A program made the translations under genes and the position numbers. A stretch of DNA of 64,000 bases from Peptoanaerobacter stomatis (GTDB lineage: Bacteria; Bacillota; Clostridia; Peptostreptococcales; Filifactoraceae), in NCBI RefSeq assembly GCF_000238095.2, contig NZ_JH815225.1:917140-981139 (forward strand), in the 5' to 3' direction. Below the pieces are notes generated by a model that had not been told where the DNA came from, did no database searches, and saw only the letters and a program-made list of their open reading frames with translations. This document shows, piece by piece, positions 1 to 64,000 of the stretch. Every line of letters begins with the position of its first letter. Within the stretch, counting starts at the first letter, position 1.

Positions 1-788
1 AATCCCCATTTTCCATCTTTTTGTACTACTCCAAATCCATCTTTAAAATACCATGCTTCATCATATTTTAACTCTACTATCTCTCTTCCTTCTTTGTCTA
101 TGAATCCCCATTTTCCATCTTTCTCTGTTGCTGATAAGCCTTCTTCAAAACCATATACATCATCATATTCTAACTCTACTATCTCTCTTCCTTCTTTATC
201 TATGAATCCCCATTTTCCATCTTTTTGTACTGCTGCCAAACCTTCTTCAAAACTATATACACCATCATATTTTAGCTCTATTATCTCTCTTCCTTTTTTG
301 TCTATGAATCCCCATTTTCCATCTTTTTGTACTTCTGCCAAACCTTCTTCAAAATACCATATTTCATCATATTTTAATTTTATTATCTCATTTCCTTTTT
401 TATCTATGAATCCCCATTTTTTATCTTTTTGTACTTCTGCCAATCCATCTTTAAAATGCCTTACATCATCATATTTTAGTTCTATTATCTCTCTTCCTTT
501 TTTGTCTATGAATCCCCATTTTCCATCTTTTTGTACTGCTGCCAAACCTTCTTTAAAAAGAAAACTTATATTTGAATATATAGCTTCTATTATTTCATTG
601 CCTTCCCTGTCTATATATACATATTTATAACTTTCATTACCACCTATTTCTTTTCTTATAATATTCATGCCATCTTGATATGATTCAATCTTCTCATACC
701 TAGTAATATTTTCATGTAGACATTCACTATCATCATCTTTACATTGCATATTATTACCTAAATCTATACTATCATCAATATATCCCAT
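1..788 (-). CDS. WG-repeat protein, C-terminus beyond left edge
   Basis: Read on the minus strand from ATG at 788, preceded by an AAGGAG site, the frame stays open to the window edge (262 codons, partial). After a roughly 75-residue non-repetitive, acidic N-terminus it consists of tandem 34-residue units beginning GKWGFIDKKG and containing a KYD..-[YF]-[FKE]-[DE]-GLA core, the signature of the WG (KWG) beta-strand repeat. At least five units are visible, each 102 bp, and very similar at DNA level. No signal peptide or membrane segment is seen, so a cytoplasmic, ligand- or protein-binding repeat protein is most likely. WG proteins have no single established function. The opposite-strand reading over 94-630 is a mirror of these repeats. 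Confidence 0.85.
   Translation of the reverse strand, partial: MGYIDDSIDLGNNMQCKDDDSECLHENITRYEKIESYQDGMNIIRKEIGGNESYKYVYIDREGNEIIEAIYSNISFLFKEGLAAVQKDGKWGFIDKKGREIIELKYDDVRHFKDGLAEVQKDKKWGFIDKKGNEIIKLKYDEIWYFEEGLAEVQKDGKWGFIDKKGREIIELKYDGVYSFEEGLAAVQKDGKWGFIDKEGREIVELEYDDVYGFEEGLSATEKDGKWGFIDKEGREIVELKYDEAWYFKDGFGVVQKDGKWG
40..520 (-). repeat. 102-bp tandem repeats encoding WG units
   Basis: The sequence TGAATCCCCA recurs at 101, 203, 305, 407 and 509, an exact 102-bp period. Units differ at few bases, so the array should be prone to unequal recombination and copy-number change. It continues past the left edge. Confidence 0.9.
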
Positions 789-1061
789 AATTATACTTAT
801 CTCCTTTTTTAATAAATTTGTCCAAAATTAAAATTTTATAAAAACAAATCACGATATATAAAAAAAGCATAAAAAATATATATCACAAGAAAAATTTAAT
901 TTTTATGCTTATATCTACAAATAATATATTATGCAAAATTTAATTTTATATAATTAGTAGTATTTATAATAAATTTTTCTTGATTATATATAAATTTACT
1001 ATAATCTTATCACATTTTATATACCAAAAATAGTACATACTATATATATCATAATATCTTA

Positions 1062-1186
1062 TACTAATATTCGCTTAATCAATATATAAAATTTTGTTTT
1101 TAAGATATATAATTTCACTTAGCCAATAAATTAAAAAAACAAGAATATTCATTATTCCATTAATTTTTATTAATATTAGTAGTAAA
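1062..1186. repeat. Dispersed AT-rich palindromic repeat, copy 1
   Basis: Starts TTATACTAATATTCG and ends with TAATTTTTATTAATATTAGTA, so the two ends are imperfect inverted copies. The inner part (TTTTTAAGA, TTCACTTAGCCAATAA) aligns by eye with the copies at 47503, 31484 and 57059. No open frame is inside. Confidence 0.5.
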
Positions 1187-1194
1187 GTAAAATA

Positions 1195-1255
1195 AAATAG
1201 CCATATGCACAACTCTAAATCGTATATTTAAAGAGTCTTATGCACATGGCTATTT
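1195..1255 (-). terminator. Terminator hairpin after larB
   Basis: AAATAGCCATATGCAC pairs with the later TGCACATGGCTATTT, giving a long stem. Read on the minus strand it lies about 35 bp after the larB stop and is followed by a T-rich tract. Confidence 0.65.
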
Positions 1256-1289
1256 GGGTTTTACATTCAATAAATTTAAATCAATATTT

Positions 1290-2036
1290 TTAATATTTTT
1301 CAATCAATCTGTTTATTTGTACTGCGTTATAAGCTGCTCCGTAGCCGTTATCTATATTCACGATATTTATACCTTCACTGCATGAATTAATCATGGTCAA
1401 AAGTGGTGCCAAGCCGTTAAAATTTGCTCCATAACCTACAGATGTAGGTACTGCTATTATAGGTTTATCACACAAACCGGCTATTACTGTCGATAATGCA
1501 CCCTCCATACCTGCAACTGCAATTATTACATTTGCTTTTTTTATTTCATCTATGGAGGACAATAATCTTTTAAGAGCCGATACGCCAATATCATAAAAAG
1601 TAGTTACATTTGCACCGAAAAATTCTGCCGTTATTCTTGCCTCCTCGCATACAGGTATATCGCTTGTTCCACCGCAACATATTGCTATATTTCCCTTTTT
1701 TTCTATTTTTTCAAATTCCAATCTTATAGTTCTTGACAATTCGTCATATATAAGATTGTCCATCTCTTTTGCCAAAAGCTCAAATTGTTCTTTTCTCGCT
1801 CTTGTTGCCAAAATATTTTCTTTTCTTTCAAAAAAAGACTTAAATATAGCTATCAAATGTTCATCAGACTTACTCTGTGCAAATATGACCTCAGGCAGAT
1901 GTCTTCTTTTTTTTCTGTCAAAGTCAATTTTTGCAAAGCCTAAATCTTTGTAATTTGAATCTTTCATATATTCAAGACCATCTTCAATAGACATGGCTCC
2001 GTTTTTTATACCTTCCAAAAATTCTCTATCATTCAT
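1290..2036 (-). CDS. larB: Nickel-pincer cofactor synthesis protein LarB
   Basis: 248 residues, the usual LarB length. In the characterised pathway LarB carboxylates the pyridinium ring of nicotinic acid adenine dinucleotide and hydrolyses it, making the precursor of the nickel-pincer nucleotide used by lactate racemase-type enzymes. The N-terminal third carries the LarB-specific stretch (LGFAKIDFDRKKRR, then PEVIF). The C-terminal half is an AIR-carboxylase-like (PurE) domain with CCGGTSDIPV, a GANV segment, AVAGMEGALSTV and PTSVGYGAN. Start ATG follows a GGAG site. It lies 32 bp after larE, so the two are co-transcribed. The insertion enzyme gene larC and any larA-type racemase are not in this window. 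Confidence 0.93.
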   Translation of the reverse strand: MNDREFLEGIKNGAMSIEDGLEYMKDSNYKDLGFAKIDFDRKKRRHLPEVIFAQSKSDEHLIAIFKSFFERKENILATRARKEQFELLAKEMDNLIYDELSRTIRLEFEKIEKKGNIAICCGGTSDIPVCEEARITAEFFGANVTTFYDIGVSALKRLLSSIDEIKKANVIIAVAGMEGALSTVIAGLCDKPIIAVPTSVGYGANFNGLAPLLTMINSCSEGINIVNIDNGYGAAYNAVQINRLIEKY

Positions 2037-2068
2037 AATAAATCTCCAAAAATTATAAAATATTTTTT

Positions 2069-2884
2069 CTAATCTTTATCTATTACAATATCCATACTTC
2101 CGGATCTAAATCCCTCTATATCAAGATTTACATAGACAAACCCCGTTTCTTTAAATTTCTTGATAATCTCCAATCTTTTTTCAAAAAATAAAGGAAATTT
2201 ATCTACATCCACCTCAATTCTTGTCACATCTCCGTACAATCTGACTCTATTATTATCAAAACCGAGTGATTTCAAATAATTTTCTACTTCATCTATCTTT
2301 GGAAATATACTTATATCCACTTTTTTATTATACGGAAATCTTGTCATAAGACATGGAGACGAAGGCCTGTTATGCACTTTTATTTCAAGTTTTTTAGCAA
2401 GTTGTCTGACTTCATTTTTACTCATTCCTGTTTTTTCAAGCGGACTTATAATGCCAAGCTCTTTAAGTGCCTTTCTTCCAGGTCTGTACACATTTGCATC
2501 GTCAGCATTAGAACCGTCAAGCACATAGCCGAACCCTAATTTTTCTTTTAATTTTATAGCATTTTCAAAAAGATTTTTTTTACAATAATAACACCTCTGC
2601 TTGTCATTATATAATATCTTTTCATCCTCTATTTCATTTGTTTGTACAACTTCAAGTCTTACTCCAAAATCTTCAGCCAATTTTTTTGTAATCTCTATAT
2701 CATTTTTAGGACTGAGCACCGTATCAAAAGTTATAGCATATACATCATTTGCAGATGACACATCAATTGCTGTTTTAAGAACAAGCGAGCTGTCAACCCC
2801 ACCCGAAAAAGCTACCACAACTTTTTTATCCGTCAAAGATTTCATATATTCAAAAAATTGTTTTTCCTTGAAATTTAACTCCAT
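2069..2884 (-). CDS. larE: ATP-dependent sulfur transferase LarE
   Basis: 271 residues, family length. LarE adenylates the LarB product and adds sulfur to form thiocarboxylates of the nickel-pincer cofactor. The N-terminal PP-loop ATPase motif is AFSGGVDSS (about residues 25-33). Downstream are a CYYCKK pair of cysteines, LDGSNADD, RPGRKAL and the SSPCLMTRFPY block with a third cysteine. The known enzymes either sacrifice one cysteine or use a three-cysteine [4Fe-4S] site; the CxxC plus C pattern here suggests the cluster type, but I cannot verify the spacing against references. Start ATG follows AGAGG. It is first gene of larE-larB. Confidence 0.92.
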   Translation of the reverse strand: MELNFKEKQFFEYMKSLTDKKVVVAFSGGVDSSLVLKTAIDVSSANDVYAITFDTVLSPKNDIEITKKLAEDFGVRLEVVQTNEIEDEKILYNDKQRCYYCKKNLFENAIKLKEKLGFGYVLDGSNADDANVYRPGRKALKELGIISPLEKTGMSKNEVRQLAKKLEIKVHNRPSSPCLMTRFPYNKKVDISIFPKIDEVENYLKSLGFDNNRVRLYGDVTRIEVDVDKFPLFFEKRLEIIKKFKETGFVYVNLDIEGFRSGSMDIVIDKD

Positions 2885-2995
2885 AAAAACCTCTTATCTG
2901 TCAATTTATACTATTTCTTACTTGAAACGTAGTTTTGATTTCTATATTATATATTTTTATGTTATTGCATTATTCATATATATCACTTTTTCTTA

Positions 2996-3757
2996 CTATT
3001 CTACTTTGATTCTAAAAAATTCCTGCGTTGATATTTCACCTATTTCGGCTTTTTCTCCTAAAAATGAAAGATTTAAAACAGTATTGCAACCTTTTAATTC
3101 GGTATCTTCCAAAGATACACCCTTAGCTCTCTCATGTAACTCGTCCATATAACTTTCTTAAGCTTTATCTTGAATAGATGAAATCTTACTATTTTCTTTT
3201 TTATTCTTCTTCATATTCCTAATCATAACTGCCATTTGATAGCCTTCCGGATCTCTTTCTAAAATCATTTTTTCTTCTTCAGGTGTAAGTTTTTCGCCTT
3301 TTGCTAATTTCTATTTTGATTTTAAAATCTTTTCTTCTTCTTTAAAATACAACTCCCATACTGCACCTTGCTGCTTTGCTACTTTCATATTATGTTCCAA
3401 TGAGTGCATATTTAAATAGTACTCTCTCAATTCCTCTGCTTTTTTATCTTCTTCTGACAATTCTATTCTCTTTCCATTTACCATTATATATCCTCTTGAA
3501 ACCGCTTTGCTACCATAGCTGAATCTTGAAAAATGCACTACAAAGGTATTATCAAACTTCCCTTTTTCAATGCCCAAGATATCTTCCCCAGATCTTGCCG
3601 ACATATCATTATATAATAGTTTTTTCCCTTCGTCCTATATTTCAACAGTATCTGTTTTAAATGAATTCTTATCAGTTTCTTTTGAATAAGTTTTTAAATT
3701 TTTAGTATTATATATCGTATTTATAGAAGATTTATAATTTAAATCATTTATTTTCAT
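2996..3757 (-). pseudogene. Unknown 253-codon ORF with three in-frame stops
   Basis: From ATG at 3757, behind a good AAAGGGAGA site, one reading frame runs to the TAG at 2996-2998 and is interrupted at codon 41 (TAG, 3635-3637), codon 149 (TAG, 3311-3313) and codon 200 (TAA, 3158-3160), with no frameshift. The translation between stops looks genuinely coding: charged, balanced, with segments such as FVVHFSRFSYGSKAVSRGYI, LSEEDKKAEELREYYL and LTPEEEKMILERDPEGYQMA. I do not recognise the family. The longest stop-free piece is 3311-3604 (97 codons). TAG is the ordinary stop of pyrB and pyrK in this window, so recoding is unlikely; this reads as a recently decayed gene. Confidence 0.65.
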
Positions 3758-4192
3758 ATATAATCTCCCTTTAAATCATAGTAAGACTGACTTTAATAAT
3801 TTCATTATAACAATGACCATAACAAAGCCATTCTCTAATTCATATTTTTGAAAGAATGAAGTATTTATCAAATTACATAGCCTAATCCGTATCATTTATG
3901 AGTTTTTTCATAGAGATTAATTCTCCATACTTGCTCAACAGTATTTATATATTAAGAATATGCTTATACTGATTGTATTATGCGTTGCGTATATAGGAAT
4001 ATTCTTTTTAAAATTCAAGTAGGAGTTTTGCCTTCTTATACCAAAATAAATTATCCATAAGTAATATTTTATAATTTTATGTTTACAATATAAGTGCAAC
4101 ACTTAATAAAATATATTTGACATTTATATTGATTTTAACAATACATATTAATATAAAAGATTATACAACTATATTGAAAATAATACAATATT

Positions 4193-4222
4193 ATAAAACC
4201 ACCTAACTTCTTAAGTGGCTTT
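4193..4222. terminator. Weak hairpin, possible terminator
   Basis: CCACCTAA pairs with TTAAGTGG around a four-base loop; on the minus strand it is followed by TTTTATAATATT. No gene upstream on either strand accounts for it, so its role is unclear. Confidence 0.3.
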
Positions 4223-4348
4223 ATAAAAAATATAAGAACTTATAAGTTTTTTATTTAGTATTTCACTTATATTTTAAACCTATATTATATACTACATACA
4301 AAAAATATTTGAATTTTTTAAACTCTTTAAAATATAATATTTTATATA

Positions 4349-4377
4349 TTGACATATGTTCTATGTTGTGATAGAAT
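4349..4377 (+). promoter_or_regulatory. Sigma-70 promoter of the pyr operon
   Basis: TTGACA (4349-4354), a 17-bp spacer and TAGAAT (4372-4377). It is the best promoter match in the upstream region and leaves a leader of about 200 nt before pyrC. Confidence 0.7.
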
Positions 4378-4585
4378 ATCGAAGATTTAAGCAGAATTAT
4401 TTTTATAAGTATATTTTTTTATGTCTTGCTCTGTTATAATCATAGCAAGAATACGATAATATTCCTGTATTTTGTATTAAAACATTTTTGACTTTTAAAT
4501 ACAAAACATTATTTTAATATGAATTTTATTACAAAATATTTTTATAAACTAATTTATATATATTCTTCAAGAAAGGAGCTTATAA

Positions 4586-5878
4586 ATGTCTACTTTATTA
4601 AAAAATGGTAATGTTTTTACTCCAAACGGCTTTAAAAAGACGAATATCTTAATTTCTAATTCCAAGGTGTCTTTAATTTCTACTTTAGATGATACTTCTT
4701 TTGATAATTCTATAGATTGCAACGGTTTATATATTGTGCCAGGTTTTGCGGATGTGCATGTACATTTTCGTGAGCCCGGCTTTTTTTATAAAGAAAGCAT
4801 AGCCACAGGTTCACTTGCAGCTGCTCGTGGAGGATACACACAAGTTTGCACTATGCCTAATGTAAACCCTGCACCTGCAGATCTTAAATCATTAGATGTT
4901 CAACTCGAAATTATAAAAAATGACTCTGTTGTACACATAACTCCATACGCAACTATAACTTCTCGTGGAGATGGCAGGAGTACATTATCAAAAATGGCTG
5001 ATATGGCAGATTATGTCGTAGGATATTCTGATGACGGTAAAGGTGTACAAACAGGAGAACTAATGGAAGAAGCAATGATAATGGCAAAATCACTCGATAA
5101 AATAATAGTTGCACATTGTGAGGATGAAAGCTTGTTAGACGGAGGATATATCCATAAAGGTATATATGCAGAAAATCATAACCACAAAGGTATATCTTCT
5201 GAGAGTGAATGGGTTCAAGTAGCAAGAGATGTGGAGCTTGCAAAAAAAACAGGTTGTAAATATCACGTATGCCACATATCCACAAAAGAAACAGTGGACA
5301 TAATAAGGCGTGCAAAAGCGAAAAATGTAGACGTAACTTGTGAAACAGCTCCTCACTATCTGATATTGTGTGATGAAGATTTGAAGGAAGAAGGTCGTTT
5401 CAAGATGAATCCTCCTTTACGTTCAAAAGAAGATAGAGCAGCACTTATAAAAGGTATACAAGACGGTACAATAGATATGATTGCAACAGACCATGCACCT
5501 CATTCACAAGATGAAAAATCTCGCGGCTTACAAAAAAGTCCATTCGGTATAGTAGGACTTGAAACAGCCTTCTCACTCTTATACACTCATCTTGTAAAAA
5601 AAGATATAATAAGCCTTGAAAAACTTATAGAGCTCATGTGCATAAATCCACGAAAGAGATTTCCATTAACAGGCTCTTTATATATAGAAAATGATACACC
5701 TGCAGATATAACTGTACTTGATCTTAGCAAAAAATATAAAATAGACTCTAAAAATTTCTTATCAAAAGGAAAAGCCACTCCATTTGATGGAGAATATGTA
5801 ATCGGAGATATATTATATACTTTTGTAGACGGAAATATGGTTTATGATTACAAAAATCTGCCAAATTACCAAAAATAA
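4586..5878 (+). CDS. pyrC: Dihydroorotase
   Basis: 430 residues, class I dihydroorotase length. It cyclises N-carbamoyl-L-aspartate to L-dihydroorotate, third step of UMP synthesis. The metal-binding HVHFREPG is near residue 60, followed by TMPNVNPAP, AHCEDESLLDGG, TCETAPHYL and the late ATDHAPHS, all family signatures of the binuclear amidohydrolase barrel. A strong AGAAAGGAGC site precedes ATG. It is the first gene of the operon here; pyrK follows after 60 bp. Confidence 0.96.
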   Translation: MSTLLKNGNVFTPNGFKKTNILISNSKVSLISTLDDTSFDNSIDCNGLYIVPGFADVHVHFREPGFFYKESIATGSLAAARGGYTQVCTMPNVNPAPADLKSLDVQLEIIKNDSVVHITPYATITSRGDGRSTLSKMADMADYVVGYSDDGKGVQTGELMEEAMIMAKSLDKIIVAHCEDESLLDGGYIHKGIYAENHNHKGISSESEWVQVARDVELAKKTGCKYHVCHISTKETVDIIRRAKAKNVDVTCETAPHYLILCDEDLKEEGRFKMNPPLRSKEDRAALIKGIQDGTIDMIATDHAPHSQDEKSRGLQKSPFGIVGLETAFSLLYTHLVKKDIISLEKLIELMCINPRKRFPLTGSLYIENDTPADITVLDLSKKYKIDSKNFLSKGKATPFDGEYVIGDILYTFVDGNMVYDYKNLPNYQK

Positions 5879-5938
5879 TTTTCCAAAAATCTATTTATAC
5901 TAAACTTCTGAAACAATATTTAATTTTAGGAGAATCAA

Positions 5939-6667
5939 ATGAAATGTGAAAAATTTAAAATTTTAGAAAATAAAAAAATTGCAAAGGATGTATTTCTTCT
6001 TACGCTTAGAGGAAATACTGATGAAATAAAAAATCCAGGACAATTTGCAAACATATCAATATCATCATTTTACTTGCGTAGACCTATATCCATATGCGAC
6101 TTTGAAAAAGATACTCTCAAATTAATATATAAAGTTGTAGGTGAAGGTACACTTGCTCTTTCGCAAAAAAAGCCTGAACACTATCTTGATATATTACTCC
6201 CTTTAGGCAATGGGTTTGATATAGATAAAACCACAAAAAATACAGTATTAATAGGTGGAGGTGTAGGCGTTCCTCCACTTATTAACCTTGCAAAAAATAT
6301 GATAAAAATTGGTAAAACACCTAAAGTAGTAATAGGTTTCAATACAAAAGAAGAAATATTTGCCGTAGATATGTTTGAAAATCTTGGAATACATCCTATT
6401 GTTTCAACTGTTGACGGTTCTTATGGAGTTCACGGTTTCGTAACAGATGCTCTTAAAAGTATAGATTATGATTATCTATGTACCTGCGGACCTGAACCTA
6501 TGTTAAAAGCTCTCAGCAATCTTGATGTAGACGGTCAATTCAGTTTTGAAGCGAGAATGGCATGTGGATTCGGAGGATGTATGGGATGTTCTCATGAAAC
6601 AAAATCAGGCTATAAAAGAATATGTAAAGAAGGTCCTATACTTTTCAAGGAGGAGATAAAATGGTAG
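5939..6667 (+). CDS. pyrK: Dihydroorotate dehydrogenase B, electron transfer subunit
   Basis: 242 residues. PyrK carries FAD and a [2Fe-2S] cluster and passes electrons from PyrD to NAD+. Visible features: the FAD-binding RRPISICD near residue 52, the GGGVGVPPL nucleotide loop about residues 101-109, and a C-terminal cysteine cluster (ACGFGGCMGC followed by a later C in KRICKEGP) for the 2Fe-2S centre. It overlaps pyrD by 7 bp, which implies coupled translation of the two subunits. AGGAGA precedes the ATG. Confidence 0.95.
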   Translation: MKCEKFKILENKKIAKDVFLLTLRGNTDEIKNPGQFANISISSFYLRRPISICDFEKDTLKLIYKVVGEGTLALSQKKPEHYLDILLPLGNGFDIDKTTKNTVLIGGGVGVPPLINLAKNMIKIGKTPKVVIGFNTKEEIFAVDMFENLGIHPIVSTVDGSYGVHGFVTDALKSIDYDYLCTCGPEPMLKALSNLDVDGQFSFEARMACGFGGCMGCSHETKSGYKRICKEGPILFKEEIKW

Positions 6668-7572
6668 ATACTTCAGTAAATCTAAGCGGTCTTGTCCTTG
6701 ACAATCCAATCATCCCTGCAAGCGGTACATTCGGATTTGGACAAGAGTACAAAGATTTTTATGATATAAATATATTAGGTTCAATTTCATTCAAAGGCAC
6801 TACTGTTGACATGCGTTTTGGAAATATGCAACCGAGAATAGCAGAATGTACAGCAGGACTTATAAATTCCGTAGGTCTACAAAATCCTGGCTTGGAAAAA
6901 GTAATATCAGAAGAATTGCCAAATCTTGCAAAAATATATCATAAAAAAGTAATTGCAAATATTAGTGGCTTTTCCATAGATGAATATGTAAAATGTGCAG
7001 AGGCTATGAATGAAGTAGATATGGTGGGAATAATAGAAGTCAATGTGAGTTGTCCCAATGTGCATAACGGTGGAATGGCTTACGGAGTATGCCCAGAAAG
7101 CGTATCGGAAGTTACAAAAGCTGTAAAGAAAGTAACTTCAAAACCTGTATATATAAAATTAAGCCCTAATGTAACAGACATAACCGAAATTGCAAAAGCG
7201 TGCGAATATTCCGGTGCAGACGGTATAAGTATGATAAATACTCTGCTCGGTATGAGAATAGATATACGAAAAAAAGCACCCGTAATTGCAAATAAAATGG
7301 GAGGTTTTTCAGGACCTGCTATTTTCCCTATAGCTCTCAGAATGGTATATCAAGTTGCAAATGCTGTAAAAATACCGATAATAGGTATGGGTGGAGTAAG
7401 CAGTACATCTGATGTTATAGAAATGATGATGGCAGGAGCAACTGCAGTGCAAATCGGTGCTGCAAATCTTGTAAATCCGTTTATATGCAAAGAGATTATA
7501 GACTCTCTCCCTTCTAAAATGCAAGAACTCAATATAGAAAAATTAAGTGATATAATAGGAATTGTGAAATAA
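6661..7572 (+). CDS. pyrD: Dihydroorotate dehydrogenase B, catalytic subunit
   Basis: 303 residues, class 1B size. FMN enzyme that oxidises dihydroorotate to orotate with PyrK. Motifs include NPIIPASGTFGFG, NSVGLQNPG, the VNVSCPNVHNGG block with the catalytic Cys and Asn, and a GMGGVSS phosphate-binding loop late in the barrel. An AAGGAGGAG site lies inside the end of pyrK. The partnership with PyrK predicts NAD+ rather than quinone or fumarate as acceptor, which fits an anaerobe. Confidence 0.96.
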   Translation: MVDTSVNLSGLVLDNPIIPASGTFGFGQEYKDFYDINILGSISFKGTTVDMRFGNMQPRIAECTAGLINSVGLQNPGLEKVISEELPNLAKIYHKKVIANISGFSIDEYVKCAEAMNEVDMVGIIEVNVSCPNVHNGGMAYGVCPESVSEVTKAVKKVTSKPVYIKLSPNVTDITEIAKACEYSGADGISMINTLLGMRIDIRKKAPVIANKMGGFSGPAIFPIALRMVYQVANAVKIPIIGMGGVSSTSDVIEMMMAGATAVQIGAANLVNPFICKEIIDSLPSKMQELNIEKLSDIIGIVK

Positions 7573-7594
7573 AGCCTAAGAATTGAGGAATCAA

Positions 7595-8182
7595 ATGAAT
7601 GTTCAAAAAGATATAGAATTTATAATATTACTCGAAGAAATGAAAAAAATACAAAGACAAACCAAGGTATTAGGAGGCAATAGAAGAGAAAATGACGCAG
7701 AGCATTCTTGGCACGTTGCTACTATGAGTCTGTTTTTGCAAAATTATTCAAAATTGGAAACAGACATAAATAAGGTTATAAAAATGCTTTTAATACATGA
7801 CCTTGTAGAAATATTTGCAGGCGATACTTTCGCTTATGATACAAACGGATATGAAGATAAGATTTATAGAGAAACTCAGGCTATGAATAAGCTAAAAGGC
7901 TTTTTGCCTCAAAATATGGCTGAACTTTTAGAATCACTTTGGCTCGAATTTGAAAACGGGGAAACAAATGAGTCTAAATATGCTAATGCAATGGACAGAC
8001 TCCAACCTATGCTAAGTAATCTGTTCAGTAATGACGGCGGTACTTGGACTGAACATAAAATAAAAGTATCGCAAGTTTTAAAAAGAATGGAACCTATAAA
8101 GGATTTTAGCGAAGAAATCTACAACTTTATTTATGAAAATATACAAGATAACGTGAAAAAAGGATATTTGATTGCCGATTGA
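7595..8182 (+). CDS. HD-domain phosphohydrolase in pyr operon
   Basis: 195 residues from ATG 7595, chosen because GAGG lies 6 bp before it; an upstream TTG (7583) would overlap that site. HD-type metal ligands are seen in AEHSWHVATMS and LLIHDLVEIFAGD, matching the YfbR/HDDC2-like subgroup whose known members remove phosphate from 5'-deoxynucleotides. It starts 22 bp after pyrD, so it is translated with pyrimidine genes and may tune nucleotide pools. The substrate is not determined by sequence. Confidence 0.8.
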   Translation: MNVQKDIEFIILLEEMKKIQRQTKVLGGNRRENDAEHSWHVATMSLFLQNYSKLETDINKVIKMLLIHDLVEIFAGDTFAYDTNGYEDKIYRETQAMNKLKGFLPQNMAELLESLWLEFENGETNESKYANAMDRLQPMLSNLFSNDGGTWTEHKIKVSQVLKRMEPIKDFSEEIYNFIYENIQDNVKKGYLIAD

Positions 8183-8292
8183 TATATTATTTTCAGATAA
8201 TGTAAAAAAACAAATAAAAATATTATAATTTACTTTTTTACACTTTCAATATTGTTAACCAAAAAAATAATTTTATATTAAGGAGTGTTGTT

Positions 8293-8991
8293 ATGAAAAA
8301 AGATGTTATTATAGCACTGGACTTTCCAAACGGAAAAGAAACATTAGAATTCTTAGATAAATTTGAAGGCAAAAAACCTTTTGTAAAAATAGGCATGGAA
8401 GTTTTTTACAGCGAAGGGCCAAGCATAATAAATGAAATAAAAGCAAGAGGACACAAGATATTTTTAGACTTAAAACTTCACGACATTCCTAATACAGTAG
8501 AAAAAGCCATGATGTCATTGGCTAAATTGGATGTGGATATGTGTAACGTTCATGCAGCAGGCACTATTGAGATGATGCAGGCAGCTTTAAAAGGTCTTAC
8601 TTCTATAAAAGGAGAAAACAGACCTTTGCTCATAGCGGTAACTCAGCTCACTTCCACAAGTGAAGAAAGAATGCAAGAAGAACTGCTTATAAATCACAGT
8701 TTGGAAGATACAGTTACAAAATACGCTCAAAATACAAAATTTGCAGGTCTTGACGGAGTTGTATGCTCCCCAAGAGAGTCCGCTCTTATTCATAACGCTT
8801 GTGGCTCCGATTTTCTTACCGTTACTCCCGGAATAAGATTTGCAGATGCAAAAAAAGATGACCAAGTACGTATAACTACACCTGAAGATGCAAAGAAATT
8901 GGGTTCAAACTTCATAGTAGTGGGCAGACCTATTACAAAAGCGGATGATCCTGTACTCGCATATGAAAGATGCTTAAAAGAGTTTTTATAA
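8293..8991 (+). CDS. pyrF: Orotidine 5'-phosphate decarboxylase
   Basis: 232 residues, the short bacterial form. Last step of UMP synthesis, decarboxylating OMP. IALDFPNG at the N-terminus and the catalytic DLKLHDIPNT motif (D-x-K-x-x-D) are intact, followed by VTPGIRF and FIVVGRPIT, which bind the phosphate. AGGAGTG precedes ATG. A 110-bp spacer separates it from the HD gene; the spacer has an AT-only potential hairpin but no convincing terminator. Confidence 0.96.
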   Translation: MKKDVIIALDFPNGKETLEFLDKFEGKKPFVKIGMEVFYSEGPSIINEIKARGHKIFLDLKLHDIPNTVEKAMMSLAKLDVDMCNVHAAGTIEMMQAALKGLTSIKGENRPLLIAVTQLTSTSEERMQEELLINHSLEDTVTKYAQNTKFAGLDGVVCSPRESALIHNACGSDFLTVTPGIRFADAKKDDQVRITTPEDAKKLGSNFIVVGRPITKADDPVLAYERCLKEFL

Positions 8992-9159
8992 AAATTTTAA
9001 CTCATATAAAATTTAATACTCTAAAATATTATAAAACTAATCAATATTTTTTTGTATTATAACACACTTAATTTTAAAAAATTTACAACTATACAATCTG
9101 TTAATTAAATTTTGCTTATTAACTTATTTTATATCAAGTATTTTTATCAGGAGGTATAT

Positions 9160-9798
9160 ATGAAAAATGATATTGCAAAAGCTCTGCTATCCATACAAGC
9201 TGTATTTCTAAGACCTGATGAACCTTTTACATGGGCATCAGGAATAAAAAGCCCTATATATTGTGATAACAGACTTACACTTACTTCACCACAAGTTCGT
9301 ACACTAATCGAGCAATCTTTAGCAAAAACGATAAAAACATATTTCCCTACTTGCGAGGTTGTTATGGGTACAAGTACTGCCGGTATTGCACACGCTGCAA
9401 TAGTAGGACACCTTATGAATATACCTATGGGATATGTCAGAGGCTCTGCAAAAGATCACGGTAGAACAAATCAAATAGAAGGAAGGCTGTTACCTAAACA
9501 AAAAGTAGTTGTAATTGAAGACCTTATTTCTACGGCAGGTTCATCTATAGAAACTGTAAATGTACTTAGAGAACATGATGCTGATGTACTTGGAATCGCC
9601 AGCATATTCACATACAATATGAAAAAATCAAAAGACAAATTAAAAGAAAATAATGTTATAAACATAAGTCTTTGTGATTTGGATACTTTACTCGATGTAG
9701 CAATAGAAACAAGATATATAAAAGCTGACGATAAAACAAAAATACTTAAATTTAGAGATAACCCACAAGATGAAAGTTGGATGAAAGGAGAAAAATAA
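9160..9798 (+). CDS. pyrE: Orotate phosphoribosyltransferase
   Basis: 212 residues from ATG 9160, which has AGGAGG 6 bp upstream; a longer frame from 9112 lacks a ribosome site. It joins orotate and PRPP to make [19 protein letters not shown] is the substrate region; the PRPP-binding motif [14 protein letters not shown] is intact around residues 115-130. The stop overlaps the pyrB start by one base (TAATG), so translation is coupled. Confidence 0.95.
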
Positions 9799-10721
9799 TG
9801 GATAGGGTGAGAAATTTAATCAATATAACAGATTTATCCGTGCAAGAAATAGACAAATTAATCGAAGTTGCAGATGATATTGTCAAAAACCACAGCAAAT
9901 ATGAAAACATATGCGCTCATAAAAAACTTGCTACATTATTTTTTGAACCGAGTACAAGAACACGTCTAAGTTTTGAAGCTGCTATGTTGGAGCTTGGAGG
10001 AAGTGTATTAGGTTTTTCATCTGCAAACTCAAGTTCGGCGGCTAAAGGTGAAAGTGTAAGCGACACAATAAGAACAGTAGGTTGTTATGCAGATATAATC
10101 GCTATGCGTCACCCAAAAGAAGGTGCTCCAATAGTAGGTGCACAGCGAACTACAGTTCCTATAATAAATGCAGGTGACGGAGGACATTTTCATCCTACTC
10201 AGACACTTACAGATTTATTAACTATAAAGCGTAAAAAAGGCAGACTGTCCGATATGACAATAGGTGTATGCGGAGACTTGAAATTTGGACGTACAGTCCA
10301 TTCGCTTATAGAAGCTATGTTAAGATATGACAATATAAAATTTGTTTTAATCTCACCTGTAGAATTACAAGTACCCGATTATATAAAAGAATCCATGAAC
10401 AAAGCCGGTGTATTATGGACAGAAGTTGAAAGCTTAGAAGAAGCTATGCCTATGCTTGACATACTATATATGACAAGAGTTCAAAGAGAAAGATTTTTCA
10501 ACGAAGCTGACTATATCAGATTAAAAGACAGCTATATATTGGACTTAGAAAAACTGGAAACTGCAAAAAAAGATCTTACAATAATGCACCCTCTTCCAAG
10601 AGTAAATGAAATATCTGTAGAAGTAGATGATGATGAAAGAGCATGCTATTTCTTCCAAGCATTATGTGGAAAACACATAAGAATGGCATTGATATTATTA
10701 CTTTTAAATATACAGGTATAG
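9798..10721 (+). CDS. pyrB: Aspartate carbamoyltransferase, catalytic chain
   Basis: 307 residues from ATG 9798 (AAAGGAG site within the end of pyrE). It condenses carbamoyl phosphate and aspartate. The carbamoyl-phosphate loop [13 protein letters not shown], the mobile-loop region SSSAAKGES and the aspartate-site [10 protein letters not shown] are all present. The presence of pyrI downstream indicates the allosteric B3I type holoenzyme. It ends in TAG, showing amber is a normal stop here. Confidence 0.96.
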
Positions 10722-10760
10722 AAAAATCATATAAGCTCTTACTTTGTATTGAAATTTACT

Positions 10761-10875
10761 TATACTAATATTTATTTGAAAAATGGATATAGTTTTTATC
10801 TACGAAAATAAATTTTTCATCTGTATAAATATATATGCAAAAATAATTATCCATTTTTCTGTATAAATAGTATTA
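10761..10875. repeat. Dispersed palindromic repeat between pyrB and pyrI
   Basis: TACTAATATTTATTTGAAA at the left is mirrored by ATAAATAGTATTA at the right, with AAATGGATA on one arm and TATCCATTT on the other. The 177-bp pyrB-pyrI gap consists mainly of this element, placing a potential hairpin inside the operon. Confidence 0.5.
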
Positions 10876-10898
10876 CAAATTAAAATTAGGAGGCAATT

Positions 10899-11321
10899 AT
10901 GAACGTAGATGGTGTAAATAACGGTATTGTGCTTGACCATATAAAAGCAGGTCTAAGTATGAAGATATATAAATTGCTCGGATTGGATAAATTGACTTGT
11001 ACGGTAGCTATAATTCAGCATGTAAGCAGTACAAAATACGGAAAAAAAGATATAATAAAAATAGACGAAGATATAGAATTGGATTTTGATGTATTAGGTT
11101 ATATAGACAGCAATATTACTGTAAACAAGGTAAAAGACGGCAAGTTGTCCAGTAAAGTACACCTATCTTTGCCTGAAACACTTAAAGACGTAGTAATTTG
11201 TAAAAATCCGCGTTGTATAACTTCTGTCGAACAAGAAATAATCCATACTTTCAAATTGGTTGACAGAGATAAAAAAGTTTACAGATGCGCTTATTGTGAT
11301 TCAGAACATATAGCAAGATAA
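10899..11321 (+). CDS. pyrI: Aspartate carbamoyltransferase, regulatory chain
   Basis: 140 residues. The regulatory chain binds nucleotide effectors and caps the catalytic trimers. The N-terminal allosteric domain has the IDHIxxG-like VLDHIKAGLSMKIYKLL. The C-terminal zinc domain has C-K-N-P-R-C and C-A-Y-C (CX4C...CX2C), the same zinc spacing as the enteric protein. AGGAGG precedes ATG. It is the last gene of the operon, followed by a strong hairpin. Confidence 0.94.
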   Translation: MNVDGVNNGIVLDHIKAGLSMKIYKLLGLDKLTCTVAIIQHVSSTKYGKKDIIKIDEDIELDFDVLGYIDSNITVNKVKDGKLSSKVHLSLPETLKDVVICKNPRCITSVEQEIIHTFKLVDRDKKVYRCAYCDSEHIAR

Positions 11322-11335
11322 TATTTTAAATCCGT

Positions 11336-11385
11336 AAAAAAAGTTCCTAAAAATAGTATTCACTATAATTTAGGAACTTTTTTAT
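11336..11385. terminator. Bidirectional terminator between pyrI and sufU
   Basis: GTTCCTAAA (11343-11351) pairs with TTTAGGAAC (11369-11377); an A-tract precedes and a T-tract follows, so it can end transcription of both convergent units. Confidence 0.9.
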
Positions 11386-11410
11386 AAATTTATATTTTCA
11401 TATAATCTTA

Positions 11411-11845
11411 TTACTTTTTCGCTATCATATCATTTAAGGTATGCCATGCAAGTACTGCACATTTTACTCTTGCCGGCATATTGCTTATATTTCTGAGCGC
11501 CTCTGCGTCTTCCAGTTTTTCAAGAGTTTCATCGTCAGTTATCTCACGTCTTATCATACCTAAAAATATTTCACACAATTCTTTTGCTTCTTCAATGGTT
11601 TTTCCTCTTAAAAGGTCGCACATTATTGATGCGGAGGCTTGAGATATTGCACAACCTACACCTGTAAAAGCAAGATCTTGTATATTTTTCTTATCATCAC
11701 TCAATTTTACCTGCAATGTTATTTCATCACCACAGCTTGGGTTATGTCCCGGCTCGGACATATCATAACTTTCCAAATCATGTTTATTTTTTTTGCTCTT
11801 TGAGTGCTCCAATATTATTTGCTGATATATATCATTCAAGTCCAT
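11411..11845 (-). CDS. sufU: Fe-S assembly protein SufU
   Basis: 144 residues. In Firmicutes SufU is a zinc-dependent sulfur acceptor that takes persulfide sulfur from SufS. The zinc ligands are visible as NPSCGD (C38, D40), GCAIS (C65) and VKCAVL (about C128). The insertion separating it from IscU scaffolds is present. The start overlaps the end of sufS by 14 bp, indicating coupled translation. Confidence 0.94.
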   Translation of the reverse strand: MDLNDIYQQIILEHSKSKKNKHDLESYDMSEPGHNPSCGDEITLQVKLSDDKKNIQDLAFTGVGCAISQASASIMCDLLRGKTIEEAKELCEIFLGMIRREITDDETLEKLEDAEALRNISNMPARVKCAVLAWHTLNDMIAKK

Positions 11846-13076
11846 AACCGAGTGTCCTCCTTACATCTTCAAGGTGTGTCAAGAATTCGTCAATTTCTTG
11901 TTTTATATTATAAAAAGATATTGATGCTCTACAGCTTGCATTTATTTTTAAATATTTGTGAAGAGGCATTGCACAGTGATGACCGCTTCTTACAGCTATA
12001 TTAAAATTATCAAGTATAGATGCCACATCATGAGGATGTATTTCTTTTACATTAAACGCTATGGCACTGCCTACATTTTTTGCGTTTTGCGGATAATATA
12101 TGTCTATATACGGTATTTTATTAAGCTGTGATACTGCATACTCGCTCAACTGTCTTTCTCTTTCATATATGTTATCCATACCTATAGCTTCCATATACTC
12201 TATTGCTTTTGCAAGTCCTATAGCACCGCCTACATTCATAGTACCTGCTTCAAATCTTGTAGGAGAAAGTGTAAATGTAGAGTGGTCTTCATAAACATAC
12301 TCTATCATCTCTCCTCCATACATAAATGGTTTCATATTGTCAAGTATATCTTTTTTTCCGTATAATATACCTATTCCCATAGGTGACAGCATTTTATGTC
12401 CTGAAATAGCAAAGAAATCACAATTTATTTTTTGCATATCAACTTTTTTATGTGGAGCAAGCTGTGCACCGTCAACAACTACTATAGCCCCATTTTTATG
12501 AGAGAGCTCTACTATTTTTTCGATATCAGGCATACAAGATGTAACATTTGATGCGCCTGTAACAGATACCAATTTTGTTTTTGAAGTAAGCTTATTTTCA
12601 AAATCTGTCATATCAACACTGAAATTGTCGTCAAGATATACTATTTTCAATTTAGCACCTGTTTTTTCAGCTACATAGTGCCAAGTTGTAAAGTTGCTGT
12701 GATGTTCCAGTATTGTTATCAATATTTCATCATCTTTTTTCAGATTTTCAAGCGCATAGCTATATGCTATCAAATTCAAACTTTCTGTCGTATTTCTTGT
12801 GAATATTATTTCATCTGAAGATTTTGCATTTATAAATTTTGCTATTGAGCTTCTTGCATTTTCATATGCCTCTGTAGCCTTGACAGTCAAATAATGCGCC
12901 CCTCTATGAGGGTTTGCATTTTGATACTTATAATAATCGCTCACTGCATCTATTACACAGTTTGGCTTTTGTGAAGTAGCAGCATTATCTAAATATATTA
13001 TCTTTCTTCCCAATTTTTGCTCATCTAAATAAGAAAAATCTTCCCTTATTTTAACAATCTTATCATCTAATAACAT
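11832..13076 (-). CDS. sufS: Cysteine desulfurase SufS
   Basis: 414 residues, group II desulfurase length. PLP enzyme removing sulfur from cysteine. Seen: LDNAATSQKP near the start, TRNTTESLN, the PLP lysine in SGHKMLSPMG and the catalytic cysteine in RSGHHCAMPLH. It sits between sufD (6 bp) and sufU (overlap) and is their sulfur source. Confidence 0.96.
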   Translation of the reverse strand: MLLDDKIVKIREDFSYLDEQKLGRKIIYLDNAATSQKPNCVIDAVSDYYKYQNANPHRGAHYLTVKATEAYENARSSIAKFINAKSSDEIIFTRNTTESLNLIAYSYALENLKKDDEILITILEHHSNFTTWHYVAEKTGAKLKIVYLDDNFSVDMTDFENKLTSKTKLVSVTGASNVTSCMPDIEKIVELSHKNGAIVVVDGAQLAPHKKVDMQKINCDFFAISGHKMLSPMGIGILYGKKDILDNMKPFMYGGEMIEYVYEDHSTFTLSPTRFEAGTMNVGGAIGLAKAIEYMEAIGMDNIYERERQLSEYAVSQLNKIPYIDIYYPQNAKNVGSAIAFNVKEIHPHDVASILDNFNIAVRSGHHCAMPLHKYLKINASCRASISFYNIKQEIDEFLTHLEDVRRTLGYGLE

Positions 13077-13082
13077 AGTATC

Positions 13083-14120
13083 CTACCTTCTTGTCATTTT
13101 TTCTTTAAGATTTCCAAGCAATGCATCTCTAAGCTTTGTATCCGGTAATTTATCAATTACAGGTACTAATCTCGCTTCTACTATAAGGCTTGTAGCCTCA
13201 TCTCTGGAAAATCCTCTACTCATTATATAAAACAACATATCTTCATCTATTTGGCCTGCACTTGCGGCATGATTTCCTGTGATGTTTTCTTCACTGCACA
13301 AAATTATAGGAAGTGATTTTGACCTTACCGTCTTATCTAAAAGTGTTACATATTCCGATTCTGAGCCTTTTGACGCTCTTGCCCCTCTTTTGAAATCCAA
13401 TGTTCCTTTAAACACTTTCTTTGATTCGTCTTTTTGAACACCGTTTATTGTTATTTGCGACTCACTTTGAGCACCGAATAAATTTACATTATAAAGCATA
13501 TCAAAAGTCTGTTTTTTCTCCAAAAAATATGCTCCGTCTATGTTAAACACACTTTTATTTCCGTCTACATTGGCTTTACAAGAAAATAATTTATCTCCCA
13601 TTCCAAGCTCTACCTGATACAAGTTTACATTTGCGTTTTCTTTTGTTATAACACCTACACTTTGATATATCTTAGCATTATCATTTTGTCTTGATACCAA
13701 AAATATATCTACATTTGCGTTTTCTTTTGCATATACATAAAGTACGGAATTTCTGAATGTCTTTTCATTTTCTTTATTGCTATAATCTATTATAAAACTG
13801 CTCTTTGTATTTTTTTCAGCCTGTATCTTTATATCATCAAGCAGTACATCATTTTGGGCAGATAATTCATACTTTATAGTCTTATCGGTATCCTTATCCA
13901 CTTTTATTATATATCTTGCATTTGCTTTTTCATTATTCAGCTGAATAAGCTCTTTATTTACACCTATATCTAAATTTTCAAATTCTTTATTTAATTCTTC
14001 AGCTTTTGAATTATCGTCTACATTTGCATATGGTTTGGGAGTTATATCTTCAAACTCTATATCCGCTTTATTGCCTTTCAGATATCTAAATGTAGGTGAT
14101 GAGATTACATTTGCTAACAT
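13083..14120 (-). CDS. sufD: Fe-S scaffold subunit SufD
   Basis: 345 residues. It shares the beta-helix fold of SufB, with a C-terminal block containing NITGNHAASAGQIDEDMLFYIMSRG split over a conserved HAA/GQID motif. It is weakly conserved in the N-terminal half, as usual for SufD. With SufB and SufC it forms the SufBC2D scaffold. Start ATG follows AGGAGG; the gap from sufB is 9 bp. Confidence 0.9.
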   Translation of the reverse strand: MLANVISSPTFRYLKGNKADIEFEDITPKPYANVDDNSKAEELNKEFENLDIGVNKELIQLNNEKANARYIIKVDKDTDKTIKYELSAQNDVLLDDIKIQAEKNTKSSFIIDYSNKENEKTFRNSVLYVYAKENANVDIFLVSRQNDNAKIYQSVGVITKENANVNLYQVELGMGDKLFSCKANVDGNKSVFNIDGAYFLEKKQTFDMLYNVNLFGAQSESQITINGVQKDESKKVFKGTLDFKRGARASKGSESEYVTLLDKTVRSKSLPIILCSEENITGNHAASAGQIDEDMLFYIMSRGFSRDEATSLIVEARLVPVIDKLPDTKLRDALLGNLKEKMTRR

Positions 14121-14129
14121 TTTTTCCTC

Positions 14130-15539
14130 CTAACCATTAGTTCCTTCCAACTCCATATTTATAAGATTATTCATTTCTACAGCATATTCTATCGGTAATT
14201 CCTTGGCAACAGGATTTGCAAATCCTCTTACTAACATTGCTCTTGCCTCTTGCTCACTTATACCCCTTGTCATAAGATAAAATATAGAGCTCTCATCTAT
14301 CTTGCCTATTCTTGCCTCATGTCCTATATCTATATCATCAGTGTATAAATCTATAACAGGAATAGTATCAGATCTGCTCTCCTCGCTGAGCATTAATGAC
14401 TCGCAATTTACAGTAGATTTACTTCCGTTTGCATTCTCTGAAGATTTTATAACTCCTCTGAAAACACATACTCCGTTACCTGATGATATACTCTTTGTAT
14501 TCATCGAAGATTTTGTATTAGGCGCATAGTGGAAAACTTGAGCGCCATTGTCAAGATATTGTCCTTCTCCTGCAAAACTTATAGATGTAAGCTCACTGCT
14601 TGCACCTTCACCTATAAGTATAGAAGTTGGATAAAGCATAGATACTTTTGAGCCGAATGAACCTGAAACCCATTCAATTCTACCGTTTTCTTCAACAATG
14701 GCCCTTTTTGTATTCAAGTTATACATATTTCTTGACCAGTTTTCTATTGTAGAAAATCTCATAGTCGCATTTTTACCTACAAATATCTCAACACTTCCTG
14801 CATGAAGATTAGTAACATCATATTTAGGAGCTGAACACCCTTCTATAAAATGACAATTTGCACCTTCTTCAACTATTATCATAGTATGCTCAAACTGTCC
14901 TGCACCCGGAGCATTTAGTCTATAATATGATTGTAAAGGTATATCTACATTTACACCCTTCGGCACATATACAAAACTTCCTCCGGAAAATACAGCGCCA
15001 TGTAATGCAGCATACTTATGAAGTGTAGGCGGTATTGCTTTTTGGAAATATTTTTTAACTATGTCAGGATATTCTCTTATAGCCGCATCAAAATCTGTAT
15101 ATATAACACCTTGATCAATAAGATATTGTTTAATACTATGATATACTTCTTCAGAGTCATATTGTGCCCCTACACCTGCAAGAGCATCTTTTTCAGCCTC
15201 AGGTATTCCAAGCACATCAAAAGTGTTTCTTATATCGTCAGGAAGAGCATCCCAGTTTGTAGCAAGACCGGCTTTCGGTCTTATATATGTTGTTATTTCA
15301 GAAATATCAAATTCAGATAAATCCGGTCCCCATGTAGGGTTTTCAGTTTTATTAAATATTTCGAGAGATTTCAGCCTTTTTTCAAGTACCCATTCAGGTT
15401 CTTTTTTATTCCTTGATATCTCCCTTACTATATCTTCATTAAGTCCTTTATCAGTTTTTTGTGAATAGGTAAACTCATTTTTTAAATCATAAATTCCCCT
15501 ATTTATATCAGCTATATATGTCTTTTTCTTAGGTTCCAT
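14130..15539 (-). CDS. sufB: Fe-S scaffold subunit SufB
   Basis: 469 residues from ATG 15539, preceded by AAAGGAA; an in-frame ATG at 15560 lacks a ribosome site and would give an atypical extension. Highly conserved core: KAIPPTLHKYAALHGAVFSG, YVPKGVNVDIPLQ, ENWSRNMYNLNTKR and the C-terminal GHEARIGKIDE. SufB carries the nascent cluster on the SufBC2D complex. Confidence 0.96.
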   Translation of the reverse strand: MEPKKKTYIADINRGIYDLKNEFTYSQKTDKGLNEDIVREISRNKKEPEWVLEKRLKSLEIFNKTENPTWGPDLSEFDISEITTYIRPKAGLATNWDALPDDIRNTFDVLGIPEAEKDALAGVGAQYDSEEVYHSIKQYLIDQGVIYTDFDAAIREYPDIVKKYFQKAIPPTLHKYAALHGAVFSGGSFVYVPKGVNVDIPLQSYYRLNAPGAGQFEHTMIIVEEGANCHFIEGCSAPKYDVTNLHAGSVEIFVGKNATMRFSTIENWSRNMYNLNTKRAIVEENGRIEWVSGSFGSKVSMLYPTSILIGEGASSELTSISFAGEGQYLDNGAQVFHYAPNTKSSMNTKSISSGNGVCVFRGVIKSSENANGSKSTVNCESLMLSEESRSDTIPVIDLYTDDIDIGHEARIGKIDESSIFYLMTRGISEQEARAMLVRGFANPVAKELPIEYAVEMNNLINMELEGTNG

Positions 15540-15602
15540 ATTTATTAAAATTCCTTTCACTTTTTAAGCTGTGAAACAAGTGATAAAAACAGTTGTACTA
15601 TA

Positions 15603-16343
15603 TTATAGATTTGCAATATTTTCATATCCGTTTTCTTCTATCTTGTCAATCAATGTTGCATCAGAAGTCCTTATAAGCTCGCCGTCTTTAAGTACATGAA
15701 CATAGTCGGCTTTAACATTTTTTAATATTTCCTTGTGGTGAGTTATTATTATGATGGCTTTAGTTTCATCAAAAAAATCCTTTATAGCCTCAGACACAAT
15801 TTTTACAGCATCAACGTCCAAACCTGAATCCGTTTCATCCAAAAGAGCAAGTTTAGGATTTAATATAGACATTTGCAACATCTCATTTTTTTTCTTCTCT
15901 CCGCCGGAAAAACCTACATTCACATATCTTTGAGCATAAGAGTTGTCCATTTTTAATGAATCCATTTTTTTAACAAGCTCTTTATGAAATTTAAGCGAAC
16001 TTCCATAATCTTTTCCTTGAGAATTCAGAGCCTCTTTCAAAAACTCCTCAACATCCACACCTTGTATTTCTTCAGGATTTTGGAAAGACATAAATATTCC
16101 TTTTTTTGCACGCTCATCAGTTCTGCTGTCAGTTATATCTTCTCCATCAAAAATTATCTGTCCTTCAGTTACCGTATATTTAGGATGTTCCATTATAACG
16201 TTCATAAGTGTTGATTTACCGGCACCGTTAGGTCCCATAAGCACATGTATCTCTCCTGCATTCACAGTCAGATTTATATTTTTTAAAATATTCTTATCTT
16301 CCACACTTGCAGATAAATTTTTTATTTCTAAAAGCTTTCCCAT
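15603..16343 (-). CDS. sufC: Fe-S assembly ATPase SufC
   Basis: 246 residues from ATG 16343 (GAGGTGG just upstream; an earlier ATG at 16355 has no site). ABC-type ATPase driving SufBC2D. Walker A GPNGAGKST, signature VGFSGGEKKKNE (the KK after the signature is typical of SufC), Walker B LALLDETDSGLD and the H-loop ITHHKEI are intact. First gene of the suf operon. Confidence 0.96.
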   Translation of the reverse strand: MGKLLEIKNLSASVEDKNILKNINLTVNAGEIHVLMGPNGAGKSTLMNVIMEHPKYTVTEGQIIFDGEDITDSRTDERAKKGIFMSFQNPEEIQGVDVEEFLKEALNSQGKDYGSSLKFHKELVKKMDSLKMDNSYAQRYVNVGFSGGEKKKNEMLQMSILNPKLALLDETDSGLDVDAVKIVSEAIKDFFDETKAIIIITHHKEILKNVKADYVHVLKDGELIRTSDATLIDKIEENGYENIANL

Positions 16344-16603
16344 TGTCCACCTCATAAAATTGTATTAAATATGATAAATTTTATAAATCATATTCTATAA
16401 TTAATTCTTAGTATAAGATTTATATAAACAAACTTTATAAAATAAACCTATACACACAAAAAAATCTATAAATATATCAACAGAACAAAACTAATTATCA
16501 ATTAATATTTCATTCAAAATTATTTTTTTTAAAACTATACTTTTTTAAATTCTATAATAATTGATTTTACTAAGTTTTTTAAATTATTTTTTTCAGCTTG
16601 TAT

Positions 16604-16632
16604 ATTATAGCATATTACTCGGGATTTGTTAA
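16604..16632 (-). promoter_or_regulatory. Promoter of the suf operon
   Basis: On the minus strand TTAACA (16627-16632), a 17-bp spacer and TATAAT (16604-16609) preceded by TGC, an extended -10. The spacer is unusually GC-rich for this region (ATCCCGAGTAA), which could be a regulator site, although I see no palindrome that identifies one. Confidence 0.7.
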
Positions 16633-16699
16633 GTGATAAAACACGATTTTTTTACTATGTTTTTAATATACCACTTTTTTAGTATATTATTCTAAATTT

Positions 16700-16752
16700 A
16701 AAATAAAAAATAAAATAAAAAACCACTCTATCATAAAATAATAAAGTGGCTC
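16700..16752 (-). terminator. Terminator after hcp
   Basis: On the minus strand CCACTT pairs with AGTGG, followed by a long T-rich run, directly after the hcp stop. Confidence 0.75.
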
Positions 16753-16759
16753 TGTTATA

Positions 16760-18400
16760 TTATTCAAAGAATAATTTCATATCGTCTTCTACTGTTCCTA
16801 TTCCTGCTATACCAAAGTTTTCTACAAGCACATTTGCAACTGCAGGTGATAAAAATCCTGGTAGTGTTGGCCCTAAATGGATATTTTTAACTCCTAAATA
16901 CAACAATGCAAGTAATACTATTACTGCTTTTTGCTCATACCATGCTATATTAAATACTATAGGTAATTTATTTATATCGTCAAGCTCGAACACTTCTTTC
17001 AATTTTAAAGCTATTACAGCTAATGAATATGAATCGTTACATTGTCCTGCGTCAAGAACTCTTGGTATTCCGCCTATATCTCCAAGATTAAGTTTATTGT
17101 ATCTGTATTTTGCACATCCTGCTGTCAATATTACTGCATCTTTTGGCAAAGCTTCTGCAAATTCAGTATAATAACTTCTACCCTTTTGTCTTCCGTCACA
17201 TCCGCCCATAACTACAAATTTTTTGATTGCTCCTGTTTTCACAGCCTCAACAACTTTGTCTGCAAGTGCAAATACTTGATTATGTGCAAATCCTCCTACT
17301 ATATATCCTGTTTCTATTTCTTTCGGTGCAGGACATTTTTTTGCATGTTCTATAAGCTCAGAAAAATCTTTATGCTCTCCCGGTTCTCCCTCTATATGTT
17401 TACATCCAGGATATCCAGCCGCACCTGTTGTATACATTCTATCTTTATAACTGTCTTTTGGTGGTACTATACAGTTTGTAGTCATAAGTATAACTCCGTT
17501 GAAATTTTCAAAATCGTCTTTTTGAGCATACCATGCTCCACCATAGTTACCTACAAAGTTAGGGTATTTTTTAAGCTCCGGATAATAATTCGCAGGCAAC
17601 ATTTCACTGTGAGTATAAACATCTACGCCTGTGCCTTGAGTTTGTTCAAGCAACATTTTCATATCAAATAAATCATGTCCTGAAATCAATATTCCCGGAT
17701 TTTTTCCAACACCTATATTTACTTTTGTCATTTCAGGATGACCATATGTTGATGTGTTTGCACCGTCTAAAAGTGCCATACCTTTTACACCGAATTCTCC
17801 TGTTTTAAGTGTAAGTGCTACAAGCTCATCTAAAGTCTTATTCTCATCAAGCAATTGTTCGAGTGTATCTTGTATAAATGCGTCAACTTCTTCATCATCT
17901 TTTCTGAGGTTGTTGGCATGTTTTACATATGCAGCCATACCTTTCAATCCGTAAGTTATAAGTTCTTTTAAGCTTCTTATGTTTTCATCAGCTATTGATA
18001 ATATACCTATTTTTGTAGCTTTTTCAAGAAGTTTAGCCGCATCTCTTTCATCGTAGAATACAACGTCTTTTAAACCTTGTTTTTCTTCATCTGATAATTT
18101 AGATAAAAGTTCTTTTTTCATATCCATAGTTTTGTGTATTTCTCTAACTATAGCCTCATCGTCAAAATTGGCATTTGTTATAGTAATAAAAAGATTTTTA
18201 GAAACCATATGGTTTACCTGTTTGGATATTTGCTCGCCTTTTGCTCTTAACTTATTAGCCAATATAGCCAATCCTTTTGTTTGCCAAACAAGCATATCTT
18301 GAAGATTTGCTACATCCGCTGTCTTTCCGCACACACCTTTTACTGTACAACCTTTATTTCCGGCTGTTTCCTGACATTGATAACAAAACATACTGCTCAT
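16760..18400 (-). CDS. hcp: Hybrid-cluster protein (hydroxylamine/NO reductase)
   Basis: 546 residues, class I size. The N-terminal cysteines C6, C9, C18 and C24 show CX2CX8CX5C, the spacing of strict-anaerobe Hcp with a [4Fe-4S] cluster, unlike the enteric form. Further ligands of the hybrid Fe-S-O cluster lie in the conserved blocks [41 protein letters not shown] and [10 protein letters not shown]. Known activity is reduction of hydroxylamine and nitric oxide, protecting against nitrosative stress. No hcr reductase is adjacent. AGGAGG-like site GGAGGT precedes ATG. It lies downstream of a Crp/Fnr regulator gene but after that gene's terminator, so it should have its own promoter. Confidence 0.95.
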
Positions 18401-18481
18401 AATTTACCTCCGCTTTTACTTTAATCTTAATTTTCTGTAATTTTCAGTATTTAAATTTATATAATTTATTTTTCTTTACTA

Positions 18482-18527
18482 ATTATAAAAAAAAATATAT
18501 ATAAATTCCGTATCATTTGTTACAAAT
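18482..18527 (-). promoter_or_regulatory. Candidate hcp -10 and regulator half-palindrome
   Basis: A perfect odd palindrome ATTTGT-T-ACAAAT lies at 18515-18527, and TATAAT on the minus strand at 18482-18487. The palindrome centre falls roughly 46 bp before the predicted start of transcription, close to where Crp/Fnr activators bind at promoters lacking a good -35, and none is seen here. The assignment to the neighbouring regulator is inference. Confidence 0.4.
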
Positions 18528-18582
18528 TTATAGATTATTTTTCAAAAAATGTCGATAAATTATATCATATGATTTTTATAAT

Positions 18583-18630
18583 CAAAAAACTCTTTATATA
18601 AGCATAAATCACTTAAATAAAGAGTTCACA
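18583..18630 (-). terminator. Terminator after Crp/Fnr regulator
   Basis: AACTCTTTAT (18588-18597) pairs with ATAAAGAGTT (18617-18626); on the minus strand the stem is followed by TTTTTTG. It separates the regulator from hcp. Confidence 0.8.
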
Positions 18631-18669
18631 ATAAGTTTTTTTAAAAACAGAATATTTATATTTCAATCA

Positions 18670-19368
18670 TTATATTATTTCTTGCAATTTTTTTATATCC
18701 AAGACTGTAAATGTATTTTTGTCCAAGTCTATTATGCCTTGATCCTGCATAAGTAACATTTCTCTTGAAAGAGACGGTCTTGTAGTTCCTATAAAATCTG
18801 CCAATTCTTCACGTTTAAAAAGCAGATTTATCTTCTTGTTTTCTTCACCCTCACACTCTCTAAGCCTTTGCAACAGATAACTTGCTATTTTTTGTCTTAA
18901 CGTAAAACTGCTCAGTATCAACACTTTTTGATTTAGATATAAAGCTTTTCTCGATAAAATTTTAAGCATATTTTGAGTTATTTTATAGTTATAACTCTGA
19001 GTTAAACTGTCTATATTCATAAAAAATTCTCTCGGTATGGCAAGAACTTTAGTATTTTTGATGGCTATACAGGAATAATCATATAACTTATCGCTGAAAT
19101 ATACATAAACTTCAGCAAACATAACCCCCACTTCATCAAACCTGTTCATTATCATTCTTTTACCGTTTACATCGGTTTTTTCTATTTGTACCGCTCCGTC
19201 TATCAATATATACAGATTTTCAGGCTCGTCTTCCTGATAAAACAGATATTCATCTTTTTTTAAACTAATTAATCTTGCTTTTGAAAATTCAATTATATCT
19301 TTTAATTCCTGCTCTGTAACGTTCTCAAAAAGTATAGATTTTTTCAAAATATTATTTATATTATCCAT
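18670..19368 (-). CDS. Crp/Fnr-family transcriptional regulator
   Basis: 232 residues. N-terminal cyclic-nucleotide-binding-type beta-roll (residues about 15-120, with EPENLYILIDGAVQIEK), a long dimer helix, and a C-terminal winged helix whose recognition motif is FKREELADFIGTTRPSLSRE. There are only two scattered cysteines and no N-terminal cluster, so it is not an iron-sulfur Fnr. It neighbours hcp, and HcpR-type members of this superfamily control hcp in other anaerobes; that link is inference. GGAGA precedes ATG. It lies 36 bp after the glycosyltransferase-like gene. Confidence 0.9.
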   Translation of the reverse strand: MDNINNILKKSILFENVTEQELKDIIEFSKARLISLKKDEYLFYQEDEPENLYILIDGAVQIEKTDVNGKRMIMNRFDEVGVMFAEVYVYFSDKLYDYSCIAIKNTKVLAIPREFFMNIDSLTQSYNYKITQNMLKILSRKALYLNQKVLILSSFTLRQKIASYLLQRLRECEGEENKKINLLFKREELADFIGTTRPSLSREMLLMQDQGIIDLDKNTFTVLDIKKLQEII

Positions 19369-19404
19369 TTATTTTCTCCAAGATAAAGTTATAATAATAC
19401 TAAA

Positions 19405-20238
19405 TCAATCCATATATTTATAAAAAAATGTTTTATCCATAAGCAAGGCACTTTCTTTAGGAAAATCTTTAATAATTCTGTTTACACATCTCTTGCAAAA
19501 CTTGTAGTTTTCACTTTCATTTTGTGCCAATACATTTTTATATCCCCATATATGTGTAAAATTATCTTGATTTCCTATAGCCTTTGGAAATTCTATCAAA
19601 TAATCTATATCTATATCTTTTTTCTTTGCACACATGGATAAAAGCCTTTGTTCTGCAAAAACCATATAACATAGTTTGTCATCGCTTTTGGCTGAATTTT
19701 TCATAAAATTTATAGCTTCATCACAATAATAATTCTTAAATGCTTCGTCTTGTATGTATAAAAAAGCCGTATTTGAAGGCAAAACTTCCCAGTCAAATTC
19801 ATCATCAAATGCGTAGTCACGCCTCATATTAAAATAATATTTGTCTTTATAAGTATTGGATATTATGGGTTCACTATGTATAGCTGCTATTTTTTTATCA
19901 GACAGCTCGTCTTCCATATTATTCCATACTATCATATCCAAATCTATCATTGCTATAGGAGCATTTTGAGATTTTAAAGCAAATATTTTTGCACCTGCCC
20001 AAAACATCTCATAATCTATATCTTCTTCTTTTAATAATTCTATATCATTCCATATATATTCTAAAAAATTGTCTTTTATAAATTTTAAAGCACATTTATC
20101 TAATACAAGTTTTATACTACCGCCATTTTTCCGCCATTGAAGCGCAGATAATATCATAGTCAATATTTGATAGTCCTGCATATAAAACTCCTGATTATAA
20201 AATGCAGGTTTACTGCATATACAATGAAAAGCATTCAT
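19405..20238 (-). CDS. Glycosyltransferase-like protein (DUF6734-like)
   Basis: 277 residues from ATG 20238, which has GGAGGG 6 bp upstream; the frame extends further up without a ribosome site. It resembles the uncharacterised DUF6734-type proteins from memory; not verified. The stretch APIAMIDLDMIVWNN looks like the DxD-bearing strand of a GT-A fold, followed by an SNTAFLYI segment and a late FTHIWGY histidine. No signal peptide or membrane helix. It starts 25 bp after the tyrosine-rich repeat gene and the two are probably co-translated, which makes that protein a candidate acceptor. Function unproven. Confidence 0.5.
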   Translation of the reverse strand: MNAFHCICSKPAFYNQEFYMQDYQILTMILSALQWRKNGGSIKLVLDKCALKFIKDNFLEYIWNDIELLKEEDIDYEMFWAGAKIFALKSQNAPIAMIDLDMIVWNNMEDELSDKKIAAIHSEPIISNTYKDKYYFNMRRDYAFDDEFDWEVLPSNTAFLYIQDEAFKNYYCDEAINFMKNSAKSDDKLCYMVFAEQRLLSMCAKKKDIDIDYLIEFPKAIGNQDNFTHIWGYKNVLAQNESENYKFCKRCVNRIIKDFPKESALLMDKTFFYKYMD

Positions 20239-20263
20239 GTCTAACCCTCCAACATAAAATTGT

Positions 20264-20851
20264 CTATATAAGCTCCAATCCGTATCCCATGACAAAAAAA
20301 TTCTGTCTTATATCACAAGAAATGTATTGATACTCATTTTTATATATATTTCTCCGCTTATCTTGATATATTCCCAAATTTACAAAAGGGGATACATTAT
20401 TGTAGGTACAGACGTAAAAGCTATTATATAAACTGTACGCATTTGCAAATGAACCGTATGAACCATAAGAATTGTACGAATTATATGAAGTATAATATGA
20501 ATTATATGAATTGTAAGAGTTATATGAGCTGTATGAGTTATAACTGTTATATGAGTTATACGAATTATAACTACCATACGAAAAATAACTGTTATAACTG
20601 CCGTTAATATCATATTCTTGTATATAATCATAGCTGTTTACAAAAATATCGTTTATATATCTATGTTTCATCTTATATATTCTATCTATGAAACTGCTGC
20701 TGTATCTCGGTTTATTTATATAATTATGTTTAAAATATATTTTATTGAAAACAGAATCTGTCATTTTTATATAACAATGCTTATTTTTGAAATCTGTATA
20801 GACTTTTTTTAAATGCTCTTTAAATTTACTGCTATGCACTGAAGTATACAT
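20264..20851 (-). CDS. Tyrosine-rich Ser-Tyr-Asn repeat protein
   Basis: 195 residues from ATG 20851; an ATG 6 bp earlier abuts the AAAGGTGA site, so the second ATG has better spacing. I recognise no family. The N-terminal 80 residues are basic and tyrosine/lysine-rich (KPRYSSSFIDRIYKMKHRY). Residues about 85-135 are a nearly perfect run of three-residue units, S-Y-N with occasional G, F, T or S in place of N, about sixteen SY pairs. The C-terminal 60 residues are non-repetitive. There is no signal peptide and no membrane segment. Its DNA is a 9-bp-periodic array. The next gene looks like a glycosyltransferase and the repeat offers many hydroxyl residues, so a modified structural or secreted polypeptide is possible. 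Confidence 0.75.
   Translation of the reverse strand: MYTSVHSSKFKEHLKKVYTDFKNKHCYIKMTDSVFNKIYFKHNYINKPRYSSSFIDRIYKMKHRYINDIFVNSYDYIQEYDINGSYNSYFSYGSYNSYNSYNSYNSYSSYNSYNSYNSYYTSYNSYNSYGSYGSFANAYSLYNSFYVCTYNNVSPFVNLGIYQDKRRNIYKNEYQYISCDIRQNFFVMGYGLELI
20447..20599 (-). repeat. 9-bp tandem array coding Ser-Tyr-Asn units
   Basis: On the minus strand units of the type AA[TC]TC[AT]TA[TC] recur every 9 bp, with minor synonymous changes. Arrays of this kind expand and contract in frame by slippage. Confidence 0.8.
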
Positions 20852-20937
20852 AATCATTCACCTTTTTATAATTTGCATAATAAAAATTTTTTCTAACTAT
20901 AATTATAAATAAAAAAATTAATTATAATTTCTCTTTA

Positions 20938-21771
20938 TTACTTGGATAACAATGTAGATATATTATATACCTTGTTCTTATTAATATTATACTCTTTTGA
21001 AACAAACTTTACAGCATCTTTTGTGGATAATCCCGAATCTGTTTTTTCTTTTAAAATCGAGATTATTTCATCATCAGATAATACTTGCTCTTGATTTATA
21101 TCCTTATTGCCTTCAATTATTAATATGATTTCTCCTATAAGTTCTTTTTTCTCATAATTTAACATATAATCCAAAGTTTGTAAATCCGTTCTTATATATT
21201 CTTCAAATTTTTTACTGATTTCTCTTGCTATCACTATTTTTCTGTTTAAAAATACCTCATGGAGTTGTTTGACTGTCTGTTTTATTCTATGCGGCGACTC
21301 ATAAATTATAAGCGTTTCTTCTTTTTGAAATAATTTTTGCAACTGTGATTTTTTCTTGCTGTTTTCTCTTTCCAAAAAACCTACAAATGTAAAACTTCTT
21401 GTATCCAAACCTGAATTTACAAGTGCTACAACCATAGCACTTGCACCCGGTAAAGTTGTAACTTGAAGACCGTTTTCTATACAAAGCTGTATTAATTTTG
21501 AGCCCGGATCCGATATTCCTGGCATTCCCGCATCTGATACATATGCTATATTCTTGCCTGATTTTATTTTTTCTATAACTTCATCGCTTTTCATATTTTC
21601 GTTATGTTCATGTAATGAAAATAGTGGCTTTTTAATTTCATAATGATTTAGCAGTTTTATTGTATGTCTTGTATCTTCACAATATATTTCATCTACAAAT
21701 CTTAATGTATTTAATGTTCTTATTGTTATGTCTTCAAGATTTCCTATTGGTGTAGGGCATATATACAGCAT
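20938..21771 (-). CDS. rsmI: 16S rRNA C1402 2'-O-methyltransferase
   Basis: 277 residues. It methylates the ribose of C1402 in the decoding centre. SAM-binding tetrapyrrole-methylase fold with YICPTPIGNLEDIT at the N-terminus, EDTRHT, the SDAGMPGISDPG loop and YESPHRI. The C-terminal HTH-like tail (LSTKDAVKFVSKEYNINKNK) is present. It starts 16 bp after the chemoreceptor gene. Confidence 0.95.
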   Translation of the reverse strand: MLYICPTPIGNLEDITIRTLNTLRFVDEIYCEDTRHTIKLLNHYEIKKPLFSLHEHNENMKSDEVIEKIKSGKNIAYVSDAGMPGISDPGSKLIQLCIENGLQVTTLPGASAMVVALVNSGLDTRSFTFVGFLERENSKKKSQLQKLFQKEETLIIYESPHRIKQTVKQLHEVFLNRKIVIAREISKKFEEYIRTDLQTLDYMLNYEKKELIGEIILIIEGNKDINQEQVLSDDEIISILKEKTDSGLSTKDAVKFVSKEYNINKNKVYNISTLLSK

Positions 21772-21787
21772 AATTTATTCCTTTTTA

Positions 21788-23569
21788 TTAAAGTTTATAT
21801 TCTGAAAGCATCTTGTCAAATTGACCTATTGCAGATTCAAAGTTTCTTATTCCTAAAACAAGTTTATCCAATTCTCTTGAATAACTGTTTACATTATCTC
21901 TTGCTGACTGTGTCAAGTTTGCATTATCATAAGCAGTTTCTGATAATAAATTCATATCCTCAAGCATGTGCTTCAAATTTTGAGCTTGTTTTTCCAATTT
22001 ATCGGCTGATAATGACATCTGCATGGATATTTTTTCTATTTGAGCGTTTGATATTTTTGTTATATCCATAGATTCTTTTATAGTTTGTGTGCCTAATTGT
22101 AATATTTCATTTTGTTCATATATCTCAGATACCATAGTTTCTATATCACTTAAAAAACTAAATATATTGTCTTTTATCTTTGTAGCGGCTTGCTCTGATT
22201 TTTGTGCGAGCTCTCTTACTTCTTCAGCCACAACCGCAAAGCCTTTACCGGCTTCACCTGCTCTTGCAGCCTCTATTGATGCATTTAATGCAAGTAAATT
22301 TGTCTGATATGCTATACTTGATACGAAAGATGCTATGTCTTCTATTTCTTTACCGTTTGATTTTAATCTGTCACTGTTTTCTTTTAAATTTTCAAATTTA
22401 TCAACTATAAATTGTAAATTTTTCGTAGTTTCATTTAACTTTTCAAATGATTTTGTAGTTGTCTGCACAGCTTTTTCAACTTCAGCTTTATTGTTAATCT
22501 CCGTTTTTGACAATTCTATTATATTTTCTACATTATCAGAAAGTATAGAAACACTTTTTTCAGTATAATTTGACTGTTGCAAAGACTTTTCATTTAACCT
22601 GTCAACAGATTTTGATATTTCCGCACTTGTTTTCTGCATTGCATTTGATATTTCAAGCAAATCCCCTGAAAATGATGCCATTTCCCCAGTCATACTTGAT
22701 AAATCTATAAAACCTTCTGCAAATTTTTCCTTATGCTCTTTTATGCTGTCAAATATCTCATCATATTCATCGTATGTGTTATATTTTTTGCGAGAAATAT
22801 AGTTTTTATTAGATAATTTATCAATTTCATTTTTCACATCTTCAACAGGAGTCATAAGAATTTTACTTCCTAAAAGTGCAAATACGGCAGATACTACTGA
22901 TATTACAAAAGGATTTTTTATAAATATTGATAAAATTAAAGCCGGTATTACAGAAAATAAAAATATTTTTATCGGCTGACTTTTTATAAATCCTAATGAT
23001 AGAACTTTTCCAAACAAGTATTTTTTATGCTCTACAAGTTCATAATCAAAAGACAATTTTAAAACTAAAATACCTTTGCCCTTGGATAATTCTTCAATTT
23101 TTACGTTTTCATTGAAATGCTTTTTAGTTCCTTCTAAAAGTCCGATAAGATAATCAAACATATTTCTGCCGGACTTATACGTCATAGTAGCCTCTTTTTC
23201 TCCTACTATATCTATATCCAATATAGGAGGATTTGCGCCTGATATTCTTTTTCTGACAACTTGGTGTATGTTATTTAATGAACACAAGAAGAAGAACATA
23301 TTAGCCTTGTTAAAAAATATAGGATACCATTTGAAAAATTCTTTTATATTATCTTCACCAATCATCCTCCACAGTTTTGATTTGGTAATATTATAATTTT
23401 GTGCTACTGCACCTATCATCTTGTCTACAAGACTATCTTCCACATTTTCAAGTGGAGATATGGCTCTTGTAGGATCCATTCCTATACTTTTTATAATTTC
23501 ATTTATATCATTCTCTCCATGTATACCTTTAAGAGTATTTATCCAAAGCTTTACAACAGTACCTTTCAT
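21788..23569 (-). CDS. H-NOX haem-domain methyl-accepting chemotaxis protein
   Basis: 593 residues. Residues 1-190 are a haem nitric-oxide/oxygen-binding domain: start MKGTVVKLW, proximal haem ligand H102, haem-propionate motif Y131-x-S133-x-R135, P115, W9, N74 and Y140. These numbers match the O2-binding Thermoanaerobacter domain as I remember it, Y140 being the distal tyrosine that stabilises bound O2. Two membrane helices follow (about 203-220 and 222-243), then a HAMP-like linker and a cytoplasmic signalling domain with the hairpin tip [21 protein letters not shown]. The receptor would therefore sense O2 (or NO) in the cytoplasm and signal to CheA. No other che gene is in the window. A GAAAGGA site precedes ATG. 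Confidence 0.93.
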
Positions 23570-23888
23570 AAATCATTCTTTCCTTTCATTGTTAAAAAAC
23601 GCAATATCATAAATTATTTATATACATTTATCTAAAAAATAAACACTTTACATATAAGTTATTTTTTATTAAACATTTTATCATATCTTTGTATTTTACA
23701 AATTTCATTCTTTTTACAAAAATTCTTGTATTATTTGATATTTTTTTGTATTATAGTTATATTGGAATTTTAAAATATTAATTTATTTTCTAAATAAAGA
23801 GTAAATAAAAATCTAATTTATTTTCTGAAAATAATAACTTTTTATAAAAATATAAGTGAGATTAAATATTAAAATTGGAGGAAAAATA
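23570..23888. other. Divergent intergenic region, chemoreceptor / metG
   Basis: No gene. It holds the chemoreceptor leader and a candidate metG promoter (23726-23754). I searched for a T-box (specifier loop plus AGGGTGGNACCGCG-like element) before metG and found none. Confidence 0.5.
23726..23754 (+). promoter_or_regulatory. Candidate metG promoter
   Basis: TTGTAT (23726-23731), a 17-bp spacer and TATTAT (23749-23754). The match is moderate in a very AT-rich background. Confidence 0.4.
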
Positions 23889-25844
23889 ATGTGTGAAAAA
23901 AAGAGATTTTATATAACAACTCCCATATATTATCCAAGCGGTAGACTTCATATAGGACACACATATACTACTGTTGCAGCCGATGCAATGGCAAGATATA
24001 AAAGATTTACCGGTTATGATGTAAGATTTCTCACAGGTACTGATGAACATGGCGAGAAAATACAAAAAAAAGCTACAGAATTAGGACTTGAGCCTACAGT
24101 ATATCTTGACGGCATGATTGCTGACATAAAAAAAACATGGGAGACTATGGAAATATCTTATGATGATTTCATAAGAACAACTGAAGAAAGACACAAAAAA
24201 GCTGTACAAAAAATATTCCAAACTCTATACGATAAAGGTGATATATACTTAGGCGAGTATGAAGGGAATTACTGTGTTCCTTGTGAGTCATTCTGGACAG
24301 ATTCACAATTAGTAGACGGTAAATGTCCGGACTGCAAAAGAGAAGTACAAAAAAGAAAAGAAACTTCTTATTTTTTCAGATTGTCAAAATATGGCGAAAG
24401 ATTAAAAAAACATTTTTTAGAAAATCCTGATTTCTGTTTCCCTGAAAGCCGTAAGAATGAAATGCTTAGCAATTTCATAGACAAAGGTCTTGAAGATTTA
24501 TCAGTATCTCGTTCGTCATTTAACTGGGGAATAAAAGTTCCTTTTGACGAAAAACACGTTATTTATGTATGGGTGGACGCACTATCCAATTATATAACAG
24601 CACTCGGATATGGCAGTGACGATGACAGCTTGTTTCAAAAATATTGGCCTGTAGATGTGCATTTAGTAGGAAAAGAAATCGTAAGATTCCACAGTATAAT
24701 TTGGCCTGCACTTTTAATGGCACTTGACGTTCCTCTTCCTAAAAAAATATATGGTCACGGCTGGATATTATTTTCTGACGACAAAATGAGCAAGTCAAAA
24801 GGAAATATAGTCTATCCTGAACCGATAATCGAAAGATATGGAATTGACAGCTTAAAATATTTCTTACTTAGAGAATTTACTTTCGGTCAGGACGGAAATT
24901 ACACCAATTCAGCATTTTTAAACAGAATCAACTCCGATCTTGCAAATGACCTCGGAAATTTATTGTCAAGAACAGTTTCTATGATAGAAAAATATAATGA
25001 CGGTGTGATTTTAGAGAAAAAAGAAAACACTCCATATTTTGAGAGCTTATTAGAAGTAGTTAAGGCTATGCCTCAAAAAGTTGACAGCGCTATGAATGAA
25101 TTGCAGTTCAGCGAAGCGTTGGAGGAAATATGGAAAGTTATAAGACGTGCCAACAAATACGTTGACGAAACAATGCCTTGGAAACTTGCAAAAGATGAAA
25201 ACTCAAAAGAACAATTAAACGCGGTACTATATGATTTGGCAGAAACACTCAGAATTGCAACTATAATGATAAGCCCTATACTTCACTATACTGCAAGCAA
25301 AATTTTTGCACAATTAAATACACCTGAAGAACTTAGAAACTATGAATCTGCACTTACTTACGGCTTGACAAAAGGCGGTACAAAAGTACAAAAAGGTGAA
25401 ATACTGTTCCCAAGACTCGATATAGAAAAAGAACTGCAAGTAATGCACGATATGTTCGCACCAAAAGAAGACCCTAACAAAGAAGAAGTAAAAAAAGAAG
25501 AACATCTTGAAGAAAAATCTGAAATAACAATAGATGATTTTGACAAATTGGATTTGAGAGTCGGTAAAATAATAGATGCAAAAAAACATCCCGAAGCTGA
25601 TAAATTATTGGTTTTCCAAATAAAATCAGGCGATCATACAAGACAAATAGTATCAGGTATAGCAAGATTCTATAAACCTGAAGATTTAATCGGAAAAAAT
25701 ATAGTCTACGTTGCAAATTTAAAACCTCGAAAACTCAGAGGCTTAATATCTCATGGAATGATATTATCAGCAGCTACTGCAGATGATAAAAACCTTATTG
25801 TATTAAATGCAGACGGCATAGATGATAGTGCAACCGTATCATAA
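23889..25844 (+). CDS. metG: Methionyl-tRNA synthetase
   Basis: 651 residues from ATG 23889 (GGAGGAAA upstream; a longer frame from 23856 has no site). Charges tRNA-Met. HIGH motif in [12 protein letters not shown], a zinc knuckle C-V-P-C...C-P-D-C, KMSKS in [10 protein letters not shown], and a C-terminal tRNA-binding domain ([20 protein letters not shown]) behind a charged Glu/Lys linker. Complete and of the usual length for a fused C-terminal domain. Confidence 0.97.
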
Positions 25845-25862
25845 AATTTTTCTTTTACAAAT

Positions 25863-25893
25863 AATTGAGCAATGTTATACATTGCTCTTTTAA
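25863..25893 (+). terminator. Terminator after metG
   Basis: GAGCAATG (25867-25874), a 5-base loop and CATTGCTC (25880-25887), then TTTT. The stem is perfect. Confidence 0.9.
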
Positions 25894-25959
25894 ATTATAT
25901 ATTTTAAAATATTATTCACACAAATTTTTATTACTACACAGATATTTTAGGAGATTAAA

Positions 25960-26733
25960 ATGATATTTGATACACACGCTCATCTCGATAGTGAGGATTT
26001 TGAAAAAGATTTGGATACAGTTATCAAAAATATGAAAGACAATGACATATCTCTTTTAGTGAATCCGGGTTGTGATTTAGCCACATCAAAAAAATCTGTC
26101 GAGTTATCCAATAAATATAATTTTATATATAGCGCTGTAGGATTTCACCCACACGAAGCAAAATATATGAACGATGATAATTTTCAAAAAATAGAAAAAA
26201 TGGCTGTAGAAGAGAATAAGGTTGTTGCAATAGGTGAAATAGGTCTTGATTATTACTATGATTTCTCTCCAAGAGATGTACAACACGAAGTGTTTATAAA
26301 ACAAATAGAGCTTGCAAACAAACTTAATTTACCATTTATAATACATTCAAGAGATGCCTCAAATGACACATATGAAGTATTGAAAAAACATAAAAAAAAT
26401 GCAGATTGCGTCTTGCACTGCTATTCACAAAGTAAGGAAATGGCAAAATTATATCTTGATTTAGGTTGCTATTTATCATTCGCAGGTCCCATAACCTTCA
26501 AAAAATCTACCAATCTTCAAGAAGTAGCAAAGTATGCACCACTTGACAGAATATTTATAGAAACGGATTCACCATACCTGTCTCCGGAGCCTAAAAGAGG
26601 TAAGAGAAATGAACCTGCCAACGTGAGATATGTAGGGCAAAAAATAGCTGAGTTAAAAGGATTGGATGAAACAGAAATATTCAATATAACGAAGCAAAAT
26701 GCAATAAAGTTCTTCAAAATAGAAAAAATATAA
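25960..26733 (+). CDS. tatD: TatD-family metal-dependent hydrolase
   Basis: 257 residues. TatD proteins are metal-dependent DNases/phosphodiesterases, implicated in DNA repair and clearance. Metal ligands are visible in DTHAHLD, GEIGLDYYYD, HSRDA, LHCYSQ and ETDSPYLSPEPKRGKRNEP. AGGAGA precedes ATG; the DUF368 gene follows after 14 bp. The metG-tatD order is common in Firmicutes. Confidence 0.93.
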   Translation: MIFDTHAHLDSEDFEKDLDTVIKNMKDNDISLLVNPGCDLATSKKSVELSNKYNFIYSAVGFHPHEAKYMNDDNFQKIEKMAVEENKVVAIGEIGLDYYYDFSPRDVQHEVFIKQIELANKLNLPFIIHSRDASNDTYEVLKKHKKNADCVLHCYSQSKEMAKLYLDLGCYLSFAGPITFKKSTNLQEVAKYAPLDRIFIETDSPYLSPEPKRGKRNEPANVRYVGQKIAELKGLDETEIFNITKQNAIKFFKIEKI

Positions 26734-26747
26734 ACAGGAGATAATTA

Positions 26748-27641
26748 ATGATTATAAATATATTCTACGGTTTTTGTATGGCACTTGCCGACAGCGTTCC
26801 AGGAGTTTCAGGAGGCACGATAGCTTTTATACTTGGTTTTTATGAAAAATTATTGGATTCAGTACATTACCTGTTTTCAAAAGAAGATCCGAAAAAAAGA
26901 AGTCAAGCCATATATTTTATAGCCAAACTTATAATCGGCTGGATTATAGGAATGGGTATGTCCGTTGCGGTACTTTCCAATTTATTTGAAAGCAAAATAT
27001 ATCTTCTAAGCTCAATATTTTTAGGACTTACCTTGTCATCAATTCCATTTGTAATAATATCTGAAAAGGAAAATATACAAGGAAAATATGGAGAAATATT
27101 ATTTTCCATACTCGGCATAGCTCTTGTAATAACAATATCTTCTCTGCGTTCATCTGTACTGAATAATTCATCAATTCATTTTGAATCTCTCAGTGCATCG
27201 CAATTTATATATGTGTTCATATCAGGTATGATTGCCATAACTGCAATGGTCTTGCCGGGAATATCCGGCTCTACACTACTTCTTATATTCGGAATTTATG
27301 TTCCGACAATCACAGCAATAAAAGAGTTTATGACATTCAATTTTTCAGTAATATGGGGGCTTATGGCATTGGGTCTTGGAATATTGTTCGGACTTGCCAT
27401 TTCTATTAAAACCATACGCTTGGCACTTAAAAATCACAAAAGTAAGATGATTTATTTTATAACAGGCTTAATGATAGGCTCATTATACGCTATATCTATG
27501 GGACCTACAACACTGAAAAATCCTTTGCCTCAATTAAGTTTTTCAACATTTAACATATTCGGATTTATACTCGGTATAGCAATATTATTAGCGTTGGAAT
27601 TTATAAGAAGGTATTTGGAAAAAAAATCTTATAATCAGTAG
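26748..27641 (+). CDS. popT: DUF368 membrane protein, undecaprenyl-phosphate carrier
   Basis: 297 residues with about eight hydrophobic helices. The N-terminal MALADSVPGVSGGTIAFILG and the internal VLPGISGSTLLLIFG are the two inverted-repeat signature loops of the DUF368 family. Members (PopT) were reported to recycle undecaprenyl phosphate across the membrane for cell-wall synthesis; transfer to this protein is inference. Co-transcribed with tatD (14 bp). Confidence 0.85.
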   Translation: MIINIFYGFCMALADSVPGVSGGTIAFILGFYEKLLDSVHYLFSKEDPKKRSQAIYFIAKLIIGWIIGMGMSVAVLSNLFESKIYLLSSIFLGLTLSSIPFVIISEKENIQGKYGEILFSILGIALVITISSLRSSVLNNSSIHFESLSASQFIYVFISGMIAITAMVLPGISGSTLLLIFGIYVPTITAIKEFMTFNFSVIWGLMALGLGILFGLAISIKTIRLALKNHKSKMIYFITGLMIGSLYAISMGPTTLKNPLPQLSFSTFNIFGFILGIAILLALEFIRRYLEKKSYNQ

Positions 27642-27884
27642 TGATACGGATATATGTTTAATTAATGGATATTTTTATATAAGTTATTTTAAATATACTT
27701 AATTTTACTTATACTAAAAACTCATTAAATAACTGTGTAATCATATTACAACAAAATTATTGCTAATCGATAAAATATTATAAATTCATCAAATATAAAA
27801 AATTTACATTATAAACGGTTATTGGTATCGACTAATAGGCTCTTAAAAACAAAAATATCTATTATTCTATTAATTTTTAGTATA
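27640..27884. repeat. Dispersed palindromic repeat with nested insertion
   Basis: The left part (to about 27710) and the right part (from about 27830, CTAATAGGCTCTTAAAAACA... to TTTTTAGTATA) align with the two halves of the copy at 57059-57184. The 120 bp between them begin ATACTAAAAACTCA, itself like the end of a related copy (40744), so one element appears inserted in another. Confidence 0.45.
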
Positions 27885-28072
27885 TGGCTATTTCAAAATT
27901 CTGAAAATCATAGCAACAGCCACATATTTATTTTACTTTATTTTGCAAAAACCTCGTTCTTAATAAAAGAGAGTAGCCGCTTTTTTTAGCAGATACCCTC
28001 TTTTTTAATTTGAATTTAAACTTGTATTTTTATTATATAATCATAATCTATATAACGACAAACTTTAAATAA
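27642..28072. other. Intergenic region between convergent genes
   Basis: No gene. It contains the nested repeat (27640-27884), a second possible hairpin (27888-27930, TGGCTATTTC with GCAACAGCCA) and a terminator (27964-28006). Confidence 0.55.
27964..28006. terminator. Bidirectional terminator, DUF368 / NSS transporter
   Basis: AAAAGAG pairs with CTCTTTT, with inner GTA/TAC and GC/GC pairs, between convergent genes; T-tract on both sides. Confidence 0.6.
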
Positions 28073-29398
28073 TTAGAAAGAAATACCTTTAACCAATGCT
28101 ATTATACAAAGGATAAGTGCAAAAGGAACATATATGAATTTTCCTATTAAGTACCATATCTCAGATACAGGTTTTTTTGCACCTTTGTTTATTTCATCAA
28201 TCAAATCTTCTTTTTTCATAACCCAGAACCAAGATATAGCTCCAAGTGTAGCACCTATCGGTATGATGTATATAGAAACTAAATCCATCCAAGGACCCCA
28301 TTTAGTTATAGGCTCCATAAATACGCCTATACCCATACATATTACAAACAATCCTGCAAGTATATAATTTCTTTTTATATTAGGTAAACGGAAATTTACT
28401 GATTCCAAAACAACTTCAAGCATGTTTTGAAGTGATGATATTCCACCGAATACAACTGCAAGGTAAAGAACTATCGCAAATAATCTTCCTCCAGGCATAT
28501 CTTGCAAAATAGTCGGTAGAGTAACAAACAATAGTCCCGGTCCACCACCTGGATCTTGATTATATGCAAAGCATGCAGGTATCATAACAAGCGCTGCAAC
28601 CATAGCTGCTATTGTATCAAATAATGCTGTATTTTTTGCTCCATCTATTACGTCTTCAGAATCTGACAAATATGCTCCATAAACTATCATACCGCTACCT
28701 GTAACTGAAAGCGAGAAGAAAGCTTGTCCCATTGCCCATACCCAAACCATAGGGTCTGCAAGTTTACTCCAATCAGGAATAAATATGTATTTATATCCTT
28801 CGATTGCTCCCGGCAACATAGCTATTCTTATTGCCATGAACACGAATAATATGAAAAATAAAGGCATCATTATCTTATTACTTTTTTCAATACTTTCTGC
28901 TCCGAATATAAGTGTAATCAATGTTATTATAAGTACCGCCAAGTGTAGAGGTACAACTGAAAAATCCTTCATTGCAAATGATTCAAACCATTCACCTGGA
29001 ACCACAGTCATTATACTGCCTGTTATAGATTGCAACAATCCTTTTAGTACATATGATATTATTACGGCATATCCTATGGCAATACACATTGAACCTGCAA
29101 GTGGCAACCAACCTACATTTTTACCTATTGCATTATCTTGTCCGCCTGATTTCCAAGCCATTGTATATGCTCCGACAGTACCTGTCTTAGCTCTTCTACC
29201 TACAGCATATTCAGTAGACAGTCCTACATAACTGAATATAACTATAAATATTAAATATGCTATTAAAAAGGCTGAGCCTCCCATACTTCCAAGCTTATAC
29301 GGGAATCCCCAAACATTAGCCATACCAACTGCTGAACCTACGCATGCAAGTATAAATCCCCATTTAGACTTAAATTGTTTTTCATTATTATTACCCAT
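28073..29398 (-). CDS. Na+-dependent NSS transporter, probably for tyrosine
   Basis: 441 residues from ATG 29398 (GGAGGG upstream). About eleven membrane helices and a short tail, as in bacterial neurotransmitter:sodium symporters. TM1 has the unwound sodium/substrate motif GSAVGMANVWGFPYK; TM6 has the AFFSLSVTGSGM stretch. It lies directly after tyrosine phenol-lyase; in Fusobacterium the NSS protein Tyt1 is a tyrosine transporter (established), so tyrosine import is the natural guess. The gap from tpl is 389 bp with a hairpin, so expression may be uncoupled. Confidence 0.88.
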   Translation of the reverse strand: MGNNNEKQFKSKWGFILACVGSAVGMANVWGFPYKLGSMGGSAFLIAYLIFIVIFSYVGLSTEYAVGRRAKTGTVGAYTMAWKSGGQDNAIGKNVGWLPLAGSMCIAIGYAVIISYVLKGLLQSITGSIMTVVPGEWFESFAMKDFSVVPLHLAVLIITLITLIFGAESIEKSNKIMMPLFFILFVFMAIRIAMLPGAIEGYKYIFIPDWSKLADPMVWVWAMGQAFFSLSVTGSGMIVYGAYLSDSEDVIDGAKNTALFDTIAAMVAALVMIPACFAYNQDPGGGPGLLFVTLPTILQDMPGGRLFAIVLYLAVVFGGISSLQNMLEVVLESVNFRLPNIKRNYILAGLFVICMGIGVFMEPITKWGPWMDLVSIYIIPIGATLGAISWFWVMKKEDLIDEINKGAKKPVSEIWYLIGKFIYVPFALILCIIALVKGISF

Positions 29399-29787
29399 TA
29401 CTAACCCTCCTTGCTTTTTGTCAATACTATAAATATTTTTATTCGCAATCGTTATTTTTTTAAAACGATTTCCCAAATAACACAATCAAAAATATAGTAA
29501 ATATAAATTGATAAAACAAAAATATATTTTAATAAAACAGTCTGTAATTTAAGATTAGAAAAATATATATAATTTCGGTTTGATTGATTTTTATGTATAT
29601 TTGAATTTATTATTTTTTATAAAGATTCATATCTATATATTAATAAAACTCAATTCTCGCACTTATATTCAGTTAAGTCTTTTTAATTACTATAATAAAT
29701 GAATTGTGCGAAAATTGAGTAAACTTATAATAAATAATCAACTAATTACATATAGCTTTTTATAAAGCTGTCGTTTTAATCAAGTTA
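29399..29787. other. Spacer between tpl and NSS transporter
   Basis: No gene. It holds the long hairpin at 29648-29720; the remaining 250 bp upstream of the transporter is AT-rich leader with no clear promoter. Confidence 0.5.
29642..29724 (-). terminator. Long hairpin after tpl
   Basis: ACTCAATTCTCGCAC (29648-29662) pairs with GTGCGAAAATTGAGT (29706-29720) around a 43-base loop. On the minus strand it is followed by TTTTATTAATA. Terminator or partial-readthrough element. Confidence 0.65.
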
Positions 29788-31191
<1,404 letters not shown>

Positions 31192-31247
31192 TCAAAAAAT
31201 TTAAATTAAAAAGTTAATATGTATAATGCATTGTGCTTTATGCAAAT

Positions 31248-31276
31248 ATAATAACTCTTTCTTTCATTTTTGTCAA
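31248..31276 (-). promoter_or_regulatory. Promoter of tpl
   Basis: On the minus strand TTGACA (31271-31276), a 17-bp spacer and TATTAT (31248-31253). Near-consensus and well placed for tpl. Confidence 0.75.
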
Positions 31277-31483
31277 GTAGGAAAATATTTTTTTCAACGC
31301 TTTTTTTTAAATCTCCATTTTTTTAAATGTATATATTTTTACAATATCATTATATTCTGTATATCTACATTAATACTATTCTCTATTTGAAATACTATAC
31401 AGTTTTGATTTCTATATCATACATTTGGGTGAACATCTATTGCATTATTTCATATTATATAGCTTTTTAAAAGATTTTTAATA

Positions 31484-31609
31484 TTAAAAGTTAATAAAAT
31501 AATGAATATTTCTGTTTTTAAGAATTTATTAGATAAGTAAAATTAAGTATACTATAAATAAACAAATTATATAAATATATCTATTAATTAAACATAGTAT
31601 TAGTATAAG
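31484..31609. repeat. Dispersed palindromic repeat, copy before tpl
   Basis: Begins ATTAAAAGTTAATAAAATAAT and ends ATCTATTAATTAAACATAGTATTAGTA, imperfect inverted ends. The body TTTTTAAGAATTTATTAGATAAG is nearly identical to the copies at 47503 and 38236. Confidence 0.6.
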
Positions 31610-31709
31610 ATATATTTAGTTAATCATATATGCTAAAAATATATGGGATATAACTTAATAGCACTTTAATAAAATCAATGGCTTACTTTTAGTATAAATA
31701 TAAAATAAA

Positions 31710-31758
31710 TAAAAAAAGACCACTGTTCACTTTATTTTAAAGAACAGCAGTCTTTTTT
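31710..31758 (-). terminator. Terminator after the SLH surface protein
   Basis: AAAAAAGACCACTGTTC pairs with GAACAGCAGTCTTTTTT; strong stem with T-run on the minus strand. Confidence 0.85.
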
Positions 31759-31848
31759 ATTTAGTATATTTTTCTTACTTAATAATATTTTTGCTTTAAA
31801 TGTGTTGCTTTATAGTCATGTCAATTTTATTTTTATTTGTCAGAGCTA

Positions 31849-34818
31849 TTATTCTACTATATTGGCAAATATTGTTGCCAGTTGCTCTCTTGTAAGCATA
31901 TCATTCGCACTTATCTTATTATTTGCTCCGCTTACTATACCTTTTTCTACTAATGCTGATGCATATCCTGTTGCCCAAGATGGTATGGAATCTACATCTG
32001 TGTATCTTGACAGTACTTCTTTTGCTCTTGTATTATCTAACGGTTTTATATCTTTTAATTTTGCTATTACGACGAACAGTTCTGCTCTTGTTATTTGACT
32101 TTCCGGTCTGAAGTTGCCTTTTTCGTCTTGTGTGAATATTTTGTTTTCTAATACTGTTTGTACTGCTTTTGCATACCATTTGTTGTTGTCTACATCTGTT
32201 ATTTTTCTTGTACTTGTTTTTTCTCCTATTATATTTGCTATTACTTGGGCTACTTCTGCTCTTGTTACGCTTTTCCTTGGCATGAAGTTTCCATTTGTAT
32301 CTCCTGTCATTATTCCTTTTTGCATTACTTTTATTACAGACTGTTTACTCCATGTTATTTGTTCTGTATCTTTTAGCTTGTTTAATGTCATTTCTGCTTC
32401 TTGCACAGTCATTATATCTGATACTTCTATTTCTTTTGATGTTTCTTGATATGACTGGCTTATTTGTGATTTTTCTTGTACTTTTTCCTGAGTTACAGTT
32501 TTTGTTGGAGTTTGATCAGATTTTTGTACAGATTTTGATGGTGCTGATGAACCGCCTCCACCACCTCCTGAATTACCTGAATTTGATTTTTCTTCTTTTT
32601 GTTTAGGCTTTTGTGAATCTTTTTGTTCTTCCGGCGTTTTTTGAGAATCAAGCTTTGAATCTTGTGGTTTTTGACTTGGCTTATTTTGTTCTTCGCTTGG
32701 TTGACTCGGTTTTTGTGAGTCAGGTTTTGGATTTGGTTTATTTTGTTCTTCAGTTGATTGCTCAGGAACATCCGGTGTTGATGAACCACCATTTCCATTA
32801 TTAGATTCGTTAGAATTATTATTTTCTTCAGGTATTACATTTATTTTAACTTCTTCCGCTTGTGAAGCAAGTTTAAGTCCGTCAGATTTGTATCTTACAA
32901 GATATTCACCTTCTGCAAGTCCTGTTACTTCTTTGCCAATGCAAGCTGTCCAGTCTTGAGCATCTTTTTTCTTATATTCCATCTTTCTATTTACATAGAT
33001 TATCTTACCGTTATTTTTATCTCCTACGCTATTTACAGCTTTTATTCCCATAGGACTTACTGTTGTTTCTCTTGGAAGTATCTTTTGTACATCTGAATGT
33101 AGTATTGAATCTGTAGTACTTTGTTTTTGTATTAAGATGGGCTCTTGATATTTTGTTGTGACATTTACAGGCTCACTTGAATTTATATCACGCCAAATTC
33201 CATCTCCCAAATCATATCTCATTCCTCTTTCAACATTTTCAAGTCTGCCTTCTCTATCTCCTGTCGCTTTAAATATAGCGTTTGGTTTTTGTTCTTTTAC
33301 TATGTTTATATCTACATTTTGTATGCTGTTTGCTATATTAAACCCTCTTTTACTTACTTCTACAGGAAGAGTCTTACTACTTTGAAACATCATATCTTTA
33401 AATGTAAGTTCATAAGTTTTGTTATCTATTTTATTTACAGCAGTTTTATGAACATCATCTATTTTTATATCATTTACAGTAAGATCATCTATATCTTGAT
33501 CAAATGTAAGCATTACAGAAGTTGTAGTTTCATTTACATTATTCGTGGGTTTTATTTCTAATAAACTTACATCTTTTGAAAGCTTAGCAGGAATATTGGA
33601 AACCTCATAAGAATAAAACTGATGAGTTCCAAATGTATCTCTTACTCTATTTAACTCATTAAAACTTGGATTTCCACCTGTTATACTTTTTAAAGTAGAT
33701 ATTATTTCGCTATCACTAATTGAATTTGGAATAGCTACTCTTATAGTCACATAAGGTAGATTAGTTGAATTTATTTGATTCCTAAGTATTTGCTCAAGTT
33801 CTTCCCTATTATTTGCAAATACACCTTGCTTTTTATAAGCGTAATATGTGTACTTAGTCCCATCAACCTCATCATTATAAGAAACCCAATCTTTATGATT
33901 TTTTCCTAAGGTTTCACTATTTATCAAAAAGTGCTTATAACTTCTATATTGGTCTTCATGCAAATCATCCCAAGTAACATCCACAAAGTACCAACCGTCA
34001 TCCAATTTTACCCTATTCCATTGGTGGAATTCCGGTTTTACTGCGGTACTCCAGCCTTTTAAAGTACGTCCCTCAATGTTCAGCTTATCTATAATTTTTT
34101 GAAAAGACTGTGAATATCCCTGACAGACTGCCTTTCCTTCTATTAATGCGCCATAGGCATAGCTAACTATATGTTCATTTGAGTATTCTATATTATCTAT
34201 AAGATAGTCATGTACAGCCATAAGCTTGTCAACATCACTGCTTAGATGTCTGAATTTATCAGCTATTTCTTCTACCTTTTTTTCAACTAATGAATCTTTT
34301 TCTTTTTCTACATTTACTACGCATTTATATAAGGCATCACCTTTCTTTGCCCATATTTCAACATTTCCCTGTGCTTTAGCTTTTACAAGTCCGTCATTAA
34401 TACTTATACTGACTCCGTTTAGCCTACTAAAACTTTCAGCAGTGTATAAAGTATCCTGCGGTACCCTAACTCTTACAAACCACTCTACATCATTTACATC
34501 AGAACCGTCTATATTGATGAGTTTTAATTGAAATTCATCACCTACGTCAAGGTTTAATGAATGCTCATTGATTACGATATTTCCGTCCTCTGCCTGAGTC
34601 GGCGCTTCAAGGCTTCCTATTCTATCATTTAGAAGTTGTAAATCACTTTGTGAAGTATTTAAGACATAAAAACTTCCTAAGTTTGATATACTTGAACCTG
34701 TGTCAGCAAACACAGGATAACTACAAGTCTGTAATAATAATCCTGTAGCAAGCAAAGTGCAACATATACCTTTTTTACTCTCCACAATTGTCTTTCTTTT
34801 GTCTATCTTTTTACTCAT
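31849..34818 (-). CDS. Surface protein: transglutaminase core, three SLH domains
   Basis: 989 residues. A signal peptide occupies about residues 1-39 (basic start, hydrophobic CCTLLATGLLL, cleavage near VFA-DT). A Big-type Ig-like domain lies at about 60-170. A transglutaminase-like domain spans about 175-330 with the Cys of AVCQGYS, the His of EFHQWNRV and the Asp of YFVDVTWDD, so the triad looks intact. An Ig-like region at about 410-500 and a further one follow, then a long Pro/Gln/Lys/Ser linker ending in six glycines, then three SLH domains (VTRAEVAQVI, ITRAELFVVI, LTREQLATIF) that should bind a pyruvylated cell-wall polymer. Exported and wall-anchored; it could be a protease or a cross-linking enzyme, which the sequence does not settle. 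Confidence 0.9.
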   Translation of the reverse strand: MSKKIDKRKTIVESKKGICCTLLATGLLLQTCSYPVFADTGSSISNLGSFYVLNTSQSDLQLLNDRIGSLEAPTQAEDGNIVINEHSLNLDVGDEFQLKLINIDGSDVNDVEWFVRVRVPQDTLYTAESFSRLNGVSISINDGLVKAKAQGNVEIWAKKGDALYKCVVNVEKEKDSLVEKKVEEIADKFRHLSSDVDKLMAVHDYLIDNIEYSNEHIVSYAYGALIEGKAVCQGYSQSFQKIIDKLNIEGRTLKGWSTAVKPEFHQWNRVKLDDGWYFVDVTWDDLHEDQYRSYKHFLINSETLGKNHKDWVSYNDEVDGTKYTYYAYKKQGVFANNREELEQILRNQINSTNLPYVTIRVAIPNSISDSEIISTLKSITGGNPSFNELNRVRDTFGTHQFYSYEVSNIPAKLSKDVSLLEIKPTNNVNETTTSVMLTFDQDIDDLTVNDIKIDDVHKTAVNKIDNKTYELTFKDMMFQSSKTLPVEVSKRGFNIANSIQNVDINIVKEQKPNAIFKATGDREGRLENVERGMRYDLGDGIWRDINSSEPVNVTTKYQEPILIQKQSTTDSILHSDVQKILPRETTVSPMGIKAVNSVGDKNNGKIIYVNRKMEYKKKDAQDWTACIGKEVTGLAEGEYLVRYKSDGLKLASQAEEVKINVIPEENNNSNESNNGNGGSSTPDVPEQSTEEQNKPNPKPDSQKPSQPSEEQNKPSQKPQDSKLDSQKTPEEQKDSQKPKQKEEKSNSGNSGGGGGGSSAPSKSVQKSDQTPTKTVTQEKVQEKSQISQSYQETSKEIEVSDIMTVQEAEMTLNKLKDTEQITWSKQSVIKVMQKGIMTGDTNGNFMPRKSVTRAEVAQVIANIIGEKTSTRKITDVDNNKWYAKAVQTVLENKIFTQDEKGNFRPESQITRAELFVVIAKLKDIKPLDNTRAKEVLSRYTDVDSIPSWATGYASALVEKGIVSGANNKISANDMLTREQLATIFANIVE

Positions 34819-35179
34819 TACAAATAGTATTTCCTTTCTAATTTAAATTTTCCTTTAAAAATATCGGTCTAATAGACTATTTCTTTAATTATTTATTTGA
34901 AGCAAAAGTAAAATTATTATCAAAATATAATTTTAAGTTAATTTAATACTAATAACCAATTAAACAGTAGAGATAATCCATATCCTATGAGCAACACTTT
35001 TACAATATCTTTATTTAATAAATTTATGGTGTCACATAATCTATCTACTACATTCTTCAATATTTCTATTGCTTTTTAGTATAAAATCGAAAAAACTATT
35101 TACTAATCTTAAAATTTGACTAATAAATAGTTTTTTGATTTATAAGCTGCATTTTGTCATCCACAAAATTTTTCTATTT
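34819..35179. other. Intergenic region upstream of SLH gene
   Basis: No gene. AT-rich leader of the SLH gene plus the EIIA terminator at 35090-35136. No clear promoter or riboswitch seen. Confidence 0.5.
35090..35136 (-). terminator. Terminator after EIIA gene
   Basis: AAAAAACTATTTA pairs with TAAATAGTTTTTT; T-run on the minus strand. Confidence 0.8.
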
Positions 35180-35572
35180 TTAATTTGCTTTATATACCGT
35201 TATGCCGGCTTTACCAATGTTCAATATATTTTCAATATCTTTATCCATATCACCTGAAGGCTCTATTACAGCAGCGGAATAAAGCATAGAAAAATTAAGT
35301 CCTGCAAGAACTCTGACATTATCTATATGCCCAAAATTTAATGCACACCTTGAAAATGGTATTCCTCCTAATAAATCTGCAATAAATATTACTCCTTCAT
35401 AAGCGTTGCATTCTTCATAAGCTTTTTTTAAATTAGCATCTAACTGCTCATATGTCTGATTTTCTAAATAATCTACAACTCTCAGGTTTTCTATTTCTCC
35501 ACACACCAATTTCAAACCGCTATATATGCCCGTTGAATATCCTCCGTGCGCTGCTATTATTACTCCATACAT
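35180..35572 (-). CDS. PTS EIIA component, mannose/sorbose family
   Basis: 130 residues, a free-standing EIIA-Man-type domain. The phosphorylated histidine is H9 in IIAAHGGYSTG, and the IADLLGGIPFSRC loop typical of the family follows. It would pass phosphate from HPr to an EIIB. No EIIB, C or D gene is nearby; nagA is 119 bp upstream in the same direction, hinting at amino-sugar use. It may alternatively have a regulatory role. Confidence 0.88.
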   Translation of the reverse strand: MYGVIIAAHGGYSTGIYSGLKLVCGEIENLRVVDYLENQTYEQLDANLKKAYEECNAYEGVIFIADLLGGIPFSRCALNFGHIDNVRVLAGLNFSMLYSAAVIEPSGDMDKDIENILNIGKAGITVYKAN

Positions 35573-35691
35573 ATTTTGCCCGCCTTTTTTATTTTGTAGT
35601 AGCTAAAACATAAGTCACTTGCGATTAAATTGTCATACAAATTTATATTATAAAATTTTTTATACTAAAACTTATTTAAAATATTATATAA

Positions 35692-36831
35692 TCAGAACTT
35701 TCTTTCACCGTCAATATACACTTCAAGAACATTCATATCTTTGTCCAATATATTTATATCTGCACATCTTCCTACGCTTATACTTCCTATCTTATCATCC
35801 AAGTCTACGGATTTTGCAGGTATTAAGCTTGCCATTTTAACTGCATCAAAAGGTGAAGCTAATCCCCATTTTACAATATTTTTTACAGCATTATCAAGTC
35901 TTAATATAGAACCTGCAAGAGAACCGTTTTGTATTCTTGCAGTACCATTTTCTACTTTTACATCAAAATCTCCTAATTTATAATCACCTTCCGGCATTCC
36001 ACCTGCCATCATACAATCAGTTATAAGCAAGGTGTTATCATAAGTTTTTGCTCTCATAACAACTTTTACTGCTGCCGGATGTACATGGTGTCCATCGCAT
36101 ATAACTTCTCCATATGTGTTTTCTGTTGAAAGCGCTGCTCCTACCATTCCGGGATTTCTATGATGTAACGGACTCATACCGTTATATGTGTGAACAAATA
36201 TATTTGCACCTACATCTACAGCTTTTTTAGCCTGCTCATATGTTGCATTGCTGTGACCAAGCGCAACTTTTACACCTAATTTTAAAGCATCTTTTATAAA
36301 TTCCTCACTATTTTCTCTCTCAGGAGCTATGGCAATTTTATTTACAAGACCTTTTGAAAGTTTTTTCCAATTACTCAATTTATTTATATCAGGATTTGTC
36401 ATATAATCAGGATTTTGTGCTCCCTTAAATTCTTCAGTAAAAAACGGTCCTTCCAAAAATATTCCTTGAACTTTCGCTCCTTCACAAAAATCTTTATTAT
36501 CTCCTACATTTTTGCAGGCTTTGTCCAATTTTTCAGTAGTATCTGTAAGTGTAGTTGCCAAAAATGATGTAACACCTGTTTGAACTATTCCCTTTGATAT
36601 TTCAAGAAGTCCTTCTTTTGTGGCATCCATTATATCATGACCACCATATCCGTGAACATGTGTATCAAAATATCCAGGCGCTACTATCTTACCTGTATAG
36701 TCTTTTATCTCTATACTCTCATCCGCAACTTTTGAAATTTCTTCTATAACTCCGTCTTTTATCTTTATATATCCCGAAAAAACTCCGTTTAATGTGAAAA
36801 TTTCATCTGATTTTATATAAAATTCACTCAT
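35692..36831 (-). CDS. nagA: N-acetylglucosamine-6-phosphate deacetylase
   Basis: 379 residues, family length. It removes acetate from GlcNAc-6-phosphate during amino-sugar breakdown or wall recycling. Motifs: DTHVHGYGGHD, LEGPFF, GHSNATYEQA, HTYNGMSPLHHRNPG, DGHHVHP and LITDCMMAGG with the catalytic Asp. AGGAGA precedes ATG. nagB is not in the window. Confidence 0.95.
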   Translation of the reverse strand: MSEFYIKSDEIFTLNGVFSGYIKIKDGVIEEISKVADESIEIKDYTGKIVAPGYFDTHVHGYGGHDIMDATKEGLLEISKGIVQTGVTSFLATTLTDTTEKLDKACKNVGDNKDFCEGAKVQGIFLEGPFFTEEFKGAQNPDYMTNPDINKLSNWKKLSKGLVNKIAIAPERENSEEFIKDALKLGVKVALGHSNATYEQAKKAVDVGANIFVHTYNGMSPLHHRNPGMVGAALSTENTYGEVICDGHHVHPAAVKVVMRAKTYDNTLLITDCMMAGGMPEGDYKLGDFDVKVENGTARIQNGSLAGSILRLDNAVKNIVKWGLASPFDAVKMASLIPAKSVDLDDKIGSISVGRCADINILDKDMNVLEVYIDGERKF

Positions 36832-36909
36832 TATCTATCTCCTGATTTTTTATTATTATCTAACTTTTTTTCAATAATTCATATATCTCATTAAGTTTAT
36901 TATAGCCGT

Positions 36910-38124
36910 TTACTCTATAACCTCATTTTTTGTATTTAAAAATAACTCTTGAGGTTTTTCCTGTGATGAAAACTGCATAGGTGTTAATACAGATGCATAA
37001 GCTCCTGCATTTGTGATTACTATTACATCATCTTTTTCAAGCACAGGCAAGCTTATGTCCTCAGCTATCACATCTATAGCTGTACATAAATTTCCTACAA
37101 GATTTACAGTTTCTATATCACTTCTATCTGTCAACGCTTTAAATTGAAAAGCATCTTCACAAGTAAAAAAAGGTTCATACGGCATCGGTGATGAACTTGC
37201 ATATTTCATTACAGTTTTGCTCATTGAAGGTCTTACAAAGCCGTTTAATGTGTTGGATAATATAACATATATCTTTTTACGAGAAAGCTTTTTGTCTAAT
37301 ACCTTAGTTGCATATATCCCGTTTTTCCCTACTAAATATCTTCCTGTTTCTATAAATATTCTTGTATTTTTAAATTTTTCTTTATATGATTTTATTATAC
37401 CAACAGTTTCTTTGGCTAAACTTTCTATATCTATTTCTACATCATCAGGTGAATATGTTATACCTATTCCTGAACCCAAATTTATAAAATCCAATTCATA
37501 TCCAAGCACATTTTGAATCTTTTCTGAAAGTTTAAACATTCTTTTGTAGTAATTTATAAGATTGTTTTTTTCCAACTCTTGGCTTTTTACGTGTGCATGT
37601 ATTCCTGTTATTTTTATATTTTTCTTTTCTTTAAGTGATGGAACTTTTTCTATAAATTGTTCTTCATCTATACCGAATTTTGATGAACCGCCAAAATCTC
37701 CTGTAAATGAAAAATCAGGATTGATTCTGACTCCTATATTAACTACAATTCCTTTATTTCTTGCTATTTCATCTATAAGCTCTATCTCTGATAAGCTGTC
37801 CGCTATTATAACAGCTATATCTATGGATTGTTCTATAGATTTTCTATTTTTTCCCGGTGCTGAATAATATATGTTTTCTTTAGATACACCTTTTTCTTTG
37901 CTTATAAGCACTTCATTCAAGCTGGCTGCATCTGAACCTATTTTATTTTTAAATATCGTATCCAACACTAAAGTATGAGGATTACACTTAACGGAATAAA
38001 GAAAATCAACACCTACAAAATTATTTTTCAATCTGTTTATATTGTTTACAATCCCCTCTTCATCATATAAATAAAAACTGTCATATTTTTTTGACTGCTC
38101 GATTATTATATCATTTGTTATCAT
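36910..38124 (-). CDS. PLP-dependent fold-III amino-acid decarboxylase
   Basis: 404 residues. The alanine-racemase-like barrel has its PLP lysine in LYSVKCNPH (about residue 47), a GIHAHVKSQ strand, the LGSGIG phosphate loop and the C-terminal GNLCTAIDVIAED motif, which supplies the second active-site cysteine; this is the diaminopimelate/ornithine decarboxylase family. The CTAID form differs from the CESGD of typical LysA, so the substrate is uncertain. AAGGAGG precedes ATG. The gene stands 78 bp upstream of nagA and may be co-transcribed with it. Confidence 0.82.
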   Translation of the reverse strand: MITNDIIIEQSKKYDSFYLYDEEGIVNNINRLKNNFVGVDFLYSVKCNPHTLVLDTIFKNKIGSDAASLNEVLISKEKGVSKENIYYSAPGKNRKSIEQSIDIAVIIADSLSEIELIDEIARNKGIVVNIGVRINPDFSFTGDFGGSSKFGIDEEQFIEKVPSLKEKKNIKITGIHAHVKSQELEKNNLINYYKRMFKLSEKIQNVLGYELDFINLGSGIGITYSPDDVEIDIESLAKETVGIIKSYKEKFKNTRIFIETGRYLVGKNGIYATKVLDKKLSRKKIYVILSNTLNGFVRPSMSKTVMKYASSSPMPYEPFFTCEDAFQFKALTDRSDIETVNLVGNLCTAIDVIAEDISLPVLEKDDVIVITNAGAYASVLTPMQFSSQEKPQELFLNTKNEVIE

Positions 38125-38164
38125 AATATAAGCCTCCTTAAAAGTTAGATTTATAATATTTATA

Positions 38165-38235
38165 CGCTTAAATACTAAAATCCAATAAAACTATGTAAAA
38201 TAATTTAATAAAATATAACACCGTTTATAGAACTC
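38165..38235. repeat. Dispersed repeat, subtype B fragment
   Basis: AATACTAAAATCCAATAAAACTATG then TTTAATAAAATATAACAC, matching the left half of the element at 40744 and part of that at 59074. Its right half is replaced by the next element. Confidence 0.5.
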
Positions 38236-38361
38236 TTATACTAATTTCTGTCATAACAATGGATATTTTTATTTTTAAGAATTTGTTAGATAAGCAAAAT
38301 TAAGTATACTTTAAAAAATAACTTATATAAATGTATCCATTCATCAAACGAATATTAGTAT
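38236..38361. repeat. Dispersed palindromic repeat, full copy
   Basis: TTATACTAATTTCTGTCATAA at the left, TCATCAAACGAATATTAGTA at the right, and the shared body TTTTTAAGAATTTGTTAGATAAG. Confidence 0.6.
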
Positions 38362-38411
38362 TAATATGAATTATCTATATCAGTTTATCGTGTTTATCCT
38401 TATACAAGGGC

Positions 38412-38458
38412 AAAAAAGTAAAGAAATTTTTTTAAATAAAAAATATCTTTACTTTTTT
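38412..38458 (-). terminator. Terminator after EF-G-like gene
   Basis: AAAAAAGTAAAGA pairs with TCTTTACTTTTTT; strong T-run on the minus strand. Confidence 0.8.
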
Positions 38459-38506
38459 AGTAATAGCTATATTGAATCAATTTAAAACAATCTCATAAAT
38501 GTAGTC

Positions 38507-40483
38507 TTATTTATTTGCGTCCGCTATTATCTTTTGTGCTATTTGTTGTGGAACTTCATCATATCTTGCAAATTCCATTTCAAAATATCCTTGTCCTTGT
38601 GTCATGGCTTTTAAATCTATTGCATATTTGAATATTTCAGCTTGTGGTGCTTGTGCACTTATAATTTGTTTATTTCCTTTATATGCTTCCATACCCATTA
38701 CTTTTCCACGTTTTTTGTTCATATCTCCGATTACATCGCCCATATATTCTTCAGGAACTATTATTTTTAAATCCATTATAGGTTCTAACAATATAGGTCT
38801 TGCTTCTTCCATACCTTTCTTATAAGCTAATGATGCCGCTATCTTAAATGCCATTTCTGATGAGTCTACATCATGATATGAACCGTCATATAGTGTTGCT
38901 TTTATATTTGTAACAGGGAAACCTGCAAGCACACCTTTTTCCATTGACTCTATAAGTCCTTTTTCTACTGCCGGTACATAAGATTTAGGTACAGAACCGC
39001 CAAATAATTCTTCTGTAAATTCAAACGGTTTGTCGGAATGTTCAAATCTTATCTTAACGTCTCCATATTGTCCGTGTCCGCCTGATTGTTTTTTATGTTT
39101 TCCTTGAACATCTGATTTTCCTTTTATTGTTTCTCTATAAGGTACTTTCAAGTCTTCTATTCTAACATCTACACCGAATTTTTCTTTTAATTTGTCTTTT
39201 AGTGAATTTATGTGTATATCTCCTTGCACTCCTACTACTGTTTGTTTTGTTTCTACATTTCTTTCCCAAGTAAATGAAGGGTCTTCATCCAATAATCTGT
39301 GCAATCCTTGTGATATTTTATCTTCATCACCTTTATTAACAGGTTCTATTGCCACTAACATTTGCGGTTTAGGGAATATAGGCAAGTCATATGCAGATGC
39401 GTCAACTTTTTCGGCTAATGTGTCCCCTGTTAATGATGTCTGTAATTTTGTAAGTACAATTATATCTCCTGCATTGGCTTTTTCCACTTCCTGCAAGCCT
39501 TCATTTGTAGATACGTATATCTTTGCTATCTTTTCTTTAGTTCTCTTGTTTATATTATATACTTCCACATCAGGCTTTAATACACCTTGATTTATCTTCA
39601 CATATGATACTCTACCCAAGAATGAATCTACAAAAGTTTTAAATATTTGTCCATCAAATACAGTTTTATCCCTCTTCATTCTGTCAAGAGGTGACGGAAG
39701 ATAATCATTTATCATGTCAAGTAATGTGTGTAGACCTATATTTTTGGCTGTTGAACCGCAAAGCACAGGTATTATATCGCCACTTATTACTCCTTTTCTA
39801 AGCCCTATATGTACTTCTTCTGTTGTGAATTCCTCTCCTGAAAAATATTTATCAAGCAATACCTCATCAGTTTCAGCTACCGCTTCCATAAGCATAGCTC
39901 TTACATTCTCAACATCCGCTTGCAAATCTTGTGGCATATCTACTGTGACACATTCTTTACCATTATATTGTCTTGCAAATAGGTCAACTACATTTATAAA
40001 GCCTTTAAAATTTTCCGCTTTTCCCCATGGTAAATGGAAAGGTGCAACTTTTTTGCCGTATCTTTCTTTTAATTCATCTAATATTCTCTCATAATCAGCC
40101 TTTTCAGAATCTATTTTATTTACAAATATAAATCTTGGAAAATTATAATTATCTGAAAACTCCAATGCCTTGTCTGTTCCTACCTGCAATGATGTAGTTG
40201 CATCAACAACTATTATTGTAGATGCCGCAGCTATTGAAGCTGATATAGTTTCTCCTTCAAAATCAAAATAGCCCGGAGTATCCAATATATTGTATTTATG
40301 ATCTTTCCATTCTATAGCGTTTAGCCCTAATGATGAAGTAATTTTTACTTGATCTGTCGGTTTTGAAATTCTATTTGTCTTTCCTGTTGTATATAAGAAC
40401 GCCTCCATAAGATTACTCTTTCCTGATCCTGAGTGTCCAAGTATTGCAATATTTCTTATTTGGTCTGATTCATAAACCTTCAT
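38507..40483 (-). CDS. EF-G-like translational GTPase paralogue
   Basis: 658 residues, shorter than canonical EF-G (about 690). The P-loop is GHSGSGKSN instead of the AHIDAGKTT of EF-G; DTPGYFDF (G3) and FVNKIDSEK (G4) are intact, and domains II, III, IV and V follow (HKKQSGGHGQYGDV is the domain-IV signature, EPIMDLKIIVPEEYMGDV domain V). This is the widespread Firmicute second EF-G (often named FusA2), whose role is not established. It stands alone with its own terminator and a GGGAG site. The primary fusA is not in the window. Confidence 0.9.
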   Translation of the reverse strand: MKVYESDQIRNIAILGHSGSGKSNLMEAFLYTTGKTNRISKPTDQVKITSSLGLNAIEWKDHKYNILDTPGYFDFEGETISASIAAASTIIVVDATTSLQVGTDKALEFSDNYNFPRFIFVNKIDSEKADYERILDELKERYGKKVAPFHLPWGKAENFKGFINVVDLFARQYNGKECVTVDMPQDLQADVENVRAMLMEAVAETDEVLLDKYFSGEEFTTEEVHIGLRKGVISGDIIPVLCGSTAKNIGLHTLLDMINDYLPSPLDRMKRDKTVFDGQIFKTFVDSFLGRVSYVKINQGVLKPDVEVYNINKRTKEKIAKIYVSTNEGLQEVEKANAGDIIVLTKLQTSLTGDTLAEKVDASAYDLPIFPKPQMLVAIEPVNKGDEDKISQGLHRLLDEDPSFTWERNVETKQTVVGVQGDIHINSLKDKLKEKFGVDVRIEDLKVPYRETIKGKSDVQGKHKKQSGGHGQYGDVKIRFEHSDKPFEFTEELFGGSVPKSYVPAVEKGLIESMEKGVLAGFPVTNIKATLYDGSYHDVDSSEMAFKIAASLAYKKGMEEARPILLEPIMDLKIIVPEEYMGDVIGDMNKKRGKVMGMEAYKGNKQIISAQAPQAEIFKYAIDLKAMTQGQGYFEMEFARYDEVPQQIAQKIIADANK

Positions 40484-40743
40484 AAAAATGTTCTCCCTTC
40501 ATTTGTGCGAATTTATTTTTTCATCAAGCGAATAATCTTAAATTTAACTAATTATCATAAATTTTTTTGCAAATTATAAAATATATTAAGTTCTGATAAA
40601 ATCACCGACCTATTAAAAATAATATTATAAATTTAAAAATTTATATGCGATAAGTTAAGCCTTATAATCAAACGCTTTCATAAATACTATTATATAATTA
40701 TTTTTTTTAAAAAGCAATACCAATTTTTATTTAATTTACAGCC

Positions 40744-40862
40744 TTATACTAAAACTAAATAGAACTATGGAAAATATAGTATTGTGTAAATTTAATAAAA
40801 ATATAACACTATTTATAGCTTTTTCATATAAATTATCTATTATTCTATTAGGGATTAGTATT
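40744..40862. repeat. Dispersed palindromic repeat, subtype B
   Basis: TTATACTAAAACTAAATAGAAC at the left, AATTATCTATTATTCTATTA then GGGATTAGTA at the right, imperfect inverted ends. The core TTTAATAAAAATATAACACT recurs at 38200 and 59103. Confidence 0.55.
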
Positions 40863-40886
40863 ATATTAAATCCTGCTTAAATTAAT

Positions 40887-40962
40887 ATATGCTCAAATTG
40901 TTTTGCTAGCGGAATTGAAAATATTTGTGCAAAAATACCCTAAGCAAAATATATTTGAGCAT
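40887..40962. repeat. Long hairpin shared with region 63177
   Basis: ATGCTCAAATTGTTTTGCT pairs with AGCAAAATATATTTGAGCAT. The right arm and its flank (AGCAAAATATATTT[GA]AGCATT) recur at 63177-63198. It may terminate the MaoC transcript, but no T-run follows on the minus strand. Confidence 0.5.
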
Positions 40963-40999
40963 TATATAAAAAAACATTTATTTTATTAATGATAGTATT

Positions 41000-41449
41000 T
41001 TATTTGGTTGCCATTACAGTTGCCTCTCCATCTATTACAAGCTCGCCTCTTTGGTTTACAACAGTAGTTTTCATATATGCTATTTTTTTCTCCGGTACTA
41101 CTTTAGTTATTTCTCCTGTAGCTATTATAGTATCTCCTATTTTCACAGGTAATAGAAACTTAAGAGTTTGCCCCAAATATATGGCATCCGCTCCCGGAAT
41201 GCACATACCTACTAAAGTTGAAAAAAATGACGCTGTAAGCATACCATGAGCAATTCTGGTTTTAAATCTCGTATTCTTTGCATATTCTTCATTAACATGA
41301 AGTGGATTGATATCTCCTATAATACCTGCATAAGTATATATGTCTGACTCCGTTATAGTTTTTGAAACACTTTTTTTCATACCTACATGGATTTCATCTA
41401 TACTGTATCCACTCATATTTAAGCTGTTATCATCAATTAAAGGATTCAT
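41000..41449 (-). CDS. MaoC-family (R)-enoyl-CoA hydratase
   Basis: 149 residues, single hot-dog domain. The hydratase motif is seen as ITESDIYTYAGIIGDINPLHVN with the Asp and His dyad, followed by RIAHGMLTAS. Such PhaJ-type proteins hydrate short-chain enoyl-CoA or act as 3-hydroxyacyl-CoA dehydratases. GGAGG precedes ATG. No partner acyl-CoA genes are adjacent, so the pathway (fermentation or fatty-acid metabolism) is open. Confidence 0.88.
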   Translation of the reverse strand: MNPLIDDNSLNMSGYSIDEIHVGMKKSVSKTITESDIYTYAGIIGDINPLHVNEEYAKNTRFKTRIAHGMLTASFFSTLVGMCIPGADAIYLGQTLKFLLPVKIGDTIIATGEITKVVPEKKIAYMKTTVVNQRGELVIDGEATVMATK

Positions 41450-41570
41450 ATTTATACCTCCACTCTTTTAAATCAGAAAACATTTACCATATTTATTTTA
41501 TACTATTTTTATTTTATTTACAATAATTTTTAGGCATTTTCTTTATATTTATAAATTATAGATATAATAA

Positions 41571-41640
41571 ATGTTTTTAAGAATTTATTATCTAAGTAAA
41601 TTTAAGTATAATCAAAGCAGAAATATTATATATACATTAT
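41571..41640. repeat. Partial dispersed repeat
   Basis: ATGTTTTTAAGAATTTATTATCTAAG and TTTAAGTATAATC match the body of the copies at 31484 and 47503; the ends are not preserved. Confidence 0.45.
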
Positions 41641-41794
41641 AGCGAAATCTTATAGAATAATAGAAAAACATAATAATTAATTCTTCTGGTAGACTATTTA
41701 TATTAATGTTATATAATTATACGAGTTGTCCATAATTTTATTAGAAAATAGTATTAAACTAGTATCAACCTAATATAATATTAACAAAGAAAAA

Positions 41795-41833
41795 AATCAG
41801 GAGAAATACAAGTAATCTTATTTTCTCCTGATT
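41795..41833 (-). terminator. Terminator after pheT
   Basis: AATCAGGAGAAA (41795-41806) pairs with TTTCTCCTGATT (41822-41833); on the minus strand a T-run follows. Confidence 0.9.
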
Positions 41834-41842
41834 CTTTAATTA

Positions 41843-44218
41843 TTACATTCTTAAATATGCGTCAAATTTTTCTTTTAATTTATTTATTATATTTTCTTGG
41901 ACAGGGTTTACTTCTTCATCTGTAAGCGTTCTGTCTTTTCCTCTGTATATTATTGAGTATGCCATTGATTTCTTGCCTTTTTCCACTTGTGAACCTGAGT
42001 ATATATCAAATAATTCTATGCTTTCAACTATGTCGTTTGAATTTTGTTCTATGAGGTCTTGTATGTCGTTGCAAAGCACTTTTTCATCTATAACGAAGGC
42101 TATATCTCTTTTAATGGCAGGGAATTTTGATACATTTTTAGCTAATTTCACGTCAAATTTGCTCTCAAATAAGATATCAAAATCTATTACAAACATATAT
42201 ACTCTCTTTTTTATGTCGTAATTGTCCAATATAATCGGGTGTAACTCTCCTATATAGCCTATCACATTATCTTTTACAAATATTTTTGCACATCTTTGAG
42301 TATGAAAAAGCTCGTTTGTATTTTCAATTTCGTATCTTCTTTCAAAAATCCCCAAATTTTCAAAAGCACCTTCAAGCATAGATTTCAAATCAAAGAAATC
42401 TGTTTTATCTCCATATACTGCCCCTACAAGTTGTTTCTTTTGTGTCGGCTCTATCTTATCTTCTTCTTTTATGAATATGTGTCCTATTTCAAAACCCGCA
42501 AAAAATTCATTTTTCCTGCTATAATTTCTTTTTACAACGTTCATCATAGACGGCACTAAAGTGGTTCTCATTATTGAAGTGTCTTCTCCAAGAGGATTTA
42601 TTATCTTTAATAAATTTTGTTTAGGAAAATTTATCATATCAAGGTCTTTTTCACCTATAAATGAATATGTTATTACTTCTGTAAGTCCGTTAGACATTAA
42701 TGCTGTCTTGGCACTGTCTTCAAATCTTTTTTGAGGTGTTTTTTCTCCAAATGTTATTGTTGATGTTATATTTTTTGAGATTATATTGTTGTAGCCGTAT
42801 ATTCTTGCAACTTCTTCGAGTATATCATCACTCATATAGATGTCGTTCCTGTTAAACGGCACTTTCAAAATCAGCTCATCACCATTTCTTGATACTTCAA
42901 AAAACAGTTTTTCCAATATTTTTATTACTTGCTCTATTTCTATATCGTTTCCTAATTTTGCTATTATTTTTTTTGCATTTACTGTTATTTCTCTTTTTTC
43001 TATTTTTTCTTTTAATGTATCTTTTTGACCTTTTACTACTTTTCCCCAACCGTATTTATCTATAAAATAGCAAGCTCTTTCTATTGCAAGCTCAGGTCTT
43101 TGTATATCTATACCTTTTTCAAATCTACTTGATGAGTCTGTTCTAAGTCCTAATTTTTTTGATGTAAGTCTTACGCTGTCCTGTTCAAAATTTGCAGATT
43201 CAAATACTACTTCAGTTGTATTATCTGTTATCTCTGAGTTTTGTCCTCCCATCACTCCTGCTATTGCTATCGATTTTATTCCGTCTGTTATCATAAGCAT
43301 AGAGCTGTCAAGCTGTCTTTCAACATCGTCCAAGGTAACAAACTTTTCACCGTCTTTTGCTCTTTTTACAACAATTCTATCTGTTTCGAGCATTTTTGCA
43401 TCAAATGCATGCATTGGCTGACCATATTCAAGCATTACATAATTTGTTATGTCTACTATGTTGTTTATAGGTCTTACTCCTGCCTCTATCAATCTTCTTT
43501 GCATAAAATAAGGTGACGGCTCTATTTTTACATCTTTTATTTTTCTGAGCATATATCTTGGACAAAGCGCTTCATCTTCACAGCTTACTTCAAAATCAAA
43601 TTCTTCATCTATTTCATTAAACTTATTTTCAGGAAGATTTATAGGTTTGTTTATAGTTGATGAAGTCTCAAGTGCTATGCCTATCATAGACATACAATCA
43701 GGTCTATTTGCTGTAAGCTCAAATTCTATTATGGCGTCTTTCAAATCTAAAGCCTCTCTTATATCTTGACCTATTTTCAAATCACTGTCCAAAATCCATA
43801 TTCCGTTTTTAGATTTTTCGTCCATATATTTTTCTTCTACGTCCAATTCTTTGCAGGAGCATAACATTCCGTTTGATTCTACTCCTCTTAATTTGCCTTT
43901 TGTTATCTTTATTCCGCCAGGAAGTGTTGACTTATGTAATGCTACGGGCACTACATCTCCTACTGATACATTTTGTGCTCCTGTAACTATCTGCACCAAT
44001 TCATCTTTTCCGACATCTATCTGTGTTACCTGTAATTTATCAGCATCAGGATGTTTCTCTATACTCATTATCTTGCCCACAACAACATTTGATATTTCTT
44101 CACCGAGATATTCTATCGTCTCTGCTTTTGTTCCTGTCATTGTAAGTGCATCAGCCAACTCTTTGGCACTTATATCTATATCTACATAATCTCTAATCCA
44201 TTTTACCGGTACTCTCAA
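41843..44218 (-). CDS. pheT: Phenylalanyl-tRNA synthetase, beta subunit
   Basis: 791 residues. I place the start at TTG 44218 because GGAGGG lies 6 bp upstream and the protein then begins MRVPVKWIRDYVDI, the family start; the TTG at 44224 abuts the ribosome site. Visible: an EMAP-like tRNA-binding domain (VVGKIMSIEKHPDADKLQV), the B3/B4 editing domain, the B5 domain and a C-terminal anticodon-binding FDX-ACB domain (SKFPAIKRDIAFVIDEKV). It follows pheS after an unusually long 240-bp gap. Confidence 0.96.
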   Translation of the reverse strand: MRVPVKWIRDYVDIDISAKELADALTMTGTKAETIEYLGEEISNVVVGKIMSIEKHPDADKLQVTQIDVGKDELVQIVTGAQNVSVGDVVPVALHKSTLPGGIKITKGKLRGVESNGMLCSCKELDVEEKYMDEKSKNGIWILDSDLKIGQDIREALDLKDAIIEFELTANRPDCMSMIGIALETSSTINKPINLPENKFNEIDEEFDFEVSCEDEALCPRYMLRKIKDVKIEPSPYFMQRRLIEAGVRPINNIVDITNYVMLEYGQPMHAFDAKMLETDRIVVKRAKDGEKFVTLDDVERQLDSSMLMITDGIKSIAIAGVMGGQNSEITDNTTEVVFESANFEQDSVRLTSKKLGLRTDSSSRFEKGIDIQRPELAIERACYFIDKYGWGKVVKGQKDTLKEKIEKREITVNAKKIIAKLGNDIEIEQVIKILEKLFFEVSRNGDELILKVPFNRNDIYMSDDILEEVARIYGYNNIISKNITSTITFGEKTPQKRFEDSAKTALMSNGLTEVITYSFIGEKDLDMINFPKQNLLKIINPLGEDTSIMRTTLVPSMMNVVKRNYSRKNEFFAGFEIGHIFIKEEDKIEPTQKKQLVGAVYGDKTDFFDLKSMLEGAFENLGIFERRYEIENTNELFHTQRCAKIFVKDNVIGYIGELHPIILDNYDIKKRVYMFVIDFDILFESKFDVKLAKNVSKFPAIKRDIAFVIDEKVLCNDIQDLIEQNSNDIVESIELFDIYSGSQVEKGKKSMAYSIIYRGKDRTLTDEEVNPVQENIINKLKEKFDAYLRM

Positions 44219-44458
44219 ATTCAACCCTCCAAAAATATTACAGTCTTTTAATTTTATATCTTAATTATATGATTAAATAATTAAGATAAAACAACGAATC
44301 ATTATAAATATTTGAATACTATACGTTATAAAACAACAGTCATTTTTACACAAATTTAAAAATTTATGAGAAAAATAAAAAATATCTATATTCTAAATCA
44401 TAATTATAAAATTAGCAGACCATATTATTCTTAATTAAAATTTTTAAATAATATCTTT

Positions 44459-45478
44459 CTAAAATTGTTTCAAAAATCTCATATCATTTTCATACATATA
44501 TCTTATATCTTCTATTTCATATTTCATCATAGTTATTCTATCTATTCCCATACCGAATGCAAAACCGCTGTATATTTCAGGGTCTATGTTGCAATTTCTA
44601 AGTACATTCGGATGCACCATACCTGCTCCAAGTATCTCTATAAATCCTTCACCTTTGCAAGTAGGACAACCATGACCTTTACATTTAAAGCAAAGTACAT
44701 CCACTTCCGCACTCGGTTCTGTGAAAGGAAAGTTATGCGGTCTAAATTTTACTGTTATATCATCACCGAAAAATCTTCTTACAAACTCTTCCAATGTATA
44801 TTTTAAATTTGCAAATGTAATTCCTTTATCTATAACCAAACCTTCAAGCTGATGAAACATAGGAGAATGCGTCGCATCAGGAGTATCACATCTGAAACAT
44901 CTTCCAGGAGAAATCATTCTTATAGGCGGTTTTTGAGTTTTCATAGTTCTTATTTGCACTGTAGATGTCTGTGTTCTAAGCAATAAATCATTGTTCAGAT
45001 AAAATGTATCTGTCATATCTCTTGACGGATGGTATTTAGGCGCATTAAGTGCATCAAAATTATTTTCTATTGTATCCACTTCAGGTCCTTCCACTACTGA
45101 AAATCCCATTGACATAAATGTGTCTTCCATTTGAGAAGTTACTGTAGACAGTGGATGAAGAGAACCTGTAAATCTTGGTTTAACCGGCATTGTTACATCT
45201 ATGAACTCTGATTTTAATTTTTCTTCAAGTTCTATTTGCTTTAAAGCTTTTGCAAATTCTTCCAATCTCTTTTCAATTTCTTCTCTTACTTCGTTTGCAA
45301 GTTTTCCCATAAGAGGTCTTTCTTCGCTTGACAACTTACCCATTTGTTTAAGGATTGCCGTTAATTCACCTTTTTTTCCAAGATATTTAAGCCTTATATT
45401 TTCAAGGGATAATTTATCTCTTGATTTTTGCATTTCTTTGATGAATTCTTCCTTTATTTTTTGCAACTGCTCTTTCAA
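44459..45478 (-). CDS. pheS: Phenylalanyl-tRNA synthetase, alpha subunit
   Basis: 339 residues, start TTG at 45478 behind AAGGAAGTGG (family-typical start [12 protein letters not shown]). N-terminal coiled-coil arm binds tRNA; the class II core has [21 protein letters not shown], the motif 2 region [19 protein letters not shown] and motif 3 [11 protein letters not shown]. Both pheS and pheT use TTG starts, which may hold their output low and matched. No T-box precedes the cluster. Confidence 0.96.
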
Positions 45479-45514
45479 ATTATTCCACTTCCTTATATTT
45501 TAAATTAATAAATT

Positions 45515-46276
45515 TTATTTTCTGGTCATCTCATATATCAACATTGCTGTTGCAACTGATACATTGAGAGACTGCGCATTACCTTGCATTGATATTTTTA
45601 TCTTTTTGTCAGAAACTGACAACAGCTCATCGCTTATTCCGTTTGCCTCGTTACCTATTATAAGTGCTATTTTATCATCTGTAAAGGCATTTACACAATT
45701 AACGGCATTTTTCAGAGAGCTTGAGTACAGTTTATATCCTAAATCCTTAATCATTTGAACATCATCAAGCATAAACATATTCATAAAATATATGCTGCCC
45801 ATCGTAGCCCTCACAACCTTTGGTGAAAAAAAATCCGCTGTACCCTTAATATAATATATGTCATTTATACCTTTCGCTTCTGCAGTTCTCAATATTGTTC
45901 CTATATTTCCCGGATCTTGTAATCTGTCCAATATAAGTATGTATTTACTGTTTAAAGGCTTGAAAAACTCCTTTTTTTCATATATTGCCATTATGCCTTG
46001 AGAGTTTACTGTATCCGATATAATATCGAATACAGCAGTTTTTACAAAAAATATATTTTCATCTCCAACTTTATCTCTTAAAGCTTCAAGCAATTTATCA
46101 TTTACAAAATCTTCTCTAATCATTACAAATTTTATCATATAATCAGATTTCAAAGAAAGCTCGATATTTTTTACTCCTTCATCAAAAAAAAGATTATATT
46201 TTTCTCTATATTTTTTATTTTGTAAAGATTTTACAAGTTTTATATACTTGTTGTCATTTGATTGTATCATTTTCAT
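45515..46276 (-). CDS. TrmH/SpoU-family RNA 2'-O-methyltransferase
   Basis: 253 residues. N-terminal substrate-binding domain, then the knotted SPOUT domain with LDRLQDPGNIGTILRTAEA, LIIGNEANGIS and SLNVSVATAMLIYE. The same gene neighbours pheS in Bacillus (ysgA). The rRNA or tRNA target is unknown. The ATG at 46276 has only a weak AAGAAAG site; an ATG two codons later is equally possible. 36 bp separate it from pheS. Confidence 0.92.
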   Translation of the reverse strand: MKMIQSNDNKYIKLVKSLQNKKYREKYNLFFDEGVKNIELSLKSDYMIKFVMIREDFVNDKLLEALRDKVGDENIFFVKTAVFDIISDTVNSQGIMAIYEKKEFFKPLNSKYILILDRLQDPGNIGTILRTAEAKGINDIYYIKGTADFFSPKVVRATMGSIYFMNMFMLDDVQMIKDLGYKLYSSSLKNAVNCVNAFTDDKIALIIGNEANGISDELLSVSDKKIKISMQGNAQSLNVSVATAMLIYEMTRK

Positions 46277-46314
46277 ATTTAAAAATAGCTTTCTTAAATT
46301 TAATAAATTTTTAA

Positions 46315-47250
46315 TTAGAAACTTTCATCTATATAAGCACCTGCTTCAAGAGCTGCTATTGCACCGTCAGACGCAGCAGTTACGACTTGTCTGAAACGTT
46401 TTTGTCTGCAATCTCCAGCCACATACACTCCTTGTGCAAGCTTCATATCTTCGCCTGCTACAAAATACCCGTTAGAGTTCAATTTGAACTCTTTTGCAAA
46501 TAAGCCGGTATTTGGCACATTACCTGTAAATACAAATACTCCAAGTATATTAAATTCATTTTGAGGTTTTATTTGCTCTGTATTTCCTGTTTTTAAATCC
46601 TTAATCACAATCTCGTTTACTAAGCCGTCACCTTTTATTTCATCTATGACGCAGCTCATTTTAAACTCTATTTTTTCATTATTTTTCGCTCTTTCTTGTA
46701 ATATCTTAGACGCTCTGAATTCATCACGTCTGTGAATTACTGTAACTTTTGATGCGTATTTTGTCAAAAATATAGCCTCTTGCAAAGCTGTATCTCCTCC
46801 ACCTACGACAAAAATCTCTATATCTTTGAAAAAAGGGCCGTCACAAGTAGCACAATATGATACTCCCTTTGATGCAAACTCATCTTCCCCTTTTACTCCC
46901 AATTTTCTCGGATTTGCACCAAGTGCCAATATAACAGCTTTTGCTTCAAATGTTTCTTCTTTTGTCTTGATGAGCTTCAATTTATTAGAAAAATCAAAAT
47001 CTATTACTTCCTGACTTATAAATTCCGTACCGAATTTTTTCGCCTGCTCATACATTCTATCTATTATGGCTTGACCTGATTCATTCCCAAGAGAGCCCGG
47101 ATAATTTTCCACATCCATAGTGTTAGATATTTGCCCTCCAAAAGTTGCTTTTTCCAAAACTAATGTCTTTAATTTTGCTCTTGATGTGTAGATTGCTGCT
47201 GTAAGTCCTGCTGAGCCTCCACCAACTATAATAATGTCATAGCTCTTCAT
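46315..47250 (-). CDS. trxB: Thioredoxin reductase
   Basis: 311 residues. Uses NADPH to reduce thioredoxin. FAD motif GGGSAGLTAAIYTSRA at the N-terminus, the redox pair in YCATCDGPFF, the NAD(P) motif VVGGGDTALQEA and the C-terminal GVYVAGDCRQKRFRQ. First gene of a run continuing into the RNA methyltransferase (38-bp gap). A thioredoxin gene is not in the window. Confidence 0.95.
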   Translation of the reverse strand: MKSYDIIIVGGGSAGLTAAIYTSRAKLKTLVLEKATFGGQISNTMDVENYPGSLGNESGQAIIDRMYEQAKKFGTEFISQEVIDFDFSNKLKLIKTKEETFEAKAVILALGANPRKLGVKGEDEFASKGVSYCATCDGPFFKDIEIFVVGGGDTALQEAIFLTKYASKVTVIHRRDEFRASKILQERAKNNEKIEFKMSCVIDEIKGDGLVNEIVIKDLKTGNTEQIKPQNEFNILGVFVFTGNVPNTGLFAKEFKLNSNGYFVAGEDMKLAQGVYVAGDCRQKRFRQVVTAASDGAIAALEAGAYIDESF

Positions 47251-47502
47251 AGTTTTCTTTCATTGATATGAAAATATCAACTATTCTCCCTTCTAAAATT
47301 TTTATTTTATTCTAAAACTTATACAATAAAAATAGATATAATCGTATCATATTCTATATAAAATTTTTAACTTTTTATATCATATAAATATTAATATTAT
47401 ACCATAATTTTACATAATATATTCTTTTTAATTCAAAAAATATATTATGTGTTTTTTACTATTGTTCTAAACTTTATTTAAATTAAGATATTTTCAGATA
47501 TA

Positions 47503-47637
47503 TTATACTAAAAGTTAATAAAATAATGGATATTTCTATTTTTAAGAATTTATTAGCTAAGTAAAATTAAATATACTTAAAATAAATAATTTATATAAAT
47601 ATATTCATTAATTAAGCATTTGCATTATATAATACTA
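47503..47637. repeat. Dispersed palindromic repeat, reference copy
   Basis: TTATACTAAAAGTTAATAAA at the left and ATTATATAATACTATTA at the right; body TTTTTAAGAATTTATTAGC then TAAGTAAAATTAAATATAC. The best-preserved copy for comparison. Confidence 0.6.
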
Positions 47638-47671
47638 TTAATAACAGCATAACTTTTAATAATTGCACAAA

Positions 47672-47732
47672 AAAATACATATAGATAATTTATGTATAGT
47701 ATTTTAGTCCAAAAATTATCTATATGTATTTT
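47672..47732 (-). terminator. Terminator after lipid kinase
   Basis: AAAATACATATAGATAATTT (47672-47691) and its perfect reverse complement (47713-47732), then TTTTTTT on the minus strand. Confidence 0.85.
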
Positions 47733-47737
47733 GATTT

Positions 47738-48652
47738 TTATTCCTCATAAGTGTTGCCTACTATAACGTTTATATAATTAGGTTTTACACTCAATTTTAA
47801 TGGAAGTGACGGTCCTTTTTCTCCGTCTATACTTACCGCCAAACTCCTGTCCTCGCAGTCTATTTCAAATTCTGAAGATTTTATTATTTCTATTATGTTC
47901 GAATTTGTAAAGTCTTCTCCTTTTACCACTTTTACCAATAAGTTTGCCAAATCTACAGGATTTGCCTCTTTTACTATAATCATTTCAAATAAACCATCTT
48001 TTATATCCACGTTGTTGCCGAATAATCCACCTATATTTCCTACATTTGTTCCATTTAAGACCAGAACCATATATGCTTGTAATTCAACAGTTTTTTTATC
48101 TGATTTTATTATAAATTTATTAGTTTTTATATTAGGTAATTGCGTAAGTCCTTGAAGATGATAAGCAAATGGACCAAGCCACTCTTTTAAATCCGAGTTG
48201 GTTTCAAAAGATGTCTCTGCAAAAACTCCAATTGCAAGTGAAGATAAAAATATCTGACCTGTTTGTAAACAGCCTATATCTACCATTGCAGTTTTATATT
48301 TTGCAATTTCTTCTATCGTTTTATATACTCCTGACGGCATAGATATATTTGAAGCAAAATTATTACATGTTCCACTTCCTATTACAGCGTACGGCTTTGT
48401 TATATTGTTTTTTACTATTCTTCTTGCTATTGAATCTATTGTGCCGTCACCTCCGACTCCGATAATAAAATCATAATCCAAAGTGTTCAACAATTCGCTT
48501 AAAATATCATAAATTTCTTCTTCAAGTCTTATAACAGTCAAAATTATTTTATTTTTTATAAAGTGTTCGATTATCTTATCTAATTCTGTTGCTATATCTC
48601 TATTACCTGATAATGGGTTGTATATAAACAGTGCTTTTTTATAAGCTTTCAT
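47738..48652 (-). CDS. Diacylglycerol kinase-family lipid kinase
   Basis: 304 residues from ATG 48652 (GAGGTACTAACC upstream; an in-frame upstream start has no site). Motifs: FIYNPLSGNRD, the nucleotide loop GVGGDGTIDSIA, and PYAVIGSGTCNNFA. These define the DagK/YegS/BmrU family, which phosphorylates diacylglycerol or related lipids at the membrane. The exact lipid cannot be told. Confidence 0.9.
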   Translation of the reverse strand: MKAYKKALFIYNPLSGNRDIATELDKIIEHFIKNKIILTVIRLEEEIYDILSELLNTLDYDFIIGVGGDGTIDSIARRIVKNNITKPYAVIGSGTCNNFASNISMPSGVYKTIEEIAKYKTAMVDIGCLQTGQIFLSSLAIGVFAETSFETNSDLKEWLGPFAYHLQGLTQLPNIKTNKFIIKSDKKTVELQAYMVLVLNGTNVGNIGGLFGNNVDIKDGLFEMIIVKEANPVDLANLLVKVVKGEDFTNSNIIEIIKSSEFEIDCEDRSLAVSIDGEKGPSLPLKLSVKPNYINVIVGNTYEE

Positions 48653-48812
48653 GGTTAGTACCTCGTTAAATTTGAAGTTCATACTAATCTCTAATTAAAA
48701 TAATAGTATACTTAAATGTGTAAGTTATATTTTTATATGTATTGTAATAATTTTAGATTTATCACTCTAAATAGGTGTTAGTATTATTATGTATGTTTTT
48801 TTGTAATATGTA

Positions 48813-49169
48813 TTAATTTAAAGATAAGCTTATTTTTAAAACTTGATCAACTCTTCCCATTGTATTTTCATCTGCTGTCCCTATAAACTCTCTTAATCTT
48901 ATTTTGTCAATAGTTCGTATCTGCTCTAATAACATAACAGAGTCTTTTTCTAAGCCAAATTGTTTTGCACTTATCTCTATATGAGTGGGCAATTTGGCTT
49001 TATTCATTTTTGAAGTTATAGGTGCTACTATTATAGTTGGTGAGAATTTATTTCCTATGTTGTTTTGCACTACTATCACAGGCCTTATTCCACCTTGCTC
49101 TGAGCCTATAACCGGACTTAAATCCGCATAATATATATCGCCTCTCTTGACCACTTTATCAGATTTCAT
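48813..49169 (-). CDS. mazF: MazF/EndoA-type mRNA endoribonuclease toxin
   Basis: 118 residues, full family length. [26 protein letters not shown], split here as two family motifs, carries the catalytic Arg and the SEQGG loop; VAPITSK and [13 protein letters not shown] follow. In Bacillus and clostridia this toxin (NdoA) follows alr and a CopG-like antitoxin. Here alr lies just 18 bp upstream and there is no antitoxin gene. AAGGAGGTG precedes ATG, a strong site. Confidence 0.92.
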
Positions 49170-49187
49170 TACACACCTCCTTTCTAA

Positions 49188-50303
49188 TTATTCTGCATGA
49201 TATTCTCTTTTTACTCTCTTATGCACTGCACATATGGTTTCGTCTATTATTGTATTGGACAGTTTAGCTATGTAATATCCACTGCTGTTATCATATCCGA
49301 ATATATATACTTTCTTGCCTATCTCTATATAATCGTCCAATCTTATCATCATCTGATCCATACACACATTACCTACTGCTGTACCTTTTTCTCCGTTTTC
49401 GAATAAAATTTGTACATCTTTGTTAGATAATGCTCTGCTTATTCCATCAGCGTAACCTATCGGTATAGTTGCTATCCATTCATCTTTTTCAAGTTTATAC
49501 TTGGCACCGTAACTTACGGTTGTGCCTTTTTTGAGAAGTTTTATGTTGGATACGACACTTTCCAATCTCATAGCAGGTTTTAAATCAAGTGAAGGATTTT
49601 TTATATCGTTTAATGAATATCCATACATACCTATACCTAATCTTATCATATCCAAATCATATTTTACTGATTCAGACGCTGATGAATTTGCGATATGTTT
49701 AATGCCGAGATTTATACCTGATTTTTCTAAATTTATGCACATCTCGTTAAAATTATCAAACTGAATTTTATTAAACTCGTTTTTAACTTCATCCGCACAC
49801 GCAAAGTGAGAAAAACAACCAACTATTTTTATGCCCGGCATATCATTAACAGCGCTTATTTCTGACACATAATCATCTTGCATCAAAAAGCCTATTCTTG
49901 ACATACCTGTATCTAATTTTATGTGAACTTTAGCTGTAATTTTAAGCTCCTCGGCTTTTTTAGATATGATTTCAGCTATTTTAGTGTTGTATACTGTGAA
50001 ATCCACATCATTTTTTATCAGATTTTCCACTTCTTCTTCAAACACATATCCAAGTATTATTATAGGTTTATATATTTTTGCAGCTCTTAATTCTATTGCT
50101 TCATCTCCTGTTGATACTGCAAAATAATCTATATATTCTTGTATATAATTTGCCACTTCAATGCTCCCATGTCCATAGGCATCTGCTTTTACGACTGCAC
50201 ATATCTTTGTTTTTTTATCTCTTATGTTTTTAAATTCATTTATGTTATGTAATATATTGTTTAAAAAAATTCTTGCTATTGCCCTATTAGATGAAAACTT
50301 CAC
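49188..50303 (-). CDS. alr: Alanine racemase
   Basis: 371 residues, start GTG 50303 with AGGAG 10 bp upstream; the nearby ATG is out of frame. It makes D-alanine for peptidoglycan. The PLP lysine is in CAVVKADAYGHG, and the catalytic tyrosine region is TVSYGAKYK. GIGMYGY and GNVCMDQMM are also present. It is directly upstream of mazF. Confidence 0.95.
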   Translation of the reverse strand: MKFSSNRAIARIFLNNILHNINEFKNIRDKKTKICAVVKADAYGHGSIEVANYIQEYIDYFAVSTGDEAIELRAAKIYKPIIILGYVFEEEVENLIKNDVDFTVYNTKIAEIISKKAEELKITAKVHIKLDTGMSRIGFLMQDDYVSEISAVNDMPGIKIVGCFSHFACADEVKNEFNKIQFDNFNEMCINLEKSGINLGIKHIANSSASESVKYDLDMIRLGIGMYGYSLNDIKNPSLDLKPAMRLESVVSNIKLLKKGTTVSYGAKYKLEKDEWIATIPIGYADGISRALSNKDVQILFENGEKGTAVGNVCMDQMMIRLDDYIEIGKKVYIFGYDNSSGYYIAKLSNTIIDETICAVHKRVKREYHAE

Positions 50304-50554
50304 CTTTGTTCATCTCCTGACGAATATAATTTAAAGTCAATTTTATCTTTACTTTTGAAAATTTTTATTTAGTGCTAAACATTTATAATTTGTTGTATAC
50401 TTAGTATTTATAACGATAAATATAATATAAAAATATATTATCTCTACTTTTAAAATTATACAACAGTTTTTCCTATACTATATTAAAATTTTTCTCTAAA
50501 TATACAAATTAGCCCCACAATATAATTGATAAGGCTAATCTCAATTTTAACAAC

Positions 50555-51160
50555 TTATAACAAATGTTCATCAATTTTTTGAGTTTCTTTCGCTCCCATA
50601 AATCCATGAATAAAGCCATATGTCGAATCTATTCTATTTTGTAATTCATCTCTTTTTATGCGTTTATTTTCTAATTCTTTTCTTAATTGCTCTATATTTT
50701 TTAATATACTGTCCAACTCTTTTTCATCAGTTTTTATTGTGCTGTAACAACAACTTAAAGTTTCTCTTAAAAGCTGTAAATTATGTTCTTCTTTCAGTAC
50801 CAACAACTCTTTTATGCTGTTTTCTCTTTTTTCTATCTCATCATTAAATTCCAATATTTTGTTTCTTGTTTCTTCCAGCTCTTTTTCTACTTTTGCATTA
50901 CCATTGTTCAACTGATTTGATAAATATAATACATTTGAGACCAGCCTTGATTTTTCCTTATGTATGTTATTAGCTTCCAAGACTTGTGTTTTTTCGATTG
51001 TCATAACATCTCTAAGTGATTTAATCGTAGATTCCATTTGAGGTGTTCGTACATACTTGATCATATCATTAAATGGCTTGTACTCCAACAACATGGGTAC
51101 TATTTTTTTTTCAAGTATTTCTTCAAAAAGTTTATCACTTTGACTTTTAAAAGCTTTCAC
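50555..51160 (-). CDS. Uncharacterised coiled-coil protein
   Basis: 201 residues, GTG start at 51160 after AAAGGAAG. Residues about 50-180 form a long heptad-rich coiled coil with many Glu/Lys; a CC pair sits near residue 137 (LSCCYSTIKTDEKE). No signal peptide or membrane segment. I recognise no family. It is between two hairpins, downstream of the diguanylate cyclase terminator, so it is a separate unit. Could be a structural or regulatory scaffold. Confidence 0.7.
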   Translation of the reverse strand: MKAFKSQSDKLFEEILEKKIVPMLLEYKPFNDMIKYVRTPQMESTIKSLRDVMTIEKTQVLEANNIHKEKSRLVSNVLYLSNQLNNGNAKVEKELEETRNKILEFNDEIEKRENSIKELLVLKEEHNLQLLRETLSCCYSTIKTDEKELDSILKNIEQLRKELENKRIKRDELQNRIDSTYGFIHGFMGAKETQKIDEHLL

Positions 51161-51337
51161 ACTACTTCCTTTCTTTCTTAATAAAATCAGTCTTAATAAT
51201 TTTTTAACAACCTATTATTAAAAATTTAATTTTATAATTATATTATATGCTTATATCGTCAAATTTACAATATTTTTTTATAGTAATAAACAATATTTAT
51301 TCCATAATTCAGAGTATAAATAGAAATTATTATCAAA

Positions 51338-51375
51338 AAAGACTATATTAATCAGAATAATTCAATATAGTCTTT
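51338..51375 (-). terminator. Terminator after diguanylate cyclase
   Basis: AAAGACTATATT (51338-51349) pairs with AATATAGTCTTT (51364-51375); a T-run follows on the minus strand. Confidence 0.8.
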
Positions 51376-51383
51376 AAATCTCA

Positions 51384-52475
51384 TTATATTTCTTTGTAGA
51401 CAACCTTATTTTTACCTGAGTGTTTCCCCTCATACAATAAATTGTCCGCTGTTTTTATTAACTCTTCGTATTTTATTTTGGAATCATATACTGCACATAC
51501 CCCAAAAGTCATAGTTATAGATACGTTTACATCGTCAAACAAAAAATTTTGCTTGTATATTTTTTCTCTCAATTTATCTATTATGTTATATGCAAAGCCT
51601 TTTCTTACATTTTTCATGAGTATTAAAAATTCTTCTCCACCCCATCTGCATATTATGTCATCTTTTCTGAAATTCTGTTTGAAAATCATGCCTACTTTCG
51701 CAAGCACTATATCTCCGTTCGGATGTCCATATGTATCGTTTATTCTTTTAAAATCATCTATATCTGCAAATATCAAAACCAAGTTGTCCAATTTTCCACC
51801 GTTATAATCGTCTATGGCTTCATCCAACTGCTGTGTCATATAAAATTTTCTTACCAATCCTGTTAAAGCATCATATTCAGCTATCTTCTTGTATCTTTCT
51901 TTTTCTTCTACCAACTTCATATTTTCAAATTTATTTTTTATCTCAAAAAAACTGAGAGATGCATAATTCACTACATTTACAGAAAAGAAATATGAAAGGA
52001 AATTTAATATGTAAAAATCTATAACTGCCGGATCAAAATTCCATGCAAATTTTTTAGATATGAGCAATCTGAAAAATATAACAGCTTCCAAAAATATGAC
52101 TAACATTTTGACAAATATGTTGTTATTCATCAAAAATACGTCTGTGGACATAAGAATCAAAAACAAAAGTTCAAAGCCGTATCCAAAGCCTATCTTCATA
52201 ATTGCAAGCGTAGCAAACAGCATAACTTCTATATTCCACACTATTGTAAATTTATCAAGCTGTATTTTCTTCCTAAAAATAACCAAAAATAAGTAAAAAA
52301 ATACACTGAATATATTATATTCGATTAGTGGTAATTTATTGTGTTTTATAAAAAAAATATGATAAACTATATGAACAACCAAAGAACCCATAGCTAATAA
52401 AACATAGGTTATATCTGTTCTGCATTTTTCATCTTTCTCATAGAATATTAAAAAAAATCTATCTTTTACACTCAT
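51384..52475 (-). CDS. Membrane diguanylate cyclase (GGDEF)
   Basis: 363 residues. About six membrane helices in residues 20-185 (no recognised sensor), then a GGDEF domain: DALTGLVRKFY at the start, FADIDDFKRINDTYGH, and the active site GGEEF preceded by the inhibitory I-site RKDD five residues upstream. It should make cyclic-di-GMP with product inhibition. It begins 15 bp after rsfS, so it is in the nadD-yqeK-lcp-rsfS transcript. AAGGGAAATTAGGT precedes ATG. Confidence 0.92.
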   Translation of the reverse strand: MSVKDRFFLIFYEKDEKCRTDITYVLLAMGSLVVHIVYHIFFIKHNKLPLIEYNIFSVFFYLFLVIFRKKIQLDKFTIVWNIEVMLFATLAIMKIGFGYGFELLFLILMSTDVFLMNNNIFVKMLVIFLEAVIFFRLLISKKFAWNFDPAVIDFYILNFLSYFFSVNVVNYASLSFFEIKNKFENMKLVEEKERYKKIAEYDALTGLVRKFYMTQQLDEAIDDYNGGKLDNLVLIFADIDDFKRINDTYGHPNGDIVLAKVGMIFKQNFRKDDIICRWGGEEFLILMKNVRKGFAYNIIDKLREKIYKQNFLFDDVNVSITMTFGVCAVYDSKIKYEELIKTADNLLYEGKHSGKNKVVYKEI

Positions 52476-52490
52476 ACCTAATTTCCCTTA

Positions 52491-52838
52491 CTATATCTCC
52501 TCAATATCTACAAATACAGCATCCTTCCAAAGCCTTTCTAAATTATAAAATTCTCTGTCTTCCGTCTTAAATATATGCACAACTATATCGTTATAATCTA
52601 TTAATATCCATTTTGCACTACTCTTGCCTTCCACGGCTCTTGCTTCTACACCAAGTTTCGACATTTCATAATCCAATGCGTCTTCCAACGCTTTTACTTG
52701 TCTTTCACTTGGTGCAGATACTATTACAAAATAGTCTGTTATACTTGATATTCCATTTACATTCAAGACAACAATATCTTCGCCAAGTTTTTTATCCAAT
52801 ACCTCATAGATTTTTTTTATTTTTTCATTAGTAGTCAT
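52491..52838 (-). CDS. rsfS: Ribosomal silencing factor RsfS
   Basis: 115 residues. It binds ribosomal protein L14 and blocks subunit joining in starved cells. ITDYFVIVSAPSERQ, KSSAKWILIDYNDIVVHIF and REFYNLERLW match the family end to end. AAGGAG precedes ATG. Part of the conserved nadD-yqeK-lcp-rsfS block. Confidence 0.94.
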   Translation of the reverse strand: MTTNEKIKKIYEVLDKKLGEDIVVLNVNGISSITDYFVIVSAPSERQVKALEDALDYEMSKLGVEARAVEGKSSAKWILIDYNDIVVHIFKTEDREFYNLERLWKDAVFVDIEEI

Positions 52839-52944
52839 CTAATTAAGTTCTCCTTAAAAACTCATTTTTTATTTTTACACTATATTAATCTAATGATACA
52901 CTTTAAACAATTATATGTCAAACTATTTTAAATATTCATAAATT

Positions 52945-54231
52945 TTATTTCACAAAATCTTTTCCAAGAACTATAAGAATATCTGTAGGCTTTCCGTAGT
53001 ATGCCTTGTTTTCTTGTGTTATTCTGTTGACACCTAATATAGTTGCTATATTTTGAGCTAAAATCTCATCATCTGTATAATATACTACAGTTTCTTCATA
53101 ATCAAAATTATCTGCATTTGCTGAGTCTTGAACCTCTATGTTATTTACAAATAATAAATCTGTTGCTCTTTGTGCCAATCCTTGACGTCCATCCCCATTT
53201 AATATGACAACATAAGGTATTTTAGGAGCATTTGTTACATTTGCCGTATCAGTAGAATTTTTACTATCTGGTGCAGTCGCATTTTCATCTTGCATCTCTT
53301 GTGAGATATAATAATTCCCTGATAAAAGAATATCCAATAACTCTTTTGATTTTTCAGGATCTGCTATATAATATGATGTTCCGTACATAGTCTTCGCTTC
53401 TCCCGGCAATACTTCTTTTTTTATGTTATATGGTTTTATATCTATACATTTTGATGCAATTTTGAGCATATCTGTAATACTCATATCTGTCTGTACATAT
53501 TTATAAAATGTATCAATATATTGCGGTATATGTGTAGCCGACTCCACTGACAAAACTTTTTTTATAAGACTTGTCATAAATTTTTGCTGAGATTCTATTC
53601 TTCCAAGGTCTTGGTTTGCATATCCGTATCTGAATCTCAAAAATTGCATAGATTTTTCACCGTCTAACAGTTGTAGACCTTTTTTCAATTCTATATGAAG
53701 AGGTGGTGTAGCATAAGGGTCGTCGTAATTCATATCCATAGGTACATCTACTTCTACTCCGCCTATATCATTTATTGTTTTAAACAATGCTTGATAATCC
53801 ACTTTTACAAAGTGATGTATATCCACATTTAACAATTTTTTTACAGCTTTTAATGTGGAGTTTATGCCTCCTATTGAATGTGCAGAGTTTATTTTATTGA
53901 ATTTATATTTATACTCTTCAATTTCTGCTCTTGTATCTCTCGGTATGGATAATATAAATGCTGTTTTTGTCTTGGGATCTACAGATAAAAGCATCATAGT
54001 ATCCGTTCTCATATTTGCATGATTTTGACTGCCGTCTAAACTGTCTACTCCTAAAAGCAGTATATTTATTCTGTCATCATTCATCGTCTTGGATAGTTCC
54101 TGTAAATCCGCCAATGTCAACTCATTATCAGGATTGCTTTTTTTAATATTGTTTATATATATATTTGCTACAAGCACCAAAACAAATATAAATGCTACAA
54201 TAAATAAAAGCAGTTTGAGCAATTTTTTCAT
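52945..54231 (-). CDS. LytR-CpsA-Psr family wall-polymer ligase
   Basis: 428 residues. One N-terminal membrane anchor (about residues 5-27), then the LCP domain with LLLGVDSL, RTDTMMLLSVDPKTK, SIPRDTRAEI and FLRFRY, where the arginines bind the lipid phosphate. A C-terminal LytR_C domain (PYVVILNGDGRQGLAQR onward) follows. LCP enzymes attach teichoic acids or other glycopolymers to peptidoglycan outside the cell. Confidence 0.93.
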   Translation of the reverse strand: MKKLLKLLLFIVAFIFVLVLVANIYINNIKKSNPDNELTLADLQELSKTMNDDRINILLLGVDSLDGSQNHANMRTDTMMLLSVDPKTKTAFILSIPRDTRAEIEEYKYKFNKINSAHSIGGINSTLKAVKKLLNVDIHHFVKVDYQALFKTINDIGGVEVDVPMDMNYDDPYATPPLHIELKKGLQLLDGEKSMQFLRFRYGYANQDLGRIESQQKFMTSLIKKVLSVESATHIPQYIDTFYKYVQTDMSITDMLKIASKCIDIKPYNIKKEVLPGEAKTMYGTSYYIADPEKSKELLDILLSGNYYISQEMQDENATAPDSKNSTDTANVTNAPKIPYVVILNGDGRQGLAQRATDLLFVNNIEVQDSANADNFDYEETVVYYTDDEILAQNIATILGVNRITQENKAYYGKPTDILIVLGKDFVK

Positions 54232-54316
54232 TATTAATTCCAGCCTTATTTCAATATTTTTATAAAATGTATATAGAATTTTTCACACATATCATAATTA
54301 CTATTTTATTTAAAAC

Positions 54317-54940
54317 TTATTCTTGAATTATCTTTTTTATATGAGGATGTTTGACCTCTTCCAAATGCTTCTTACAATTTTTAAGCAAAAAATTTCGTGC
54401 ATTCAATGTGTCTTGATGTATGAGGTCATTTTCGCTTGCAAGATGTATCATAGTGTTGTTAAGTGCATAGTATAAGGCATAGTACAAATCTATATAAGAT
54501 AATTGCCTTATTTTTTCAACTCCTTCAAACTTTCTGTTTTCTTCGATATAGTCTGCCAAGCATATAATCATCTCCAATTTGCTCATATCAGCCCTGCCTG
54601 TTGTATGATAACTTATTGCATTTAATATGTCTTCGTCTTCAATATTGTATTCATACTGTGCAATATATCGTCCTATCTTCGCATGTAGCAACTGATGACT
54701 TACTTGCTCTATTTCATCAAAAACTATATTGTATTTTTTTACTTTTTCTTCTATCTCATCATAACTTAATTGCTTGGCAATATCATGCAACAATGCTGAA
54801 ATTCTTGCTTTATCTATATCTTCTCCATATCTTTCTGACAGCATGATGGCAGATTTCTCCACGCCTAATGTATGCTGATATCTTTTTTCGCTCAACAAAT
54901 GTTTCAAATCTTTTTTTATTCTATCAAATATAGACTCCAT
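54317..54940 (-). CDS. yqeK: HD-domain Ap4A hydrolase YqeK
   Basis: 207 residues from ATG 54940, spaced 7 bp from GGAGA; the ATG 6 bp earlier abuts the site. Metal ligands are in RYQHTLGVEKSA, LLHDIAKQL, HAKIGRYIA and YHTTGRADM. YqeK is a symmetrical diadenosine tetraphosphate hydrolase. It follows nadD closely, as in most Firmicutes. Confidence 0.93.
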   Translation of the reverse strand: MESIFDRIKKDLKHLLSEKRYQHTLGVEKSAIMLSERYGEDIDKARISALLHDIAKQLSYDEIEEKVKKYNIVFDEIEQVSHQLLHAKIGRYIAQYEYNIEDEDILNAISYHTTGRADMSKLEMIICLADYIEENRKFEGVEKIRQLSYIDLYYALYYALNNTMIHLASENDLIHQDTLNARNFLLKNCKKHLEEVKHPHIKKIIQE

Positions 54941-54958
54941 TTTCATTCTCCAATTTAT

Positions 54959-55014
54959 AAAGATTATTTTTTATTATATAATTTATAAAGATTATTTTTT
55001 ATTATATAATTTTC
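54959..55014. repeat. 28-bp tandem duplication at 3' end of nadD
   Basis: AAAGATTATTTTTTATTATA occurs at 54959 and again at 54987, exact period 28 bp. Copy one encodes the end of the conserved NadD sequence; copy two shifts frame and creates the final residues and stop. Confidence 0.8.
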
Positions 55015-55566
55015 TACTTTTTCATCGACAAAATATTTTATACTTCTATTTTCTTTTACTCTATTTCTTATGTCGGTAGAAGATATTTCTATATCGGGAG
55101 TATCTAAAAAACACATATCAACATCGTATTTTATAAATTTTTTCTGAAGTTCAGATTTTATTTTCTCTCCTCTTGTCACTACAATAAAAGTTATCAATTT
55201 GCTAAGTTCTTCAAATTTATACCATTTATCAAACAACATAAAAGCCTCTTGACCTATTATGTAATAAAATTTGTCATTTTTATATTCCTTTAACAAATAT
55301 GAGACAGTCTCATAACTATATGAATAATCTTCTTTTTCTATTTCATAATAATTTATCAAAAAATTGGAATTGTCCTTTATCGCAAGTTCTACCATAGCTT
55401 TACGATGATTTTTGTCAATAACATAATCTTTATGTGGAGGAATTCCCGACGGTATAAACATTATTTTATCAAGTTTCATATAATCCATGACATAGTTCGC
55501 TATGAAAGTATGTCCGAAATGTATAGGGTTAAAAGTGCCTCCAAGTATGCCTATATTCACAATCAA
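54964..55566 (-). CDS. nadD: Nicotinate-nucleotide adenylyltransferase
   Basis: 200 residues. It makes nicotinic acid adenine dinucleotide, also the substrate of LarB. GGTFNPIHFGH gives the nucleotide-binding HxGH, IPSGIPPHK and EISSTDIRNRV (ISSTxxR) are intact. First gene of the block. The last few codons derive from a 28-bp tandem duplication, which leaves the catalytic core untouched. Confidence 0.95.
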   Translation of the reverse strand: MIVNIGILGGTFNPIHFGHTFIANYVMDYMKLDKIMFIPSGIPPHKDYVIDKNHRKAMVELAIKDNSNFLINYYEIEKEDYSYSYETVSYLLKEYKNDKFYYIIGQEAFMLFDKWYKFEELSKLITFIVVTRGEKIKSELQKKFIKYDVDMCFLDTPDIEISSTDIRNRVKENRSIKYFVDEKVENYIIKNNLYKLYNKK

Positions 55567-55880
55567 TACCTCATCTTATACATAATTTATATATCAACTA
55601 AACTTAAATTTTTAAAACAATCATTTAATTTTACCACTATAAATTCAAAATAATATATTTGATATTTTTTTCAATAAACGCATTTATTAATCGTATAATA
55701 AATAAATTAAATAATTATATCACATTTTATAATATTGCTCAACTTTAGCAAATTTATCATATATATTTAATCTGTTTTTAATTATATGGTAAATTGACTT
55801 TTTTATACTGTTATTTTATTATTGAATCATAAATACACATGAGAATATTTTTTATATTTTATTTCAGGAGGTTATTTATT
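55567..55880. other. Divergent intergenic region
   Basis: No gene. AT-rich, with the leaders of nadD (minus) and the secreted protein at 55881 (plus). Several TATAAT-like boxes are present but no convincing -35 pair. Confidence 0.4.
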
Positions 55881-57059
55881 ATGAAAAAGTTTTTTAAAGT
55901 TTTTTTAGCCATATTCATCTTATGCGCTATGAGTATTCATCAGATATACGCCGTTTCAGTGTTAAAACCGAAAAAACTTATAACTCTGCCCATAGAAGCA
56001 TTCTATAGCAATTTAGCTGTACATAAGGGTACTCTTTATTATATGATTTATGAAAAAAGAGGTATTTATTCTGAAAATTCCCCGACTTTTTTTGCCAAGG
56101 ATATCATGTCATCTAAAAAGGCTGTAAAAATTCTTGAAGCGGTAGACTACCAGCCTTCATTTCATTTGTTAAGCGACGGCAATTTGTATATCACAACTCA
56201 CTACGGCGGCGGATTTATGGGAGGCAATCTTGCTGTATTGCTAAATAAAACTGATATAATCGACAATAAAAAAGATGATCAGATATATCTTGTAGGGTAC
56301 GGAAGCTATGATGTTGATATAGAAAATAAAAAATTTTACGGTTTTCCGGATCCGTATTTTATGGGTGAAAGCGAAGGCAAAGAACATTTTTACGAATTTT
56401 ACAGCGATGTAATGCACCATCCTAATGTAAATTTTTCAGCTGTAAAAAAAGATGTAGTTTATTGCATAAAATGTCCGTACTCCAAAAATGTAGAGGACGA
56501 ATCGCAATACGGCATAGTAGCAATAGATAGAAAAACAGGAAAAGACACTGTGTTAATCCCAGGCATTTACAATATGACAATGGGTGAAAATCAAATATAT
56601 TACTGGAAACAAGATGAAAATGATAAAACAGCCAACCTGTTATACTCATACTCTTTAAAAGACAGCAAAACAACACTTATCTGCAATCATAAAGATCCCG
56701 ATTTTAACATAATTCCAATAGGGGGCAAAGTATTTTTTATGGGCAATGAAGAATATACACCTAAAAAAGAAGGCGAATACTTTAAAAAATATACTACTTT
56801 ATATATTGCTGAAAATGGAAAATGCACTCCGCTTTACAGCAATATGAAATGGTTTGTAACTGACGGAAAAAATATGGCAGTGCTATTTCAAGGCAAAAAT
56901 AAATCCGAAGTAAAGCTTATAAACAAAGACGGTATTGAATTTGCAAATTTAACAGTACCTGTAAGTCAAGCAAATTTATTTATATCAGGCAAAGATTTGA
57001 TAGTTTGGTCTTGGCAAGACAAAAGCGTCAGATATTACGAAGTTCCTAATATAAAATAA
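55881..57059 (+). CDS. Exported protein, probable beta-propeller
   Basis: 392 residues from ATG 55881, which has AGGAGG 9 bp upstream; the frame continues upstream to 55839 without a site. Signal peptide about residues 1-24 (MKKFFKVFLAIFILC.. to YA). The mature part alternates short strands with repeated segments such as GTLYYMIYE, QIYYWKQD and KVFFMGNEE, the spacing of a DUF5050-like propeller. No catalytic motif recognised. It is a single gene ended by a bidirectional hairpin. Confidence 0.75.
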   Translation: MKKFFKVFLAIFILCAMSIHQIYAVSVLKPKKLITLPIEAFYSNLAVHKGTLYYMIYEKRGIYSENSPTFFAKDIMSSKKAVKILEAVDYQPSFHLLSDGNLYITTHYGGGFMGGNLAVLLNKTDIIDNKKDDQIYLVGYGSYDVDIENKKFYGFPDPYFMGESEGKEHFYEFYSDVMHHPNVNFSAVKKDVVYCIKCPYSKNVEDESQYGIVAIDRKTGKDTVLIPGIYNMTMGENQIYYWKQDENDKTANLLYSYSLKDSKTTLICNHKDPDFNIIPIGGKVFFMGNEEYTPKKEGEYFKKYTTLYIAENGKCTPLYSNMKWFVTDGKNMAVLFQGKNKSEVKLINKDGIEFANLTVPVSQANLFISGKDLIVWSWQDKSVRYYEVPNIK

Positions 57060-57184
57060 TACTAATCTACATTTAATTAATAGATACATCTATATAAGTT
57101 ATTTATTTTTAAATATACTTAATTTTGCTCAGCTAATAAGTTTTTAAAAACAGGAATGTCTATTATTTTATTGATTTTTAGTAT
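57059..57184. repeat. Dispersed palindromic repeat, inverted copy
   Basis: ATACTAATCTACATTTAAT at the left and TTGATTTTTAGTATA at the right. It is the reverse orientation of 47503 (TTAATTTTGC... with GCTAATAAGTTTTTAAAAAC). Confidence 0.6.
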
Positions 57185-57381
57185 AAATTCAAAAAAAGGG
57201 CTGTTGCTATAATTTTTTATAATTTTGCAACAGTCCTTTTTCACACATATTTACATATTATCTATTTAAAATATCACTCTTTTTTATACATGATTTTTTA
57301 GACTTAGTGATTGTTCTAATTATTTTCTATTGTACATTATTTTTTAAATAGTTTTTAGTATAAATTGAATTATATAAGTCA
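57060..57381. other. Intergenic region with repeat and terminator
   Basis: No gene; it is filled by the repeat (57059-57184) and the terminator (57191-57243), leaving about 140 bp of featureless AT-rich DNA. Confidence 0.5.
57191..57243. terminator. Bidirectional terminator
   Basis: GGGCTGTTGC (57198-57207) pairs with GCAACAGTCC (57227-57236), one G-T pair, with A-tract before and T-tract after, between convergent genes. Confidence 0.85.
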
Positions 57382-59037
57382 TTATTTTTTTAATCCAGTT
57401 ATTATAAATGTGCTTTCCGCATCATTACCCAAAACGTTTAATATATCTCCTTGTTTAACAAATGCAAGTGTAGCGTCAACATCTATAGGAGCTGTGTAGA
57501 TTTTATCTTCTCCCTGTACTTTTATATAAAATACGGTGTTTCCGTCTACTACTACGCTTTTTACATCTTCTACAACTATTTCTTTTGATATTATGTCTGT
57601 ACTTTCAATAGCTATATCAGTTGTAATCTTTCTATAATTATCTACTGTTTCCTGTATGGTGTTACCTACTGCAACTTTTTGATAACTTTGTGCATCTACC
57701 AGTGAATACATTTTTGTAAGCTTGGCATCATCTTTCAGTGCCATAAAATATGTCGGTCTGTTGTATAGATTTATAAGTATAGGAAAAGTAGCTTTATACG
57801 CTTTTTCCTGTACTGCTCCTGCCGCACTTTCCATAACTGAAAATTCTTCCGCTGATGATACAGGATAAAACTTAGTTTCTTTTGTTCTCATATTTACAAA
57901 AACAAATCCTATATTGGATTCATCTGACAATACAGAAGTTATCCCTGTGTATAAATATATATCTTCTCCCATTGTTATATAGTTATATCCTTCTGTCGGT
58001 TTTGTAACTCCCTCCTGTTTTACTTTGGAGTTTATAAATCCTCTTTCATATTGACCATTATCCGTAAGTTGTTTTATTATTAACTCAGCGGGATAAACTC
58101 TGTCTATCCAAGTCGGAACTTCATCAGTATTATATTTTTTCATTTCACCTGTCGATGCATTTATTACTATAACCGCTTTGACATCTTCGCCACCTAAAAT
58201 TCCTATGGTCGGTTCTACAACAGATGCTATAAAATACGGTTTGCCATCTTCATCAATTTCAAAATTAATTTGCGATATTATCGCTGTAGGATAGCCGAAT
58301 CTTATATGTCTGTACAAGTTTCGTGAAAATTTATCACTTAACGAATATTTTATAGGTGAAGATAATTTTACAAGAGTTGAATTTTGAGTAACCATATCTA
58401 TATTTATATAATACGGTATTCCGTTTGATTTATTCAAAAACCATTTTATAGTATCTGCATAAACTAATGGCGTAACTCTTAATGGTTTGCCTTTTACACA
58501 AATCTGAGAATATGTTTCATCTATATCATATTGGCTCACCAAAGTTCCCATTTCTCCCATCTTTCTTGCACCTAATTTAATCGCCATATCTCTATCCACA
58601 ACAGGGAGCTTATTGAAATCTGCCGATTTCACATCTGTTTCAAAAACACCTTCCTGCTTTTTAATAAGCATTGCATATTTTTTTGCTTGAAGTATAGGCG
58701 ATGAATATAGATTTGACAATACTAAAGCTACTATTATAACCGCTATTAGTTTTATAGATGTCTTATAAATTACCACGCTCTTCTTGTTGAATAGCGAATC
58801 TATAAAAAATATAACTGTAAGTAAACACAGTATAAATAGTATATACGAATAAAACTGTGCCGAACGTAAATTTATAGGCACTAACAACACATAATATGAT
58901 ATAGCTACAAAAAGTATAAGCAGAGTTATAGTTATCTTTTTGAAATTTTTCAAAAATTTATGTTCTCCTACATCTACAAACTTTTCGCTATTTTGTTCAT
59001 TATTATTTTTTAGTTTTGAAAAAATTTTGTTAAACAT
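57382..59037 (-). CDS. Uncharacterised membrane protein with large outer domain
   Basis: 551 residues from ATG 59037 (GGAG 6 bp upstream, itself inside a longer frame from 59049). Three membrane helices near the N-terminus (about 30-50, 60-80, 90-112), then roughly 430 residues presumably outside the membrane. The outer region has repeated beta-type segments (IVVINASTGEMKKYN; FVFVNMRTKETKFYPV) in two similar halves, each resembling a peptidase-propeptide-like fold. I cannot name the family. Alone, with no operon partner. Confidence 0.75.
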   Translation of the reverse strand: MFNKIFSKLKNNNEQNSEKFVDVGEHKFLKNFKKITITLLILFVAISYYVLLVPINLRSAQFYSYILFILCLLTVIFFIDSLFNKKSVVIYKTSIKLIAVIIVALVLSNLYSSPILQAKKYAMLIKKQEGVFETDVKSADFNKLPVVDRDMAIKLGARKMGEMGTLVSQYDIDETYSQICVKGKPLRVTPLVYADTIKWFLNKSNGIPYYINIDMVTQNSTLVKLSSPIKYSLSDKFSRNLYRHIRFGYPTAIISQINFEIDEDGKPYFIASVVEPTIGILGGEDVKAVIVINASTGEMKKYNTDEVPTWIDRVYPAELIIKQLTDNGQYERGFINSKVKQEGVTKPTEGYNYITMGEDIYLYTGITSVLSDESNIGFVFVNMRTKETKFYPVSSAEEFSVMESAAGAVQEKAYKATFPILINLYNRPTYFMALKDDAKLTKMYSLVDAQSYQKVAVGNTIQETVDNYRKITTDIAIESTDIISKEIVVEDVKSVVVDGNTVFYIKVQGEDKIYTAPIDVDATLAFVKQGDILNVLGNDAESTFIITGLKK

Positions 59038-59371
59038 ATAATGCTCCATTTTTAAAATTTTTTATGTTAAAATTCAATAAATCAATAGAGTTGCAATAAT
59101 TTAAATAAAATATAACACTATTTATAAATTTCTTATATAAATTATCTATTATTATATTGTCATAAGTATTATATAAAAATATTTTATACAAGTCAGATAC
59201 TTTTAAATAGATGTTTTTGATTAATATAGCATATAGAATAATTTATCAATTCCTTATTTCTATCAGCAATGCTCACCATCAGGCATAAACAGTTTAACTC
59301 TAATGTATTAATGATTGAAATGTTTGATACTCTCCTTGGTATACTTATCTTCTATAAAATTGACAATCTAA
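59038..59371. other. Intergenic region with repeat and gene debris
   Basis: No intact gene. It holds a repeat copy (59074-59173) and, from about 59320, out-of-frame fragments that look like the lost N-terminus of the toxin remnant that follows. Confidence 0.5.
59074..59173. repeat. Dispersed repeat, subtype B copy
   Basis: AATAAAATATAACACTATTTATA followed by AATTATCTATTATTATATTG and ATAAGTATTATAT, matching 40744-40862; the left end is degraded. Confidence 0.5.
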
Positions 59372-59635
59372 AGAAATTATTCTATTATTTCTCACAATAT
59401 AGATGCACTCTTTACAGCTTTGGAATTGCTCTATGACATAGAAATCACCGTTTCAAGTCTATCTACTATGCCTTATCGCTATGGATTAGTCGATGATACT
59501 TACCTTCTTCATAAAGAATTTAGAAAATGTCTTGTTAAAAACTACATCATTTTTTATAAAATTGATGAAGAAAATAAAACTATTTTAATTCATCGAATAC
59601 TTCATTCAAAACAAAATTGGATTGACATACTGTAA
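59372..59635 (+). pseudogene. RelE/ParE-type toxin remnant
   Basis: Open in one frame from 59372 to TAA at 59633, with no suitable start and no ribosome site. The translation ends with the family pattern: SSLSTMPYRYGLVDD, LVKNYIIFYKIDEE, TILIHRILHSKQNWIDIL. About 30 N-terminal residues are missing; the preceding DNA reads as matching fragments in another frame, suggesting a frameshift. No antitoxin gene is beside it. A good terminator follows. Confidence 0.7.
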
Positions 59636-59645
59636 ATTTATTTAT

Positions 59646-59680
59646 ATATAACCATTCCTTGGAGTGGTTATTTTTTTATT
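59646..59680 (+). terminator. Terminator after toxin remnant
   Basis: AACCATTCC (59650-59658) pairs with GGAGTGGTT (59661-59669), then ATTTTTTT. Confidence 0.8.
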
Positions 59681-59732
59681 CTATCTATCCGATTTCAGTA
59701 TAAATATCTACGTCCAATTAGATAAAACAGCA

Positions 59733-61352
59733 TTAATCAAGGACATTTGTTATCATTGGAATTATTTGTTTTTTTCTTGATACTATATATGGTAAAAATC
59801 CACCTTGATCTCCGCTTGTATTAAATGCTTGTTTTATTATGCTCGGTTCCTCGCTCACATAATATATATATGAACCTTCTTTCAATATATCTGTCACTAC
59901 AAATATCAATGTGTTATACGCATTTTTTTCTTTAAGGTCTTTCATATAATTAAGCAATTCTTCTTTTTTGTCTTCCAATTCTTCTATATCCATAGTAAAT
60001 AGTTGTGATACTGCTATTTTTCTACTTCTTAGTGTAAATTCTTTAAAGTCATTGTACAGTATGTCTTTAAAGCTCATGCCTTCTATTGAAGAGCCTGCTT
60101 TGAACAACATATTGGTATAATTATCCAAGTCCAATTTCAATATTCTGTTGAGCGATTCAACTGCTTCTATATCTTTTTGAGTACAAGTAGGCGATTTGAA
60201 ATACAATGTATCTGATAATATACCGCTTATAAGACAGCCTGCAATTTTGTAAGGTATATCCATAGCCGAATTTTTGAAAAGCTCATAAACTATTGTACAA
60301 GTAGAGCCTACCGGCATATTTAAAAACTGTATCGGCTCCGATGTATTTATTCCTCCGATTTTATGATGATCCACTATTTCTAAAATATTCGCTTCTTCAA
60401 TACCTGTAGCACTTTGTGCAAATTCATTATGATCTACTAATATAACCTTTTTTCTTCCGACTTTTAACAGGTGTTTTCTCGCAATAAGCCCTATATATTT
60501 TCCATTTTCATCAACAAGAGGATAATTTCTGAAATTGGTTTTTAACATAGACTCTTTTATGTCGTTTAAATAATCTTTCAACATAAAATAACTTATCTTG
60601 TCTTTTTTCATTATGCTTGCTATACTGTCAGTCTGTTGCATCTTTTTAATTATCATCGGTGAATTCAAATCTATGCTTATAACAGGTATATCATATTTTT
60701 TTATTTTTTCCATTTCCTCTTCGCTAAGCTCTGAAAATTGTGTCAATATCAAAAAACTTATAGGAAATTCCAATTTTGAAAAAAACTCTTTTTTATGATA
60801 TTCTTTTAAAATTATAACTTCACCTTCGTTGAATTTAGCATCATTTGGTACGTTAGGATTGAAAACTTTCAGCAATCCCTGTATTTTCATATCATAATTA
60901 TTGGCACAGATTATTCTTAGACTATGATTTGAAAAGACGTTCACAAATGATTTTAGATTTGTATCTACATAGTTGCTGTTTATATGTATCAATGCCCCTG
61001 CTATATCCTTCATAGAAACTATACCTATAAGTTTAAAATCATCATCTACTATAGGCAATGAGTGAATTTTTTCTTTTTCCATAATCATATATGTTTCATA
61101 AACGGATGAATTTACTGTTAGCGGAATAATCTTATCGTAATGTAAATCACTGGCTTGAACTTTGACATCTGTAAGCAGTTTAGGAGCTGTTATATTAAAA
61201 TAGTCGAGCACAAAACCTGCCTCTCTTCTAATGTCTCCAAGCACTCTCGGCTCAACTTTTTCACCGATTTTATCTTTGTAGTATGAATATGCAATACTTG
61301 AACATACTGAATCCGTATCAGGATTTTTATGACCGAAAACAAATGTATTCAT
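59733..61352 (-). CDS. ppaC: CBS-domain manganese-dependent inorganic pyrophosphatase
   Basis: 539 residues from ATG 61352 (AGAGG upstream; the earlier start at 61370 contains the site itself). Family II, DHH-type: FGHKNPDTDSVCSS and the DHH in VDHHKIGG bind Mn; the C-terminal DHHA2 domain has KAGSSIEG and SRKKQ. Between them (about residues 70-310) are two CBS domains flanking a DRTGG domain, which let adenine nucleotides adjust activity in known homologues. It hydrolyses pyrophosphate from biosynthesis. Confidence 0.94.
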   Translation of the reverse strand: MNTFVFGHKNPDTDSVCSSIAYSYYKDKIGEKVEPRVLGDIRREAGFVLDYFNITAPKLLTDVKVQASDLHYDKIIPLTVNSSVYETYMIMEKEKIHSLPIVDDDFKLIGIVSMKDIAGALIHINSNYVDTNLKSFVNVFSNHSLRIICANNYDMKIQGLLKVFNPNVPNDAKFNEGEVIILKEYHKKEFFSKLEFPISFLILTQFSELSEEEMEKIKKYDIPVISIDLNSPMIIKKMQQTDSIASIMKKDKISYFMLKDYLNDIKESMLKTNFRNYPLVDENGKYIGLIARKHLLKVGRKKVILVDHNEFAQSATGIEEANILEIVDHHKIGGINTSEPIQFLNMPVGSTCTIVYELFKNSAMDIPYKIAGCLISGILSDTLYFKSPTCTQKDIEAVESLNRILKLDLDNYTNMLFKAGSSIEGMSFKDILYNDFKEFTLRSRKIAVSQLFTMDIEELEDKKEELLNYMKDLKEKNAYNTLIFVVTDILKEGSYIYYVSEEPSIIKQAFNTSGDQGGFLPYIVSRKKQIIPMITNVLD

Positions 61353-61699
61353 AATCGTAACCTCTCTCATAACATAAATTTATTATAAAAATAGCAATCT
61401 TATTAAAAATTAATTTTCCCAATATCATTTAATATTTATTGTAAAATTTTTATAGCTTATTATTACACACTCCATTCAAAAAGTAAGTACATACCATAAG
61501 CATTAATTGTTATTAAATATATTTTTATAATATACCTCTATTATACACCATAATACAAGAAAATAATAATCTGAAATCTATTTTGATAAAAGTCTATATT
61601 TTTGATATAATTTATTTTATAAAAGTTTTTATATTTTAGCTTTACAACATAAAACTATAATACATAAATTTTACTTTTTTTATATATTGGAGAATTAAA
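61353..61699. other. Divergent intergenic region before yaaA
   Basis: No gene. AT-rich leader of ppaC and yaaA. I looked for DnaA boxes (TTATNCACA) clustered as in an origin and found none. Confidence 0.5.
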
Positions 61700-61915
61700 A
61701 TGGAAAAAATAAATATAGATACACCTTACATCAAGTTAGACCAGCTTTTAAAACTATCATCCATAGTATCATCAGGAGCTGAAGCACACGCACTTATAAC
61801 ATCCGGAAAAGTCAAAGTAAACGGTAATGTTGAAATACAGAAAAGAAAAAAAATAACAGATGGCGACATAGTAGATGCTATGAATAAACAAATACAGGTA
61901 ATTCAATGCAAGTAA
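61700..61915 (+). CDS. yaaA: S4-domain RNA-binding protein YaaA
   Basis: 71 residues, a single S4 domain (IKLDQLLKLSSIVSSGAEA, LITSGKVKVNGNVE, GDIVDA). It is the usual small gene before recF in Firmicutes; function not known. GGAGA precedes ATG. Its last 10 bases overlap recF, so the pair is coupled. Confidence 0.93.
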   Translation: MEKINIDTPYIKLDQLLKLSSIVSSGAEAHALITSGKVKVNGNVEIQKRKKITDGDIVDAMNKQIQVIQCK

Positions 61916-62970
61916 ACAATATAAATCTGATAAATTTCAGAAATTATGAAAATCTAAGTCTTGATTTTTCACCGAATATCAACATGATTATAGGTCAAAA
62001 CGGTCAAGGCAAGACAAATATAGTGGAGGCTGTACATTTTTTGTCCTTCGCAAAATCATTTCGCACAAACAAAGATAAAGAAGTGATAAATTTTGAATGT
62101 AACACCTCCTATATCAAATCAATCGTTACAAACGAAGCAGACGAAAATAAAATAGACATAAAAATCTCAAAAGACAGCAAAAAAGCTATAAATGTAGACA
62201 ACATTCCTATATCCAAAATAAGCGATTTGATGGGTATAATAAATGTAGTCGTATTTTCTCCGGAAGATACTAAAATAGTGTCAGACTCGCCTATATACAG
62301 GCGAAATTTTATGGATAAAGAAATATCCCAGATACGCCCTGTATATTATAATTTATTACTCGATTACAACAAGACACTGAACAACAAAAATACTTTGCTC
62401 AAATCACAAAACATAGATATGATAATGCTCGACATATACGATGAACAACTTGCAGATATAATGGAAAAAATAATCACATATAGAGATACTTTTATAAAAA
62501 CAATATCAGAAATCGCAAAAGAAACACACTATATAATCTCATCTAAAAAAGAAAATCTAATTATAGAATATAAAAGCAATCTCAAATCATCAATAAAATC
62601 AGATATTCTATCAGAGCTTAAAGATGCAAGAGCCGATGATATAAGACATACAGTTTCTACAAAAGGTATACACAAAGACGATATAATGCTGAAAATAGGA
62701 GATATAGACATAAGAAAATACGGCTCACAAGGGCAGAAAAAAACTGCTACAATATCTCTCAAACTCTCCGAAATAGAGCTAATCCATAATATGAAAAAAG
62801 AATATCCAATAGTAATATTAGATGATATATTCAGCGAGCTTGACATCACAAGACGTATGATGCTTGTAGAAAAACTATATAACATACAAACTTTCATCAC
62901 TACAACTGAAAAAATAGACATAAACAAAGATATAAAATATTTTGAAGTAAAAGATAGAAATGTCTATTAA
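61906..62970 (+). CDS. recF: DNA repair protein RecF
   Basis: 354 residues. SMC-like ATPase that loads RecA at gaps. Walker A IGQNGQGKTNIVEA (about residues 29-42), coiled-coil segments in the middle, signature YGSQGQKKTATISLKL and Walker B PIVILDDIFSELD with the D-loop. Start overlaps yaaA. In most Firmicutes the pair follows dnaA-dnaN; here both flanks are unrelated. Confidence 0.95.
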   Translation: MQVNNINLINFRNYENLSLDFSPNINMIIGQNGQGKTNIVEAVHFLSFAKSFRTNKDKEVINFECNTSYIKSIVTNEADENKIDIKISKDSKKAINVDNIPISKISDLMGIINVVVFSPEDTKIVSDSPIYRRNFMDKEISQIRPVYYNLLLDYNKTLNNKNTLLKSQNIDMIMLDIYDEQLADIMEKIITYRDTFIKTISEIAKETHYIISSKKENLIIEYKSNLKSSIKSDILSELKDARADDIRHTVSTKGIHKDDIMLKIGDIDIRKYGSQGQKKTATISLKLSEIELIHNMKKEYPIVILDDIFSELDITRRMMLVEKLYNIQTFITTTEKIDINKDIKYFEVKDRNVY

Positions 62971-63290
62971 TTTTAGATGTATAATATAAGTAAAAAAATT
63001 ATAGCTTAAAAACTCTTAAACTATGAAAATTCATTTAAATTTGTTCAATTCCCTGTATTTCTTAATATAATTTATACTACACACTATTCAGTTTAAGATA
63101 TACTAAAAATATTTTGTAAGCACAACTATCACTTTTTTAATATATCTTTTGCAGATAGTTATAAAAAAATTTCCAAAGCAAAATATATTTAAGCATTGTA
63201 TTAAAAAATAGCTGTGTTTAATTAGATAATATTATTATTAGTTTTTTTATGGTCTTTACGAACAAGTATTTTTAATAAATAAGGATAACC
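62971..63290. other. Intergenic region after recF
   Basis: No gene. Contains the repeat piece AGCAAAATATATTTAAGCATT (63177-63198), also present near 40943. No clear terminator for recF. Confidence 0.45.
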
Positions 63291-64000
63291 ATGGATACAA
63301 TAGCTATAATAGGTGCAGGTCCGTCAGGAATAATGGCGGCTCTCACTACAAAAACAAAAGACAACAGAGTAATTTTGATAGAGAAAAATAAAGTTATAGG
63401 GCAAAAATTGTCCATAACAGGCTCAGGCAGATGCAATATCACAAATTTGGACAGCAAAGAAGATTTTTTTGCCAAAATTCCTGAAAACTCAAAATTCTTT
63501 TACAGTGCCTTTGCCAAATTTTCCAACTACGATTTTATAGATTATCTTGAAAATATAGGCATACCACTAAAATATGAAGGTCAAAAAGCATACCCTAAAA
63601 ATGAAAGTGCACAAAAAACAGTAAACACCTTCATCAAACTGTTAGAAGAAAAAAATGTAGAAATAAGATTAAATGAAGAACTAATAGATTTTGAAATAGA
63701 TAATAAATCAAATATCGTAACATCAATAACTACCACTAAGACAAAAGAACATATAGACAAGCTCATAATCACAACAGGCGGTTTATCATATTGCAAAAAC
63801 AATACTTTTTCATTGCTTGCAAAAAAAGGTATACAAATAACGCAGCTTTATCCCTCACTCGTATCAATCGAAACCATTTATGATTACTCAAATTTATCAG
63901 GTATATCAATAAAAAACGTATCAGTAAGCGCAAACATAGATGGAAAAAGATATTTAACCTCAGGAGATATGCTGTTTACCCAAAAAGGACTTAGTGGACC
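63291..64000 (+). CDS. NAD(P)/FAD-dependent oxidoreductase (HI0933/BaiN-like), partial
   Basis: Open from ATG 63291 (AAGGA upstream) to the right edge: 236 codons, C-terminus missing. IAIIGAGPSGIMAA is the Rossmann FAD motif, followed by IGQKLSITGSGRCNITN, the hallmark of the HI0933 flavoprotein family, then YEGQKAYPKNESA, TTGGLSY and LFTQKGLSGP. BaiN-like members reduce organic substrates in gut clostridia; the substrate here is unknown. Confidence 0.9.
   Translation, partial: MDTIAIIGAGPSGIMAALTTKTKDNRVILIEKNKVIGQKLSITGSGRCNITNLDSKEDFFAKIPENSKFFYSAFAKFSNYDFIDYLENIGIPLKYEGQKAYPKNESAQKTVNTFIKLLEEKNVEIRLNEELIDFEIDNKSNIVTSITTTKTKEHIDKLIITTGGLSYCKNNTFSLLAKKGIQITQLYPSLVSIETIYDYSNLSGISIKNVSVSANIDGKRYLTSGDMLFTQKGLSG

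Follow-up and report, generated by a model that had tools for sequence, protein, structure and literature searches.

Recurrent pairing of DUF6734, a family of predicted GT8-like glycosyltransferases, with variable proteins that share a C-terminal GYG heptapeptide

We analyzed a stretch of 64,000 nucleotides from Peptoanaerobacter stomatis (the window), in which two adjacent genes encode a tyrosine- and serine-rich repeat protein, P0001, and a DUF6734 protein, P0002 (Table 1). Each gene is present as a single copy in the P. stomatis genome, and the pair lies between an upstream gene that we take to be rsmI-like and a downstream gene that we take to encode a Crp/Fnr-like regulator, both named by eye from the sequence. 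The spacing of 25 bp given in an earlier note on this DNA proved exact, as the DUF6734 gene starts at 20238, 25 nt past the stop of the repeat gene. Both genes lie on the minus strand, a point on which the earlier note was silent.

Table 1. Features of the repeat protein-DUF6734 locus of P. stomatis (positions in the window)
Feature	Position	Strand	Evidence
Repeat protein P0001 (197 aa), the proposed partner or substrate of P0002	20264..20857	minus	ORF and orthologues in relatives
(Ser-Tyr-Asn/Gly)n segment, codons 87-136	20450..20599	minus	Shuffle test and codon variety
Conserved tail GYGLELI, C-terminal heptapeptide of P0001, proposed recognition tag	20267..20287	minus	Partner alignment and codon variety
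DUF6734 protein P0002 (277 aa), a predicted GT-A glycosyltransferase of GT8-like type	19405..20238	minus	Pfam, AlphaFold, Foldseek, invariant residues

The earlier note had described a three-residue periodicity over about 50 residues with roughly 16 Ser-Tyr (SY) pairs, in a protein otherwise rich in Tyr and Lys. Residues 87 to 136 of P0001 read SYNSYFSYGSYNSYNSYNSYNSYSSYNSYNSYNSYYTSYNSYNSYGSYGS, and 17 SY pairs were counted in the protein, exceeding all of 20,000 shuffled versions (mean, 5.6; maximum, 15), while (S[FY]x)n runs extended to 12 units, compared with at most 4 in the shuffles. The periodicity and the abundance of Tyr were thus borne out (37 of the 197 residues are Tyr, 30 Ser, and 25 Asn), while the Lys content turned out to be only moderate (14 residues). 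The Ser codons of the repeat are mixed (8 TCA, 4 AGT, 3 TCG, 2 TCT, and 1 AGC), as are those for Tyr and Asn, and a tandem repeat finder detected only a weak 9/27-bp periodicity in the segment, with 71 to 78% matches. Since synonymous codons are mixed, the repeat is held at the protein level, and a fresh tandem duplication of DNA was ruled out as its origin. Two further repeats were noted in the window: a 102-bp tandem array of 5.5 copies at positions 1 to 558, for which the minus-strand translation resembles a WG-repeat protein (IDKKGREIIELKYDDVYGFEEGLAAVQKDGKWGF), and a perfect, A+T-rich 28-bp tandem repeat of 2.2 copies at positions 54952 to 55012. A search against Rfam gave no match in the window.

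P0002 matches Pfam family DUF6734 (PF20508) over residues 15 to 261 (E = 1.3e-14; 54.7 bits versus a gathering cut-off of 27), and the same search yielded no GT8 match, the only other hit being a sub-threshold one to DUF7577. An AlphaFold model of P0002, computed with 92 sequences, reached a pLDDT of 96 and a pTM of 0.92. When this model was searched with Foldseek, the best matches were glycogenin (E = 3.8e-6, probability 1.00), UGGT, and PaToxG, followed lower down by LARGE1 and a GT8 protein, with TM-scores of only 0.34 to 0.47; at the sequence level, there was no match in the PDB and no solved structure was close. The earlier note had recognized in this gene a GT-A-type transferase with a DLD motif and had suggested examining a structural model for the GT-A fold. 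That fold was recovered by Foldseek, though at TM-scores below 0.5, and the DLD motif (D99-L-D101) is a DxD motif invariant in 92 relatives, together with H121, E123, N156, E196-Q197-R198, and the residues H229, W231, G232, and K234 of an HxWGxK motif. P0002 is predicted to be a remote GT8-like GT-A glycosyltransferase.

In Criibacterium bergeronii CCRI-22567 and [Eubacterium] yurii ATCC 43714, the two genes likewise follow rsmI as direct neighbours, with their order unchanged. Genome contigs, when scanned, yielded 80 DUF6734 loci, and other searches raised the number of distinct DUF6734 ORFs to 96; immediately preceding 81 of these is an ORF with a GYG[LIV]x[LI][IV] terminus, which in three cases carries a short extension. 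A check of 11 loci lacking a linked tail found a tail-ended protein encoded elsewhere in every one of the genomes; in one clade the pair is unlinked, and the tail gene is usually found in front of a gene resembling a U32-type peptidase. DUF6734 without a tail was seen in G037 and G054, and a viral contig (L097) adds two fragments that could not be judged. Across the loci, no third gene was conserved beside the pair beyond lineage-specific synteny.

Among 391 sampled genomes of the class, DUF6734 was present in 20. When all 391 were scanned with a DNA pattern encoding the tail and an ensuing stop codon, the pattern occurred in all 20 DUF6734-positive genomes versus 11 of the 371 negatives (Fisher p ~5e-26, a nominal value because the genomes are related). 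The latter 11 matches look like chance: nine sit at the ends of open frames no longer than 26 codons, a 58-codon frame finishes in TGG instead of a stop, and a 102-codon frame has no Ser repeat; a very short partner peptide could conceivably be among them. DUF6734 is therefore paired with a tail protein, and far from homologues lacking a repeat neighbour in all relatives, as the earlier note had envisaged for the opposing case, the two-gene pairing recurs widely. Its question whether SYN-repeat genes recur beside this transferase received a divided answer, since the pairing is widespread while SYN is one body type among many, the tail being what stays constant.

Individual loci showed further arrangements. 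Two relatives (L005/L014 and L006/L015) carry DUF6734 without a tail, next to a gene for an RCC1-type repeat protein and near a second glycosyltransferase-like gene. At L159 (G800), an ORF resembling an IS30-family transposase interrupts the DUF6734 gene (3462-5175), and the partner upstream of it (5191-6240) ends in GYGLELIDAR. A divergent DUF6734 relative at L160 (G736; 3858-4742) lies amid genes resembling a contractile-injection-system or phage-tail cluster. Searches beyond the genome contigs returned one DUF6734 relative on a plasmid of Hymenobacter (Bacteroidota) and one fragmentary relative in IMG/VR; the plasmid search gave no relative of the repeat protein, and the phage search gave no relative. 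The Hymenobacter gene directly follows one for a Cys-rich peptide of 64 aa that has a double-glycine-type leader and no GYG tail (L158, 5628-5822); it also follows a gene whose annotation is vitamin K epoxide reductase. Such a setting, a double-glycine-leader peptide with a vitamin K epoxide reductase, is common for peptide-modifying enzymes.

The constant part of the partner proteins is a C-terminal GYG[LI]x[LI][IV] and not the SYN repeat. When 69 partners were aligned, the G, Y, and G of the tail were the sole invariant columns; the search pattern itself contained GYG, so this perfect invariance is partly by construction, yet real variants must be rare, because a GYG tail, either at the locus or at another site of its genome, accompanies all but four of the 96 DUF6734 loci. 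The codons of the tail vary freely among synonyms across the 81 loci, and the constraint therefore acts on the protein. The final residues GYGLELI are identical in P. stomatis, [Eubacterium] yurii ATCC 43714, and Criibacterium bergeronii CCRI-22567, while the repeat bodies of the three differ (SYN, GSF/GSY, and mixed). At tail position 5, which is either an acid or His/Asn, covariation signals with enzyme columns were present and were inseparable from phylogeny.

Partner bodies, by comparison, vary between SYN, TSYL, GSF, and, in one clade, SGSGSG, with sizes down to 23 aa. Most are enriched in Ser followed by Phe, Tyr, or Trp, as Ser-aromatic pairs numbered 786 versus 205 aromatic-Ser pairs in the 69 proteins. 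Because Ser precedes the aromatics and one clade has SGSGSG, Ser is the residue common to the repeat types. Ser and Thr were both missing from the 20 residues before the tail in 3 of the 69. About 10 partners have no Ser repeats, including 23-aa Cellulosilyticum peptides such as MAFSSEVKEVPTSNVGGYGLELI. At the N terminus, the partners show several types of region that differ between lineages and look unrelated to one another. The partners are usually 100 to 330 aa long and non-secreted by inspection; only a few have a hydrophobic stretch that is possibly a signal or membrane segment, for which reason a cytoplasmic location appears likely. A (Y/F-E)n stretch of the YEYEYEY kind was also observed next to the Ser repeats in 20 of the 69 (e.g., L126, L131, and L161). 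Pfam and NCBIfam searches of the 69 partners gave only scattered or compositional matches; a match of P0001 to HxsA4 in NCBIfam (21.6 bits versus a cut-off of 55) was rejected as compositional, and so were matches of G036 and G045 to P0001, which are frames of unrelated DNA repeats.

At locus L023, the two genes share a reading frame on either side of a stop codon; with this TGA translated as Gly, a tethered chain of tail, linker, and enzyme resulted, which was modeled with AlphaFold (77 sequences, 11 with the tail). The block of residues 41 to 50, which holds GINLI of the tail, averaged a pLDDT of 68, while residues 1 to 38 and 50 to 60, comprising the repeat and the linker, were below 50. 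The model modestly supports the idea that the tail docks on the enzyme, and the value of 68 may partly reflect conservation.

We therefore propose, with slightly better than even confidence, a dedicated enzyme-substrate pair in which a tail-recognizing DUF6734 protein O-glycosylates its partner, most likely on the Ser residues of the repeat. The enzyme would be a cytoplasmic, metal-dependent GT8-like glycosyltransferase that recognizes a single partner protein through the C-terminal heptapeptide GYG[LI]x[LI][IV]. With the partner held by its tail, the enzyme would O-glycosylate hydroxyl residues in the flexible body that precedes the tail, and the acceptors would most likely be Ser of S-[FYW] or S-G units (Ser-Tyr-Asn in P. 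stomatis). Glycosylation as such, Ser as the acceptor, the identity of the sugar, the cytoplasmic site, and the biological role are inferred, and the proposal has against it the roughly 10 partners that lack a Ser repeat, some of 23 aa, the 3 partners with neither Ser nor Thr in the 20 residues before the tail, the low TM-scores, and the absence of a tail in G037 and G054. Cross-linking by the neighbour, which the earlier note had also considered, received no support.

Alternatively, the tail itself could be the acceptor, with DUF6734 glycosylating the invariant Tyr of GYG and the Ser-rich body having a separate role, for instance as a scaffold or as the carrier of a longer glycan. Glycogenin and PaToxG, both among the best fold matches, are Tyr-glycosylating enzymes, glycogenin acting on its own Tyr, and the tail Tyr is kept even in the repeat-less 23-aa partners; since the Y belonged to the search pattern, the resemblance in fold is distant and tells little about the acceptor residue, and the Ser enrichment of most partners would need another explanation, we hold this to be rather unlikely. 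Less probable still is that the partner is no substrate at all and acts as a scaffold, activator, or targeting subunit while DUF6734 glycosylates something else: one partner per enzyme, a constant docking tail, and variable bodies would suit a subunit as well, as would the distinct N-terminal domains and few Ser residues of some partners, but a subunit is not expected to vary to this degree, to be hydroxyl-rich in most lineages, or to shrink to 23 aa. Low-complexity ORFs are indeed common and the weak matches of P0001 are compositional only, but that a low-complexity structural protein lies beside an unrelated glycosyltransferase by chance is effectively excluded, because linkage holds at 81 of 96 ORFs, unlinked cases still co-occur, and 20 of 20 positive genomes stand against chance-level matches in 371 negatives.

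Several known systems resemble the proposed enzyme-substrate pair. Glycogenin, the best Foldseek match, and the GT8 enzymes share with P0002 the DxD motif, and the C-terminal H-x-W-G-x-K of P0002 resembles the GT8 motif, which is H-x-x-G-x-x-K-P-W; they differ in that TM-scores were about 0.4 to 0.47 and in that glycogenin modifies itself, while a separate partner is proposed for DUF6734. In glycocins, such as sublancin (with SunS) and enterocin F4-9, a small dedicated glycosyltransferase gene adjoins the gene of its ribosomal peptide substrate (PMC6405829, PMC8620827). The Hymenobacter gene after a double-glycine-leader peptide is a further likeness to these, whereas the DUF6734 pair would use a C-terminal tail as its recognition element, and its partners usually have the 100 to 330 aa given above and are non-secreted by inspection; a double-glycine leader, exporter, and protease were absent at the pair in the window, and none was conserved beside the pair across loci. 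Serine-rich repeat adhesins with GtfA/GtfB likewise place Ser-rich repeats beside a protein O-glycosyltransferase, but the DUF6734 pair has no signal peptide, LPXTG anchor, or accessory Sec genes beside it, and the enzyme belongs to another family. His-Xaa-Ser (HxsA) systems share the arrangement of a three-residue repeat protein beside a modifying enzyme, and no radical SAM enzyme of the kind found there lay beside the pair in the stretch examined. A PADLOC search for defence systems gave no match.

The earlier note knew of no described two-gene system of this form, and neither the tail nor the pair was found in Pfam, NCBIfam, or searchable papers. Pfam lists the function of DUF6734, the family of P0002, as unknown, and the tail partner appeared in no family description found; searches of the literature with DUF6734 and with the tail sequences returned nothing among searchable papers, most subscription journals being outside them. 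Dedicated glycosyltransferase-substrate pairs are already known from glycocins and serine-rich repeat adhesins, and the new part is a C-terminal tag with hypervariable cargo. In its broader form, which we put forward tentatively and with somewhat less than even confidence, a portable GYG[LI]x[LI][IV] tag would direct a GT8-like enzyme to any hydroxyl-rich chain upstream of it, giving cytoplasmic glycosylation of hypervariable cargo in Clostridia and in one or more further lineages of the phylum.

For the uncharacterized Pfam family DUF6734, these data name a partner that can be tested and a candidate recognition motif of seven residues, in a pair that is found in common gut and oral Clostridia, including Butyricicoccus, Agathobaculum, and [Eubacterium] yurii. 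If the tail does direct glycosylation, it would constitute a compact, portable tag for bacterial protein glycosylation.
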